Source: Pascua guehoae
Lineage: Eukaryota > Basidiomycota > Tremellomycetes > Trichosporonales > Trichosporonaceae
Length of the DNA stretch: 64,000 nt
Direction of reading: 5' to 3'
NCBI GenBank assembly: GCA_001600415.1
Contig: BCJX01000006.1
Location: 1,734,364-1,798,363, forward strand
A model generated the notes under the pieces. It saw only the letters and a list, made by a program, of their open reading frames with translations, was not told the origin of the DNA and did no database searches. Positions 1 through 64,000 of this stretch are shown in pieces; positions within the stretch are counted from its first letter, which is position 1, and each line of letters opens with the position of its first letter. Position numbers and translations under genes: made by a program.

Positions 1-983
1 GTTCTTTGATCTGCACCCCGTTTGGTCTCGGAAGGGGCGGTCGCCTCATGTTTGTAAGCAATGTCGACCTCGACCTGCTCGCTCGTGGACACCTCTACCC
101 GCCGCACGGAGTGAACCGCGGCCGGCTCGGTCGCGAGCACGGAACATAGCACTTTCTCGGTATACGCGAGCTCGACGTGGGCACCCTTGTCGCCGACGGT
201 GACCGCCTCGCGCACGCGCGTCTCGGTGCATTTTGCAAGTACTCTCCCCAAGTTGCCACCGGGGTGGTGCCGCGCAAACTCGCGCGCACCGACGCCGCGC
301 GCCTGCGCGAGACCCAGGGCAATCGCGTCGCCGAGCGCGAGGGCCAGCGTCGTACTGGCCGTCGGCGCGGGGAGGGCCCTATCGCTCTCTGTCCCGACGG
401 CGGCGTCGACCCACGCGTCGGCGGCGCGCGCGATCGGCGAGTCTGGATCGCCACACACGGCAATGACGCGGCACGGGCGGCGCTGCCCGCGCACAATGGC
501 GAGGAGACGCACGAGCTCGTCGGTGCGCCCGCTGTGCGAAAAGACGAGCAGCGCGTCGCCGCCCGATACCAGCCCCAGGTCGCCGTGCACCGCCTCGGTC
601 GGGTGCAGAAAGACTGCCGGCGTGGCCAAGGACTGGAGCGTGGCGGTCACTTTGCGCGCAATGTGCGCAGACTTGCCGACGCCCGTCGTGATAATCTTGC
701 CCCGCGGGCGGAAGCGCAACGGCGCGTCGGTGTCGTCCGAGTCCGAGTCGCAGTCGTCTTCAAGCGCGCCTACTGTGTCGTGCAGGATGCGCAGGGCCGC
801 GTCGTACCCCGCCCGTGATGGCGGTGTGGCCAGGCGGTCGGCACACGCCAGGAGCGCAGCCGCTTGGTGCCGCAGCACGCGCTGGGCGCGCGAGACGCTA
901 TCCGTGTCCTTGTCATACGCGTCGTTGGTTGCCTCGCCGTTGCGCGCCATGTAGCTCGCGCCCGGGTGGTCGTCGCGCGCCAT
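1..983 (-). CDS. SIS-domain sugar-phosphate isomerase, KpsF/KdsD (arabinose-5-phosphate isomerase) type, C-terminus beyond window
   Basis: The minus-strand frame is open from ATG 983 to the window edge with no stop, so the 3' part is missing. After about 85 residues it reads TTGVGKSAHIARKV, then FLHPTEAVHGDLG, then LLVFSHSGRTDELVRLLA and EFARHHPGGNLG. These are the phosphosugar-binding loop, the HGDLG segment, the SHSG segment and the HPGG-LG motif of the KpsF/GutQ/KdsD family, whose members interconvert ribulose-5-phosphate and arabinose-5-phosphate. Family members usually carry two CBS domains after the SIS domain; the roughly 70 residues visible after HPGGNLG could be the start of such a region, but I see no clear CBS motif. 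No intron is needed in the visible part. A second Met 11 codons downstream is an alternative start. The family is certain; the exact substrate in a fungus is inferred. Confidence 0.85.
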   Translation of the reverse strand, partial: MARDDHPGASYMARNGEATNDAYDKDTDSVSRAQRVLRHQAAALLACADRLATPPSRAGYDAALRILHDTVGALEDDCDSDSDDTDAPLRFRPRGKIITTGVGKSAHIARKVTATLQSLATPAVFLHPTEAVHGDLGLVSGGDALLVFSHSGRTDELVRLLAIVRGQRRPCRVIAVCGDPDSPIARAADAWVDAAVGTESDRALPAPTASTTLALALGDAIALGLAQARGVGAREFARHHPGGNLGRVLAKCTETRVREAVTVGDKGAHVELAYTEKVLCSVLATEPAAVHSVRRVEVSTSEQVEVDIAYKHEATAPSETKRGADQR

Positions 984-2014
984 GCCGGGAGCCCTGTGTT
1001 TTTTTCACTACTGCGATGACTGCCAGATATCGAAGCTAGCTGCCAGCGTGTCAACAACTGTTCTGAGAATGCACAAATCTGCACACTTACCAGTAGCAGC
1101 GTCAGAATTTTTTTTCTTCTCGTTGTTGTTGATAACAATGACCGTGTCGTGTTGATGCCTGTCGCTAGTCGCTAGTCACTGATCGTGTATATACCCAAGC
1201 GACTTGGCACTGTCACCAGTCCCGCCTCCGTCACCCAGCCATGGCGCCAGAGCAGGCAAAACGGGGGCAGAGGCAAGAGGGCTGGATGAGTAATGGACAC
1301 AGGGGCAGGACGATAAGACAGGGGGCGTCGCCCGATATCGGAGATCCGGACAATGACTGGCTACACTCGACATCCGCTGGCTGCGCGAGCCTGACTCACA
1401 AGCTGGCTCGCGCTCGCCGCGGCAGGGTATTGGTCCAGGGGGGTTACGGGCCCGGCCACCGCCGTCGATGACTGACGTACGCGCCATAGGCCATGACAAA
1501 GACGCAAGACGACGTCGCCGCACGGCGTGAGCTTCACGATGTACTTGTCATTGCAATCAGTGCGCATGCTTTTGGAAACGCGCCGCGTCTCGCGCTCGCT
1601 GTGTCCGAGTGAGCTCTGGCTGTTGAGCTTGCAGAGGCGGGACCGAGCGAGGACCAACATGAACAGACCAACCAGCAACGGGCAACGGGAGGCCCTTGTT
1701 GACGCTCCCTGACAAAGAGGTTACTGCCAAGCAAGACGCCATCGCCACGGCCTCGACTTTGAAAATAACCTGGAAGGGTAGTGGCCGATCTCAAAGGCAC
1801 GCAAAGGCATTCCAACGCCTACTGTAAAGATATCCACGTGGTGGTACGGGCCTATTTCCGTGGCCAACGGAAGCATTCTCCATGTGGCGGTGCCGCTCAA
1901 TGACATCGATGACCTAGCTCGACACGTCTGTACCCAGCGAAACCACGACAATCATCAACAACACCCTCACCTACTAGACCCGCTCCCGCGCAACTGTACA
2001 CTTGCTCGCACGAA
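984..2014. other. Intergenic, divergent promoter region
   Basis: The 5' ends of the isomerase gene (minus) and TVP23 (plus) face each other here. I see no coding potential with family resemblance on either strand and no strong repeat. A T-rich tract (about 1107-1120) is the only conspicuous element. Confidence 0.5.
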
Positions 2015-3338
2015 ATGTCGGCCACCGCACCCTTGCTATCGGGCACGATCGAGGCGGACGACGACGCGGGCACGTCGCCATCCCAAGTGCCCCTGGGACG
2101 CATTGGCGACTCTGGCACGCCGACGGCACGGAGTAGCGAGCCCGTCGTGCTTGTGCCCGGGGCACGGCCGGCGGATGTCGAGGAGGGCGGGATTGTGAGT
2201 CAGCCTTTGGGGGTTATCTTGCTGGTGTGGATGTGGAGGCTCTGCGAATCCTGTGCTGCTCAGCTCTCCAGTCTACCCTCCCGATCTACCACGAGTTGAC
2301 CAGTTCTCATCTTGGCCCATGCTGACATCCAGTCTGGGATTCTCAAGGCGTCCTCGCACCCCGCGGCGCTCGCGTGTCTCTTCCTCTTCCGCTCGGCGGC
2401 GATTACCGTCTATGTCCTGTGTGGACTGTGTGCGTATCCGCGTCTCGTGGTCATGTTTACGCTGCCCGCCCGGCTCTATCTCTTTGCACGTGCTAACACG
2501 CGCTTGCAGTCACGGACAACTATGTGCTGTCGATTGTCGTCGTGGTCGTCCTCCTCTCGCTCGACTTTTGGAACACGCGCAACGTGGCCGGCCGCACGCT
2601 CGTGGGGTTGCGCTACTGGAACGAAGTGCGCGAGGACGGCGAGAGCGCGTGGGTGTTCGAGTGCCGTGATGTGAGTTGAGTCTTACTCGGGCTGTGTGCT
2701 GCCTGTTGAGTGGCGGCGCGAGCGGGCGATCCAAGATGAGGCCAAGAAGCAATACCACCAGCACGCGTACTGACACCCCAGCCATCGCAGCCTGCCAACC
2801 CCATCGACTCAAAGTAAGGTCATGACCGACTGCAGACAGAGACGATACTGACCACCCAAGGATGTTCTGGATGGCCATCTACGCATTCCCCCTCGGCTGG
2901 GCGGCGCTGTTTATTGTTTCGCTGCTCAAGTTCAACTTTTCGTGCGTAGCCTGGTCTCCAGTCGCCAAGAGCTTAGCCGCTGTGTCACGTTGTCACTCGT
3001 GTTGTATCCCCCACTCGTGTTGTATCCCCCACTCGTGTCGTATCCCCCACTCGTGTCGCCAAGTCACACGTCACACCCACCTTTATCGCCTGCGTACCAC
3101 GTGCTGGACCTCACCCACACGACGCTTGCCCAAACTAACCCCCAGCTTCCTTCCCATCGTCCTCCTCGCGCTCGTCTTCAACGTCTCAAACCTCGTCGGC
3201 TTTACATACGCCGACCGCGACGCCCAGCGCCAGTGGGCGTCGGCCGGCGCAAGCTTCCTCGGCAGCGGGTTTGGTGGCATTGGCGGCCAACTCGCCGCAG
3301 GCGCCATCAAGAACAGTGTGGGACGGTTCTTTGGCTAG
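2015..3338 (+). CDS. TVP23: Golgi apparatus membrane protein TVP23
   Basis: Six exons: 2015-2194, 2333-2429, 2510-2670, 2782-2813, 2861-2941, 3146-3338; all phases agree and give 247 residues. The spliced protein has the Tvp23/FAM18 (DUF846) arrangement: an N-terminal cytosolic stretch, then hydrophobic segments around [40 protein letters not shown] with the family signature [19 protein letters not shown], then WVFE, NPIDSKMFWMAIY and [20 protein letters not shown]. Family proteins are four-span Golgi/TGN proteins that act in vesicle traffic together with Ypt/Yip proteins. Intron 2 has a textbook branch site TGCTAAC (2491-2497). The acceptor before exon 4 could instead be ten bases further on (after GCAG 2790), which would drop three residues. 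Intron 5 holds an 18-bp tandem repeat. Confidence 0.93.
2994..3060. repeat. 18-bp tandem repeat inside TVP23 intron 5
   Basis: About 3.7 copies of CACTCGTGTTGTATCCCC in direct array; copies 3 and 4 have C for T at one position. The array lies wholly within the last intron. Confidence 0.9.
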
Positions 3339-3593
3339 TGCAGAGATTGAGCCCTCTAGACCCCTGATGCATGCTATAGACAAATGTACTGTATACGGTC
3401 CGTGAAGCGCTGCGGTCGCGCGTGGCCGCTATGTGACCGGCTCCTCTGCAGGAACTCTCTGCAGGAACTCTCATGTCGCCTTATCTGGCGTGATTTAATC
3501 TGCACAACGGGCAGTGCCCAAGTCGGTGTGCGCGTGAGACACTTCTTGTCACCATCGCTGTCCCATCACTTCCGACTCCCTCTCATCGACGTC

Positions 3594-4774
3594 TCATCGA
3601 CGCAGGACGTTTGCGCCATTCGCTCCGTGGTTTCCGTTTACGTGCCCCCGCGGCCCCGCTGCACGCGGTCCGGCTGCACGTCCCGCGCCAGCGCTGCGCG
3701 CAACGCCCATCCAGTATCCCGCCCAGTACTGCGCATGGAGTGCGTACCCGATCGCCTCGTCGCGCGTCGTGCCCTCTGCGCCGGGCCACTCGCCCGATGG
3801 CGGGGGGAAGACGTGGCCGTTCTCGCCATACTCGCCGTTGTTCTCGGCACCTTCGGGTTGGGCCCATTGGTTTCCGCCCGCCCACTCATACTCGTCCCAT
3901 TGCGGTTCCTCGACGGCCTCTTCCCATCCCTCCTCGTCTTGTCCCCCTCCCTGTGCTGGCGCCTCAGCGGCGTCACCTGCTGCCTCGTCCCCCTGGTCTT
4001 CTCCGACCGCTCCCGGCGATGGAGGCCGGTACTCGGGCGACTTGGCGCGCGTCACTGGCTTTGGTGCCGCAGTCGTAGTGTACGGGTTTGTCGAGTCGGT
4101 GCGCGCGCGCTTTGGCGAGCGTGAACTCGACGCGTCTGCGGGCTTGGGGGCGGCCTTTGCCTTGTCCTTGGGTTTGGCCGCGTCGTACCATCTGTGACAC
4201 GTCAGTGGTCGCTACCATTGTAATTGTTAGAGGCGAGGACGCACGCTGTGCCAAATGCGTGAGCTCCAGGAAGCGGTTGCCCCGTCGCGAGTGCGGCTGT
4301 CGCCTTGTCGAGCCATGAGCCGGGTCCCGGGTTGTGGATCTGCGTGTGAGCAGGGTTTCAGCAAGTGGTGGATGTAAAGCTTAGAGTGGGGATACCCCAC
4401 TATCACGCGGTTACGACAGCTCGCTGGGTCATCGCGCAGTCGCGTTGCCGGAACCGATGGGAACAACGGGGTAGATCTCGGCTACCAGGACGGTGGCACC
4501 GCACTGAGAGACACCCAGAGCAGTGATACTCGCGAGCAATGGCTGCGAGGCAGGAGGGAGCTCTATGACTCGCTTCTGCGTTCTGCGAGCATGCCATCTC
4601 ATCTGTCCACATCCGGCCCCAAGCAACAGGAGCAAGGCCATCGTCTCTGCCTGTACTCACATGAAACTCTGTCAACGCCGCGTCGTAGGCGTTGACTAAT
4701 TCTCGGTCGTCCCATGAATCAGAGCTGGACCCAAAGTTGAGCATTACAGAGGGCGTGGCAGAGTCGGTGGCCAT
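3594..4774 (-). CDS. smn1: Survival motor neuron (SMN) homologue lacking a Tudor domain
   Basis: Three exons on the minus strand: 4774-4661, 4339-4245, 4191-3594, giving 268 residues. Exon 1 encodes SWDDRELVNAYDAALTEFH, the N-terminal helix of SMN that binds Gemin2 (human motif WDD-ALIKAYDKA). Exon 2 continues with NPGPGSWLDKATAALATGQP. The C-terminal part ends in a YG-box, ALHAQYWAGYWMGVAR, the glycine-zipper helix through which SMN oligomerises. Between them is an acidic, proline-rich, low-complexity linker; no Tudor domain is present, as in fission yeast Smn1. SMN loads Sm proteins on spliceosomal snRNAs, which fits the intron-rich genome. An in-frame upstream ATG at 4855 would add 27 residues rich in Ser, Thr and Asn; I prefer 4774 because the sequence just downstream matches the family start. 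Confidence 0.85.
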
Positions 4775-4855
4775 GGTGTTTGTGGTGTTGTTGTTGGTGC
4801 CGTTGGAAGGGGGTGGCAAGATGGTGGTTGCCGACGATGATGGTGGTCGTAGCAC

Positions 4856-5312
4856 CTGGTAATGGAATGGAACTTTGGAAGTGTCAATACCGCGGGTGGC
4901 GGCGTCATTTGTTATTCAGGTCCCCCATTTAAACACGTGAGCGGGGGCAGCAGTGCTGGACCCGTTGTGCGTTTGCCACCCTGCATGGGCCAGTCATGCA
5001 AACCATCTCTTGGCTGGCCATGGCTGGGTGCATTGCGATGGGATGGATGCATGGCCAGGCTCAAACATGCCGAGCCGGGGCTTGCGACGGTGCCTGGCGG
5101 GGGTTGTTTACCTGCGACAATTAGTCGGGAGTTGGGCGATTAGGCCTGCAGTTTGTAGACAATAATAATGCTTGGCGCGGATCCGAGGCGTAGTGTTTTT
5201 CAGTGGCCAGTGGCCAGTGGGGCAACCGAGGGAGCCCAGAGAGGGAGCGAGGCGGAGGCGTGGGCCGGCCAGCGCGGCCAGGGGAAAGGGTAACAGAAAC
5301 GTCACACTACTA

Positions 5313-5347
<35 letters not shown>

Positions 5348-5858
5348 CATGCCTACTGCCTGCCGACTGTGGCTGCATGCAGCGCCTGCCTCCCACCTGC
5401 AGCCCGCCTGCCACCTCGTGGATGGAGCGCGTAACAGCAACAGTTAACAGACACCGACGTGCATGCATGTATCCTCTAGACGTAGAACCTCCGCCACGCC
5501 GCGGTTACAACGCCGATACTCGTGCCTAGCATGCAGCAGCAGTTGTGTGGACAGACAGCTGGCCCCCTGCTACCTAGCCGTAGCGTGTAGTAGCCAGCGT
5601 GCAACGTGCAAGGGCCGCCGCCCCCTTTGTGGTACCGTACCCGTGCGCGTGCATGCACACACAAGCCCTCCTCCCCCTCCGCCCGCCCCGTCCCACAGAC
5701 CATCATCATTGACGACCACATCACCACCATCATCAACATACTTTCCATCCTCTCCTCGTCCATCTTTTCACACCTCCCTCCACGCACCCACCACGACCCG
5801 CTCGCATGTCCTCATCCACCATCGCTTAAATCCCGCCCCGTTCCACCCATCCGCGATC
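4856..5858. promoter_or_regulatory. Divergent promoter region between SMN and Rho GEF genes
   Basis: This 1-kb stretch contains no recognisable gene. It holds a tetranucleotide array and, from about 5660 to 5850, a pyrimidine-rich tract (CT, CAT and CAC runs) directly upstream of the Rho GEF start, a layout typical of fungal promoters and 5' leaders. Confidence 0.5.
5313..5346. repeat. (CTGC)n microsatellite
   Basis: Eight perfect CTGC units followed by a partial unit; lies in the intergenic region upstream of the Rho GEF gene. Confidence 0.9.
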
Positions 5859-8800
5859 ATGGCCACCAACCACCAACGGCCGTCGTCTGGTTCGACGTCT
5901 GACTGGCTTTCCTTTGAGTTTGGCTCTTCGTTATCCGCCGACGATCTCCTTCCTTCCTTTCCATCCTTTGAATCGTCCGCGACTGCCAAAGCACAGCCTC
6001 AGTCATCATATAATGGACGCCCATATGGTGGCGGCAGCAGCAGCAGCAGCGCCGAGTACGGCCAAAGTGCGAGTGATGCACGGTATTATAATGCCGACCA
6101 TGGCCGAGTCTCTGCGCACAGCCATGATCTTGGCGGCGAAGGCTACCGACACGCCACGCCGCTAGCTCCCTCGTCACCTACGCCTGCCGCCGCTGCATCG
6201 CACACATCCATGTCACTCGGCCCCTCTTCGACTGGCGCACATGGCACCAATAATGTTGCCCATGGCGCGTCCGCCAGGTCGTCCCTGTCTGATGCCGGTG
6301 CGAGTGCGGGGTATGCGGGGTCTTCGTCTCATCCCTCGTACCCTTCCAATGCCGGTCATGCACCGCCTCTATCGGCTGCGCCCACAACCGCGCCCGTGCC
6401 CAACCCAGCTCGTGTCTCTGCTTCTCATCTCCCGCAAACGCCAGAACGGCACTCCATGATGATGAGCGGTGGCCATCGCGATACTTCAGTGCGTCGCGCT
6501 CTGCCAACACCACCCACACGCCCACTCTCAAACGACCAACTATCCACGACACGACCTCCCAGTCAAGTTCCCCCATCTCTGTCTGGACGCCGCCAGTCGA
6601 GAGCATTGCCCACCCCACCAGGCGGCGCTCCCAACGCATTCTCCTCGCACGGCTTTGATTCCAGGCCCCTTCCCTCTCAACCGCCGCCTGCGCCGCATCG
6701 CGCATCGTCCACTCCTTCCCTTCACGGTGGGTCGTCGGCGCCGCAAGCCCCTAGGTCGCCAGTGCAACCAGCCCACGTGACCAACAACGCGTCGCCATCG
6801 CCTGCAGACTTTGGTGGGGTGAGACGTACGGGCACATCGTCGACAACATCGACGCACCATACCTCGTACGACGGACACGGCGACGTGAGCGTTACACCCA
6901 ACACGTCCATGTCGAGCAGGTACTCGCACGAAAAGTCTAGTGGATACCATCGCTCAGAGTCGGCCATCCCTGAGGTACCCCTTGCCACGCCAGAGGTGGT
7001 GCTGCACGAGGCACCTCAGAGACACGACCGAGGCAACCAGTCTGGCGGCGATCAACGCACCAATTCATACGGATTCCCAGCGCCTGGGCTTCCCCCAACG
7101 CCCAAAGCTCCGCCCATGCGCACATTGGATCACAAGCCCAGCTTCCTGCACGAGCGGGACGCAAATTCCACAATGGTGGCTTCGCCATCCGTCTACTCAC
7201 CAGCACGAACAGACTTCCCAAGCCCGAGCGTTGACACCACTCCATCGGCCACCCAGTTATACGACATGTACGCGGACCGCGCCGACGATTACGACCAGGG
7301 TCTCGAGTCGTCCGAGGTTGGGCGCGAGCTTCGCCAAAACCATGCCAACGAGTCAGAGGACTACCTCAATTTCCCGTCATCCAGCAACCAGTTGCAGGTC
7401 AACGACTCGGGTGCAGTAGGCTCTTCGTCTCACGCACCTGATCTATCGCCGTCATGGGCCGAGCAGTCACAGCCACCGTCGCGCTGGGTACAGAACAAGC
7501 TCTTGCTCCACCAGATCCACCAGGACTATGACGAGGACGTTTACGACGACGAGTATGGGTCCAGTGCAGGCGAACTCGAAGACGAGGTCAATGACATTCG
7601 CTTCTTCAACCCTGCTCTCATTACCGAGTTGGCTGTCCAGGTGCGCGACAATGTGCCCCGGGGCAACCATTTCAAGTCGGGCATCGTGTGGGGAGGCACC
7701 TTTACTGGCAACGACCTAGTGGTGAGTAGTTTCCAGTCGGAAACGCTTGGCGGTGATGCCGCTGACACGCGTTCCTGTAGTCTTCGATTCAGCAATTCCT
7801 TCCCAAGTACACCCGCGAGTCGGAGAATGACCGGCGGTTTGCCTTGATCACGGCGCGCACGCTGCAATCACAGCTCTTTGTCTTTGAAGTTGAGTGGGAG
7901 GACACGCCGATCCGCGACGCTGGCGACGGCGTGTTCAAGTTTATGAGCGAGATGGAGGGCCTTGGCGACGCCCAGCTCCCGAGCGGCGTCCTCACCATGG
8001 CGACGAAATGCTACTCGCCGGGATGTGCGGCCGGTAGCAACTGCTACGCACCGCGATGCCCTAACAAGACACCGCCCGGCGACGTCCTCGCCAGCATTGT
8101 CGACGAGGAGCCTCCTGCGGCTTCGAGCAATACTCAGGCCTCGCTGGTCCAAAACGATACCGACTGGGCTGCAAACATCGACCCCCTGCTCTTCAGCGAG
8201 CTCACCGATAGCCAGCGTGAGCGGCAAACAGCAATCCGCAAGGCTATTCGTTCCGAGACAGAGTACGAAGCCGACCTGGCAGCCGTTGAGCAGGTATTCA
8301 TTACCCCACTGCAGACTGCCAACCCGCCGATTTTCCAGCAGTATGGCAAGCTCGAGCAGATTGTGCGCCAGATCTTTATCAACATTCTCGATATTCGCCG
8401 CGCATCTCGTCGTCTCCTTGACAACTTTGCGATTCGTGCCCGGGAGCAGGAGCCTCTGATCAACATTGTTGGCGACATCTTCCTGGAGGCAGCCACCGAC
8501 TTCCGTGCGCTCTATTCGGAATACGTTGACAACATGCCCGCATCAAAGGAGGCGTTGACGCAGGCGCTCGAGGAGAACGCACAGTTTGCCCGTTGGGTCG
8601 ACTCGGTGTCCAACAGCGCGAGCCATCGCTGGGACTTGCGGTTCCTGCTCGAACGGCCCGCCACGCACCTGAAAGAGTACCCATCTATCATTGAGGAGAT
8701 TCTCAAACACACCGATCTCGAAGACCCAGACTATGACTTTATCCAGGAGGCGTTGACGTCGATCCGCAACATTTCATACGTCTCGCAACTGCGACTCTTC

Positions 8801-11800
8801 CAGCAGTCAAAGGGCCGTGGTGCCAAGCTCCAGTGGCACGAGATTGCTCCCAACTGGGAAGCCATGGAAAAGAAGGAGTCAAAGCGCCAAATGTGTGTAC
8901 ACAGAGTGTGGGGCACCCCATGCTGACTAGCAGGTTGATCTGGGAGTTTATCCAGGGCGAGATGGAATACGTTGCCGACCTCGAAGCGATTGAGACTGTG
9001 AGTACATTTATTCTTGGAGACAGTGTGTGGCTAACAAGGAGGTATTCATTACTCCCCTGCGCGAGGCTGAGCGGCCGATCATTGAGCGTTCACGACTCGA
9101 CAATTTCATCGACGACGCGTTCCACAACTACCGGTCCATCTTGGACGTCCATCAGAGGTTGCTGGAGGCTCTCCAACAGCGGCAGCGCGAACAACACCCA
9201 CGCTTTGGAATGATCTCTGATCTCATCCTGGACGCGGCTCTCAACTGGAACGAGGCCTACTTGGAGTACATGCCACACTACCCGATCGCCAAGGCCAAGA
9301 TTGACGACGAGAGACTTCGCAACGTCAAGTTCAAGACGTTCTTGGATGTGAGCAGCAACAACACTGCATGGGACGCATCGAGTGAGTGCTGACCAACCCC
9401 ACAGGATGCGACGCACCACGAATTTGCAAAGCGCCATGATATCAACCACTTCATGTATCGACCCATCGCCCGTCTGCTTCGCTACCCTCTTCTTCTAAAG
9501 GAGATCCGGGGAGCCCAAAAAATTGTCGGGCCCGCCGATCACCCAGACATTGACACTATCGAGCAAGTGATGGACCTCATTGACAAGCTGGCAAAGGCTG
9601 GTCAAAAGGGCGTTGCAGTGAACAAGGCAAAGGTTGAGCTGTGGCAGCTCAAGACGACACTCGACGGAAGCAAGATCAGTTCTCGTACCGTCAAGGACCT
9701 CGACCTGATGAACCCCATGCGCGAGCTCATCCACAAGGGCAAGGTATACAGGCAGCCTGAAGGAACCATGTCGACCTGGACCGAGCTGCACATTCTCCTC
9801 TTTGACAACTACTTTGTCATGGTCAAGCAGACTAAAGCGTCCAACAAGAACAAGGATGTGCCGGTCAAGTCTGTCATCAACCGCCGCCCCATTCCGCTCG
9901 AACTCTTGTCGCTCGGCGAGTTCTCCGACCCAGGTCAGACCCGATCCCTCGGCCTGCTCAGGGGTATCCGTGGCAACACTGCGCATGAGAGCGACGCCGG
10001 CGCGGTAACACAAACGACCGACCAGCGTGTCTTCCCATTCACATATAGCTTCATTGGCCAGAGCAGTGGGACGTACACCTTGTGGACCGACTCGGAAAAG
10101 GAACGCAAAGAGTGGCACGAAAAGCTCATGCACGCAAAGGTGCTCCGATCCGAGGTCAACGATGCTGGCAAGGTGAGTTTTGTGCAACGCTACTTTGTGT
10201 TTTTCCAGTAAAGACTCTTTGCTAAATCGGCAGGTGTTTGAAATGACGCCCTTGTCTCTCGAGACATTCCACATGGCTCCAGGTTATGGCATGCACCCCA
10301 TGGCGGGACAGGACGACTTTACGGGACGTGTCACCTGCTCGGTGCCGTTTGTGACTATCGACCGCCGATCGCTTGTCGCTGTGGGATGCGAACAGGGTGT
10401 ATGGATTGGTGTCCGCCATGACCCGAAGTCGCTTCGCAAGGTTCTCCACGTCCAAAACGTCACAAACATTGCTGTCCTGGAGGAATTTGGCATCTTCCTC
10501 GTGCTTGCCGACAAGAGTCTGTTGGCGTACCACCTCGAGGCGCTTGTTCCGACCGCAACGTCGCAGCAGGTGCGCTCGGCGCCGCAACGCTTAAGTGGCA
10601 TGCGCGACATTGTCTTCTTCACGGTCGGCCAAATCTCGGGTCGCACACTCGTCCTGTACATGAAGCGCAAGGGGGTGAGTGTTTTATTCGCGTGCTATCG
10701 TCCTCGCCTCCTTTCCGCTTGTCTTGCTGACGCCACAGATGGATTCGGTCTTCCGCGTGTTGGAACCCATTCTCAACCGCGGTCAAGACGAGCGCCAACG
10801 CCGACCATTTGGCTCCCTTTTGGGGACGAGGCTCGAGTGGTTCCGTGTGTACAAGGACTTTTTCATCCCGACAGAGGCCACACACGTCCACTTTCTCAAG
10901 GCCAAGCTTGCGATTGTGTGCGTCAAAAACTTTGAGATCATGGACCTTGCAGATCTCAAGGGTGGCTCCATTCCCATATTCGACGAAAGAAAAAAGGGCG
11001 AGCGACCGTTGCTGGCCGAACTCGCCAAGAGGTGCGATCAGGCCAAGCCTCTGGCCATGTTCCGATCGACCGACTCCGAGTTCCTCCTGTGCTACGACAG
11101 CTTTGGCATCTACGTCGACCGTCACGGCGAACCCAATCGCGACTGCCAGCCCATCGAGTGGGAGGGTACACCCCAAAGCGTGGCGTTCCACCCACCGTAC
11201 CTGCTCCTCTTCTCGCCGTCGTTCATCGAGGTCCGCCACATTGACACTGCCAAACTCTTGCAAATCTACACTGGCTCGGATATCCGATGCACATGGGACG
11301 GTACGACTGGCCAAGTACGGCATCCACCCGACCACCCAGGGCCAAAGTACGTCGTCGGCAGAAATGGTGTCCCATGGGACAGTACTAACACTCACAGGGG
11401 GTGGGGTGACGAGATTTCATCGCAGGAGCCGCGGATCCATATTTGCAAGCGTACCGATGATGCGCGCCGAACGCATGGGATCGCACAGCACATGTGGGTT
11501 TCTTGCGGGTCTTTGACGTAGGCAGCCACCCGCTAACTTTCAGTTTCGAGCTTACACCGACGCTGCTGCTCAACAACCCGCTCCTCAACCCAGTGCACAC
11601 GCAGGACCCCAACTACTTCCCTCCCGCGCCGCTTGCACATGTGAGTATAATACATCCCGTTTCCTCTGGACTGGCAACTAATGATAGCGCATGAGCATCA
11701 GCTCGAACCATTCGAACGGGTTTGGCGGCTCATTCCCCATGGACCGCCGCTCGATCAGCTCTGCGAGCACGACGACATACAATGGTGGCGGCGGGGGCGG

Positions 11801-12500
11801 CGCCGGGCATGGTCCTGGCCGTAGCCCGGCAGTGCCCGGGTCCGATGGGGGCGGAGTGGTGGACCATCGTATCAATTCGCTGCGCCGAGATGGGAGTCGA
11901 CACTCCAACCAGGGGTCGTTCTCGCCGGGACCAGGCTTTACCCTCACACCTTCGCACGAGATGTCGTACCCCGACTTCCCGTCGCCTCAACCTGCGCAAT
12001 CTCCATCGTACAACACGACGCCGGGACAGCAGTCGCATTACACCCCGCCTGGGGCGCAGATGCCGACACCGGTGCCAATGCCACAGCCGCAGCCGCAGCC
12101 GCAGCCCCCACGGCCGTCCATGCCCAGTTATTCGTCTGGTGGAGCGAGCCCATACGCTCCCGAATACCGCGAAGGCGGCTACAGTGCAGCAGCGATTACG
12201 GGGCCATCACAAGCCTACAGCCAGTATCCACCTGCGCACGGGGATTATATGAGCGCTGGGCAGGGGTACCCCGGGTACGACCAAAACCACCAAGCCGGCG
12301 GCAGATACCAGAACCAACCTGGCGCCGGAGGGTACCAGAACATGCCCGCTGCCGGAGGGTACGGAGGCGGCTCGGCGTATCCAAGCGCAGAAGGGTACGG
12401 CAACGCCCCGCAAAGCCCACCAGTCACGTACCCGCGCAACCCGGACCAGTTCCAGGGATACACCCGGAGCGGGTACACGGGCGCCGGAGGGTACGTCTAA
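5859..12500 (+). CDS. Rho guanine nucleotide exchange factor with two DH domains, PH and CNH domains (Rom2/Rgf-like)
   Basis: Ten exons: 5859-7721, 7781-8892, 8934-8997, 9042-9347, 9405-10172, 10234-10674, 10739-11346, 11398-11493, 11544-11640, 11688-12500; all phases agree, giving about 2055 residues. Order: Ser/Pro-rich disordered region (1-600); a first DH-like domain (about 760-965: TEYEADLAAVEQVFITPL ... ERPATHLKEYPSIIEEILKH); a second DH domain (about 985-1165: EMEYVADLEAIETVFITPL ... YRPIARLLRYPLLLKEI); PH domain (about 1215-1365); CNH (citron homology) domain (about 1400-1765); and a Pro/Gln/Gly/Tyr-rich tail. DH-PH-CNH is the architecture of fungal Rho1 GEFs (Rom2, Tus1, Rgf) that activate the cell-wall integrity pathway at the cortex. 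The start follows a long pyrimidine-rich leader; an in-frame upstream ATG at 5463 exists but its extension looks like leader sequence. The acceptor at 9042 is preferred over 9039 because it aligns ETVFITPL with the first repeat. Confidence 0.88.
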
Positions 12501-13013
12501 GGGCGTCCAAGGGCGGGTCGGTGTGGCACCACAGGAGTGCAAGAAGCCCGCCGACCACCCCGGTGCTGCTTTGTATCGTACCAGTGAGGAGGTGACGGAG
12601 AGAGTGTTTGAGGGGGTCTGCGTGCGCGCTGTGAGCACGCGGATGGCGTGGTGACCGTGCTGTGCTGTGCTATGCTGGTCGAGTTTGTTGAAGAGAAATT
12701 AGAGCGTTGAGGGAGAGAGGGAGAGGGAGACGAAAGACGAGTAAACGACTCTGTGATAGAAACCTCGGAGAGACCCAGACCCCGGACCGCAGGCCGCAAA
12801 GGATGAAAATAACGAAAGACGACCCCGGGTCGTGTGTCCATTTTACTCGAGTACTGTACATTTTCAGGACAACCTTGCTGTATGCATCCCATTGTCCAAG
12901 GGGCGAGCTCTGGCGGGTGACGGGTGGCAGGTGGCAGGTGGCGCGACGTGTGCGCGTGGGCTCGAGCGGGGCCAGAGAATAATGTTGCACACGACGTGTC
13001 AAGCTGCTGCCGC

Positions 13014-13059
13014 GTTCAACTTGTTCAACTTGTTCAACTTGTTCAACTTGTTCAACTTG
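13014..13059. repeat. 9-bp tandem repeat (TTGTTCAAC)
   Basis: Four perfect TTGTTCAAC units preceded by GTTCAAC and followed by TTG. Confidence 0.9.
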
Positions 13060-13321
13060 TATCTGGGGTCGGTTACTCTCGGCTACTCTGGTGGCCGTGA
13101 TGCGATTTTCTCGGGCCGTCAGGATTCTTTACCGTGCTCAAAGTCGGTGCGCGATAAACGTGCCGAGCCTTGGCGTCTTGGCACCCACATGACCGCCGTC
13201 GACCACGGTACACCACTGTACGCCACCGTACGCCGCTGTCCTACAGTCCCGCCCCTCCCTCGACCTCGACAGCTTGTCCATCGGCACACGCGGCGGCCCA
13301 ACTCGCACACACCCTCCTCCC

Positions 13322-13326
<5 letters not shown>

Positions 13327-13372
<46 letters not shown>
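13327..13372. repeat. (CA)23 microsatellite
   Basis: An uninterrupted run of 23 CA dinucleotides about 50 bp beyond the NEM1 stop codon; it may fall in the NEM1 3' UTR. Confidence 0.95.
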
Positions 13373-13374
<2 letters not shown>

Positions 13375-13421
13375 CCCCGCACCGGCTCTGCCAAATACCG
13401 TACATGCAAGGAAAAATGCTA

Positions 13422-16023
13422 CTACTGAAAGCCGCGGATGCCGAGAATCCTGCGCACGTCGGTCACGAACCGCAGGCTGTCGAGGACGGGTATGCTGTGC
13501 AGGAGCGCCTCGTCGTTGGGGTCTGAAGTCCAGCCTTCGATGGGGAGGGCGTTGGCTGTTGTCAGCGGGGAGGGGGGGAGGGGGGGACGCCGGGGGGCAT
13601 AGGTAGGGCAAGTGGGGCATCGGGCAGCATGGGAATGGTTCGAGACGTCGATGCCGACAGAAGAGCACGCTGGTGGACGCATGGAGTGGAACGCGCAGAG
13701 CACGCCACGCGTCGCATCAAAGGGGCATGAAGAGCCGCCGACGCGAGATGACGACACAAGGACGTGCGACCCACAACGACATGACCACCGAATACGACGG
13801 CGATCGGCTGCCTGAAAACCCCACAAGACATGACCGCCAGCCAAGACTCGTTCCCAACAAGGCCACGGCAACGGGTCCCAACGTCACACGCAGACTCACC
13901 CTTATTCCAACTATACGATATTGGCGAATTGTCCATAAAGCACACCTTGCCGAGGTCTGGCTCGACGACGCCGAGGTCTTTAATGTAGCTGCCGTTTGGC
14001 TGGAGGTGGCAGCTCTCGCGGTAGAGGCGTTTGGCAAAGAGGCCGCGGCCGTTGTCGAGCCAGTCAATCACCGGGTCGGCGTACTCGGGCATCGAGGCCG
14101 TGAAGATGACGAGCGTGTACCATGATGCGACCTGGGGTTAGTGTGTGTTTGGCAGGAGGTAAGGGTGGAGAGCTGTAAGGCGGTGTTGTTGTGAACAGGG
14201 TGGGACGTGCAGGTCCACTCTCGTCCATGTCTGCCAGAGCCAGGCCGCCCACTTGCGCAATACCGGGCTCTGGACTGTAGGATGTAGGCCCCCCCGCCTC
14301 TGCCTTTGTGAGACTGGCCGGGCTTAGCAGCCCGATGGTGTCACGACTTGGCCCTCATCGTCGGCGTGGCGAGGCGCCTTGGCCTCGACCAAACACTGCC
14401 TCTTGGCTTCATACTCGGCTTCGCCGCCACCGACGACAACATCCTCGTCCTCGACGACGACCCCGACCTCGACTCCAACAGACTTTGTCCTCGTGCTCGA
14501 CCTCGTCCTCGACCTGGACCTTGTCCTCGTCCTCGACCTTGTCCTCGACCTCATCCTCGACCTCTCGGCTCCCCGACCTCTCGTCTCAACCTCGACATCT
14601 TCGGCTGCTGGACCCAACCTCAACCACCCTTCCGCACCACTACCGACGACGCACGCCCGCACGCCCGCTCCGTACTCACCTTTTTGAGGAAAAAGTCGAC
14701 ATACGGGCGCTTGTACACATGGTACGTCGTGCTGCGGCCATTCAAGACGACTTCGACGGTATGCCCCTCGCGCCTGCGTTTGCCGCCGAGGAGGCCCGGG
14801 CCGAGGCCGAGGAGGCCGCCGCCGGCGTGTGACGAGCCAATGGGGCGCGACGTCGAGTGGATGAGGGTCTCGTCGAGGTCGAGAATGAGCGTCTTTTGGA
14901 GGTGGAAGGGCGTCGTGTGCGGGCGCGGCACGAGGGTGGGCGTGACGCTGCGGTGGGGGACGGCGGGGACCGAGGGGTCGAGGAGCGACGTGGTCATGGG
15001 GTTTGGGAGAAGCCGCGGGGTGCGGCGCGCGGGCGCGAGGATGGACTGGGGTTGGTGCTGAGAAGATGTTTGGGAGCAGGTCTGGGTCTGGGACTGGGAC
15101 TGGGAGGGGATCTGTTGGATGGGCTGGAGCTGGTTCGCGGGGGTCGGGGTAGGCGCGAGGGGTTGGGGGTGGGCGGGACCGGCGGCTGCGGGGTCGAGGA
15201 CGCCGTTGATGGCGACCGTGTCCTTGCTCTGGGCCGAGCGGAGGCGGAAGGAAAACGTCGGTTCGGGGGTGCGGCGGGGCGCAAACTCGTCGTCGCTGGG
15301 TCCGTCTGGCGTCTCGGTCCCCACATCGGGCGCGCGGGTTACCGGGTCGACCCAGCCGCCGCGCGAGTACCCGGGGGTCCCGTGGCGGTGGGGGATGAGG
15401 GAGTGGGGGTGGTCGGCGTCGTGGTCCTGGTCCTGGTCCTGGTCGGAATGCTCGGCCTCGGCCTCGGACGCCGTACCCTCGTCGCTACTCAAGTGCGGCG
15501 CGAGGCCGAGGACGGGCTGGCGGCGCTCGAGCTCGAGCTGCTCGAGGTCGACCTCGGCGGGTGCCTCGAGCTGCCTGCGGATCTTGGTGCGGAGCGACCG
15601 CACTGCGCGCGTGTCGCCTACGAGCGAGCGCCAGAACGAGAGGAGGATGGACCAGAGCGCGAGCGCGACGCGGAGGAGGAGCGGGGTCGTCGGAGGCGGC
15701 AGCTTGATGCTCCGGCTTGTTGGTGGGCGCCTGCCGCGACGCCGGCGCAGCCGGCGCGGGGACGACGACGACGACGACGAGGGGCCAGAGGTAGGCGACG
15801 AGCTGGACGAGGGGTGCAATGGGGAAGACGACGATGGGGGCAATGACCCCGCCGACGTCGAGTTGAACGACGCCGATAACGGCGACGGCCCCGCGAGCCC
15901 GCTTTTACGCACCAGAGGCGACGGCGAGGACACGGGCGCGGCGACGGGCGTCACCGCGGCGGCTGCGCGCCGGCTGGGCCCCGCGAGGCCAAAGAACGAG
16001 TCGAGCCGAGAGAGCGTGTTCAT
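13422..16023 (-). CDS. NEM1: Nuclear envelope morphology protein 1 (Nem1/CTDNEP1-type phosphatase)
   Basis: Three exons on the minus strand: 16023-14680, 14131-13900, 13555-13422, 569 residues. The N-terminal third is Ser/Pro/Arg-rich and carries one hydrophobic helix (around residues 107-125, LLLRVALALWSILLSFW). The catalytic FCP/SCP-type haloacid dehalogenase fold starts at LILDLDETLIHS (nucleophile Asp382, Asp384), continues through YHVYKRPYVDFFLKK, SWYTLVIFTASMPEYADP, LYRESCHLQPNGSYIKDL, and VCFMDNSPISYSWN, and ends with DDEALLHSIPVLDSLRFV-type sequence (here DPNDEALLHSIPVLDSLRFV). Nem1 with Spo7 dephosphorylates the lipin Pah1 at the ER/nuclear envelope and so controls phospholipid versus triacylglycerol synthesis. 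The insert GGLLGLGPGLLGGKRR after the DxDxT motif is usual in fungal members. Confidence 0.92.
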
Positions 16024-16436
16024 GCTAGCGCATGCCGGGGGTGGAGGATGACGGTGGGAGTGCGTGGGCGCGGGGATGGAACAATAGCGTCGTTGCTGGT
16101 GATCAGCGTCCGTGGCCGACGTGAACGTGGGCGTGGATGGCCGAGTGAGTGGGTGGTAGCTGGTAGCGAGAGTGGGCTAGTGTTGTGTTGTGATGTGTTG
16201 AGCGATGCAATGATGGTTTGTTGGTGTGTTCTTGCCGTCTAGGCTGAACAGAACGTGGTGGGGACACAAAGGGTTGCAGGTTGCGAGAGTTGGGTGGCCA
16301 AGGAGCGTTGGGTGGGGGCGGGGTGGAGTGGATGGGGGTGGGCCGAGTGAGTGAGTGATTGATTGATACTGCTAGGAGAGTAGCGGTGATGCCAGTGGCT
16401 GCAGGCGGCGGCCACTAGGGTAGAGGGTAGCGAGGG

Positions 16437-16461
16437 GTGCAGTGCAGTGCAGTGCAGTGCA
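16437..16461. repeat. (GTGCA)5 microsatellite
   Basis: Five perfect GTGCA units in direct array. Confidence 0.9.
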
Positions 16462-16922
16462 GTACGGCCGAGGCGGGCGAGCCGACGAGCCGAGCCGTGC
16501 AGGCCGGAGAGAGAGACACGAATGTCGAGGGGAGTGAGTCAGGGCCGGGCACGTTGGGGCCAGGTCCGAGGTCCGATGCGAGCCGGGCGCCGGGGGAGAA
16601 GGGGGAGAGGTAGACTGGGGTTGGGGTGGGGGCGTGGGTGTGGGGGGGTGGGTCAAGTTGGGGTTGGAGGTTTAGGGATGGGATAGGGTATGTATGAGGT
16701 GATGTTGTTCAAGAGTGAATGCAAGTAGTGGGTGTAGTAATAGTTGGAGTGGAATGGAAAAGAAAAGAGATGAGCGAGCGAGGGCGATCTGTCGAAATGA
16801 GAGAGGGCGAGGGTTGAATGTTGATGTTGGGTGGCGTACACAAGAGAGGAGAGTAAGACGAGAGAGCAGAGTAGAGTAAAGAGTAGAGTGGGGTGGCTGG
16901 CTGCTGGCATGGCTGGCAATGG

Positions 16923-16923
16923 N
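16923..16923. other. Ambiguous base (N) next to a poly-G run
   Basis: A single N precedes an uninterrupted run of 12 G, so the homopolymer length is probably unresolved in the assembly. Confidence 0.95.
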
Positions 16924-17293
16924 GGGGGGGGGGGCTAAGGCGTGTCCGGCCGGTCAGAGCCGATCCAAACCGAGACGACCGAGTAGAATGACCGACCATT
17001 CCATCCATCCATCCAGCTAGCAGCACTATCAACACGCAGCACAAACATTCACCCATGACTAGTACCAGGTAGCACCAGCTGTTCATGCTGCTCATGTGCT
17101 CATGTGCTCATTGACATGTCAAGCCATTCAGGGCCCCAGAATATAGAAGCCCCTTTGCTATTCCGACGCGACCATCAATCTCACACACACCATACTTGCT
17201 CTGTTGTCTCTGCTCGACCTCGTACCGATGCCCGCTGGGCCTGAATACTCACCGAGCATGCTGGGCAGTATCGTAATCTCCTGACCCCTCGTG

Positions 17294-17356
17294 CTGCATC
17301 CTGCATCCAGTGTCCTGCATCCTGCATCCAGTGTCCTGCATCCTGCGTCCAGTGTC
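17294..17356. repeat. 21-bp tandem repeat, three copies
   Basis: Three consecutive copies of CTGCATCCTGCATCCAGTGTC; the third has one A-to-G change. Confidence 0.9.
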
Positions 17357-18204
17357 TTGTCGTGTACCTGACCACGTCTTGATTATCCCGACACCCACCA
17401 CCCACTGACGACCCCACGACTTTGGCCTTGCTGTGGGGCAGCCTCTGTCGTGGGGTGGCCGAGACATCGCACCACTACAGTTCAACACACTAGAATGCAG
17501 CCATTCTGCTAATTCTGTTCCGTCGTCTGCGTGTCACCTGATCGGGTTGGACATGCATGCATGGCAGCATGAGCATGGCGAGAGTGGTACCAGAGCCCAT
17601 GGCCCGTAGTCATTTCTTGGAATGCCCAGTGCCCCGCTGTCTACATGCAGGCACGGCCGCCAGTTTTCCAGGCCATGCCAGCCAAGATTGTCTACACGAT
17701 TGCATGCACGTCTACCTTCTAGATCTCTCGTCCTGTACTCTATCTCGATCCCCCTCCGCCTCGATCCAGGCCCCACCTCTCCGTCAGCCATGCCATTGTC
17801 CACCTGCAGTGCAATGCTGGTTTATGCATGAATGTTGTAATGCCCACAACGATGAAGACACCTCCACCGACTATGACCCCCGACCCCCCCTCGATTCTTC
17901 CAACCTGTTGCCACCTCGTACCATGCTGCCTTACCCCTGGTCAACCCCCTGGTCAACGCATGAGGTGACCAACTCGCGCGCGCCTGTTGCACGCGCAGGC
18001 CAGTGCACACCAGTGCACACGGGTGCACATACCCACAACGCCCAGTGGCCAAGCGCTGGCGCCACTCGCCGGTGCGCCACCGAGGGCCCAACCCCACCAA
18101 AAGGACGGCACCAGGTCACGCGCCGCGTCGACACGAGCCCTGGACCCCAGACCCGGCCGTCGCCAAACAGCCCACCCCACACGCCCGTGGCGCTCGGGGC
18201 TGCC

Positions 18205-21200
18205 TTACTCGTCCGAGTCGGCGTACATGCGCACGGTCACGTTCATCGCCTGGAGCTCCTGGAACAGAAGCTGTGGGGTTAGCATATGTTGTTTTGATTT
18301 GTGCGGGGGAATTGCACGACCGTGAAACTTGAATGCCAAATTTCAAAAGGAGGCAATGGGGACAGTGGACAATGGGAACAATGCCACTTCAATGCACGTC
18401 GTCTCGACGACTCGTTCCGAGTCGCCTCGAGTCGTCTCGAGTCGTCTCATCCTACTCACCTTTGCCGCATAGGGGATGAAGATTTGGCTAATCTGCGTGT
18501 GGTTGCGGCAGACGTTGCAGTGGAACTCTTGCTTTTTCAAGTTTGCGATTGCGGTGAGGCCACACTGGTCGCACACGTGGATGCGGAACGCGTCCGAACT
18601 GTCAAACATGCGTTCCTTGAGGAAGGCTGCAATGCCGTGCGAAATCATACAGTTGTGGACCTGGATCGAGTTGGCGAGGAAACTGTTGGAGCCGGGGACA
18701 CTGATGTCGTAGGTGAGGTGTGAGCCGGCATCTGTAGCGCCCATAAACGTCGCGTTCCAGACCGGGAAACCGGCGAGGTCGCGGCTGACCGAGTACACGG
18801 GCGAACCATCCTTGTCAGGGTTAGAAATACCAGGAGAGGGCTGGAAGAAGTTCGTCGCGCCGTGGTCCGCGAGCCATTTAGGAATGTCCATCTTGAGCTT
18901 CATGCCGGCAGCGTCGATGGCGTACAAGCCTCGGATCGCATCCTCCACAGCCTGGTACGTCGGAATGGCGAGCGAGCGATCGATGTAGACCTCGTCTTCC
19001 ATTTCCTCCGTGGTGACGGCGATGGCCTTGGTAATGGGCATGTCCAGCTTCATACCATTGTTGACCATGACGGCCGTCGCGTACCCAGTAAGCTCCAGGA
19101 CACGCCGGATGAAGCGGCGACGTTGGTCGAGACTGTACTCGCGGGCACGGTAGTAGCTGGCGGCGACCGAGAGGCGCTGCTGCTTGTGGCAGCACAGGCG
19201 GAAACCCACATTCTTGGCAAACGCACACAACTCTGCCATAGGGATACTCAGAGTGCCGTTCAAGACCGTGATGTCCGGACGGTCGCCTAAGTCGGGGTGC
19301 TTGTATGTAACGTCCACGAGGTTGGAGCGAAGGCAGGCACCGGGGACACCGCAACGTGCGAGAAGGTGGGCAATGCCACTGAAGGCGTCGACGAGCGACT
19401 GGCGGTGCACCTCAATCTTGCTCATCGTGTAACCAATGGAATGCCACGAGTGGTCCGTTGGGAGAGGCGCGATGCCGTTGCCGCCGAAGAGTCCACCCAG
19501 GAACTCGCGGACAACGGACACTGGGCAGGCGGGATCAAGGATGAAGGCGGGGAGGAACTCGGCATTCATGATGCGCTTGCCAGGCACCACACCGACGACT
19601 TGGTGGAGATCGCGTAGAATCTTCTCTGAAAGAGAAACCGCGTAGTAGTTGTAGGTATCCTTAGGGTGCTGGATGGTGTGGTTGTAGCCAATGGCGACAT
19701 CTAGATCCGAAACCGCCTGCTCCGCATCCATCAGGTGGCCGAACGCCATGTAGCCACTGTACTCGCCAGTCGTAGCGGTGAAGCTCATGGTGCCGTCGGC
19801 CAAGAAGTAGCCCAGGATGCGCGCAAATGCATGGGTAGCGGCGATGTTCGCCGCAGAGTCCATGGTGAACGTGCGGCCCACTGTCGGAAGCGAGAGGCGG
19901 AAGTCCGCGAGATGAGTAGGGTCGTCGTCCTCTGGGGTGTAAAGCGGCGCGTCGGGGCCCTTGCGGACCTTGGTCGTGCCGGGCACCAGGTCCCTTGCTG
20001 CCACCCAGGTTCCGTCGCTGGACATGATCTGGTGCTCGGGCGTGCACACCATGTCTGAGCCGTCGCTGAAGACCAGGCGGATGCAGTCCTTGGGCTGCGG
20101 GCGGGGGAGGTGGGCCGTCGGCTGCGTGGAGACAAAGGATCCTTCGGTGTTGTCAACGGAGTCGGCGTAGGACAGCACCTTGGGGAGGTCGGCGAGATCC
20201 TTAATGCGCATCGAGACGCCGGACGCGAGCGTGACGGGGGTATCACCGTGCAGGCAGTCGCGCTCCATTTCACCGAAACGCAGACCACCACCACGCGAAC
20301 GACCCTCGACGGGCTGGCGCACGAGAATCTGCATCGGTCCACGGGCACGCGCGTGAATCTTGTCGTCGACCATGTGCTTGAGACGCTGGTAGTACGTGGG
20401 GCCAAAGTAGATTTGTGCCTGCACCTTGCGGCCCGTGTGGCCGTGGTACATGACCTCAAAGCCACGCGACTGGTAGCCACGGTTCGCCAAGAGCTTGGAC
20501 ACACCCTCGACCGTCAGCTCGGTGAACGGCGTCGCGTCGCCCTCGCGGCCGGTGAGCGTCGCCAGCTTGGACAGCAGACATTCGACCAAGTGCCCAATTG
20601 TCATACGCGACGGAATGGCGTGCGGGTTGATGATAATGTCGGGCGTAATACCCTCGGCGGTAAATGGCATGTCCTCTTGGCGATACGTGATACCAATCGT
20701 ACCCTTCTGACCGTGACGCGACGCAAACTTGTCGCCAATCTGCGGCACACGCGTCGAGCGGATGCGAATCTTGACAAACTTGAGACCGTCCGCGTTGGTC
20801 GTGAGCATGACCTGGTCGACCACACCTTGCTCGGTGCTCTTCATCGGTGTCGACACGTCGCGTTTGGTATGCGTGGCCGAACGCTGGCCCAGCTCCTCAG
20901 AGTCGGCCGGGATGGGCGCCGTCTTGCCAATGATAATGTCGTCGCCATTGACGTTGGTGGCCGGGGTGATGAGACCGTCATTGTCGAGCTTGGCGTACCG
21001 GTCACTGCCGCCGTGGCCCTTCATTCGCAACGTCTCGTGCGGGTCGGGCTTTTCAAACGTCTCGACCTTTTGCATGCCGACCATCTTCTCCGTGTCAATG
21101 TAGGATCGGTAGTAGAGCGAGCGGAACAGGCCGCGGTCGACCGAGCTCTGGTTCATAATGACCGAGTCTTCCTGGTTGTAACCAGAGTAGCACATGATGG

Positions 21201-23870
21201 CAACAATTGCGTTTTGCCCAGCGGGGAGCTCGGCAAACTTGAGGTACTTCATCGACTGCGTCGTCGCCAGTGGTGACTGCGGGTAGTACAGGATGTTGGC
21301 CATCGTGTCCATGCGCAGCTGGTAGTTTGTCAGGTAGATGCCCATGGCCTGCTTGCCCATGGCCGACTGGTATGTGTTACGCGGCGACTGGGGTGGTTAG
21401 TTGGGGTCCTATGCGTATGCACAGACACTTACCTGGTTGTGGTCTGGGAACGGAATGATACTGGCACAAACACCGAGAATCATACTTGGGTGAATCTCGC
21501 AGTGGGTATAGTTTTGCGACCAGTTTTCACTCTTGATACGCGCCGTCGCGTCAAACGACTCCGTGTTGTGGTCGGCATGTGCGCGCGAAAGCTCTTCACG
21601 CGAGCTGTACTTGCGTGCCGCCTCGAGGTCCTCGTTTGTCATGGCGATGAGGATGGTCTCCTCCTCCTCGGCGTCGACATACTCGATGATACCCTCGGAC
21701 AACAGCTCGTCCCATGCTGGGCCGTCCGCCTCGACGACGCCGTCGGCAATGTCGTCGAGGCGGTCGAGATGCTCGCGCTTGAGACGCATCGTTTGTGTGT
21801 CCTCGTCCACAATGAACAGTGGGCGACACACACGGCCAGAGTCGGTGTACAGTCGCAACTCGCGTTCACGAATGTCTCGCACAATGGACACCTCGTGCTT
21901 GAGCTGGCCACCACGACGCATCTGCAAGAGGTTTTGGTGGAGCGTCACCGCGTCGCGGTGGATACCCATCCACACACCGTTGACAAACACCTTTGTGGCG
22001 TTTGGCGCGTTGGTGTACTCTGCCTGGTCCTCGAGACCCCACTCTTCCAAAAACTCCATGACAGGCGCAGAGTACGAGCCGACCGAAACGTACGACATGA
22101 GCGCGAGGTTCTTGACGAGACCACACGCCTGTCCTTCGGGCGTCTCGGCAGGGCACACCAAGCCCCAGTGGGTATTGTGCAGCTGGCGTGGACGTGCGAG
22201 CTTTGTATCGCGACCAACGGGGGTGTTGGACCGCCGCAAGTGTGACAATGTCGACGCAAAGGTATACCGGTTCAACACCTGCGACACACCCGCCTTGGCC
22301 TGCATGGCCTTGGCCTGGTCACCCCAGTTACCCGTCGCAAGCGAATACTTGAGACCGTTGGTAATGGTCGTCGGCTTGATGGCGTTGACAAGCGAAAACT
22401 CCTTGTGCGTTTCAATGCACTTTTGCAGATGGCGGTAGACGTCGGTACGCAGTTTGCGGAACTGGATGCGGAACAGGCTCGCAAGCAGCGGGCCTGCGAG
22501 ATCGAGACGCTTGACACCAAAGTGGTCACGGTCGTCGACCTCACGACGGCCGAGCGCCGCCGAGCACAGACGGTGGACCATGTAGCCGAGGAAGTAGGCC
22601 TTCTTCGACTCGAATCCCTCCGACACTGAGACGTGGGGGAGCATTTCCTTTTGGAGAATGTCAAACGCCTGGCGCTGACGCTGCGACTTGGTCGCCGCCT
22701 GCGTCTGCTGTCCTCGACGACCGATAAAGTCGAGCGCAGTGTCACGGTCCTGCACCGCAAACGCCTCCTCGATACATGGCCGGAGCATCTCGAGCATGCC
22801 CGTGTCGTTGGGGTCGAAACAGACGTGCGAGAGGACATCGCGGTCGGGGACAATGCCGAGCGCGCGGAAGATGATGACAATGGGAATGTCCGTCTTGGTG
22901 TACGGGAGCGACGCGCGAATGACCGAGCCGGTGGTCGTGCGGTCGGATGGCCTCGACATGTTGACGACCGTCCTGGACGGCATCTTGCCGCCCTTTTCCA
23001 TCTGACTCGTCACCTCGGAGAAGAACATGCCGTCGGCACGCTTGAACGCATAGACGTGGTTGGCGGCCATGCGCTCCTGTGCAATGAGGACCTTTTCTGA
23101 TCCGTTGATGATAAAGTATCCGCCCTGGTCGTACGGGCACTCGCCTAAGTTGTAAAAGTGGTCGTCGGGGAGACCGTGAAGTAAACAAAAGTTGGAGCGG
23201 ACCATGACTGGCACCTTGCCGATCCAAATCTTGTCTTCCTCTGCGGGCTGCATGACGCCATTTTCGTCGAGCGCGGGGCGCCAGTCGGCCTCGAGTGGGT
23301 CGTCGACGTTGCCGGCTGTAAACGTCGATTTCCTCATGTCGACATAGAGCGGTGCCGAGTAGGTGAGGTTGCGTAAGCGGGCCTCTTGTGGGAATAATCC
23401 GACCGTCTGACCGTCCATCTCAGTCATGGCCACCTTTGCTAAGTAAATCTGGCCAAAGGTAATCTCGTATCGCCTCTGTGCGTGTCAGTCACCACAGTAG
23501 GGTGCGTCTGTGATCATTCTCACCGTCTCATCACCGTAAACGCCCGTATGTTGGGTGAATTGATCCAGTGTCAACTTTGAGTTTTCGTCGACGAGCTCCT
23601 GCATCGTGTTCTCGACAAACTCGTTGAACGACTCGAGCTGCTGGCGGACAAGGCCCTTTTCGTCAAAGAACGAGTTGATGACCTTCCAGTAGTCTTCCTG
23701 GGAGATTGGCTCCTCTTCCTCGTACGCCGCGCCGCCGTTGGCATCGTTGTCATAGTCATAGTCGGGGTTGTACTCGTAGCCGTCGGCAGCCGCCGATGTG
23801 TCTGTGAACGCTGTAGGCGAGCTCTCTCGCACGTGGCACATGAGGCCACTAAGTATTCACCTGCATCCAT
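18205..23870 (-). CDS. RPB2: RNA polymerase II second-largest subunit RPB2, containing an intein
   Basis: Five exons on the minus strand: 23870-23861 (only 10 nt), 23810-23524, 23475-21433, 21387-18460, 18270-18205; phases agree and give a 1777-residue precursor, or 1242 residues after removal of the 535-residue intein, close to the usual RPB2 length. Diagnostic segments: [104 protein letters not shown], and the C-terminal zinc-binding CDQCG ... CNVC. The protein forms, with RPB1, the active centre for mRNA synthesis. Splitting of GEMERD|CMISHG by the intein is described separately. The protein ends in the short exon [18 protein letters not shown]. The promoter is shared, divergently, with EBP2. 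Confidence 0.97.
18652..20256 (-). mobile_element. Intein with LAGLIDADG homing-endonuclease domain inserted in RPB2
   Basis: In-frame insertion of 535 codons between GEMERD and CMISHG of RPB2. It begins with Cys1 ([13 protein letters not shown], splicing block A), has block B with TPEHQI (Thr72, His75), and ends with [14 protein letters not shown] (block F) and SIQVHN (block G, His534-Asn535), followed by Cys+1 of the C-extein; this is a complete class-1 splicing site set. Between the splicing halves lies an endonuclease-like region with two LAGLIDADG-type motifs: [12 protein letters not shown] (Asp154) and [13 protein letters not shown], where the expected acidic residue is Asn260 (AAC). 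Being in frame in an essential, highly conserved gene, it must splice for the polymerase to work. No intron interrupts it. Confidence 0.95.
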
Positions 23871-24362
23871 TGTGGGTCAAGTAGGAACGAGATGGAAGCC
23901 GATTGATCAGGTCGGTGGCAACAAAGCGCGCAGGTTCGAGATAGCGGAGTGCGACGTCCGTCGGAAACACGGGATCAGGCGCCAGAGGTGCGCAACGAAG
24001 CGTTCTGGGCGTTTTGGATGGCGAGGTGTGCCGAGGTGTAGGGAGTGGATGGAGGACAGGGGGGTGCGATGGAGGAGATGAGTTTGATGGACGTCGAGGT
24101 CGAGTTCGAGGTGAGTCCTGGTGGTGACCAACAATGACCACAGCCTGCACACTGCTGCAAGCGTCGCGAGCGATCGTGCATCCACGCGAGCCGCCGCCCA
24201 GCCAGGAGGGCAAGCAGCCTGTGGATATTGCCGAATTGCCGCAGTTGTGGCGCTCGTGTTTTGGGTGGCGCGCCCACCGTAGCGGTCATCATTCAGAATT
24301 TTGGAAAGCATCATGTCCCAATCCCTCCACCAGGTTACTCTGCCTCCTAGCACACCAACAAC
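23871..24362. promoter_or_regulatory. Divergent promoter shared by RPB2 and EBP2
   Basis: 492 bp between the two start codons; no other gene fits. It must hold the promoters of both genes. No TATA box was obvious; CACACCAACAACATGG forms the EBP2 start context. Confidence 0.6.
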
Positions 24363-25753
24363 ATGGCCAACGTTACCAACAAAAAGGCGCGCAAGGCCGA
24401 CGTCAAGAAGGGCAAGGGCAAGCAGCAGGCCCCCAAACCCGCCCCGGTCGTCAAGGAGCCCACTCCCGAGCCCGAGGAGGCCAGCAACGATGACGTCGAG
24501 GACGACGAGAGCGACGAGGACGAGGACGAGGACAACGGCGGCGTCACCGAGAGCGGCTTGAGGCGGCTGATGGAGCTGGTCGGGCCTGAAGACTTGGATG
24601 AGATGGAGCTTGCACAGCTTGGAGAAGGGGAGGACGACGACGAGGACGAAGAGGAGAGCGAAGGCGAGCAAGTGGAGGGTGAGGACGAAGACGACGAGGT
24701 GAGTTGTAAAGGTGTTACCGGACCGACTGACCAAACAGGCCGACGACATTATTGTCGACGAGGCAGACCCGGACACACTCGCGGTCGACGAGCTTGGTTC
24801 CGACGTGTCGGTTGACGAGGACGCGGTGCCGGAGCGCAAGGTGACGACCAACAACAAGCCGGCCATGCGCATCCTCACCGAGGGTATCAAGATGACCCAC
24901 ACGGCTTGGCCCGAGCACCTGATCATCCAGTCCAAGACGATCCTGGACGTCGACGCGCAGGACGGTGAGCTCGGCGTCGCGCGGAGTAACTCGGGGGGGG
25001 TGGGGTGACTAACAGATTTCAGACCTGAAGCGCGAGATGGCGTTTTACAAGCTGGCGCACGACGCGGTCGCGCCCGCGCGCAAGCTGTGCGCGCAGCACG
25101 GCATTCCCTTCACCCGCCCGACCGACTACTATGCCGAGATGGTAAAGTCGGACGAGCACATGGAGCGGGTACGCACCAAGCTCGTCGAGGAGTCGCAGGG
25201 CATCAAAAAGTCGGAAGAGGCCAAGAAGCAGCGCGACCTCAAGAAATACGGCAAGCAGATCCAGGTCGAAAAGCTCAAGCAGCGCGAGCAGGACAAGAAG
25301 CAGTTTACCGAGCGCATGGCGGGTATCAAGCGCAAGCGCAAGGACGGTGCCGAGATTGGCGACGAGGACGACGAGTTTGGCGTCCAGCTCGAGCACGAGG
25401 CAGACGAGCGTGGCGCGGGCAAGCGTGCCGGTGCTGGCCGTGGCCCAGGCGGCAAGCCAAAGGTGAGTACGCGTGGGTGGTCGCGACCCAGCACCCCGTT
25501 GCAGTTCACCACCATTGTGGATCCCCACTGACGCCAGGTGCCCCGCCACGTCCGCGACGCAAAGTACTCGCTCGGCGGGTCGTCGCGCCGCGCCAAGCAG
25601 AACACGCGCGAGAGCACCAACGACTTCCCCGGGTGGAACGACGGTGCCAAGGGTGGCAAGGGCGGCAAGGGAGGCAAGGGCGGCAAGGGTGCCAAGGGCG
25701 GAGCGGCGCAGCGGCCAGGCAAAGCGCGCCGCCACTCGCGGGGGAGGAATTGA
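24363..25753 (+). CDS. EBP2: rRNA-processing protein EBP2
   Basis: Four exons: 24363-24698, 24739-24964, 25023-25462, 25538-25753; phases agree, 405 residues. The N-terminus is Lys-rich followed by long Asp/Glu runs (about residues 37-115). The conserved core contains LKREMAFYKLAHDAV, FTRPTDYYAEMVKSDEHMER, VRTKLVEESQGIKKSEEAKK and DLKKYGKQIQVEKLKQREQD, the signature of the Ebp2 family, followed by a coiled, Lys/Arg-rich segment and a Gly-Lys repeat tail (GGKGGKGGKG) ending in Arg. Ebp2 is a nucleolar factor required for 27S pre-rRNA processing and 60S subunit assembly. Its head-to-head position with RPB2 suggests coordinated expression, which is an inference. Confidence 0.95.
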
Positions 25754-27046
25754 GCGCGCCCCGTGCCGTGAGGTGCGTGAGGTGCGTGGGGGGTGAATTT
25801 GCGAGCGGGCGGGCACGGTGGTGATAGAGATATGGCGCCTCCGCGGTTGTTCCGGAGGGCTGTGAGTGCCACCGTGCCCGCCGTTAGCAGCCAACCGTGG
25901 CGTCGAACCCCCCGTTGGCCCTTCTGGACTGTCGTTTGCATTTATGTAGAGCATGCATGGTGTACTGTAGCGTCGTAGCGGCATGCCGGGACAGCGGTGG
26001 CCACCACAGTGTGACTGGCTAGTCTCGACATGCGGTTCGTGCCGTGATGTCGATCCAGTCGGAACACATTTGCCCCTGGCTCTTTTGATCCGTTCCAACT
26101 CCAGCCGATAATGATCCAGCCCCAGAGTCCGCCTCCGTGTTCTGCGTATCAGTATCACAGAGTCGTCTCTGGGCCTCTGTGTTGTGCTTTCCTTGGTCAC
26201 AGAGGGTGGGTATGCAGTTTGCCAAGTATCCCCAAATTCCTCTGTAATTATATTGAGAACGGGTATAATTTTCTTTCAACCCGATGCACAACGAGATCCA
26301 GCATGCACCCCCATGTGAAGTTCTCTGTAACTCGTGACAGCTAAAATTCTGGCCTATCCAGACATACAAGTAGAACGGCGCATGCATCCCTCGTTGCAGA
26401 TATACAGTGCACGAAGGCTTTGATAATATCCACCCAAAATTGTCACCTGCGGATATTCCTGTATCACAAGCTACCATTACTGCGTTTCCACGCTTTGGGG
26501 AGTACCGCCATGCTCACTTAGTTCTCTGTAAGTTGCCCTCGGTGGTGCAGTTCTCATGCTTGGAGTATAAGAGGGCCTGAGCACTTTCAGCCTCCTTCAG
26601 TCATGGGTCAAGGGACAACAGCAGCGAACCAGAGGGGGGGATACAGCAAAACACAGCAAACACAGCGAAGCAGCAGTGCATCAGTACAAAAAGGACATTC
26701 CGTTGTGCTGGGTACCACTTGGGAGGCTCGGTGGTCTCGGAACAGTAGCACATCCCATGGTCGGTAGCCACCAGAGTGTCGGGAAGCGGTGGTTGGGGGG
26801 CACGCCCACGGCTGAATGGCGTTCATTCATCGTGCGTCGTTGCAGAATCGAACCCTCGGCCTATTACGACATTTGGACGGGTTAGGGCAGGGACGGAAGC
26901 AAATGCCAGTGCAGCCTCCACGTGTTGACGGCGCGTTGCAGTGTGCTGTCATGTTGGTGCGACCACTGTGGCCAGTGTCATTGAGCTCTAAGCCGTCGAC
27001 ATCAACCAACTTTGTACAGAGTAGCACCCACCGCATCATTATCACC
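25754..27046. other. Intergenic region, no gene seen
   Basis: About 1.3 kb between EBP2 and SEC28. A TATA-like GTATAAGAG lies at 26565-26573, about 480 bp before the SEC28 start. The stretch 26100-26500 is less GC-rich than its surroundings. A T-loop-like string near 26848 does not fold as a tRNA. Confidence 0.5.
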
Positions 27047-29113
27047 ATGGAGGCCGACCCACTATACTACATCAAGCAGCTCTTCTACCAGGGTACGTCG
27101 CCCCAGCCCCCGGAGCACGAGCACGAGCGAGCGCGAGTTGAGTTGAGTTGACTGACACCCAGGCTCGTACAAGGGTACGTCCCCCGCACCCCTCGCCTCC
27201 AGCGCCGAGACCGACTGACAATCAGAGTGCATCACCGAAGCGCGCGCCCAAAACCACCTCCCCGGCACGGACGCGCTGGCCGTGACACGCGCGTGCTACA
27301 TCGCCCGCGCGGCGCTGGCGCAGCAGCCGCCGCGGATCGAAGACGCACAGGGCGTGCTGGACCCATTTGTCGCCGAGGACCCGACGCCGGCCGTCCGCGC
27401 CGTGGGGGCGTTTGCGGCGCTCGTCAGCGCGATCCAGGCGGGGGCGGAGGCGGGCGAGGGCGAGCGCGCGACGAGCGTCGAGGCCCTGCGTGATCTGACG
27501 CTCGAGCTCGAGGGGGCGGAGGATGCGGATGAGGGGACGGTTAGGGCGGTGGCGGGGTCGGCGTTTGTGCTCGAGGGCGAGTATGATGAGGCTATTGCGA
27601 CGTTGTCGGAGGGTAAGGGGAGGGAGGATCTTGAGTGGTGAGTTTGGCTGCTGGCTGGTTCCCGCTGGTTCGTGATGCTGTGAGCGGCCAAGGAGACAGT
27701 GGGCGGGGGTCGAGTACGTCGTGCCGTTGGTGCCGGAGAGAGATGAGGGCGAGACGCGGGGTGAGCGCTGGACATGCGGGCTCGATATCTGGTACCAAAG
27801 TGAATTCCGGCTTCTCTCGCAGCTGGATCTCGTCTGGGACAGGGTAGGAGCGACAGTTGGACGTGACGGTTGGCGGTGCCTACCATGTCCTCTGTCTGGG
27901 ATCAGATTGAGCTCGCTCTCTCACACTCGGCGGCGGATACCTTATTCTGTCCAGCCCCGATGGCGAGCCTCAATGGGAAGGAAGACTGATGCCGACATCG
28001 ACTTCCTTTGCCCACCGCCGTCTCTTTCTCCGGTACCGAGTGGAATATCCCACTGGGTCGGGCCCACATGGCGATGTGGGACGTGGTGAGGCGGATATGG
28101 GACACTCCCACTCCTTCGCTCTGCCCATGTCTCGTTTGACGCGGCTCGCCACCGTCACCGGGTGGACTCGATCACTCTGGAGGAGATGGGGCTTGAGATG
28201 AGGAGACGAAGCAGGACATGGTGTGGCGAACAGGACACCCTCTCCCTCTCGCCGGCTCTGCCTCGCTCTGCTCTGAACCAGAGGTGGCCTGGGACCCACG
28301 ACCGCGTCCTGCGTCTCTCCCCCCGCCACCCAATCGTCTGCATCACTCCACAACACCCCCACTCACACCGCAGCATCGCCGTGCTCGTCCAGGTCCTCCT
28401 GATCCTGAACCGCCGCGACCTCGCGACCGCGCTCTACAACTCTGCAAAGAAGAGTGACTCGGCCCTCGTCGGCGTCATCGAGGCCTGGATCGGTCTCCAG
28501 TCTGTGAGTCGGGCGTGACCTTGGTTCTACAGGACGCCTCTGACAAGTACCACAGGACGCACGCGCACGCCGCCAAGCATTCTATTTCTACGACGAGCTG
28601 TACAACCTGCCCACGGGCCGCACCGTGCCGGTGCTCGCGTCGCGGGCGGCCGCGCACGTCCTCCTCGGCCAGGACGACGAGGCAAAGGCGGACATTGTCG
28701 AGGCGCGGCGGATCGAGGGTGGCGCCCAGAACAGCGACATTCTCAACGTCGCTGCGACGCTCGGCGACGAGAGTGCGATCAAGTGAGTCGGCGTGGGTGG
28801 GGGGCGCCGGTTGGTGTGGGTGGTGTGGGGTGGAGTGGTGTGGTCAGGGGGACACAGGCGGGACACAGGCGAGACAAAAGCGAGACACAGGCAGGTGCAG
28901 CGGGTCGATTCATGCGCGCCGTGCCCCGCCAGAAGCCCTGGAGCGGGAACGCGTACGCCAGAGTGGGGTACGCTGTCGCCCATTCCAATTGTGACGCCGT
29001 CGTCCCAGTAGCCCAACCCTTGGTCTAACGCTAACCGCAGGGCGCTCCCGACGCACGACATCCAGTCGAGCGAGTTTGACCGCGCGGCAGCCGCATTCGC
29101 CATCTCGGCATAG
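27047..29113 (+). CDS. SEC28: Coatomer subunit epsilon (epsilon-COP)
   Basis: Six exons: 27047-27092, 27163-27174 (12-nt microexon), 27226-27637, 28374-28503, 28556-28782, 29041-29113; phases agree, 299 residues. The start EADPLYYIKQLFYQGSYKEC matches the epsilon-COP N-terminus. Helical TPR-like repeats follow: VTRACYIARAALAQQ, AVAGSAFVLEGEYDEAIATL, IAVLVQVLLILNRRDLATAL, AWIGLQS, FYFYDELYNLPTGRT and AAAHVLLGQDDEAKADIVEA, the last with the expected terminal TPR pattern. Epsilon-COP stabilises alpha-COP in the COPI coat for Golgi-to-ER transport. Intron 3 is 736 nt, far longer than any other intron in the window; nothing recognisable is encoded in it. Confidence 0.93.
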
Positions 29114-29594
29114 GCGTCGTCATGAAAGCTTGAGTGCCGACGAGCAATGGTTCGCGGTGCACTAGCACGCGCACAGATGAGGTAGCCGACATACAGCAGG
29201 AATGAGAATGTAGAACCTGATACGAACGCACGGCCTGTGTATCTTGAGGGCAGGACGTGGGCTGTATCAAGGTGCGAGTGTCGCGGTGCGTGGGCGGCGC
29301 CATGCTGATCTGCTTGGCTGCAGAGGTAGGCCTACTGGACAGGGCGACAGGACGAACGGCCACTTTCCGCTCTAAGCGGGTATTGGGTGTTGGCAAGTTG
29401 CATTGACATCCAGTCTACTAATCTAAGCTGTGCAAACAAGACCCTTTGCCGTGTGCGGCTAAAGAAACACTCTAGGTTCGCGTCGCAGCTGCCATCTGGC
29501 AGGAGCCCGACGAGGCGTGGCCCAACAGGCGGCGAGACAGAATGTGGCCCATGGTTTGCCCAGGGTGGGTGGGCTCAACTTCTGCTAACTTTTG
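29114..29594. other. Intergenic region between convergent genes
   Basis: 481 bp separating the stop codons of SEC28 and the alpha/beta hydrolase gene; nothing recognisable. Confidence 0.5.
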
Positions 29595-31577
29595 CTACAA
29601 CTTTGCACCGGCGCCAGTGCCAGCGTCTGTGTCCCACACTCCCGCACAAATAGTCGCAAGGAAGCGCGCGAGCGCCTCGCCCGTAGCGACCGGCACCTCC
29701 TGCACGAGCTAGCATGAGCCCCCGAACCACCGTGGAACTCACCAGATGCCCAGCGGTCATGCACCGCTCATTCCTCGCCCGTGGCGGGCGCCAGACCATC
29801 TCGCACGTCGTTTCCTCTCCAAACGTCGTGGCCGCGTCGCCAGCGACGAAGAAGCCCGTGGGCACGACGAGGCGTTCGAGGAGGTCCCACCCGCGCGCGA
29901 TCCCGTCTGGCTCAGTGAAGCACGCCGCCTCTGCCCACGCGGGTGTCGCGAGCGCCACGCCCTGTGCGACATTCACGAGGCCGTGGGAGATGTACACGTC
30001 GAGTGCCGCGGGACTCCACCGGGCAAAGAAGGGAGTGGCACTTAGCTGGTCGCGGGCAGCTGAGCGCGAGGGCCAGGTATCCCGCCGCCTCAGCGCGCCG
30101 TGCGCGACCGGAAACCCCTCGATGGGGCGGTGGTAGTACTCGGGAGGGCGGAGGAGGGGCGGCGTCGCGGGGTCGACGAGGAGGAGGGCCTCGAACAGCT
30201 CGGGGCGGGCATGGGATGCCTGGACGAGGGCGTTGGCGCCAAACGAGTGGCCGACGCCGATCACCCGGGGTCTAGAGCGCTCTGCCACCCACGGGACATG
30301 CCACGCCGTCGGCTCTGAAGCGCGGGGGAGGACATGGAGGACAAAGTTGACCACGTCGCGCGCCGCGTCGGCCCACATGTGCACGCCCCCCATGCGGGCC
30401 GCGTTCAGGTCGACGGACGCGCCCGAGAGGCTCGCGTCGAGCATCCAGATGTCGTCAATCTCGGCCGTGTGTGGGGGGAGGCGGGCGCCGGTGCCAAAGG
30501 CGTGCGTGGGGCGGGGGCGCGTGAGGAGCGCGTGCATCACTTGGCGCCAGTGCTGGTGTCAGTGGGGTCTGGGGGCGTGTTGGGCTCGGCGCCGCGTCGG
30601 CGTGTAGATACTGGACACAGCCACTGGTATCTCTGGCAGAACTGGGCTTTTAATCGTGCTGTGTTTGGGGGAGCAGAGGAGCATGGGCAATAATACCTCA
30701 CGTGGTGGTCCCAGCATGCACCATCCCTCTTCACGTCCCGGTGCTAGAGCGCTTGGACATCATTATCGAGCAGGGACAAGGAGACAAAACAGCCGGGTAG
30801 ACAGTGACCACAGAGTCGCGGCCATGCCCGCCTTGGCCATGTGGGCCAGCAGGCATGAACCACAACACCACGACACCACCAGCCTTGACCATGAAGCCTA
30901 GCAGCCATGAACCACCACCAGCCTAGACCACGCAGCCTACCACCCATAAACCCCCGCCCCCGTGGAACCGAACCCAGGCCCCTTCCCCCCCGCCAACTCA
31001 CCTCCTTCAAGAGCCCATTCGCATGCGTGCACACGAGGGTATACCCGCCCCGTGGCTCTATCCGCCTCCACCGCTCCGCCGCGAGCCAGAGGCCCCCCGG
31101 CGCCGCATCCCTAGCTTGGTCGAGCGACCATGTCGGCGCGTCGTACCGGCGGTGCACGCACCGCGCTGTCTCGGCCGCCACGCGCAGGGCACGTTCGTCC
31201 CTCCCCTCCCCCTCGTCGCCGTCGTTGCCGTCTTCGCCGTCGCCGCCCTCGTTCTTGTCCTGCCCCGGACCACGGAAGGGGTTATCCCCGCGTTCTTGCC
31301 CATGAACACGGAAGGGGTTATCCCCGCGCGAAAACGTCCCGTGCGACGCGGGCGACGTGCGCGGGTACGCGGCGGGCACGGCGTGCTGCGTCCCCACGAA
31401 ACCCGGCGGCGGGGGCGGCAGTCCCGAGCGCTTGGGGGGCGGCGGCGCCTGCGTTTCTGGGTGCGCGAGGAAGTCGAGGAGGGCGAGCGGGGGCGCGAGG
31501 GGGTGTGGATACTGGGGGGCGGTGGGGAGGGGTGGGTAGGCGTCGATGCCGCAGTTGTGGACTACGAGGCGGGGCAT
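29595..31577 (-). CDS. Alpha/beta hydrolase family protein
   Basis: Three exons on the minus strand: 31577-31002, 30552-29743, 29708-29595; phases agree, 499 residues. The spliced sequence carries GGYTLVCTHANGLLKE (oxyanion-hole region, usually HG/HANG), the nucleophile elbow VIGVGHSFGANALVQ, LLLVDPATPP, and a C-terminal GHL-(L)VQEVP segment that supplies the catalytic His. The N-terminal 190 residues are Pro-rich and include two RGDNPFR repeats and an acidic stretch before a conserved segment (DAPTWSLDQARDAAPGGLWL). Substrate unknown; family members are lipases, esterases or peroxisomal hydrolases. The final acceptor may be 29708 or, 12 nt later, 29696. The start is placed at MPRLVVHNC because upstream in-frame Met codons fall in a minisatellite. 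Confidence 0.82.
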
Positions 31578-31587
31578 CGGGGGTGGG

Positions 31588-31845
31588 TGTTGGGCTGGGG
31601 GCTGAGCTGGGGGCTGGGCTGGGGGCTGAGCTGGGCGCTGGCGCTGGGAGTTGGCGCTGGGAGTTGGGCGCTGGGAGCTGGGCGCGGAGCAAGGAGCTGG
31701 GAGCTGGGCGCTGGGCGCTGGGCGCTGGGCGCTGGGCGCTGGGAGCAAGGAGCTGAGCTGAGTTGGGAGCTGAGAGTTGGGAGCTGGGAGTTGGAAACTA
31801 GGAACTGGGCGCTGGGAGCTGGGAGCAGGGAGCTTGGACGCGGGA
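31588..31845. repeat. Degenerate GCTGGG minisatellite
   Basis: About 260 bp of variable 7-14 bp units such as GGGGCTGAGCTG, GCGCTGG and GGGAGCTGA. It begins 11 bp upstream of the hydrolase start codon and stays open in several frames, producing spurious Pro/Ala/Gln-rich or Gly/Ala/Trp-rich reading frames. Confidence 0.85.
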
Positions 31846-32349
31846 CGAGGTTGTTGGGCACCGTAGCGTTAGTCGTGATGGAGAGTTAGGTGTCAGTGTC
31901 CGGGATGCATGTCAAGTGGTCAAGATGGGCTGTATGGCAGAGTCGATGGGCAAGATGGATATAAACCGAGGCCGAGGCCGCCGGGCGCCGATACATATCG
32001 ACCTGGACAGCAGCTGCCTGCAGCCAGCCTGGCTGCCTTTGCTTTCGTTGGCTGCGATGACGTAATTGCCACACAAACAGAAAGGCCTACCAAAGATGCA
32101 CGTACTCTCGTTACGCGGTCCACCCGACAACTCGGAGTGGTATCTCATCGTGTCCATCGCATCCCCTCTGATCCGATCACCCTCGACAAACGTCAACACG
32201 TCGATACGTCAACACCTCTCAATTACTCTCCGATACACCCTACGCATACCTCGCATGCCCCACACCACCGCCACCGACCTCTGATCGCTCCACGGCCACG
32301 CTGGCCACCCGCGACCCGCGACCCGCGACCCGCGACCTCGGCACCACTG
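31846..32349. promoter_or_regulatory. Divergent promoter region of the hydrolase and SPO71-like genes
   Basis: No gene is recognised. A short CGCGACCC direct repeat (about 32308-32338) lies just before the SPO71-like start. Confidence 0.45.
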
Positions 32350-35300
32350 ATGCCCGCCGCCGCACATCCCCCTCCCGCCGCTCCGCCGGCGGGAGCAGCG
32401 GGGCCGTCTATGCCCCCAGACCCCAACAATGCGGCTGCGGGCCCCAGTAACAGTGCGGGGCCGAGCAGTGCCGGTGTGCGCGGGGCGGCGGGTGCCAACG
32501 GCGACACGCCACCACTCGAACCAGCACCGGCCGTCATCGACTCGTCTTCACACACTGAAGGCCACGTCCTGCCGCGCCGCTTCCTCGGTCCTATCCCGGA
32601 CAGTGTGGTGACAGACTCGTACACCAAGGACCGGCGACGTGCGTTCCGGAATCTCCGGCGCAAGACGCTCGTCAAGCTCGCGGGCGGTGACGAAGTGCTG
32701 GGTGTCGGCGCCGGCGCACGAGGTCCAGGGCTGGGGCGCGCCGCGGGCCGTGCTGCCGATGCGGCGCGGAAAGCGAAAATCCGCGTGCAGCGGCGCAACG
32801 CTGCGGACAACTCTGTCCACTCGGTCGACCTCGACGTCGACCAGCTGTACACCGACTCGAGCAGCTCGGACGACGAAGGCGGCGGGTGGATGTGCTGGCG
32901 CAAGAAGAAGGACGACCGCCCCGTTAGGTCCAAGGGGAATAATCCCAACATGGTCATTTCGGAAATGTGGGTCGGGAACAGCTTTGATATCGGGCGCGAG
33001 TTTGAGACTGTCGGTGGAGAACCACAGCCCGATCCCGGAACAGCGGGCGCGCCAGTCGACACGCATCACGAAGCCGTGCAAAAGGTCAAGAAAGCGCTCG
33101 ACGCAGAGCGGCCAGCGCTCGGGATCGACACTGGAGACGGTCACGGCCGTAGCGGCCGCGGCGGTCCTACCGGCAACAAGGGAACTGCCGATGACGGTGC
33201 TACAACCCATGCGACAGTTGTGACCACCAAGAGTGCTCCCATGCGGCTCCAGGTGCAGGACGGTGGCGAGGACAAGACCTTACACAGGGTTGACTATGCC
33301 GCTGTCAATGAACGGTCACCATGTCCGCCCCACTCATCCGCCCATGCTGCTAGCGATGACAAGCCAGACACGAGCAATGCCCCGCCACAAACTTCCCCCG
33401 ACGTGCCAGGGCGTCAAAACAGCAACGACAAACTTGGACCCAGTGAACCCGCACACGTGACAAGCAAGCCTATCGTCGACGAGCCCCAATCCTACTTTTC
33501 CACCCCGCCGCGGCGCCCCAAGTCCAAGTCGAGCACGCCAGATGCACTGGCAACACCTGGTAGCTTTCTTTCTGCCACTGCACGCCCAGGCTTACGGGTA
33601 GGACCGGGTTCGTTTGTGACCGCCCGCACCCCGCAAGAATCGCCGCTGCGCCCACCGATGCCAGCGAGCATGTCGACGCAGGAGACGTTTATGACTGCAC
33701 GATCAGGCAGTCATGATTCAGTCGACTCGGACGTGTCAAACCACTCGTCGTTTTCCTTTTCCGCACCCCGCCCGCCAGCACTGGGTCTGGCTCCATCTAC
33801 CCACGGGAGCCAGGGGGGGACAGCAAGCCAGATGTCGTCGTCTCCGGGTGGCAAGTCTGGGAGGAGCGGCATGTCTCAGCGTCCGCTAATTGAACCAGAG
33901 GACGGGTTTTCCCTCAGCCCTCCTCACTCGACTGTGCCGCCGCGGCAGCATGCTGACCTATTCAAGAAGCGCTCGGCAGGGACACCAGGCACAGGAGGCA
34001 GCATTGCCGGGTCGTCCAAGAAGATCAAGCGGCGACTCAAGTCGGCCCTACGCAACGGCCGCCCGCGCGGCGGAAGCAACGAGGATAACCGGTCGTCTCG
34101 ACCGTCCCCGCCCAAGCCGTCCAAGACGGTCCAGTTCCCCGTCGACTTTGCAGAGGTCATGCCTGAAGACGACGAGGGACAGACTGTGCGGCAGGGAAAC
34201 AAGGCGCCCGCGGATCCCGTAGACGTGCTCACACGCTCTGGAGACGAGGTCGCGGGTACCAGTTCCGAGGCGCAAGGCGGCGGCTTTGTGATTGACAACG
34301 ACGACTTTATGCCTGGTGGCGTCGTCATGCGCGATCGCGTTCTGATCCGTGTGGGACGGCATCGCGAAGAGCCACTCAGGGAGTTTGATGAGCCTACACA
34401 GGTGTGTCCAGTTGTGCAATACCATAATGCTCGCTCAAAGCTGACTAGTTGTAGCGCCGAAACCCGTGCGATCGACTCGATCCCTTTGAAGAGTATATTG
34501 CTGGCCTGACCATGACGTCGCTCGACTTGTACCAAGACTGGGTGAGTGCGAGCACCCTAAATTCATCGCTGTCGCTGGCCGCTAATGTCAGCACTGGTGG
34601 ATCACTGAAAAGCTCAAAGGCCACAAGCGCCTGCGGTACTCTATCCCTCTTTCCCTACCAACGTCACTGTCCATCTTCAACCAGCGGGACATGTCTCTGT
34701 GCGTGACGTGCCCCTGGGAAACTGTGCTCCGGAATACGCTCCGCCACTTGGATGGACAGGACAAGAGCCAGACGTCTCGGTTGGACAGGGTCAAGAACAG
34801 CAAGGCTCTCGAGAGCTTGGGGATGGGGAGGAGCGGTACGGCCGTGTTTGTGATCAAGTTTGGCGAGCGGTCTCGTGCGCTTGACTGGCACTGGTACATT
34901 GCAGGGCAGCTCGACTATCACTTGCCAAAGCAGGTGGACATTCGCATGCCATCGCTGTCACAGACTGTGCGCATGCCGATTCCCGACGAGGCGGCATCGT
35001 CGACGGTTAACCGTGCGTCGACGATCAAACTGCTCTGGGACGTGACCCTCGCGAACCGCGACCACGTAAAACTGTTGCGCCAGCTCGAGACAACCCCCCG
35101 CTTGGACCTGGCGTGGAGGAACACGGACGCGTCCCTCGACTGGGTCGCGTACTCGACGACTGTGACCGGACGGAATCGCGAGTGGGCTCTGCTCGCGAGC
35201 TTTGCCCATGCGCATGACGAGCACAGCAGACGCACCCTCGAGGTCCGCGATGCGAGCCACCACCGTAACCGTGTACACCTCGAGGACGGCCGGTTCCTCC

Positions 35301-36867
35301 AAGAGCCACCCGGCGTGGAGGGCTACCTGATCCGCCGGCCGGCGGGACCTTCACAATCTCAAGTCATCTACGTCTCGACCAACGACGGACTCATTTTCAT
35401 CTCGGCTGCACACTCGGGTGTACCCCCATTACACCCCAAACCCACAGGTACCACTCCCGCAGACGTGTTCCCCGAACTCCACAAGCAATTTCTCATTGCG
35501 GAAAAGCGGCGAATGGCAGCGTTTATTGAGCGCTGTAACGGATGCCTCAACTTTTGCGACATTGTCAGAGTCGACCTTGTTCAGCCTCACAACCGCGAAC
35601 AGACATCCCCGACGTCTCCGACATCGCCGCTTACGCGCATGTTTTCACGCACCCCGGCACTCCGCAAACCAAATTCGGATCAGCCCCTCATCAAACGCGA
35701 GGGTACGCGCGCCGAGCGCGAGTTTGACATTACGCTATACGGCGGCGACACTGTGGTACGCCTCGAGGCACACACGCCGGCCCTTGCCGCAGAGTGGGTC
35801 GAACGGCTTTCTGCTCTTGCACAGTACTGGTGTATGCGGACGCGCGTCGACGCGCGGCAGACCATGGACGCTGTCAAGTACAACCAAGCTGGGCGCGACG
35901 CCTTTGTTGAGACGGCCGATCCAGCGACTGAGAAGATTTTGAACCATGTCTGGAACTGGTGCATCATTGACGGTTGCCGCGCCGTCACACTCTCGGGATG
36001 GGTGTTTATCCGCCGCGGCGCGTTTGCGTACTTTAGGTGAGTGGGCAGAGAAGGGGCCTTAGTCGCATGGAATGGTGCTCACGCTTATAGGTCGTGCTAC
36101 CTGGTCCTTACGAATGGCTGCCTCGTCACTTTCCGTGTCAAGGGCAGCATTGGCCTTCAACCGCGGAGGATGGTATATCCCCTCTTTGGTGCCTATGTAA
36201 GTCGCCGCCAGTTGACCCGGCATCGTCTCGTCCTAACCCCTACAAGGTATACTCTGGGCTCCTCGCCACGGACGAGCTGGTACAACCACCGCACGAATCA
36301 GCCTTCAACCCCTCAGCCCGTGTCTACCCCGACGGCCTCCAGACGACGGATGGCGCTGAGGACACGACGTTTGTGGTGCGCATCACGTGGCCGACTGGAC
36401 GATGGGCACAACAGCACCCGTGGAGCATGGAGGAGGGTGAACACTGGACACCACCGCCACTTCGAGACAGGCCCGCTCAACTGCTCATCTGTCGCGCACG
36501 GTCCAAGGTGAGTGCAGATTGTCGGATCTAGCCGATGCCGGTCCGAGTCGGTCCGGATGGGCAGAAGGTTCGGCCAAATGAAGAGAACCGTGACTACCCC
36601 GAGCAACTGTCATCACGTGTAGACGTTTGCAAGACCTCAATCGTGCACCGCCCAGGCGAACATGCTGACCCATTGCAGCTCGAGCGTGACCGGTGGGTGT
36701 GGGCGATCAATGCGGAGATGGAACGGTGCGCACGCGCCCACGTTGGCCAAGAGGAGAAGCTGCGCAACACTGGGACTCTGCCCCGCCACCAAACACTCGT
36801 GCACCAGAACGTTAGTGGAAATTCGAGCCGCCGAAACAGCTCGTCGTGGCACCGAGCGAGTGGATGA
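32350..36867 (+). CDS. SPO71: SPO71-like tandem PH-domain protein
   Basis: Six exons: 32350-34401, 34455-34541, 34592-36036, 36091-36196, 36247-36507, 36679-36867; phases agree, 1379 residues. The first 620 residues are disordered, Ser/Pro-rich. The conserved part begins about residue 650 (VMRDRVLIRVGRHREEP), then RRNPCDRLDPFEEYIAGLTM, LDLYQDWHWWITEKLKGHKR, a first PH domain region with VEGYLIRRPAG and VVRLEAHTPALAAEWVERL, and a second PH region GWVFIRRGAFAYFRSCYLVL ... TGRWAQQHPW ... ERDRWVWAINAEMERC. This is the architecture of Spo71/Mug56, a peripheral membrane protein needed for forespore membrane size in meiosis in ascomycetes. Whether it has that role in a basidiomycete is unknown. The long N-terminal extension is a feature of this lineage. 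The frame is open further upstream; 32350 is the first Met in sequence-like context. Confidence 0.82.
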
Positions 36868-37653
36868 TCAAAAGTGGCCGTTGTTTGCATTGGCAGGTTT
36901 CAAGGAAACACCCAAGGGGGTGAGAGCGATAGAGCAAGAAGCCGGTCGTAGCCTATCATAGCCGACTCCATAATCGCGGTGCCAACGCACGACGACACCC
37001 GGCCCGCCGGCGCCGAAGCAGCAGACCGGCGCCGAAGCAGCAGACCTGTTCGGTATGCTGGACAGAATTGTAGCTCGAGTACTATTTGTAGAATTTTTAC
37101 ATGGCAGAACATAATCATCTGCTGCCATTTCCTGCAAACCAGACCAACCCTGGTATGAGCGCACGCGCGCACCCAGGCATACGCAATGCGAGTGGTAAAG
37201 TGTAGCCCACCCGGGACCCCTCTGGTCCCCTTTGATCCACCCCTGATGGACCACGAAATCGACACAAATCGACACGTTCGGGCCGTTCGGTTCTTTATCA
37301 TCGGGCCATTATCGGCCCCGGGACATTTTTGCAGGACAGTTGTAAGGGTTTGGCAGAATGGATTAGTGCCGCGCTAGAGTCGTACAGTGCGTTTTGCCCT
37401 CGGCGCCCTCGGCGAGTTCGGCGCGGCGGCCGCGGCTTGACGGCGCAGAGCCTTTGATGGGCATGTGTGTAAGCGCTTGCTTGTCTCCTTGTTGGGGGTT
37501 GCGCATACGTCGCGCAACATGCACGGCAACGAGGGCTCGCGTTTGACAACGACCTGGGATCCTGTGAGGGCCCTCGTTGCCCTCGTGAATCGGGCCGGTT
37601 CCACGTTTGCTTCTCGACCATCCATCGACATAAAGGCCTCTGCGACGACGACC
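36868..37653. other. Intergenic region, no gene seen
   Basis: 786 bp; contains two direct copies of CCGGCGCCGAAGCAGCAGA (37007-37044). The frame of the downstream gene stays open back to 37465, but that part looks like leader sequence. Confidence 0.5.
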
Positions 37654-40498
37654 ATGGGTTACAGCAACATTCTCCCCTTTCCACACTCCAAGATGACTGT
37701 CGCGTTGAACGAGACGACCCCCAACGGCCCCAACGGCATCAAGAAGGCCAACGGCACAGCGGCGGCGGCGACGACGGACAGGACGGCGCTCAATGCCGGA
37801 TGGACGTTTTCCCAAGTGGCCTCGAAGAGCTTTCCGGACGTCGAGGAAGAGTGGGCAGAGTGCCAGTCGTTCCCGACGAGCGTGCACGTCGAGCTCCAGA
37901 AGGCGGGCAAGATTGCCGACCCCTACAAGGGTCTTGCCGAGTGGGACTGCCAGTGTGCGTGCGACGATAACGGAAAAGTCGGCTGGCGAGGCTGACAACG
38001 ATAACAGGGATCAACGAGGCCGACTGGACATTCAAGACGACATTTACCGCGTCCGAGGCGCAGCGCGCGGCAGGCGCGGCCGATCTCTTCTTCGAGGGTC
38101 TCGACACGTACTGCCAGATCCTGCTGAACGGCACCGAGCTCGCGACCACTTCCAACATGTTCATCTCGCACCGTGTATCGGTCGCCGGCAAGCTCGAGGA
38201 GACCAACACGCTCGAGCTGCGGTTTGCGGCGCCGCTCCTCGCGGCCAAGAAGGAGGAGGCGGAGAATGGCGGCAAGATGGCGCTGTGGAACGGCGACAGC
38301 TCGCGCCTGTACTCGCGCAAGGCGCAGTACGGCTGGGGCTGGGACTGGGGACCGGTCATTATGACTGTGGGTCCTTGGCTCCCAGTCTGGCTCGAGACGT
38401 ACGCGTACCGCCTCGACAACCTCCGTGTTGACACGGACGTCACGGGCGACAACTACGACGTGTGCACGCTCCAGGTCCGCGGCTTTGATGTTGTCGCTGC
38501 CGACGCCGACGCTGCGGCGCACAACGAGGGCAACAAGGTCGCATACACGCTCACCAACACTGCGGGCGATGTGGTCAAGCAGGCGGTCGTCCCGGCCTCT
38601 GAGCTCCCCACCTGGGAGGTCGACGGCGCCGATGCCTGGTACCCGATCAACTACGGCAAGCAGCCCCTGTACTCGCTCGAGGTGGCGCTCCTCGACGCCG
38701 AGGGCGCCACGCTCGCTGTCACAAACCAGCGCGTCGCGTTCCGCCACGTCGAGATTGTCCAGGAGGCATTCGAGGACCAGGAGGGCTCGAGCTTCCTGTT
38801 CGAGGTCAATGGCATCCGTGTCTTCTGCGGTGGCTCCAACTGGATCCCCGCCGACAACTACTTTACAGAGATTACCCCCGAGCGCTACCGCGCCTGGGTC
38901 GACCTCCTCATCCTCGGCAACCAGAACATGCTCCGTATCTGGGCCGGCGGCATCTACGAGCACGAGGCGCTCTACGACGCCTGTGACGAAAAGGGTATCC
39001 TCGTCTGGCAGGATTTCATGTTTGGTTGCGGTCTCTACCCCTCGTACGACAGCATCAACGAGAGCATCAAGGTCGAGGCCGAGCAGGCCGTCACCCGCCT
39101 CCGCACCCACCCCTCGGTCGTCATCTTTGCCGGCAACAACGAGGACTACCAGGTCGCAGAGGAGAAGAAGGTCGTCGACTACAAGGACAACAGCGGCGAC
39201 TACATGCACACAAAGTTCCCTGGGTGAGTACCCCATCCACACCGTGTCGATACACACGAGCTTACACTGCCCAGCCGCCACATTTACGAAATCCTCCTCC
39301 CCGAGGTCGTCCACCGCCTGTCCAACATCTTCTACTGGCCCTCGTCGCCATACGGCGGAAAAACGTCTGGTGACCTGACCGTCGGCGACGTGCACCAGTG
39401 GAACGTCTGGCACGGCACCCAGGAGCCATGGGCCAACTGGGACAAGCTTGCCGGCCGCTTCGTGTCCGAGTTTGGTATGCAGGGCTACCCCAACATCCGC
39501 ACCGTCCGCGAGTGGTTCAACAAGGACGATCTCGAGACGCAGTTCTTCCCCCAGTCGCGCATCTCGGCCAACCACAACAAGGCCGATGGCTTTGAGCGCC
39601 GCCTCGAGCTCTACCTCATGGAGAACTTTAGGCACGCATTCGACATGCCCTCGTACGTCTACTACACCCAGGCCATGCAGGCCGAGACCCTCGGTGCCGC
39701 GTACCGCCTCTGGCGCCGCAACTGGAAGGGCCGCGGCAAGGAGTACACGTCTGGCGCGCTCGTGTGGCAGATCAACGACTGCTGGCCGTGCGTCTCGTGG
39801 GCTATTTGCGACTACTACCTCCGCCCCAAGCCCGCCTTTTACGCCATTGCCCGTGAGCTCCGCCCATACACTGTTGGCGTGAGTAAAACCAAACAACTTG
39901 ATAACCCATGTGCTGACGCTTCTAGATGGCCCGCAAGGAGATCAAGACGGCGCGTAACGACACCACCATGGCCTTCTACGACATCCACCACGAGATCCAG
40001 CTGTGGGGCTGCAACTCGACCCTCGAGCCCAAGGAGGCGACCGTCGAGCTCGTCTCGGTCGACCTCGAGGAGGGTGAGGTCGACCGCCGCACGTTTGACG
40101 TGACGCTCGCGCCCAACTCGTCCACCGAGATCTGGAAGGGCGACGTCCCTGGCCAACCCGTGCGCACAAACGTCTCGCAGGTGCCCCGCCCCATTGTCGT
40201 CGGTGCCCGCCTCATCGACGCCGACGGCACCGTCCTCGCGCGCTACGCCAACTGGCCCGAGCCGTGGAAGTACCTCACGTTCCCCGACCCCAACCTCCAG
40301 ATCTCGGTCGACGGCGAGCAGGTGACCATCACTGTCGACAAGCCCGTCAAGGGCGTCGTCCTCGACGTCGAGGGCGACGACGCCCAGTGGTCCGACCAGG
40401 CGCTCGACATGATGCCCGGCGACCCCCAGACCGTCACCGCCAAGGGCCTCAATGGCCGCAAGGTCTCGGTCCGCTACATTGGCGACGGGAGCGCATGA
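37654..40498 (+). CDS. Beta-mannosidase, glycoside hydrolase family 2 (intracellular type)
   Basis: Four exons: 37654-37954, 38008-39223, 39275-39878, 39926-40498; phases agree, 897 residues. The order is the GH2 sugar-binding domain (NEADWTFKTTF, YCQILLNGTELATTSNMF), immunoglobulin-like domain, TIM barrel with FCGGSNWIPADNYF, NMLRIWAGGIYEHEALYDAC, acid/base in AGNNEDYQ (Glu479) and nucleophile in SEFGMQGYP (Glu571), then WQINDCWPCVSWA and C-terminal beta domains. The W-IND-WP motif and NED/EFG pair are typical of beta-mannosidase. No signal peptide is present, as in the intracellular mndB class that removes the terminal beta-mannose from manno-oligosaccharides. A start at 37693 or an extension to 37465 is possible; 37654 has the best context (ACGACCATGG). 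Confidence 0.95.
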
Positions 40499-41446
40499 GC
40501 TGGCGCCGACGTGGCGCCGCCGGGGCGAAGAGAACAAAGGGCGTAGCGGACAACGGTCAGAAGGATTGGCTAAACCTGCTAAAGGTCGCAATTCGGTTCA
40601 AGTACTGCATACTGGGAGTGTAAACAAGTAGCATCAGTCACAGATTTCTAGAAGTATCAAGGGTGAATGTATATGTGTTCCAGCTGAGATGACGAGGACC
40701 TGCCCCCTCCTTTATCACGTGTGGGGTACGACGCTCTCTCCAGTCGACCAGGTCCGCGTGCCCCGGATCCACCGTGGTGATTTCGTGGTCCAAACGAGAA
40801 TGGATCCTGGTTCTGCATGGTTTGTCACTGTGCCTCGATAAAGCAAGCAATCAACATGGGTCGGAGCATTTCCAGATCGGACACATACTAACAAGGATGC
40901 GAGTGCAGATCCAGTCGAGGTGAGACGTGACACGCGCAGTGTCAGGCACGATTGGCTCCGGTAAAGCGATCCGTGCGAAGTGCAGCTCTTCCCACGAGTG
41001 GTGATCCTCTGCATTGCCAGCAATGTATGTAGTAGTAGTGACTTCATCTGTGGAAGGGATTGAAGCAGTCGCAAGGTGGAGCAAGGCCGCGGCCTGGCCA
41101 CTACTCGGGGAGTGACAGACGGGTGGTAGACGGTGGTTCAAGAACCATCCATGGTCTCGATGATGTCACTGTCGTTGCGTCATCCCAACTCTCTCACTAG
41201 CATCGTCATCACTCAACCACTGGGGCCATTTTCGGGCGACCAGACACGTTTTTTCCCACCAAACATACTTAACCACCCGCTTGCGCGACGCTTACCCCCC
41301 ACGCTCTCTCCAACGTCGACTCACCGCACCGACGCCCAAAACTACTGCAATACAAGTGCACCACACCGAAGAAGAACCGCACGGGTCCGACACTGGGAAA
41401 CGTTTTCTCTCTCCACACTTGATACCACCACCGCTCCATCAGCGCA
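40499..41446. other. Intergenic region, no gene seen
   Basis: 948 bp; somewhat AT-richer than the coding DNA. The last 200 bp before the dehydrogenase start are rich in CAC and CTC runs, consistent with a promoter and leader. Confidence 0.5.
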
Positions 41447-42815
41447 ATGTCGACCGACGCGCCGACGCAGAGCACGGCGCAGCCCTCGGGTGGCTGGACA
41501 CTTACAACTCTCTGGAACTGGATCTACTATACGCTGACGTCGGTCATGCATACTGGCCTGCCGCTCATCTTTTGGCGGCGGCCGCACTGGTTTACGAGCG
41601 AGATGGGCGACAAGGACGGCGAGGTGCGTGTGAACAAGCAGCAGTTGTGCGCAGTGCAGTGACTGACCCACGCCACAGGTCATTTTCATCACGGGCGGCA
41701 ACTCTGGGACGGGGTACGAGACGGCCAAGGCCTACTACGAGCACGGGGCCAGGGTGTACATTGGGTGCCGGTCTGCTGAGCGTGCGCACGACGCGATTGC
41801 GCAGATTAAAAAGGGCGGGTCAAAGGACATTACCGACAAGTGGGTGTACAAGCCGCTCGCGGACCCGGGGATGGCGGGGTCGATTGAGTTTATCCAGCTC
41901 GACCTGTCCGACCTCGAGAGCGTGGATCGCGCCGCAAAGGAGTTTCTCGCGCGCGAGCAGCGGCTCGACGTCTTGTTTGGCAACGCGGGGATCATGGCCA
42001 TGTGAGTATAGAGTTGTGTGGGGAAGGGGTCGCCTAGCCTGCGTTGTTGCGGTGGGCGACGTGTGTCGTGTTGGTGGTGACGAGGGCTGACGGCCAGTCC
42101 ACCGGGAGAGTACACCAAGCAGGGATACCCTCTGCAGTTTGGCACCAACGTGAGTATCCACCCAAACCATCTACGCGCTAGTGTCCCAGGGGCTGCACCA
42201 CCATACTCACAGCTCCAGGTCCTTGGCCACCAGCGCCTGATCCAGCACTTTATCCCGCTCATGCGCGCGACGTCGCACGCCAACCCGGCCCACCCGTCGC
42301 GCCTGATCATGCTCTCGTCTGCGGGCCACGCCCTTGCGCCTCTGAACGGCATCGACTACCCGTCGCTCCAGCGCAACGCAAAGCACATTGGCGCATGGGC
42401 AGAGTATGGCGAGTCAAAGTGGGGCGACATTGCACTCGTAAAGTATGTCGACCGGCACTATGGCCCGCGCTCCGAGGCCGCCATGACGGGCGAGATTGTC
42501 GCCATTGCCGTCCACCCGGGCCTCATTGCGTCCAACCTCGGCCGACACCTGTCCTACATGGCCTGGGCGTACCAGTACCCCACCCTCATCGACCTGTGGC
42601 AGGTCACGCCCGCTGTCGGCGCCCTCAACCAGATCTGGGCCGCAGAGTGTCCCACGCCCGAGGCCGAAAAGCTCAGCGGAAAGTACATTGCGTGCTACCA
42701 GCAACAGTCGCCAAACCGCCCCGACCTCGACGACCCCAACGCCATTGAAATGATGTGGGCGTGGTGCGAGTCGCAGGCGTACGAGTGCGGCCTCAAGAGC
42801 ACCAATTCGATGTAG
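41447..42815 (+). CDS. Short-chain dehydrogenase/reductase, retinol-dehydrogenase-like, membrane anchored
   Basis: Four exons: 41447-41623, 41679-42001, 42098-42149, 42219-42815; phases agree, 382 residues. A hydrophobic N-terminal stretch (about residues 20-43, WNWIYYTLTSVMHTGLPLIF) probably anchors it to ER or lipid-droplet membrane. The Rossmann motif VIFITGGNSGTGYETAK, the NAG motif LFGNAGIMA, the catalytic serine in LSSAGH and the YxxxK pair in EYGESKWG are all present, so the enzyme should be active with NAD(P). An HPGLIASNL segment follows, as in WW-domain oxidoreductase and retinol dehydrogenase homologues. Substrate not predictable. Confidence 0.9.
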
Positions 42816-43035
42816 CGCGGCTGCCAGCGATGCGAGACGCGTGCGCGGATAAGTGAGACCCGTGTGGACCTCTGAGATACTCGAGTGACATGGCGGGAGT
42901 GATGAAGGCATACATCGAGTCGTATCCGTAAACTACAGACGTATTTCGTTACGATCAGCTGCTATTGTTATACACTGTTCTTTTTGTCTGTCGGTCCAAT
43001 ACACACGCACACACACACACACACCCCACTACTGC

Positions 43036-43998
43036 CTAGCTTGCCTCGCGCTCGAGGGTGCGCTTGGCGCGATCGATCAGGAAGCGCATGTACATGTCGT
43101 GGAACCAGAGCGCGGCCGCACCGAGATCGACGCCAAACGGCGGGTCAAACTGGGCACACGCATAGGAAATGTCGAGCACGACGTCGTCGGGCTGTGCGTG
43201 GTCGATTCCCTTGGCGTCGGGGTTGGTGTTGCGCAAGGTGGCAGTGAGAATCTGGGTGCCGCCAAATGCCTGCCCCTTGTTGTCTGGCGCGCGCCAAAAG
43301 ACCATGGCCGCGTCCCTGTCGGCATAGACAATGGGAAAGAGCCCGCACCCATACGTTCCCAGCCGGGCAGCCGTCTCGCGCGCCCCGGGCCAGAGTGGGG
43401 GCGGGGTGAGCTTGAATGTCCGCGACGCCCAGCCCTCGACGCGCAGTGTCCACGTGCGGTAAAAGGCCGACAGGTAGGCCGCGAGCGCGGGCGACGTGCC
43501 TGGAATCGGCGTGCGGGCGTCGCGCCAGAACGGCTCGGCCGTCGTGGGGTCGGGGTCCGATTCGGACCACGTCTCAGATACCGCGGGTGACGACGACCGC
43601 GTCGGCGGCGGCGTGGCCGGCTGCGACGCCAGAGGCGCAAACGGCGCCGGGGGCGCGGATGGCGCCACTGCCTTCATGTGGGCATTGTTGTGTAGCGTCC
43701 CATTCGTCTTGGCGTCCGCGGCCACGGTGCCGTCGACGAGCGACGACGCGTCAAATGGCGCCGCCTGCGTGCCCAAGAGCCGGGCAATGGCCGGGCGCGG
43801 AAGGTGGACCGTCGCGTACACGACGTCGTACCGGCCCAAATGGGCTGGTTCGGCCGCGCGCAGACCCGCCGTCGTGTGCTGCGGACCCACCTGGCGCAGC
43901 GGGTAGGTGCGGATCAGGCGCTGCGTCTCGTACACTGCGTACGACGAGAGGGCGCCCGCGCCGATGAGAGCAGTCGTGACATATGTCGGTAGCGGCAT
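43036..43998 (-). CDS. Hypothetical protein with N-terminal membrane segment
   Basis: Single exon, 320 residues. It starts with a hydrophobic helix (VTTALIGAGALSSYAVYETQ) that is either a membrane anchor or a mitochondrial-type targeting element. The middle (about 100-150) is Ala/Pro/Ser-rich. The rest looks folded: LSAFYRTWTLRVEGWASRTF, TAARLGTYGCGLFPIVYADR, AAMVFWRAPDN and DDVVLDISYACAQFDPPFGV, ending with a helix in LWFHDMYMRFLIDRAKR. I do not recognise the family. Codon use matches neighbouring genes. Confidence 0.7.
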   Translation of the reverse strand: MPLPTYVTTALIGAGALSSYAVYETQRLIRTYPLRQVGPQHTTAGLRAAEPAHLGRYDVVYATVHLPRPAIARLLGTQAAPFDASSLVDGTVAADAKTNGTLHNNAHMKAVAPSAPPAPFAPLASQPATPPPTRSSSPAVSETWSESDPDPTTAEPFWRDARTPIPGTSPALAAYLSAFYRTWTLRVEGWASRTFKLTPPPLWPGARETAARLGTYGCGLFPIVYADRDAAMVFWRAPDNKGQAFGGTQILTATLRNTNPDAKGIDHAQPDDVVLDISYACAQFDPPFGVDLGAAALWFHDMYMRFLIDRAKRTLEREAS

Positions 43999-45165
43999 CG
44001 TGAAGGGTGGTACCAGCTGGTGGTTACAATCGAGGATTTGTATAGTGTTGGTGTGTGTTAGCTGATGAGAGCTGTTATGGGATGGGATGCATCCAAGCGC
44101 CCCGTGGCCGTCACATTTTATGCACGCCCCACGCCCGGCGGTTAACCTGGGCTCGGTCCTCGGTGTTCAGTGCTTGTGTAAGTAGGCTCGGCGTCCACCC
44201 GAAGCGACCGGGAAAAACGACCAACGACCAAAAGCATGATGGATGGCATGGCCGGCCTTGGCAAATGACATCATTACCCGTGATTAGCTACGACCGCATT
44301 ACAATATACCTGCAATTGTCCCGATTCCATCCGCTGCGGTGACTACCGCAAAGGTTAAACACACCAGAACACGAGCGAAAAACACATGCCTCACACGTTG
44401 GCTTGAAAGATTGTTGGCACAGTGGAGCTCGAGTACCGATCAGATACCGCCGACACGATGCGACAATCCCCGAGCCGCACCTGTGCTGTGTCGTGCGGCA
44501 AGTAACTGATGCGGAACGGAGGCTGCAAACGTGCAAACGTGCAAGCAAACGATACGGCTACCCTTGTTTGGGTGGGCAGTCGAGATCGGTTATCCAGCAA
44601 TCTGTTATCTTCGGGTGCGTCCGGAACCGAGCCGCCAACAACAGTCACCCGTTACATGTATGTTACACGCAACTCGACCGTCCTCTGCCAAATACCGCGT
44701 CGCAGGTAGGTCATGGCAGTCACCTACAACTCATCCGCGACCGAGTGGTGCGCGACCGACTCGGTAGTGGTCTCCCAAATACCACACATGATGGTCTTTA
44801 ACACCGATCCGCAATTTGGCAGGATGCAAGCGGTGACCAACTGCCCCTGCCTCGGCTCGCGATGTGTGGATACAGCAAGCCGCGTGCAACGTCAGCACAG
44901 CTTGGCCCGTGCGTGAGCGGCAGGGAGACATGAACACCATTCGGTCGGAGCGGATCAAGGCAACCAACTGGATATGGGGGGGAATCTTGTCCAGAACCAT
45001 GTGCCCGCGGTCCATCAGTCATTCTTGTCCAGACCCATGTATCGGCGCCCGCCACCCTCCATCACTCATCGAGCCAACTCGTCAATATCGACGACATACA
45101 CTCTACAGCACAAAGCTACAACCACCAACCGCCCAACCACCTCCCTGTACAGTCCAGAGCTCTCA
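43999..45165. other. Intergenic region, no gene seen
   Basis: About 1.2 kb with lower GC and many short unrelated open frames. A short direct repeat GCAAACGT occurs near 44525-44540. Nothing else recognised. Confidence 0.5.
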
Positions 45166-45725
45166 CTAGATCCTACCCCTGCCCGTGTCGTTGGGTTTAG
45201 CCACGCCCCTCAGAAACGCGTCGACGAAATCGCTGTTTCTGCGTTTGCGCCGGGGTTTGGCGCGCGGTGCCCCCTTCTCGACGTCGTCGGTACGGTCACG
45301 TTGATCCTCGCACACCCTGGCGCATGCCAGGCCGCAGATTCCTACGAAGAAGATTGTCTTTCGGGGGTCAGATCAGAAGCGGCAGCGGCGGCAGCGGCGG
45401 CAGTAGCAACAGTAGCAGCAGTAGCAACAGTACCAGCTACAGCAGCAGCAGCAGCACCTCTCATCCTTGCCAAAACACTCACAAAGATGAAAAAGGCATA
45501 GAGGCCAATCCCGAAGAAAATACCTGACCCCGACCCGCCATTGCCACCGTTTTCGCGAACAACGACAGGATAGTCAAACGAACCCGTACACACTGCCCCC
45601 GGGATGCAGTGGAGGACGACCCCGGCCCAGCCAGCTCTCAGGACGAGCAGGGATGTCGTCGTGTAGCCTTCTTCGACGGCGCGCTTGACGGCCGCCGCTG
45701 CGGTGGGGAGCGGGGTGGGTGACAT
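45166..45725 (-). CDS. Small single-pass membrane protein, unknown family (cluster member 1)
   Basis: Two exons on the minus strand: 45725-45483 and 45357-45166, joined in phase 0, 144 residues. The short ectodomain contains two cysteines (LHCIPGAVCTGSFDYP) and a Gly/Asn linker. The join creates a continuous hydrophobic helix, GIFFGIGLYAFFIF|TIFFVGICGLACA, followed by a basic tail (KPRRKRRNSDFVDAFLRG), which places the C-terminus in the cytosol. The intron is 125 nt and largely made of GCA/GCC trinucleotide repeats. The frame is open upstream to 46022, so a longer N-terminus is possible; no convincing signal peptide was found in either version. Function unknown. Confidence 0.55.
45377..45456. 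repeat. GCA/GCC trinucleotide repeat within an intron
   Basis: Imperfect trinucleotide array (GCAGCGGCG, GCAGTAGCAACAGTA, AGCAGCAGCAGC). It is inside the intron that splits the membrane helix of the gene at 45166-45725. Confidence 0.85.
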
Positions 45726-46872
45726 TGTCTGGGGAGGGAGTGGTGAGGGCGCACAGGTGAGGGTTCGGCTGTGGGAGCTCCACACGACGAGCTCGGAGAT
45801 GAGGGAGAAGATGGGGAAAGCAGTGGGTGAGTGAAGGACGGGCGCGGCTTTAGTATCGGTCACCGTGACCGACGCGTTGTAGGTGGCCAACCGGTACACA
45901 CCCCACACGTCAACCACACCATGCAGTGTGACAAACATCAGATATCGAGAAGGGGTAACGGCATGGAGTGCTGAGACGGCTCGACGGACGTGCTCCAGAA
46001 AGGCACGGGGTCTGGAGCACAACCTTGACCGGAAACTGTTTGCTTCCCGTTCACCACCAGCATCGCAAAAACAACATAACGCACATACCGCACCACTCGT
46101 CCATGCACGTTCAACAGCAAAAAGATATTATTGCACTTGTTGTGCCGCCCCAAGGGGCTGTATGGTGTGAAAAATTCTCCCTTTTTGTGATACACCTGCG
46201 CATTCTTGTGTCCTCCGTACATCTGCCAGGGAAGTGCAAGGGCAGTGCTAGGAACCGAACACGCGGTGGGGTTGGTCAGGGGTATAATCAGAGTATAGTG
46301 AGTGGCGTTAGAACCGCATCACCACCTCAGTAGATGAAAATGGGTAAAGCGGAATTACTTTTAACAGCCGAGTCATCGCGACTAGAATCACGTGACTTTT
46401 CAGATCTGCCGGCATATAGCGGATCTATGCAATGTTTCACCAATGATACTAGCGCGTTAGCGCAGGGTTCCTCCTCCACCGTCTCTCGGCCTGGGTGCAC
46501 GGACCCCAGTGTACGAGTCTTGTGAGCGCCCCCGTTTCGGGATCGTCTCCCGATCCGTCTTTATAACATTCATGTGTAGCAGCAGCACGACGGAGACAGC
46601 ACTCTACGCATGCGGACTGGAAACGACACCGACAAAGGTGCGTGTTGAACATGAGCACAGGCACCACACACATGGCTCGTCTTTACGTCGAACTTCGACT
46701 TCAGGATCGTGCCAAGAAGCCAAGAGGACGCGTCCCGAGCGGGGGGTGGGGATGAAATGTCGCCGCCGAGCCATGCCACGACTGTCCACGCCGAGACGCC
46801 ACTGGATAACAACAACTGTGTATTCATCCTGCTACAGCCCATGTCCCATGTATGTATGTACACCACCACGTT
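45726..46872. other. Intergenic region, no recognised gene
   Basis: Upstream region of cluster member 1 and downstream region of cluster member 2. No repeat or RNA gene recognised. Confidence 0.4.
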
Positions 46873-47583
46873 CTAGCGGCCAGAGTGCGCCACGGGTTCC
46901 GGAAACGCGAGAGTCGACGATGCGAGCGAGAGCGTGCTCGAGTTGGAACTGGTATTGAAACGGGTCTTTTCCGTCATGGGACCGCTGGCTTGGCGGGCCG
47001 CAGGGTCGGGCGGGAGTGAGCGGGGGAGACTGTGACTGCGGACATGGTCGAGAATGGGGTAACGCGCGACGGGTTCGGGGTACGATGGGGGAGCCGTCGC
47101 TGGCGCCAGCGGAAGGCGGTTGAAGCTCGCTGGGTCGACAAAGCTGTGTTCCGAGTATGCGCTGGTTTGGCTCGCGGCGGGGTCTGCAGGGAGGGGACGG
47201 GGGAGACTCCGAAGGTAGTCGAGGTAGGCCTGGTGGCTGTCGGGCTCCTGGCTGCGCTCCCTCGCTGCTCGCTTCTTGTCCATCCTCTGGCGAATGTAGA
47301 CGATCAATCCGCCAATGGCGAGCACCTTTGGTGTCAGTACCAGGCTGGACAGGCAGGCAAGATCCCACCACAGGACCCGGGGGTCAAGACTCACCGCACC
47401 GACGCCGAAGAAGACAATCATGACGATTTGCTCGTGCGAGACCTTCCTATGGGCCTCGCGGGGATCGTACCCAATAGCTCGCGCGCGCATCCCCGACAGA
47501 CCTGGCGAGTCGGCCGGGACGGGCGTTGACCTGACAAGGACGGCGGTTGCGCCTACGACGACGAGATACTGGGCGAGGAGCAT
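46873..47583 (-). CDS. Small single-pass membrane protein with signal peptide and PPxY tail (cluster member 2)
   Basis: Two exons on the minus strand: 47583-47395 and 47325-46873, joined in phase 0, 213 residues. The N-terminus MLLAQYLVVVGATAVLV looks like a signal peptide. A short ectodomain precedes a single helix, IVMIVFFGVGA|VLAIGGLIVYI, followed by RQRMDKKRAARE as stop-transfer. The cytosolic tail contains an internal duplication (SLPRPLPADPAASQ and SLPRSLPPDPAARQ) and APPSYPEPVARY with a PPxY motif. The start at 47583 is preferred over upstream Met codons because it places the hydrophobic segment first. The intron would translate in frame without a stop, so retention would insert 23 residues into the helix. 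Family unknown. Confidence 0.65.
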   Translation of the reverse strand: MLLAQYLVVVGATAVLVRSTPVPADSPGLSGMRARAIGYDPREAHRKVSHEQIVMIVFFGVGAVSLDPRVLWWDLACLSSLVLTPKVLAIGGLIVYIRQRMDKKRAARERSQEPDSHQAYLDYLRSLPRPLPADPAASQTSAYSEHSFVDPASFNRLPLAPATAPPSYPEPVARYPILDHVRSHSLPRSLPPDPAARQASGPMTEKTRFNTSSNSSTLSLASSTLAFPEPVAHSGR

Positions 47584-48428
47584 GGTGGAGTGGGTAGTTT
47601 GCAATGCATGATTGTGGGGGCACGAGGTCGCTATATGTAGTGCACAATCTGCACGATACCTGCACGACACTGGACGACTTTGTTTGTCGCAACCTGCCGG
47701 ATGCGTCTAGCTAGTTTGGCCAAAACAAATCCTAAATTGTTGGACTATCGTTGCCAGCTAACCTCCTTAAGCACCTTGGCGTCTTGGCCGACTTTTACGT
47801 TCCGGCTGCGGCGTCTGTCCGTCGTCGGCGACAGAGGTCGGGGTGATAAGCGGGTGTGGGGTTGCACTATTAGGGCGCTAACGCGTTCATTCTCGGTCCA
47901 TGATCTCACCCACGACAGGGTTCCTGGGGGTTCTTGGGGGGTTCTTGGACTTTCTTGGCCTGTGCTGGCCGCGGCCTTGGCGGACATGTGCTCAGCGTTC
48001 AGGGGGGTGTCACCACGTCTACATTGTACGTACATTGCCAGTCCCATGGCCCCAAATGCATACAGTAGATGCTATGTAAACTACCTGCTGTGACTGCGCT
48101 CCACACCGGGGAGCCCGCCCTTGGCAACGCACATCACCCACTTGGCGCCGTTGCCGGAGGGTACAATGGCGGCGGTGCCGCAGGTGCACCCCCGGGCACT
48201 CCCCAGACGTCACTGTCGTCATTTCGGCCATTGCTGACCTCGCCGCGTTTTGAGTTGCTCGTCGCGTCGATGCATGGGACTGACTGCCAGGCGACTCCAG
48301 TCGCCTGTTGGCTTGTGACCCCGGACTGTAATCAAACCCGGCGAGGTTCCCTTCGGCACCTGCAAACAACTAAAGCCACCTGTGTTGCGTCTCTCCACAA
48401 GCCCACCCACGACGTACCACTATCCAAA
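47584..48428. other. Intergenic region, no recognised gene
   Basis: Promoter side of cluster member 2. Nothing recognised beyond short unrelated open frames. Confidence 0.4.
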
Positions 48429-48763
48429 TCACGAACAAGAGCCCATCAGGCCATGTGCGTTTCGCAGTTGAAGATGGGACTGTGAACCGATCACTTCCCC
48501 AGCACGGTCTGTCCACGATGCACTCGAGGTGGCCTCGATGCCAGTCGCCGGGAGTTCCACAAAGGCCGTCATCACATAGTGTTCTTTGGTGGCGGACATC
48601 AAGTCAGTCACTGCTGATGCTGTTACGGCCCGCGTGTTCGTTGCTGAGTGCACTAGTGTAGCGGTGGGGGGAACGGACACTGGTGTCACAGAGTCCACAG
48701 GTGTGGTGCTGCCGTGGCGCAGTTGAGCGCGCCCAAGAGGATGAGATTCTGGATGAGCATCAT
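48429..48763 (-). pseudogene. Possible decayed secreted-protein gene (signal peptide followed by frameshift)
   Basis: On the minus strand ATG 48763 opens MMLIQNLILLGALNCATAAP, a good signal peptide, but the frame stops after four more codons. Shifting one frame right after the cleavage-like AAP gives a long Ser/Thr/Val/Ala-rich reading frame (VDSVTPVSVPPTATLVHSAT ... VMTAFVELPATGIEATSS) to 48429, resembling a mucin-like ectodomain. A TATA-like sequence lies about 60 bp upstream. There is no room for an intron at the shift. No transmembrane helix follows. It could also be chance. Confidence 0.3.
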
Positions 48764-49432
48764 GAGGAATTAGTTTTTCAGGATGAGGGTGCCGATGAGT
48801 AGCATGAGCACGGTGCCGTTCTTATATTCTACAGCCGGCGAGCATGTTCCTGTTCGTTGCCACCGCCATCGACGTTGCTGATGTCCATGGGTTGGGACCG
48901 GTCTCGCGTAGGTCGACTATCGCGCGAGCTGAAGTTTCTGCCTTCGAGGTGCTGCCGAGCTAGCAGGTGCATGGCAGGGGTTGTATTCCATCTAGGAGCA
49001 GTCGTTGCGCACGTGATAAGTGGTGAAATGGTAGAATGGTAGAGGCTGTGCTTGTAGTCGTGGTGGGTGAACCAGAACGGAGTTTACGGGACCTTTCTTA
49101 CCATCGGCCGCTAACGTTGTCTTGCCAAATGATGACCAGCAACTCCGTTGTCGGGAGATCAAGGCAGTTTCAGATAAGTACGGGCATAGTACGAGATCCG
49201 TCCATAGTGGGTGTCACATGTCATGCCCTCTGCTAGTCCGTGCAAGACGACCACGAGTCTCCTTGGATAGCGAGTGTGCAAGGAGTGGCAGCGTGCGAGG
49301 GCAGCGTCGGCTTGAGATAGGATACATCAAACGGCATCATGCTACTGGGGTATGAATGGAAACGGAACAGTCGGTGCAAGATACAAGCAGTGGGCCAGCC
49401 ACTATTGGTGTGTGTGTGCTACACCAAACGCC
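48764..49432. other. Intergenic region, no gene seen
   Basis: Nothing recognised on either strand. Confidence 0.4.
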
Positions 49433-50100
49433 TTAGACGCGGCGGGTAAGGAGGCGGGGCTCGCCGGCGACGTCACGGGGACCCTGGGGCGGCTCGCCGT
49501 AGGGGTTGGCCGATGGCGAAAAGTTGTCCTCGACGGGGTACGGGCTGGGGTCGACGTTGACGTTGACCGTCTCTGCGTGCTCGATAAACTCGGGCTCGGA
49601 CACGCGCGACATGGTCGGGTACAGACCGGTGCCGGGTCCGCCGGCGGGGGCCATGCCAAAGCCCTTTTCGGCCGACGAGTGGCTGTTGTCGAACGGGGTC
49701 GCGCCCGAGTCCTGGCGGAACGTGTTGCCCGATGCCGGTGCTCCGGGGCTGGGACGGCGGGACATGGAGATCATGAACCAGACGACGGCGATCTGGGTGT
49801 GTTAGTTGCATTGTACGTTGTACTCTGGGGGTGGGGACTTACGATGAGGAGGAAGCCGCAGATGAGCGGGAGACCAATGTAGAGGAACATCTTGGTGGGG
49901 CTGAGGCTCTTGAGGATCTGGGCCTTGATCTGGTCCTTGATCATGTCCTTGATGCCGTCGCTCGCCGCGTCGCCGGCGGAATTGACAACCGAACCGACGC
50001 CGCCACCGACAGCGCCTCCGACATCGTTGACGACGGCACCAAGGTCGAGTGCCAGAGCTGGCGCAGCGACGAAGAGCAGAGCGGCGAGGGAGGCAGACAT
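49433..50100 (-). CDS. Small single-pass membrane protein with signal peptide (cluster member 3)
   Basis: Two exons on the minus strand: 50100-49843 and 49792-49433, joined in phase 0, 205 residues. A clear signal peptide (MSASLAALLFVAAPALA) is followed by a Gly/Val/Asp-rich stretch, a charged amphipathic helix (DMIKDQIKAQILKSLSP) and then one membrane helix KMFLYIGLPLICGFLLI|IAVVWFMIS. The tail is Pro/Ser/Gly-rich and ends DVAGEPRLLTRRV. The segment LSPTKMFLYIGLPLI resembles FTPARLFLWIGIPII of the neighbouring plus-strand gene at 51542, suggesting common ancestry. No known family recognised. Confidence 0.68.
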
Positions 50101-51541
50101 GGTGGAGTATGTGGTGTGGGCTAGTTGCAAGTATGTAGTGGCAGGTGGTGTGCCGGGAAGAGAGTGATGGCAGTTGGTGTAAATGAGTGTGGGTGGTTGG
50201 AACCAGACAAGTTGGAGTTGGAGGGCTGATGGGGCAGTCGTCTCCAGAGGTCCTCCTTATATCTCTTTCTTGGATACTAGTGCAACCTACCTGCCCAACC
50301 TTGATACCACTGGAGACAGAGCTGAGACGGCGGGACGGCACACCCCGATTGTGTCGCCCTTGGTCATGTGTCAACCTTGTGCGTCAGAGTTGATGTGCTT
50401 CAACTGTGCTTCATCTTGAGGAGCCGCTTCCTAGTATCAGCGTGGTCAACAACGGTGTCAACTGGGACTTGAACAACTCGGGGGGCGATGACTTGGAGAG
50501 CGGGTGACATGGCCAGACCAGAGCACCCCCCGTCCCCTGGCGGAAGTAGAAGTCTGCCAAGTCCTCTCCGACGGAGTGAGGGGTATCCGACAACAAACTA
50601 CCACCCTCTGTGCTCCGTGAGTCATGCGGCGGAGTCTCCTGGTCTGAGGGCAGCAATGGGCAAATTCATGATGGAACGCGTTCCTCTGCTCCTGCTGTGG
50701 TGACATCGGGGGCGATACGATACTTCGGGGGGAGGCACCAAAATGTGCGCCGGAAGGTGACAGCCGCTGTATGACCCGCCAGGGGTGGACGGAGCGGTGA
50801 CAGGTATTACTGGCGTGAGAGCAGCACCGCTCAAAGGGTGGGCCGGGAGGGCAAGGGGCTTGGCGTTGTGGGAGGAGGAGTGTGAGACGTGAAACGCGTC
50901 CTCCACCACCCCTGGCGGTTTGACGGGACCAATTGCGCTGATCCGCTCCCCCTTATTGCTGCCGAGGGCCATCCAGTCATCCAGCCATCCGTCGCTTGAA
51001 ACGTTTCGACCCCGACAACCCTTGTTCTTCCCCATCTGCATCATCCACAACCCAAGACACTCACCTCATTGCGATGCTCAACGCTGCAAGACGAATCCAT
51101 CCCCCTTGAAATCAATTCACCCCTCGTTTCGCTAACCGTTCAAGACGACGATATACGAGAACACTACCAAAGCCGTGCAAGCTGTTACGTTTCAGCCTGC
51201 CATCTGAAAGGGACTTCATACAGACTCGACACATTGTCGACACCCAACCCCCCACATCGATACAGCGTCGACACATGTACCCCACTAACCCTAGTACGAT
51301 TCCGTCAGACTCTGTGGGATGCGTCCATCCTCGCCGCCGAGCTTGTCATACTTAGGCAAGATCAAACCTACATTCCATCCCCCGATCCCCATTCTTTCAT
51401 CCAAACGTTGATTCCCACCCAACATTCGCACTACCAGGTTGGCCACCCACTCCAACATCTCTCCCGGCCTCGCCATCACCTACAATCCATCGTCACCTTG
51501 CCATCCATCCTCATCTCGCATCAGCCCCACCCGTCCCCGTC
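50101..51541. promoter_or_regulatory. Divergent promoter region of cluster members 3 and 4
   Basis: 1.4 kb between two divergently transcribed paralogous genes. The last 500 bp before 51542 are rich in CATC, CACC and TCGACAC strings and look like promoter and leader. No other gene seen. Confidence 0.45.
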
Positions 51542-52065
51542 ATGGCGCCATTCCCCGAGGCGATGGAGCACGCAGCGCAGGTCGCTCCGCGTTCTATCGG
51601 GTCCTTGCTAGCGGACACGGCCCAGAAGCAGGCAATGAAGAAGATTAAAGAGTACTTTACGCCCGCGAGGCTGTTTCTGTGGATTGGCATTCCAATCATC
51701 TTTCTCGTCATCTTTTGGGTGAGTCGCGTTTGTTTTCAGCCACGGCGACGACGATGGGGGTCGGGCGGGGACGAGTGGCTAACCGGCAGGGCGTGGCGTT
51801 CTGGGGCTTCTTCTACCTCCTCAAGAAGAAGCTGTTCAAGGAGATTGAAATGCGCTACTACCTCCAGGCAAGGACCGCGCAAGGGACCTTTATGGCATCG
51901 ACGACCAATGTCACCACCGATGCCCGAGCGTCGTCGATATACTCGTCCGACACGGCCGATACGGGGGCCACCGCCAACCCATATGCGGCGGTAGCGGAGC
52001 GCTTTGATTCGGCCCCCAGCGGCGAGCTCGTCCCACCACCAAAGCCGGGGTACTACTCGCCGTAG
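51542..52065 (+). CDS. Small single-pass membrane protein (cluster member 4)
   Basis: Two exons: 51542-51718 and 51790-52065, joined in phase 0, 150 residues. No signal peptide; a short N-terminal stretch with an amphipathic helix (QKQAMKKIKEYFTPARLFL) leads into the membrane helix WIGIPIIFLVIFW|GVAFWGFFYLL, ended by KKKLFKEIE. The tail is Ser/Thr/Ala-rich with PPPKPGYYSP at the very end. The helix region resembles the neighbouring divergent gene at 49433-50100. Function unknown. Confidence 0.65.
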
Positions 52066-52719
52066 TCGCGCTCGTCTTCTCCCCCCTCTCGCCATCGCAT
52101 TCCAACGCATTCCAACCTCGCATTCAATTGCATCCCAATAACGGCATCCCAACAATCGCATCCAAACTGCATCCTGCATAGCGCGCACCAGCCTGCATCC
52201 CAACCACCCAGCACCATGCCCTATTCCATCCACCCCGCATCGACCTCAACACGAACCCCACTCAGCATCATCCAGCATCACACTACAGCATGTCAACCAC
52301 CACTACATCTTGCATCGCTACCCCGCACCACACCACTTCCACCGCCACGACGAAAGGACACTCGCTCCCCGCAACCATAGGATACTCGTACCACAGCGTG
52401 GTTATCACGACCGCCTAGACCCCCATAGAGATTGTAGCATGCGGCCTTCAATGTAGAGTACCTCTTCTGCACGCGCCTCGGAACCACACGATTGCACGAT
52501 GTACAGAGACAGCTTGCATGCCGGCCGTGCCGCGTGGCGTCGATGCGTCATGATGAAGCGGTAGAGTTGCAAGGCGGTGCCGCTGGCCGAGCCAGGCACT
52601 GGACACTGTGGGGCAGAGGCATGCTCGTATGAAATGCATGATGTACCAAGAATTACACCCATATTGTACAATACGTTGCTCGCGGTCCAAATGTCTATGT
52701 CTACGCTGCGCGCAGGCCC
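52066..52719. other. Intergenic region between convergent genes
   Basis: Contains a loose run of GCATCC/GCATTCCAA units at 52090-52290, without a clean period. No gene recognised. Confidence 0.45.
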
Positions 52720-53458
52720 CTAGCCGTAGCGGGTGACGGGTTCAGGATACGCCGGGGGAGCTGTATATGGTGGGGGAGGGTTTACGCTGTCGTGTCAGTC
52801 GGGTTTCCCAAATTGCAGGATATGGTATCACTGGGTACTCACGGCGACGTCTGGTCTGGGAGGGTGTGTTGTGGTCCCCCACCGGAATAAAGAAGGGTAG
52901 ATGGCTGGGCGGCCCCGTACGTAGTGACTGGGCTCGCGCCATACGAGCCGTACGTGCTGTACGTGGTAGGCGGCGGTCGGTTCGCGTACGCGCGCGACGC
53001 AGCGACGGCGGCAGTACCGATACACTAGAGGTTAGTCACTATCACTCGTACCCGTGTTTGGATGGAGGATTTGGGAGACTCACACAAAACTTGATGACGA
53101 GTCCGAGAATAATCAAGCCGCCAATGACGCCAATGATGGGTGCGATAATGTTGACGGGGAAACCTAGTCCCCTGTCGCTCTTGCCCCACGGACTCCAGTC
53201 GTTGGACGTCGATGTGGGCAGTTGATAGTAGGAGCGCGAGGTGGAGGTGGAGGAGGAGGCAGTGGAGTTGGCTGGGCCAGCGGAACCAATGGCACTGGCG
53301 GGGTAGGAAGTGGCGGATGACGGGGATGAGGTGGTAGAGGAAGCGACATAGAAAGAGCCAGTGGGGAAAGGTTCAATGAGGGGATCGTCTTGGGGTAGTG
53401 GTGCAGCGGCGACGGTGGCAACGAGCGAAAGAATGATGGCGAGGGTTGTGGAGCGCAT
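52720..53458 (-). CDS. Small single-pass membrane protein with signal peptide and PPxY motifs (cluster member 5)
   Basis: Three exons on the minus strand: 53458-53084, 53024-52843, 52786-52720; phases 0 and 2, 207 residues. Signal peptide MRSTTLAIILSLVATVAAAP, then a Ser/Thr/Tyr-rich ectodomain (about residues 25-95) that should be heavily O-glycosylated, then the membrane helix VNIIAPIIGVIGGLIILGLV ending at IKFC|CIGTAAVAASR. The tail is Tyr/Ser/Pro-rich and ends PPPPYTAPPAYPEPVTRYG, with two PPxY motifs. The layout resembles fungal Wsc/Mid2-type sensors or Rsp5-binding adaptor proteins, but without a cysteine-rich WSC domain. An in-frame ATG at 53497 would hide the signal peptide. The end of the tail resembles YPEPVARY of the gene at 46873. 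Confidence 0.72.
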
Positions 53459-54033
53459 GATCAAGGTTTGAGGTCTTGTGGGGGATAGAGGATTCATGGC
53501 ATCTCAGCCTGTTGGAGCCCGTCTATATACATAGTTTGTGCGAGAGCTTGGCTTCCAAAGTTCTGCCAGAAGATGCCAAGCCCTTGATAACACGACAAAG
53601 ACGAACCTGGCCTGGTCGCGATGGTCGCGATGGCCGCGATGGCCGCGATGGCCGCTTGCACCGCATCGCCTGCATCGCCATGGCCGTCAGCAACCCGTCG
53701 GAATGTCGGGGTGGCGGTGCCATGTCAGCGTCCCCAGCTGCTGTATCCTGGCGAGTTGCCGACCGTAGCGAGATATTCCGGGGTGGGTTTGAAATGTCTT
53801 GGCGAAATGACATCAACGGCATTTCAGCCCACAAGTCTGGTCAAGGACACTAGTAGTGCCCTGAAAACCGTGCCAAGCGCATCAAAGCACTGGTCGGAAG
53901 CAAAGGATGCGCACATTCCTGACATAGTCGAGCTACTCCAGATAACAGATAACAGGACGGTGCATGAGAGGGGCAACAATAATAGAACCAGTGTTGTGAT
54001 GAGTGCCTGTTACGGCCGATGAAACCTCTGCCG
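53459..54033. other. Intergenic region
   Basis: No gene recognised apart from a 9-bp tandem repeat at 53613-53657. Confidence 0.45.
53613..53657. repeat. 9-bp tandem repeat (TGGCCGCGA)
   Basis: Five units: two TGGTCGCGA, two TGGCCGCGA and a final TGGCCGCTT. Confidence 0.9.
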
Positions 54034-56697
54034 TCACACCCCAGTCCTGCGTCGGCCACCGCGTGCCATGGCCAGGAGATTTCGGACCACTCCTCGCCGG
54101 TTGTTCATCGAAACGGCTACCTGTATACATCAGAATCAATCTCCGAAACATGGGCAAGTCGGCTTTGGGTCAGGACAAACGACTGCAAGTACTCACCAAC
54201 GAGCCCACGAGGACAATGGTATACGCTATGTAGAGCTGAGGTCAGTTGCGCGACGTATCGTCGTCACTCACGACTACCAAGGACCATCCTGTCTCGACCA
54301 GTTGGACCAGTGGACTCAGGGGAGGCTTCTGATACAGGATGTAATCGAGGGTCACCGTGTTATTCCCCAGAGCCAGGAGGCCCAAAAGACTGATAGCGAG
54401 ACCCATGCCAATCTGCAAGCCATGGATGATTACGTGTGCTGATCCCTGAAAGCGGTATCGCACCAGCGAGCGCGCGGCGACGAGGAGCAAGGTGACACCC
54501 TGGCAACGTTGTTAGCAAGCAGGCGGGTGTGCGAGGCGGCGCAAACAAAACACGTACAGCAGCAGGATATAGCCACATGACGCCGCTGAGCATTGCATTG
54601 ATGAGATCGGTCAACATGACTGCAACCTTGCCCAAGGCTTCCATTGGCACTTCGGAATTGAGCGTATCATTGGTTGAAATGGTCGCGTTGATCAGAAAGA
54701 GGTCCACGTATTGGTCGTAGATCTCCTCGCTCAGATCAACGCCATATTCCTGGAATGCTCAGCACAAATGTGGGGCGTTCGGTGTGCAGACATGCTCACT
54801 GTCGCAATGGCAACGATAATCTGCCCCAGAAACTGGTACATCATGACGAATGGATTGTCCTCTCCTGGCACCATGTTTCCGGCCAGCTCCGCTAGCATGG
54901 CGTATTCGTCACGAAACGTCGGATTTAAGTCGAGCCGATCGAGGTAGTTTGAGTATTTCCGCAAGACTGCGTCAGAAAGCCCAGTGCCGGTCCCTTGATT
55001 GATTCCTTCGAGGGCCTCGAGTGTCTTTGTCACGTATAAGAAGGCGCGATTGAGGCCTTCCCAAAGGGAAGTGATTGTAATTTGGTTCTGTGCGCTATTA
55101 AATACGAGCAGGCAGAGGGAGCGCTCTTAGGCAACTGAGTCAACTCACGATCATGGCTGCGGAAAGGACGAGCATGACAAAGTGCAGTGGGTAGTGGATG
55201 GCTTCCCATACGGCCATCTTTGTCGGGTCGGGGAGATCAGCTTCGGAAAACGACCCGAAGAGGAAGGCCCAAAGGGTGTACATGATCCCAATGGCTGGCT
55301 GTTAGCTCTCGAGTTCTGACAGTCTGTACCCCATTGCCTCCAACGAGGAAACACACTCAGGAATGCCTGGGCATAGGTAATCGCACTGTTGTCGTTGAGC
55401 CCCGTGGACGCCCGGGACAGTGTTCGGACGATGCTAACAAAGCCATCGCCTCTGCAAAGTCAGCTCTGCAGGGTCTTTTTTTGGTCGCGACATACACAAT
55501 AACAATGGTAAGCGAGCCGTAGCGCTGTGTTACCCGTTCCAGGACGATGGATGATGGCGTGGCACAGATATAAAAGTTGAAGGCGATGGACACGAACTCG
55601 ACCACAATGGTTAGATAGAAGATGGCAATCTTTGCGCCGATAGCCGCCACCGATCGAGCAGGGATCGCAAGTGATATGATACACAGGATAATCGAGGCGA
55701 CCAGTGTTGCAGTGTAGGCAATGATTCTGGAGACAGGCCGTTTCACTCGCCGACCATCTCGGATGACTGCACCGTCAGCCACGCGCACCTGTCCGCTTAG
55801 GGCTTACCGAGGATGTATTGGATGACAAGCAGCAACCGGTGAATCGTGTATGAGATGACGTCGGTGAGAAAGCTTTCATTTGCCAGGTCTGTTGACGTGA
55901 ACATCAGGATCTTTGGCTGCGGCACAGCACCCAGTCCAGTCCTCACAACCCCCACTGACAGGGTACGACTGAGACTCACTGTGGGCGACCCAGGCCTTGG
56001 TGGTGATACCCGGTATTGTATCCGGAACCTGAATGAGGCTTAAGTTCCAGCCTCCGGCGGCGGCGCCCATGTACACAAAGAGGACCATCTGGAGCGCCTT
56101 GAATAAGCGGTGAAACTTGTCGTTTGCTTCGAAATGGACGTCATAGAGGGTCTGCGTCGACCACACCCACATGATCAGGGCGTAATAGGAGAGATACACT
56201 GGTATGCTGGCGGCCGTGGATAGCGAGTGAGTATTGCCAAAGACCATGAGAACGGCGGCGACAATGAGACCTGCGATCAGCGCGAGCCCCAAACCCCAAT
56301 AGCGCACTGAAGAAGAGGTCGAGCCAGTTGTACGACTCGTGCTCGCACGGGTGCCATGGTCCGTTCGGGTCTTCAAGTGGTCGATGGCGCCATGGGAGGG
56401 GTTTGATCTCCTTGTGGCATCGATGTCGCGTGATGCGAGGAGCATAGGCGTGGTTGGTTTCGCTAGTGATGTTAGACGAGAAGCTGCAGTAGAGACATAC
56501 CACCCGTTTGCCACCAGCTGTTGGGAGCATCGCCGACACTGCCCATCCGCATCCACCTCTACCCGATCAGCAGTCTCGGATGGCCCCGGTTCTTCTGTCG
56601 TCGATTTGACCCAGGGCGGTGGCCATTGTGGTGATTGCGGCCCCTTCTCGCTGTCGGCGCCGGAGTGTTGTGGAGACGCAGCGCGAGGAGCCTCCAT
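54034..56697 (-). CDS. LtrA-like (low temperature requirement A) multi-spanning membrane protein
   Basis: About twelve exons on the minus strand: 56697-56501, 56462-56308, 56270-55980, 55888-55808, 55766-55496, 55451-55357, 55294-55149, 55087-54800, 54749-54558, 54499-54272, 54235-54197, 54120-54034, about 689 residues. After a hydrophilic N-terminus comes WRHRPLEDPNGPW and YNWLDLFFSLIVAAVLMV, then MWVWSTQTLYDVHFEANDKF, FKALQMVLFVYMGAAAGGWN, SYTIHRLLLVIQYIL, ERVTQRYGSLTIVIVGDGFV and VWEAIHYPLHFVMLVLSAAM. These match the LtrA pattern (DLFF, W-Q-x-x-DVRF, SRL-L--QY, GEG, HFPFH). Multiple helices follow to the end. The function of fungal LtrA proteins is unknown. The 55980/55888 junction and the last exon are the least certain; two introns are only 37-38 nt. 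Confidence 0.72.
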
Positions 56698-58635
56698 CTT
56701 GGCGTCGGCGTGGGAAGATGAGGGAAGATGGGGGAAGATGGGGGAAGACGTGCTTGGAGATGGGGCCCTTATAGGCTTAGAGGATCAGAGGCCATAGACT
56801 GTACAGCCTCAGTCAAAGGTCCGTCCAGGGGGTGCCGCGGCATGCGGCTGTTGATACTGCTGCAGAGCAGCGAGCAGCGAGTGCAACGCGCTGTTCTGTC
56901 TCGCCCTGCGTCACTTGGCGGACCGTTTTGGACCGAGGGTGTGTTTGACGACAGAGGCGATGTCCAGAGATCAAGTCAAGTGGGCGTTGGTGATCATGAT
57001 CCACATTTGATATAATACAGGTGGGCTCATCATGATCACACACTTTGTGGCCAAGCCAGCCCTCTTTCTCGGGTGCCTTGGCGTTCCGGCCGCCGATCGC
57101 CGAGATCCATGCCTCGGGTGCGTCGACTACCGTACCAATTTCCAGTTGCCCATCGCATCGCATTGCACCAGTGCCATCAATGCACACCAATCCAAGTCTA
57201 CACGTCTACATGTCTACACCAGCTGCCCGGCCACGAGTGTCAAGCTCGCGACAATGTAACCCTTTCTGGCACTTGAACATTACACCCATTCAACAATCTA
57301 AACTCGCAGAGCAGCCACAACGCGGCACACCGTCTGCGGTGCCCCGTCAATTTCTGAGACTTGAGACTGATCTACAGTACTGATCCTGAGCTACTGAAGT
57401 GGGCGGTCCCGAGATTAGAGGGTCGGCAACACCATTCTCCTTGGGTTGGGGGTTTCATGCGCTCTGTATATCTTTGTAGATCAAGATTTGAGTAACACTC
57501 ATGATCCACACATGCGTAACACAAATGTGGGCGGCGTTCCTGAAAATCGTGCGGCTGGATCGACGCGTCACGACGGGTGCCGTAGAAAAGACGTCGCGCG
57601 TCCCGGTCCAGACACAGCATGCACATCTGCACAGCAACTTTGCTGTACAGCCTGTGTCAAAAAGGTTGGCCAAAAGGCGCAGGGATGCCGCGGCACGCAA
57701 CTGCTCATACCTGGGCAGAGCAGTGATGGTTCAAATCAATGACGTGTTAATGATTGCGACTGATAAAGTCAACGTTTTTGTCTGTGCACCTTCAGCCACT
57801 GGGGCAAGTCCCACGCATGACGTCATGTGGTCATGAGCAGCAATGGCAACACCAAACCATCCGGTGACAACCCCTATTGAAGAACATTTCGAACAGTTGA
57901 CGCCAGCGCTCCTCGGCGGGGCTGCGGGCGCTGACGTGGTCCGTGCAGAGTCATGACGTCAAGGGTCGGGTACAAGTAGTAGAGGGGGCTCGTTCAGTTG
58001 GTATATTGTTCACTGCCGAGAGGCAGAGGGTATCGCCCGTTGAGGGTGTCGAGTGGTTTCCACGAGCCACGACGAATGCGAGAAGAATGAGATCAAAGGT
58101 ACAGATGGTGTCAAAAGGAAAGAGTAGTGGGAGAGGGTGAGACTGGCGGACTCTTGCAAGGTCTGCTCAACATCTGCAAGCCTCGATATCCCTGCGCCTC
58201 TCTCCTTCTGCACCCTCTGCAGAGTAACACTGACAAACCAAAGTCACCCGGCTGATGTCAAGCGACGTGGTTAACGGTCGCCCATTGTCGAGTGTTGCCA
58301 CTGGAACACGTACAGAGGTGGTCCAGAAGGAATGAGAAGTGGGCCCCGGTGAGATGAGACTGACTGGGTGTTGCCAAGCTCTGCGGTAGCTCGATATTTG
58401 CAGGCATGCTCGATCCCTTTTGACACGCTCTATGCCTTCCATGGCTCATCCATATGACCTCCAACGCCATGCATGAGTACAGTACAATGCCATCCACAGC
58501 ACGCGCAGTATTACCTTGCTCCCGATCACATTGTCCCTATTGGTCAACGACCCGCGGTATGTGGCAGCCGGTGGCGGCCACAGATCTGGGGCATTTGGAT
58601 CCCAGCCTCTCTCAACCTTTGGCCAAGCCAGCGTG
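56698..58635. other. Long intergenic region, no recognised gene
   Basis: 1.9 kb upstream of the LtrA-like gene and downstream of the cytochrome b561-like gene. Contains two perfect TGACGTCA palindromes (57818-57825, 57954-57961). Two loosely similar stretches (about 56833-56880 and 57684-57730: CCGCGGCATGC...CTGC...CAGAGCAG) may be diverged copies of one repeat. Confidence 0.45.
57818..57961. promoter_or_regulatory. Pair of TGACGTCA palindromes (CRE/ATF-type sites)
   Basis: Two exact copies of the 8-bp ATF/CREB consensus 128 bp apart, about 1.1-1.3 kb upstream of the LtrA-like gene start. Confidence 0.4.
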
Positions 58636-59740
58636 CTAGCTGCGCCCTTGAAACCCCAGTGTGGGGATGGAAGGCGGCGTGGGTGGCGACTCGACCTTGG
58701 TGACAGGCACATGCCCGTCATCGATACTTGTGCGCCGGGCCTCGAGCTCGAGTTTGCGCTGGCGGGGCAGGCAGACGATGAGGCCCGCAAGCCACAGCGC
58801 GCTCCAGAGGCCCACAATCACGCCCCAGCCGACACGGTACGAATGGGCCGGCGTCCTGTGGCCGCGGTACGCCCATTCGAGGGTGAGGCCGGTCCAGCTC
58901 GTCGCCCACCCGAGGCCCATGATGGCCACGCCCAGTGCCATGTGGATGAAGTTGAGTGGTGTGCGGCCATTGTGTGTCGTGAATGCCAGGCGGGGGCCGG
59001 GTTTGTACCAGTGTACAAGTGCGCCGAGGGCGGCTTGGAAGAGCACGAGGACAAACAGTCCCGTGGCGATTTTCTAACCCCGTCAGTCTACCCAGCACAG
59101 CTTGCCTGCCTTCCCCCATGGAGAACAGCAGCGTATCACCAACCTACCCTATGCGGCGTATCGAGACCATAGGAAAAGTAAGCCCACGCAATCGAAAACC
59201 CCGCGAGGGCGAGGACGGCGACAAAGCCACCCTGCACGACGGCGTGGACGACAAACCACCAGCGCGAGGTCGTGAGTCCCCGCGCGATACGGGGCACGAC
59301 GACACCGGCGGGCAGGAAGAGCATCGTCACGAGCGCGCCGCATACGACGTGCGCAATGAGGGCCTTCTTGCTCGACACGCCCGGGTAGTACTCCCCATCC
59401 TCGCCAGCGGCGCCTGCAGCACTGGTCGGGGCCGTGCCACCCGCAGCTGTGGCGGTGCCGTACGCGTCTGGCACGTTGGTAGCGGTCGACTGGGACCCGC
59501 CGCCGCCACCGTACGGGTCGCCGTAGCCATATTGGAAGTTGACTAGGGCGCGGTCGTCGCCCCATAACGCCTCGGGACAGTCGTACTCGCACCCATCGCG
59601 GGTGGCAAGGCCGTCCTGTCGTCAGCCCATAAGATGCGCAACTTGCATACCTGTTTGTACCGGTATTGAAAGTTCGTCGCCACAGCCGGGATGGCCAGGA
59701 TACAGATGATGGATAGAGTACGCCACATCGTAAGTGACAT
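58636..59740 (-). CDS. Cytochrome b561 domain membrane protein
   Basis: Three exons on the minus strand: 59740-59651, 59615-59148, 59073-58636; phases 0, 331 residues. A signal peptide (MWRTLSIICILAIPAVATN) precedes a lumenal stretch with two cysteines (RDGCEYDCPEALWGDD) and a Gly-rich linker. Then follow helices with the histidines expected to bind haem b: KKALIAHVVCGALVTMLFL, WWFVVHAVVQGGFVAVLAL, GLFVLVLFQAALGALVHW, THNGRTPLNFIHMALGVAIM and VGWGVIVGLWSALWLAGLIV. The order matches fungal cytochrome b561/ferric reductase-like transmembrane proteins, which move electrons across membranes from ascorbate or similar donors. No DOMON domain is present. The tail carries the Pro-rich ESPPTPPSIPTLGF. 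Confidence 0.82.
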
Positions 59741-61101
59741 GATCAAAGCGGCGCAGTGTTAAGAGCTACCCAAGTCGGGCCGCCCATTAAATGCATCTCA
59801 CTCGCCCGCTGCGCTTCCCTCACCCGCAAACCCCATTGGTAAGCAACAGTTATTTCAGGCCAGAGCACTGTCCATGCCTCGCCAGCGTCATCTCCCTCGC
59901 CTCCCAGCTTGAATCTGCAGAACAAGCCGCCCCACCAGGTGCCAAGCGGATGGACAAACCTGTGCGGGTGCCACAAGAATTCGGCCAGATCTGCCACTTG
60001 CGCCGTCGGTGGGTTGTGGCATGCGCAGCACCCAGCTTGCCCGTGCTGCGTGTCAGGTTCACGAACGCGCAAAGGTGGTACGATGGTTGCCACTGTACGA
60101 AATTGCCCGTGCTGATTCATGGTGGCGTGCAGTCGCCGGTGGACGACTGTGCAGAGGGTGGCTGTGCAGGTCTCAGTGACTAGTGGACGCGAAGTGCCAC
60201 AGACGTCAGCAATCATGGACGGTGAGTTTCGAGTTTGGGTGGTCCTTTTAGCATGGTTGATAGGGAACCGGTGAGCAGCATCCGAGTGGTCTGCGCTGTT
60301 CGGCGAGGCGATGCACGTCAAGAATTGAGTGATAGCATGTCGACTGACACCGGGGTACGGCGGCGTGAGCTGCCTTGATTCTGTCGACGCGCAGTTCCCT
60401 CCTAAGAAACCACCTGTTGTGCCAGCGCTGGCCTCGCTTGCAAGTTGCAGCGAGTGTTGTCCCTGTCTTGCTCGATCTGGAGCACTCCTGCCAAAGAATG
60501 GCAGAACACATCGACATGCGTCTGGTGCGTACGAAAAGGGTGACTTTGCGCTATCCCTTTATAAGTTCGTCGAGGGTACCAGCCAGGTGGCCAACGCGCT
60601 CTCCACGTCTCCTTGATAAAGGGCAGCCCGGTTTTCAAACTTGTTCACACAGCTGTTACACAGACCTATGTCATAGCTCTCTGTGTGACCGAGCCCACGC
60701 GGTGGCTTAGGAATCGTCATAGTTAGAGAGACTCAGAGGAACCTTCGGGCAGAGCTTGGTCAACGGTCAGCGTATAGAGGGCTGAATAGGTCCAGTGACT
60801 GTCTCCCGCCGTACCCGTTCCGAGCTACGACGCACAGCTCCATTAGTACTTTGACATGCAAGACCATCCGGGAGGTGTTAATGTAAGGAGGCATGGCCAG
60901 ATCAGTCCTCCCTCAGTACACAACTATGGGATCTTGCTCACGCCGTCATCTTGGCGTCGGATCTCCTAGTGGTCTTTCCTGGGAACCAAGGCCAGCAATG
61001 ACGCCAAAGTCCGCATTCAAGGCTGACTCGAATCATCTCTTCCCGGAATCCAGCTGGACTTATCTACCGGACACTCACAGCGCTCTCTCACCATCTTCCC
61101 C
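59741..61101. other. Intergenic region, no recognised gene
   Basis: 1.36 kb between the cytochrome b561-like start and the next plus-strand gene, hence a divergent promoter region. The open frame at 59743-60321 (minus) has no family resemblance and mixes many Cys, His and Arg codons, as expected of non-coding DNA. A short inverted pair (TTACACAGAC / CTGTGTGACC) lies near 60655-60690. Confidence 0.45.
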
Positions 61102-62214
61102 ATGCCCAGCCCTACTTCATCAACAGTAACCGGGTCCTCAAGCGAGGGCCGCTCGATCCCGCGCGAATGGCTCTTCAGCATGGACCACGACCGCCCCGAG
61201 CCCCACCACGAGCCCCACACTGTCCACACCCACGGGCCCGACCAAGAGCGCAAGACCTTTGACGACCTCGACGACCTGACGCCGCTGCGCCCGCCGGTGC
61301 GGTTCGGGCAGCGGCTGAAACAGCTCCTCCGCCGGCCCCTGTTCATTGCCAACCCGACGCCGAGCCCGCTCCCGACCCTCGTCCCCAACACGCCCGGCTA
61401 CGAGGCGCCCTTTCCCCTCCCGACCCCCGCGGCCCAGGCCACCACCGCACCCACCCCGGCGCCGGCGTACCCCAAGAGCCCGCAGGATGCGAGCTACTTT
61501 CCCCCCGTGGTCGACAGTGCGGCCGCACCAAACGCGGCTTTGCCAAACCCGTCGGCGTGGCACACCCAGCCGGCGTACGTCGTCACGCCGCCGGGCGCGC
61601 CGCCTACGCCTGGCGGAGCGTTCATCGTGACGACCCAAACGGGCGCACATCATGCGCACACCCACGCCACTCCCATCGTTTTGCCCCCGGGAAAGGTCAC
61701 GATCACACTCACCCTCCCCTCCGCGGAGACGTCGGTGGCCCCATCGTCCGTCGTTGGCGTAACGGGGCCGTGCGCGTGTGGTGACCGGTATTGCGTGGGC
61801 GGCTCGCTCCAGACTGCCCGCCAGCGTCGCCGTGCCGCGGCAGCTTGTGCGTGTGGCGACTCGTCGTGCCCCGCGGGAGCTCGGCGAGTGCACGACGTGG
61901 CCCTCCCGCCGGCATCAGCGAGCACATCAGCATCAGCATCGGCCTCGTCGTCGTCGTCCCCTGCGCGAGCCGCTGGACCATCGTCCCCGCTCGCCTGCCA
62001 CGCGCTCCATACCTGCTCGCCGCTGTCGGTGCAGTCCAGGCGCGTCCGCATTCACGCCGACGAGACAAAGGACACTGTCAAGGCGGACAAGGATGAGAAG
62101 AGGGACAGGGGGGGAAGGCGTGCTGGCAAGACGGACGAGCAGGGCGCGCGGCGCAGGCGTCCGTCGAAAGCCAAGGATATGACGGTGGAGGTGGCGTTTG
62201 AGCCTGTGCGCTAG
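61102..62214 (+). CDS. CACGDxxCxGG-motif protein A, unknown family
   Basis: Single exon, 370 residues. N-terminal half is acidic and then Pro/Ala-rich (disordered), with a basic helix QRLKQLLRRPLF at about residue 72. Conserved-looking core: PGKVTITLTLPSAE, followed by GVTGPCACGDRYCVGG and a second, weaker copy AAACACGDSSCPAGARR. A Ser/Ala run (ASASTSASASASSSSS) and a very basic C-terminus (KRDRGGRRAGK ... RRRRPSKAK) follow. It is paralogous to the next gene: both share QPAY/PPAYV, a basic RRxLF/FFRR helix, the TI-x-x-x-L strand and the CACGDxxCxGG motif in the same order. Metal binding by the cysteines is a guess. No known family recognised. Confidence 0.65.
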   Translation: MPSPTSSTVTGSSSEGRSIPREWLFSMDHDRPEPHHEPHTVHTHGPDQERKTFDDLDDLTPLRPPVRFGQRLKQLLRRPLFIANPTPSPLPTLVPNTPGYEAPFPLPTPAAQATTAPTPAPAYPKSPQDASYFPPVVDSAAAPNAALPNPSAWHTQPAYVVTPPGAPPTPGGAFIVTTQTGAHHAHTHATPIVLPPGKVTITLTLPSAETSVAPSSVVGVTGPCACGDRYCVGGSLQTARQRRRAAAACACGDSSCPAGARRVHDVALPPASASTSASASASSSSSPARAAGPSSPLACHALHTCSPLSVQSRRVRIHADETKDTVKADKDEKRDRGGRRAGKTDEQGARRRRPSKAKDMTVEVAFEPVR

Positions 62215-62616
62215 AAGGGTAGTGGATACTGGGCATTGGACACGAGTTGGTCGCCACCAACAGAACCGAGATAAACGAGAATATGGACAAGCATCAGGCT
62301 TTCGCAGACGCGTGTGAGCACAGCTCCGACGCCACCGGACCCTGCCACACGCCACCCTGTCTCTTGGCAGTCTCACCCCCACACGTCAGAAGCATCTCCC
62401 CACGTTCGCACCGTCTATGCACTGGACATGTACAAAACGTCAGGCGATTAGTCACTTTCTTGTTGTCCCCCACCACCCCAGGTCACTCCTTGATACCTTT
62501 CCAGCGAGCCCTCATCTCACACCCCGTCTCACATTACTCCCCTCACACCACTCTCACCGCCACCACCTCCGATCCTCCTCTCCTCTCACCGCCTCCAGCT
62601 ATCCTCCACTGCAACC
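62215..62616. promoter_or_regulatory. Promoter region of the downstream CACGDxxC gene
   Basis: 402 bp with a pyrimidine-rich tract (CTCAC, CACC runs) from about 62460 to 62615, directly before the start codon. Confidence 0.5.
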
Positions 62617-63384
62617 ATGCCCACCGAGCTCCCGGGCTACCTGGTTGTCCCGAACGAGTCCTGTGGAGACTACGAAGCCGCGCCAGAGAGGTGTGCATCC
62701 CCCCCGTGCAACTCACCTACTGACATCAGCCCCACCGCCGTAGACAACGGCGAAGGGAGCAGTTCCAAAGCACGGTCAATGGACAAGTCCAAGCCGCCCC
62801 CCGATGCAGACGAGTTCTACGATGCGCCCCCGGCATACGTGCCTCCCACCCCAGCCCCCGGCGCGGGCAGCGGGGCAGACAACGGGGGCAGAGCAGACCC
62901 AGACCCTCCCCGGCGCCAGGGATGGCGATCCTTTTTCCGCCGCCAGTCCCGGCCCGCATCACCCCCGGGACCCTCAACACACCCCGCACCCCGGCACCCC
63001 ACCCCGACCTCGACCGCGACGGCCGTCCCCGCCGCCCCTCCGCCCACGTCACGCTCGCCGCGAGCCCCGCACCCAGAGCCGCAAGTCGACCACCTCCGCA
63101 TCACCCCGTCAAAGGGCGACATCACCATCGAGTGGGTCCTCACGTCGTCGGCCTCGGCGTTTGTCTGGCCGTACATTCCCGGCATTGCGGACCCGCCGCC
63201 CTGCGCGTGCGGCGACGCGGCGTGCCGCGGCGGCCTGTTTGTCCCCGATGTGTGGCGTGCGCGGAAACCTGCAGAGGCTCGGGGGGGCGATGGGAGCATG
63301 AATACGGTTATTAGCGAGACGTTTTCGGCGGGCCAGATGCCGATTATTGTGCGCGGCCAGAAATTGACCGTGGCCACGGGCTAG
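62617..63384 (+). CDS. CACGDxxCxGG-motif protein B, unknown family
   Basis: 255 residues if unspliced. A probable 39-nt intron (62691-62729: GTGTGC donor, TACTGAC branch, CAG acceptor) has a length divisible by three, so both spliced (242 residues) and unspliced forms are open. The protein has a hydrophilic N-terminus, DAPPAYVPPTPAP with a PPxY motif, a basic helix GWRSFFRRQSRP, a Pro-rich linker, then VDHLRITPSKGDITIEWVL, GIADPPPCACGDAACRGGLF and a C-terminal segment with ETFSAGQMPIIVRGQKLTV. The order of shared elements marks it as a tandem paralogue of the gene ending 400 bp upstream. It has one CACGD motif where the upstream gene has two. Confidence 0.68.
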   Translation: MPTELPGYLVVPNESCGDYEAAPERCASPPCNSPTDISPTAVDNGEGSSSKARSMDKSKPPPDADEFYDAPPAYVPPTPAPGAGSGADNGGRADPDPPRRQGWRSFFRRQSRPASPPGPSTHPAPRHPTPTSTATAVPAAPPPTSRSPRAPHPEPQVDHLRITPSKGDITIEWVLTSSASAFVWPYIPGIADPPPCACGDAACRGGLFVPDVWRARKPAEARGGDGSMNTVISETFSAGQMPIIVRGQKLTVATG

Positions 63385-64000
63385 GGCGTCTGCCGCTTGG
63401 GGGGGCTAGGGGGAGGAGAGAGTTGGGAAGGCGGTGTAGTTTGAGTACTCTGGTAGTAGCTAGCAGTCAACATGTCATTGGCCATGACAGTGGTCGCGGT
63501 CCGTGCATTCAAGTTGGGCTTTGACTGAACTTTCGGCAGTGGTAAAGGAGAGAGAGCAGGAGAGAATTGGTCGAGTGAGTGACGGAGACAGGCAAGCACA
63601 GACTCATCAGGGCGGTGTTTCAGCTCCACCGGAAGCGAGATAAGCGACGGATAACGATAACCCAGCCGAGCCAACCGCCCGTCTCCGAGTGGTCCAAAAA
63701 TACCGCGAGCACCGCCGCTGTGCAGAATCGGACCAAAAGGTTGGTGATGGGCGCAGGGGTGCAGGGCATGCCGCTCCTCACCTCTGCTGGGATTACGAGC
63801 TCGGCAGCGCAAGACCGTTTCACCCTGCGCCCATCACCCACCTTTTTGTCACATTCTGTGGTATAATCTCGCCGCTCGCCGGGTGCCGAAGTGATGACGG
63901 TGTACCTGTCCACGCTATCGGCCATCGGGTGCCTTGTCACTGCCACCGCCACATTCCTGTGCGCCACCACGTGCAGACTTCTGTGTCTCACTCGGCAAGT
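63385..64000. other. Right-end intergenic region
   Basis: No gene recognised; contains the inverted repeat listed next. Genes continuing beyond the right edge cannot be excluded. Confidence 0.4.
63735..63847. repeat. 27-bp inverted repeat with 59-nt spacer
   Basis: Left arm AAAAGGTTGGTGATGGGCGC followed by AGGGGTG (63735-63761); right arm CACCCTGCGCCCATCACCCA followed by CCTTTTT (63821-63847). The arms are complementary except for one base-pair mismatch and a one-base bulge. The spacer is GC-rich and unrelated to known RNAs. Confidence 0.8.

What the first reader, a model, noticed from the sequence alone, without database searches (positions are those of the whole stretch)
18652..20256. Full-length intein inside RPB2 of a basidiomycete-like fungus
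A 535-codon in-frame insertion splits the invariant GEMERD|CMISHG segment of RNA polymerase II subunit 2. It has Cys1, block B TxxH, C-terminal His-Asn and a Cys+1, so it should be splicing-competent. Fungal nuclear inteins known to me are mostly in PRP8, with RPB2 inteins reported from chytrids and algae; a copy in a Tremellomycete-like RPB2 would be unusual and suggests horizontal movement of a homing element into an essential gene.
Basis: partly seen in the sequence, partly recalled or inferred. Interest (0 to 1): 0.9.

Follow-up and report, generated by a model that had tools for sequence, protein, structure and literature searches.

The report
Intein inside fungal RNA polymerase II
[quoted passage not shown] the splicing part looks intact, the DNA-cutting part has lost a catalytic residue, and its closest relatives sit at the same spot in distantly related organisms, which points to old jumps between hosts.

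Summary
Window 18652-20256 (-) encodes a 535-residue intein between GEMERD and CMISHG of RPB2. Sequence comparisons, a confident AlphaFold2 model (pLDDT 89.4) and structure matches show a Hint splicing fold holding a LAGLIDADG endonuclease. The splicing residues are present, so splicing is very likely. The endonuclease keeps D154, but its second catalytic Asp is N260, so homing is probably dead. The host is inferred to be in Trichosporonales.

The kind is known: RPB2 inteins, the 'a' site and basidiomycete RPB2 inteins are in print. Relatives at the same site occur in Trichosporon asahii (61%), Capsaspora (51%), Porphyridium (48%) and Sorochytrium. In 0 of these 5 nuclear copies are both Asp kept, against 28 of 30 metagenomic RPB2 copies.

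The intein is 1.4-1.9 times farther from Capsaspora's than from T. asahii's, while the N-extein compared is 6.4 times farther. That does not fit simple descent with the host and favours old horizontal spread followed by endonuclease decay. Tree topology alone is only weakly decisive, and vertical descent with local acceleration is not excluded. No splicing or cleavage data exist here.

The parts
18652..20256 (-). RPB2 intein, 535 codons
18460..21387 (-). RPB2 exon that holds the whole intein, open in frame, bounded by GT-AG introns (21388-21432 upstream; the downstream one starts at 18459)
   Evidence: reading compared by eye with T. asahii RPB2
19948..20256 (-). N-terminal half of the Hint splicing domain (intein residues 1-103; border chosen by me)
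   Evidence: TIGR01445 near its cut-off; model; alignment; coordinates
20254..20256 (-). Cys1, first splicing nucleophile
   Evidence: C in 38 of 42 aligned rows, the other 4 being truncated
20032..20043 (-). block B T-P-E-H (T72, H75)
   Evidence: T and H in 42 of 42 aligned inteins; coordinates
18784..19947 (-). LAGLIDADG endonuclease and linker region (intein residues 104-491; borders chosen by me)
   Evidence: E-DreI, I-Tsp061I; I-DmoI
19792..19815 (-). first LAGLIDADG motif LGYFLADG; catalytic D154 present (19795-19797)
19474..19497 (-). second LAGLIDADG motif GGLFGGNG; catalytic Asp replaced by N260 (19477-19479)
18652..18783 (-). C-terminal half of the Hint domain (residues 492-535), ending His534-Asn535
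   Evidence: TIGR01443; H and N in 42 of 42; coordinates
18649..18651 (-). Cys+1 of the C-extein
20257..21387 (-). N-extein part of this exon (RPB2 domain 6, ends GEMERD)
   Evidence: Pfam PF00562
18460..18651 (-). C-extein part of this exon (RPB2 domain 7, starts CMISHG)
   Evidence: Pfam PF04560

Best explanation
This is an allelic RPB2-a intein. After translation the Hint domain cuts itself out of the RPB2 precursor by the standard class 1 route (established knowledge of inteins): Cys1 N-S shift, transfer to Cys+1, Asn535 cyclisation assisted by His534, S-N shift. This joins GEMERD to CMISHG and leaves normal RPB2. Because RPB2 is essential and the site lies in an invariant stretch, only splicing-competent copies should survive. 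The inserted LAGLIDADG enzyme once cut the empty RPB2 site and copied the intein into it. Here one of its two metal-binding Asp residues is Asn, so it is probably cleavage-dead (at most a nickase) and the intein is now passed on with the gene. The family most likely moved between distant eukaryotes by homing after their lineages had split; each copy then lost its endonuclease separately (invasion, fixation, decay, loss). Shown here: place, frame, predicted fold, motifs, relatives, loss of catalytic residues, rate mismatch. Inferred: that it splices, that the endonuclease is dead, that transfer was horizontal.
Against: No splicing, RNA or protein data. Topology is weak: forcing window + T. asahii + Capsaspora together is not rejected (p 0.21; p 0.33), nor is window + T. 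asahii + Sorochytrium + Capsaspora (p 0.347); only the all-fungal grouping is (p 0.027, one of three groupings tested, with a long Sorochytrium branch). Pfam Intein_splicing and TIGR01445 are below their cut-offs. Loss of endonuclease constraint could speed up the intein in Trichosporonales and mimic part of the rate mismatch. Two metagenomic copies (P0013, P0026) also have Asn at the second site, and their activity is unknown.
Confidence: 0.7

Rival explanations
1. Vertical descent: an RPB2-a intein was present in an early eukaryote, was lost in most lineages, and survives in Trichosporonales, Blastocladiomycota, Filasterea and red algae; it sped up in Trichosporonales.
For: Goodwin et al. 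2006 favoured ancient presence with many losses (PMC1635734, Discussion); Green et al. 2018 report mainly vertical transmission for fungal nuclear inteins (PMC5784728, passage). A window + T. asahii + Capsaspora clade is not rejected.
Against: Needs the Hint part, still under splicing selection, to evolve several-fold faster relative to RPB2 in both Trichosporonales branches than in Capsaspora and Porphyridium. The endonuclease Asp pair is broken in Capsaspora, Porphyridium and Sorochytrium too, so decay alone does not explain a local speed-up. An all-fungal intein clade is mildly rejected, p 0.027.
Confidence: 0.22
2. The window and T. asahii inteins were acquired separately rather than inherited from one Trichosporonales ancestor (a sub-case of horizontal spread).
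For: The inteins differ by about 39% while the N-exteins differ by 6.5%. C. oleaginosum, nearer to T. asahii in the N-extein tree (98/78, not starred), has a 1239-residue RPB2 without it by length and pattern.
Against: They are sisters with high support (100/97 and 100/98), and an intein with a decayed endonuclease can diverge fast; one loss in the C. oleaginosum lineage would be enough.
Confidence: 0.2
3. The endonuclease is still active, Asn260 being tolerated, so the intein still homes.
For: The rest of the domain is present and well modelled; D154 and a candidate block D Lys (K227, my assignment) remain. P0013 and P0026 also carry Asn.
Against: The two Asp are described as critical; by the same passages, of the experimentally inactive yeast VMA enzymes only the two Torulaspora ones keep both (PMC1508164).
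Confidence: 0.1
4. The segment is a spliceosomal intron or an ordinary RPB2 loop.
For: None beyond the neighbouring GT-AG introns in the same gene.
Against: 535 open codons in frame, borders TG...AC instead of GT...AG, 61% protein identity over its full length to T. asahii, predicted intein fold, absent from close relatives.
Confidence: 0.01

Closest known systems
Trichosporon asahii RPB2 intein (P0002; the name shown for the record does not mention an intein)
   Same: Same site, order Trichosporonales, 519 residues, 61% identical over the full length
   Different: Endonuclease lost the first Asp (Lys) and keeps the second; the window is the reverse
Capsaspora owczarzaki, Porphyridium aerugineum and Sorochytrium milnesiophthora RPB2 inteins (P0003, P0004, P0224)
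   Same: Same site, C...HN|C; 51% and 48% identical to the window; Sorochytrium 41% to Capsaspora, 45% to the window in the alignment
   Different: Hosts in Filasterea, Rhodophyta and Blastocladiomycota; other catalytic losses; Sorochytrium shrunk to 412 residues
Chlamydomonas reinhardtii Cre RPB2, founder of site RPB2-a (Goodwin et al. 2006)
   Same: Site, by inference: Goodwin's a and b sites are 32 alignment columns apart and this insert lies 32 residues after IH|[SA]R, a plausible b site; Cys follows the intein
Salmacisia buchloeana RPB2 and RPB2-like inteins
   Same: Basidiomycete RPB2 inteins, Cys1 and terminal Asn (passages)
   Different: Lie between primers bRPB2-7R and 7.1R, which by my recollection of the primers is not the GEMERD site; 397 and 423 residues
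Metagenomic RPB2-a inteins (30 of the hits P0005-P0048), probably giant-virus genes for the most part
   Same: Same GEMERD|C site in 25 by pattern, 27-31% identical over the full length; 5 more are truncated or have a diverged flank
   Different: Separate, fully supported clade in the intein tree (27 rows); endonuclease Asp pair intact in 28 of 30

Membership tests
Intein (class 1, Hint fold) | Precise in-frame insert absent from homologues | tested here: met
Intein (class 1, Hint fold) | Cys/Ser1, block B TxxH, terminal (His-)Asn, Cys/Ser/Thr+1 | tested here: met
Intein (class 1, Hint fold) | Recognised by intein end models | tested here: inconclusive
   TIGR01443 over its cut-off, TIGR01445 0.1 bit under, Pfam PF14890 under its cut-off
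Intein (class 1, Hint fold) | Hint fold | tested here: met
Intein (class 1, Hint fold) | Protein splicing observed | not testable with these tools
   needs expression or peptide data
RPB2-a allele | Insertion at the site of Cre RPB2 | tested here: inconclusive
RPB2-a allele | Homology with the Cre RPB2 intein | not tested
   no hit was named as Chlamydomonas, and the Cre sequence could not be fetched
LAGLIDADG homing endonuclease, active | Two LAGLIDADG helices in the predicted fold | tested here: met
LAGLIDADG homing endonuclease, active | Acidic catalytic residue in both motifs | tested here: not met
   D154 and N260
LAGLIDADG homing endonuclease, active | Cuts the empty site | not testable with these tools
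   needs an in vitro assay

The most novel reading that the evidence does not exclude
The five nuclear site-a inteins (two Trichosporonales, a blastocladiomycete, Capsaspora, a red alga) descend from an element much younger than their hosts' common ancestor. It crossed between eukaryotic supergroups by homing into one invariant RPB2 site, perhaps through giant viruses whose own RPB2 carries relatives with intact endonuclease residues at the identical site, and each cellular copy then decayed on its own. That would be the kind of case Goodwin et al. said was missing in 2006.
Probability: 0.55. Interest if true: 0.68.

Novelty: new member of a known kind. Interest (0 to 1): 0.45.

Why it matters
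RPB2 is a common marker gene in fungal phylogeny, so an unnoticed intein can disturb amplification and alignment. More broadly, the set gives a measurable test of whether nuclear inteins are relics of early eukaryotes or old travellers between kingdoms. Goodwin et al. (2006) argued for relics partly because no highly similar inteins were known in distantly related hosts; the window-Capsaspora pair (51%) set against the window-T. asahii pair (61%) is evidence of that missing sort. The loss of a different catalytic Asp in each of the two Trichosporonales copies is a clear case of independent endonuclease decay.

Tried and rejected
Viral source: four scans of viral contigs (queries P0007, alignment A1, P0001, P0018) found no relative, and tblastn against 50,697 phage records gave one weak match to residues 1-95. 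That the metagenomic RPB2 proteins are giant-virus genes therefore rests on a branch of 1.09 between most of them and cellular RPB2 in the N-extein tree, on the structure search, where the first of 525 viral matches is a Cedratvirus RNA polymerase (TMq 0.82, 25% identity), and on inference; their contigs could not be read. In that tree 24 of the 25 pattern-matched metagenomic proteins were used (P0005 dropped as too short); one, P0006 (37% of columns filled), fell on the cellular side of the branch, and P0010 and P0017 sat on an odd long branch. In the intein tree the nuclear and the metagenomic RPB2-a copies are separate clades, so no direct virus-to-fungus donor was found.

Rows dropped: of 103 inteins cut out (window + 102 hits), 50 went into the tree (window, 28 pattern matches, 21 others), mostly aconitase, did not. 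The tree used 19 rows, Sorochytrium included. Sorochytrium was found later and is not in the trees.

Other inteins in this genome: the PF14890 search of the own genome returned nothing, not even this intein (its control rang in 6 of 14 genomes), so it cannot show absence. A second copy of this intein was sought and not found.

Fisher's test on 0/5 vs 28/30 gives p 6e-5 but ignores relatedness, so it is not leaned on. Intron, ordinary loop and recent arrival were rejected. The other two PF00562 loci of the genome were taken to be the Pol I and Pol III subunits and not checked.

Literature: searches of 'intein' with RPB2+fungi, Trichosporon, Capsaspora, RPB2+giant virus, horizontal transfer+nuclear+fungi+homing endonuclease (50, 25 of 47 listed), Blastocladiomycota, Trichosporonales, RNA polymerase II+Basidiomycota. 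No title or abstract start listed named a Trichosporon, Capsaspora, Porphyridium or Sorochytrium RPB2 intein, but I opened only seven papers, subscription journals are missing, and supplementary tables (Green et al. Table S1) could not be read; the T. asahii copy may well be catalogued there. A search for the PI-SceI Asp residues returned nothing. PMC8624133 gave no intein passage in the part held; passages of PMC2245910 and PMC3943268 added nothing used here.

Full report
What is there. The window lies in a 33.6 Mb assembly of 28 contigs. RPB2 runs on the minus strand. The exon 18460-21387, bounded by GT-AG introns, contains RPB2 domain 6, then 535 open codons, then domain 7. The insert is exactly 18652-20256. 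It begins with Cys, ends His-Asn, and is followed by Cys. A solved RPB2 (3h0g_B, S. pombe by recall) reads through at D1125/C1126, and two unnamed metagenomic relatives 92-93% identical in the N-extein read GEMERDCMISHG with no insert (P0106, P0107). One copy is found in the assembly.

Relatives. Of 102 homologues, 28 carry the insert exactly between GEMERD and C..[SA]HG by pattern: T. asahii, Capsaspora, Porphyridium and 25 metagenomic proteins. Five more metagenomic rows (four lacking the N-terminus, one with a diverged flank) are of the same kind, giving 30. A search from the Capsaspora intein added Sorochytrium milnesiophthora, Blastocladiomycota, with a 412-residue version. The remaining 69 hits are inteins in aconitase, PP1, DNA polymerase B, other sites of RPB2-like proteins and others, 19-37% identical where aligned. 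The host's N-extein is nearest to T. asahii (93%), C. oleaginosum (92%) and Cryptotrichosporon argae (91%) among named proteins; the last two have RPB2 of 1239 and 1233 residues, without the intein. The host is therefore probably a member of Trichosporonales.

Site. Goodwin et al. (2006; I read the abstract, the first third of the Results, Relationships, Discussion, legends and tables, and passages) named RPB2 sites a, b and c. Their legend places b at column 1664 and a at 1696. Counting 32 residues back from this Cys lands on IH|[SA]R in the six RPB2 proteins checked and in the window, a plausible b site; the a site is said to lie in the anchor domain and is followed by Cys. I take this to be RPB2-a, by inference because the border figure and the Cre sequence are not held.

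Endonuclease. Aligned over 42 inteins, T72, H75, D517, H534 and N535 are in 42 of 42, and Cys1 in 38 of 42, the other four being truncated. The two LAGLIDADG Asp are both present in 28 of 30 metagenomic RPB2-a copies and in 7 of 7 examined inteins of other proteins, but in 0 of 5 nuclear copies: window D/N, T. asahii K/D, Capsaspora N/D, Porphyridium S/N, Sorochytrium G/C. Butler et al. (2006; passages) describe both Asp as critical for activity and set out decay of the endonuclease after fixation. The window and T. asahii lost different residues, so their last common copy, if they share one by descent, most simply had both.

History. Kimura distances with column bootstraps give, for Capsaspora relative to T. 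asahii as seen from the window: Hint 1.87 (1.29-2.82), whole intein 1.40 (1.19-1.64), N-extein 6.39 (4.43-9.85). For Porphyridium: 1.89, 1.65 and 6.99. For Sorochytrium: 2.17, 1.88 and 4.34, where the Hint (1.52-3.28) and N-extein (2.98-6.93) intervals overlap. Sorochytrium's intein is no nearer to the window's than to Porphyridium's (Hint ratio 1.40, 1.06-1.86; whole intein 1.10, 0.97-1.25), whereas its N-extein is clearly nearer to the window's (0.66, 0.52-0.84). Forcing branch lengths proportional to the host protein is rejected on the Hint part (2dlnL 52, 6 df, p 1.9e-9) and more strongly on the rest. Saturation is not the cause, since the 9 outside inteins compared fall to 25-40% Hint identity against 59-78% inside the group. 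Either the window and T. asahii copies are related by descent, in which case the intein evolves fast and its spread to Capsaspora and Porphyridium should be far younger than their split; or they are not, in which case transfer occurred into Trichosporonales more than once. Only a local acceleration avoids both.

What speaks against it. AU tests do not reject window + T. asahii + Capsaspora (p 0.21; 0.33) or the four opisthokont lineages together (p 0.347); the all-fungal clade is rejected at p 0.027, one of three groupings tested, with a long branch involved. Green et al. (2018; section 5 and passages) report mainly vertical transmission for fungal nuclear inteins. GC3 of the intein equals that of the neighbouring extein (0.785 and 0.788), so a transfer, if any, is not recent. 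The nuclear copies form one clade apart from the metagenomic RPB2-a copies, so viruses are at most an indirect link. The protein database holds predicted proteins and each search scored only the candidates sharing most words, so further carriers may be missed.

Novelty. Basidiomycete RPB2 inteins are in print (Salmacisia, PMC10849329, passages), and RNA-polymerase inteins of Agaricomycotina and Blastocladiomycota are counted in Green's Table 1. The window adds a new member of a known kind. What I did not find, in the searches listed under Tried and rejected, is a description of this particular nuclear group or of its rate mismatch with the hosts.

Noticed in passing
window 14620-16023 (-): Neighbouring ORF with the start of an NLI-interacting-factor-like phosphatase domain (PF03031, profile positions 1-51 of 160); the gene probably goes on past an intron.
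   Followed up: no
window 16923: A single N beside a run of G, likely an unresolved homopolymer in the assembly.
   Followed up: no
window 5463-7847 (+), 31909-34509 (+), 34691-36040 (+), 37923-39896 (-): Four long ORFs; three have no Pfam match at E 0.001 and 34691-36040 has only a sub-threshold SPO71 PH-domain match.
   Followed up: no
P0016 (metagenomic PP1 phosphatase): An intein in a PP1 catalytic subunit, 32% identical, both endonuclease Asp present, placed beside the nuclear RPB2-a group (98/90, on a long branch).
   Followed up: partly
aconitase hits (for example P0027, P0031, P0063): Many aconitase inteins at one site (CTT|C...HN|CIGNSGP), about 30% identical to the fungal intein; the few with source names are bacterial or archaeal MAGs.
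   Followed up: no
P0096, P0102: RPB2 proteins with related inteins at another site, NPH|C...N|C(I/V)PSRMT.
   Followed up: no
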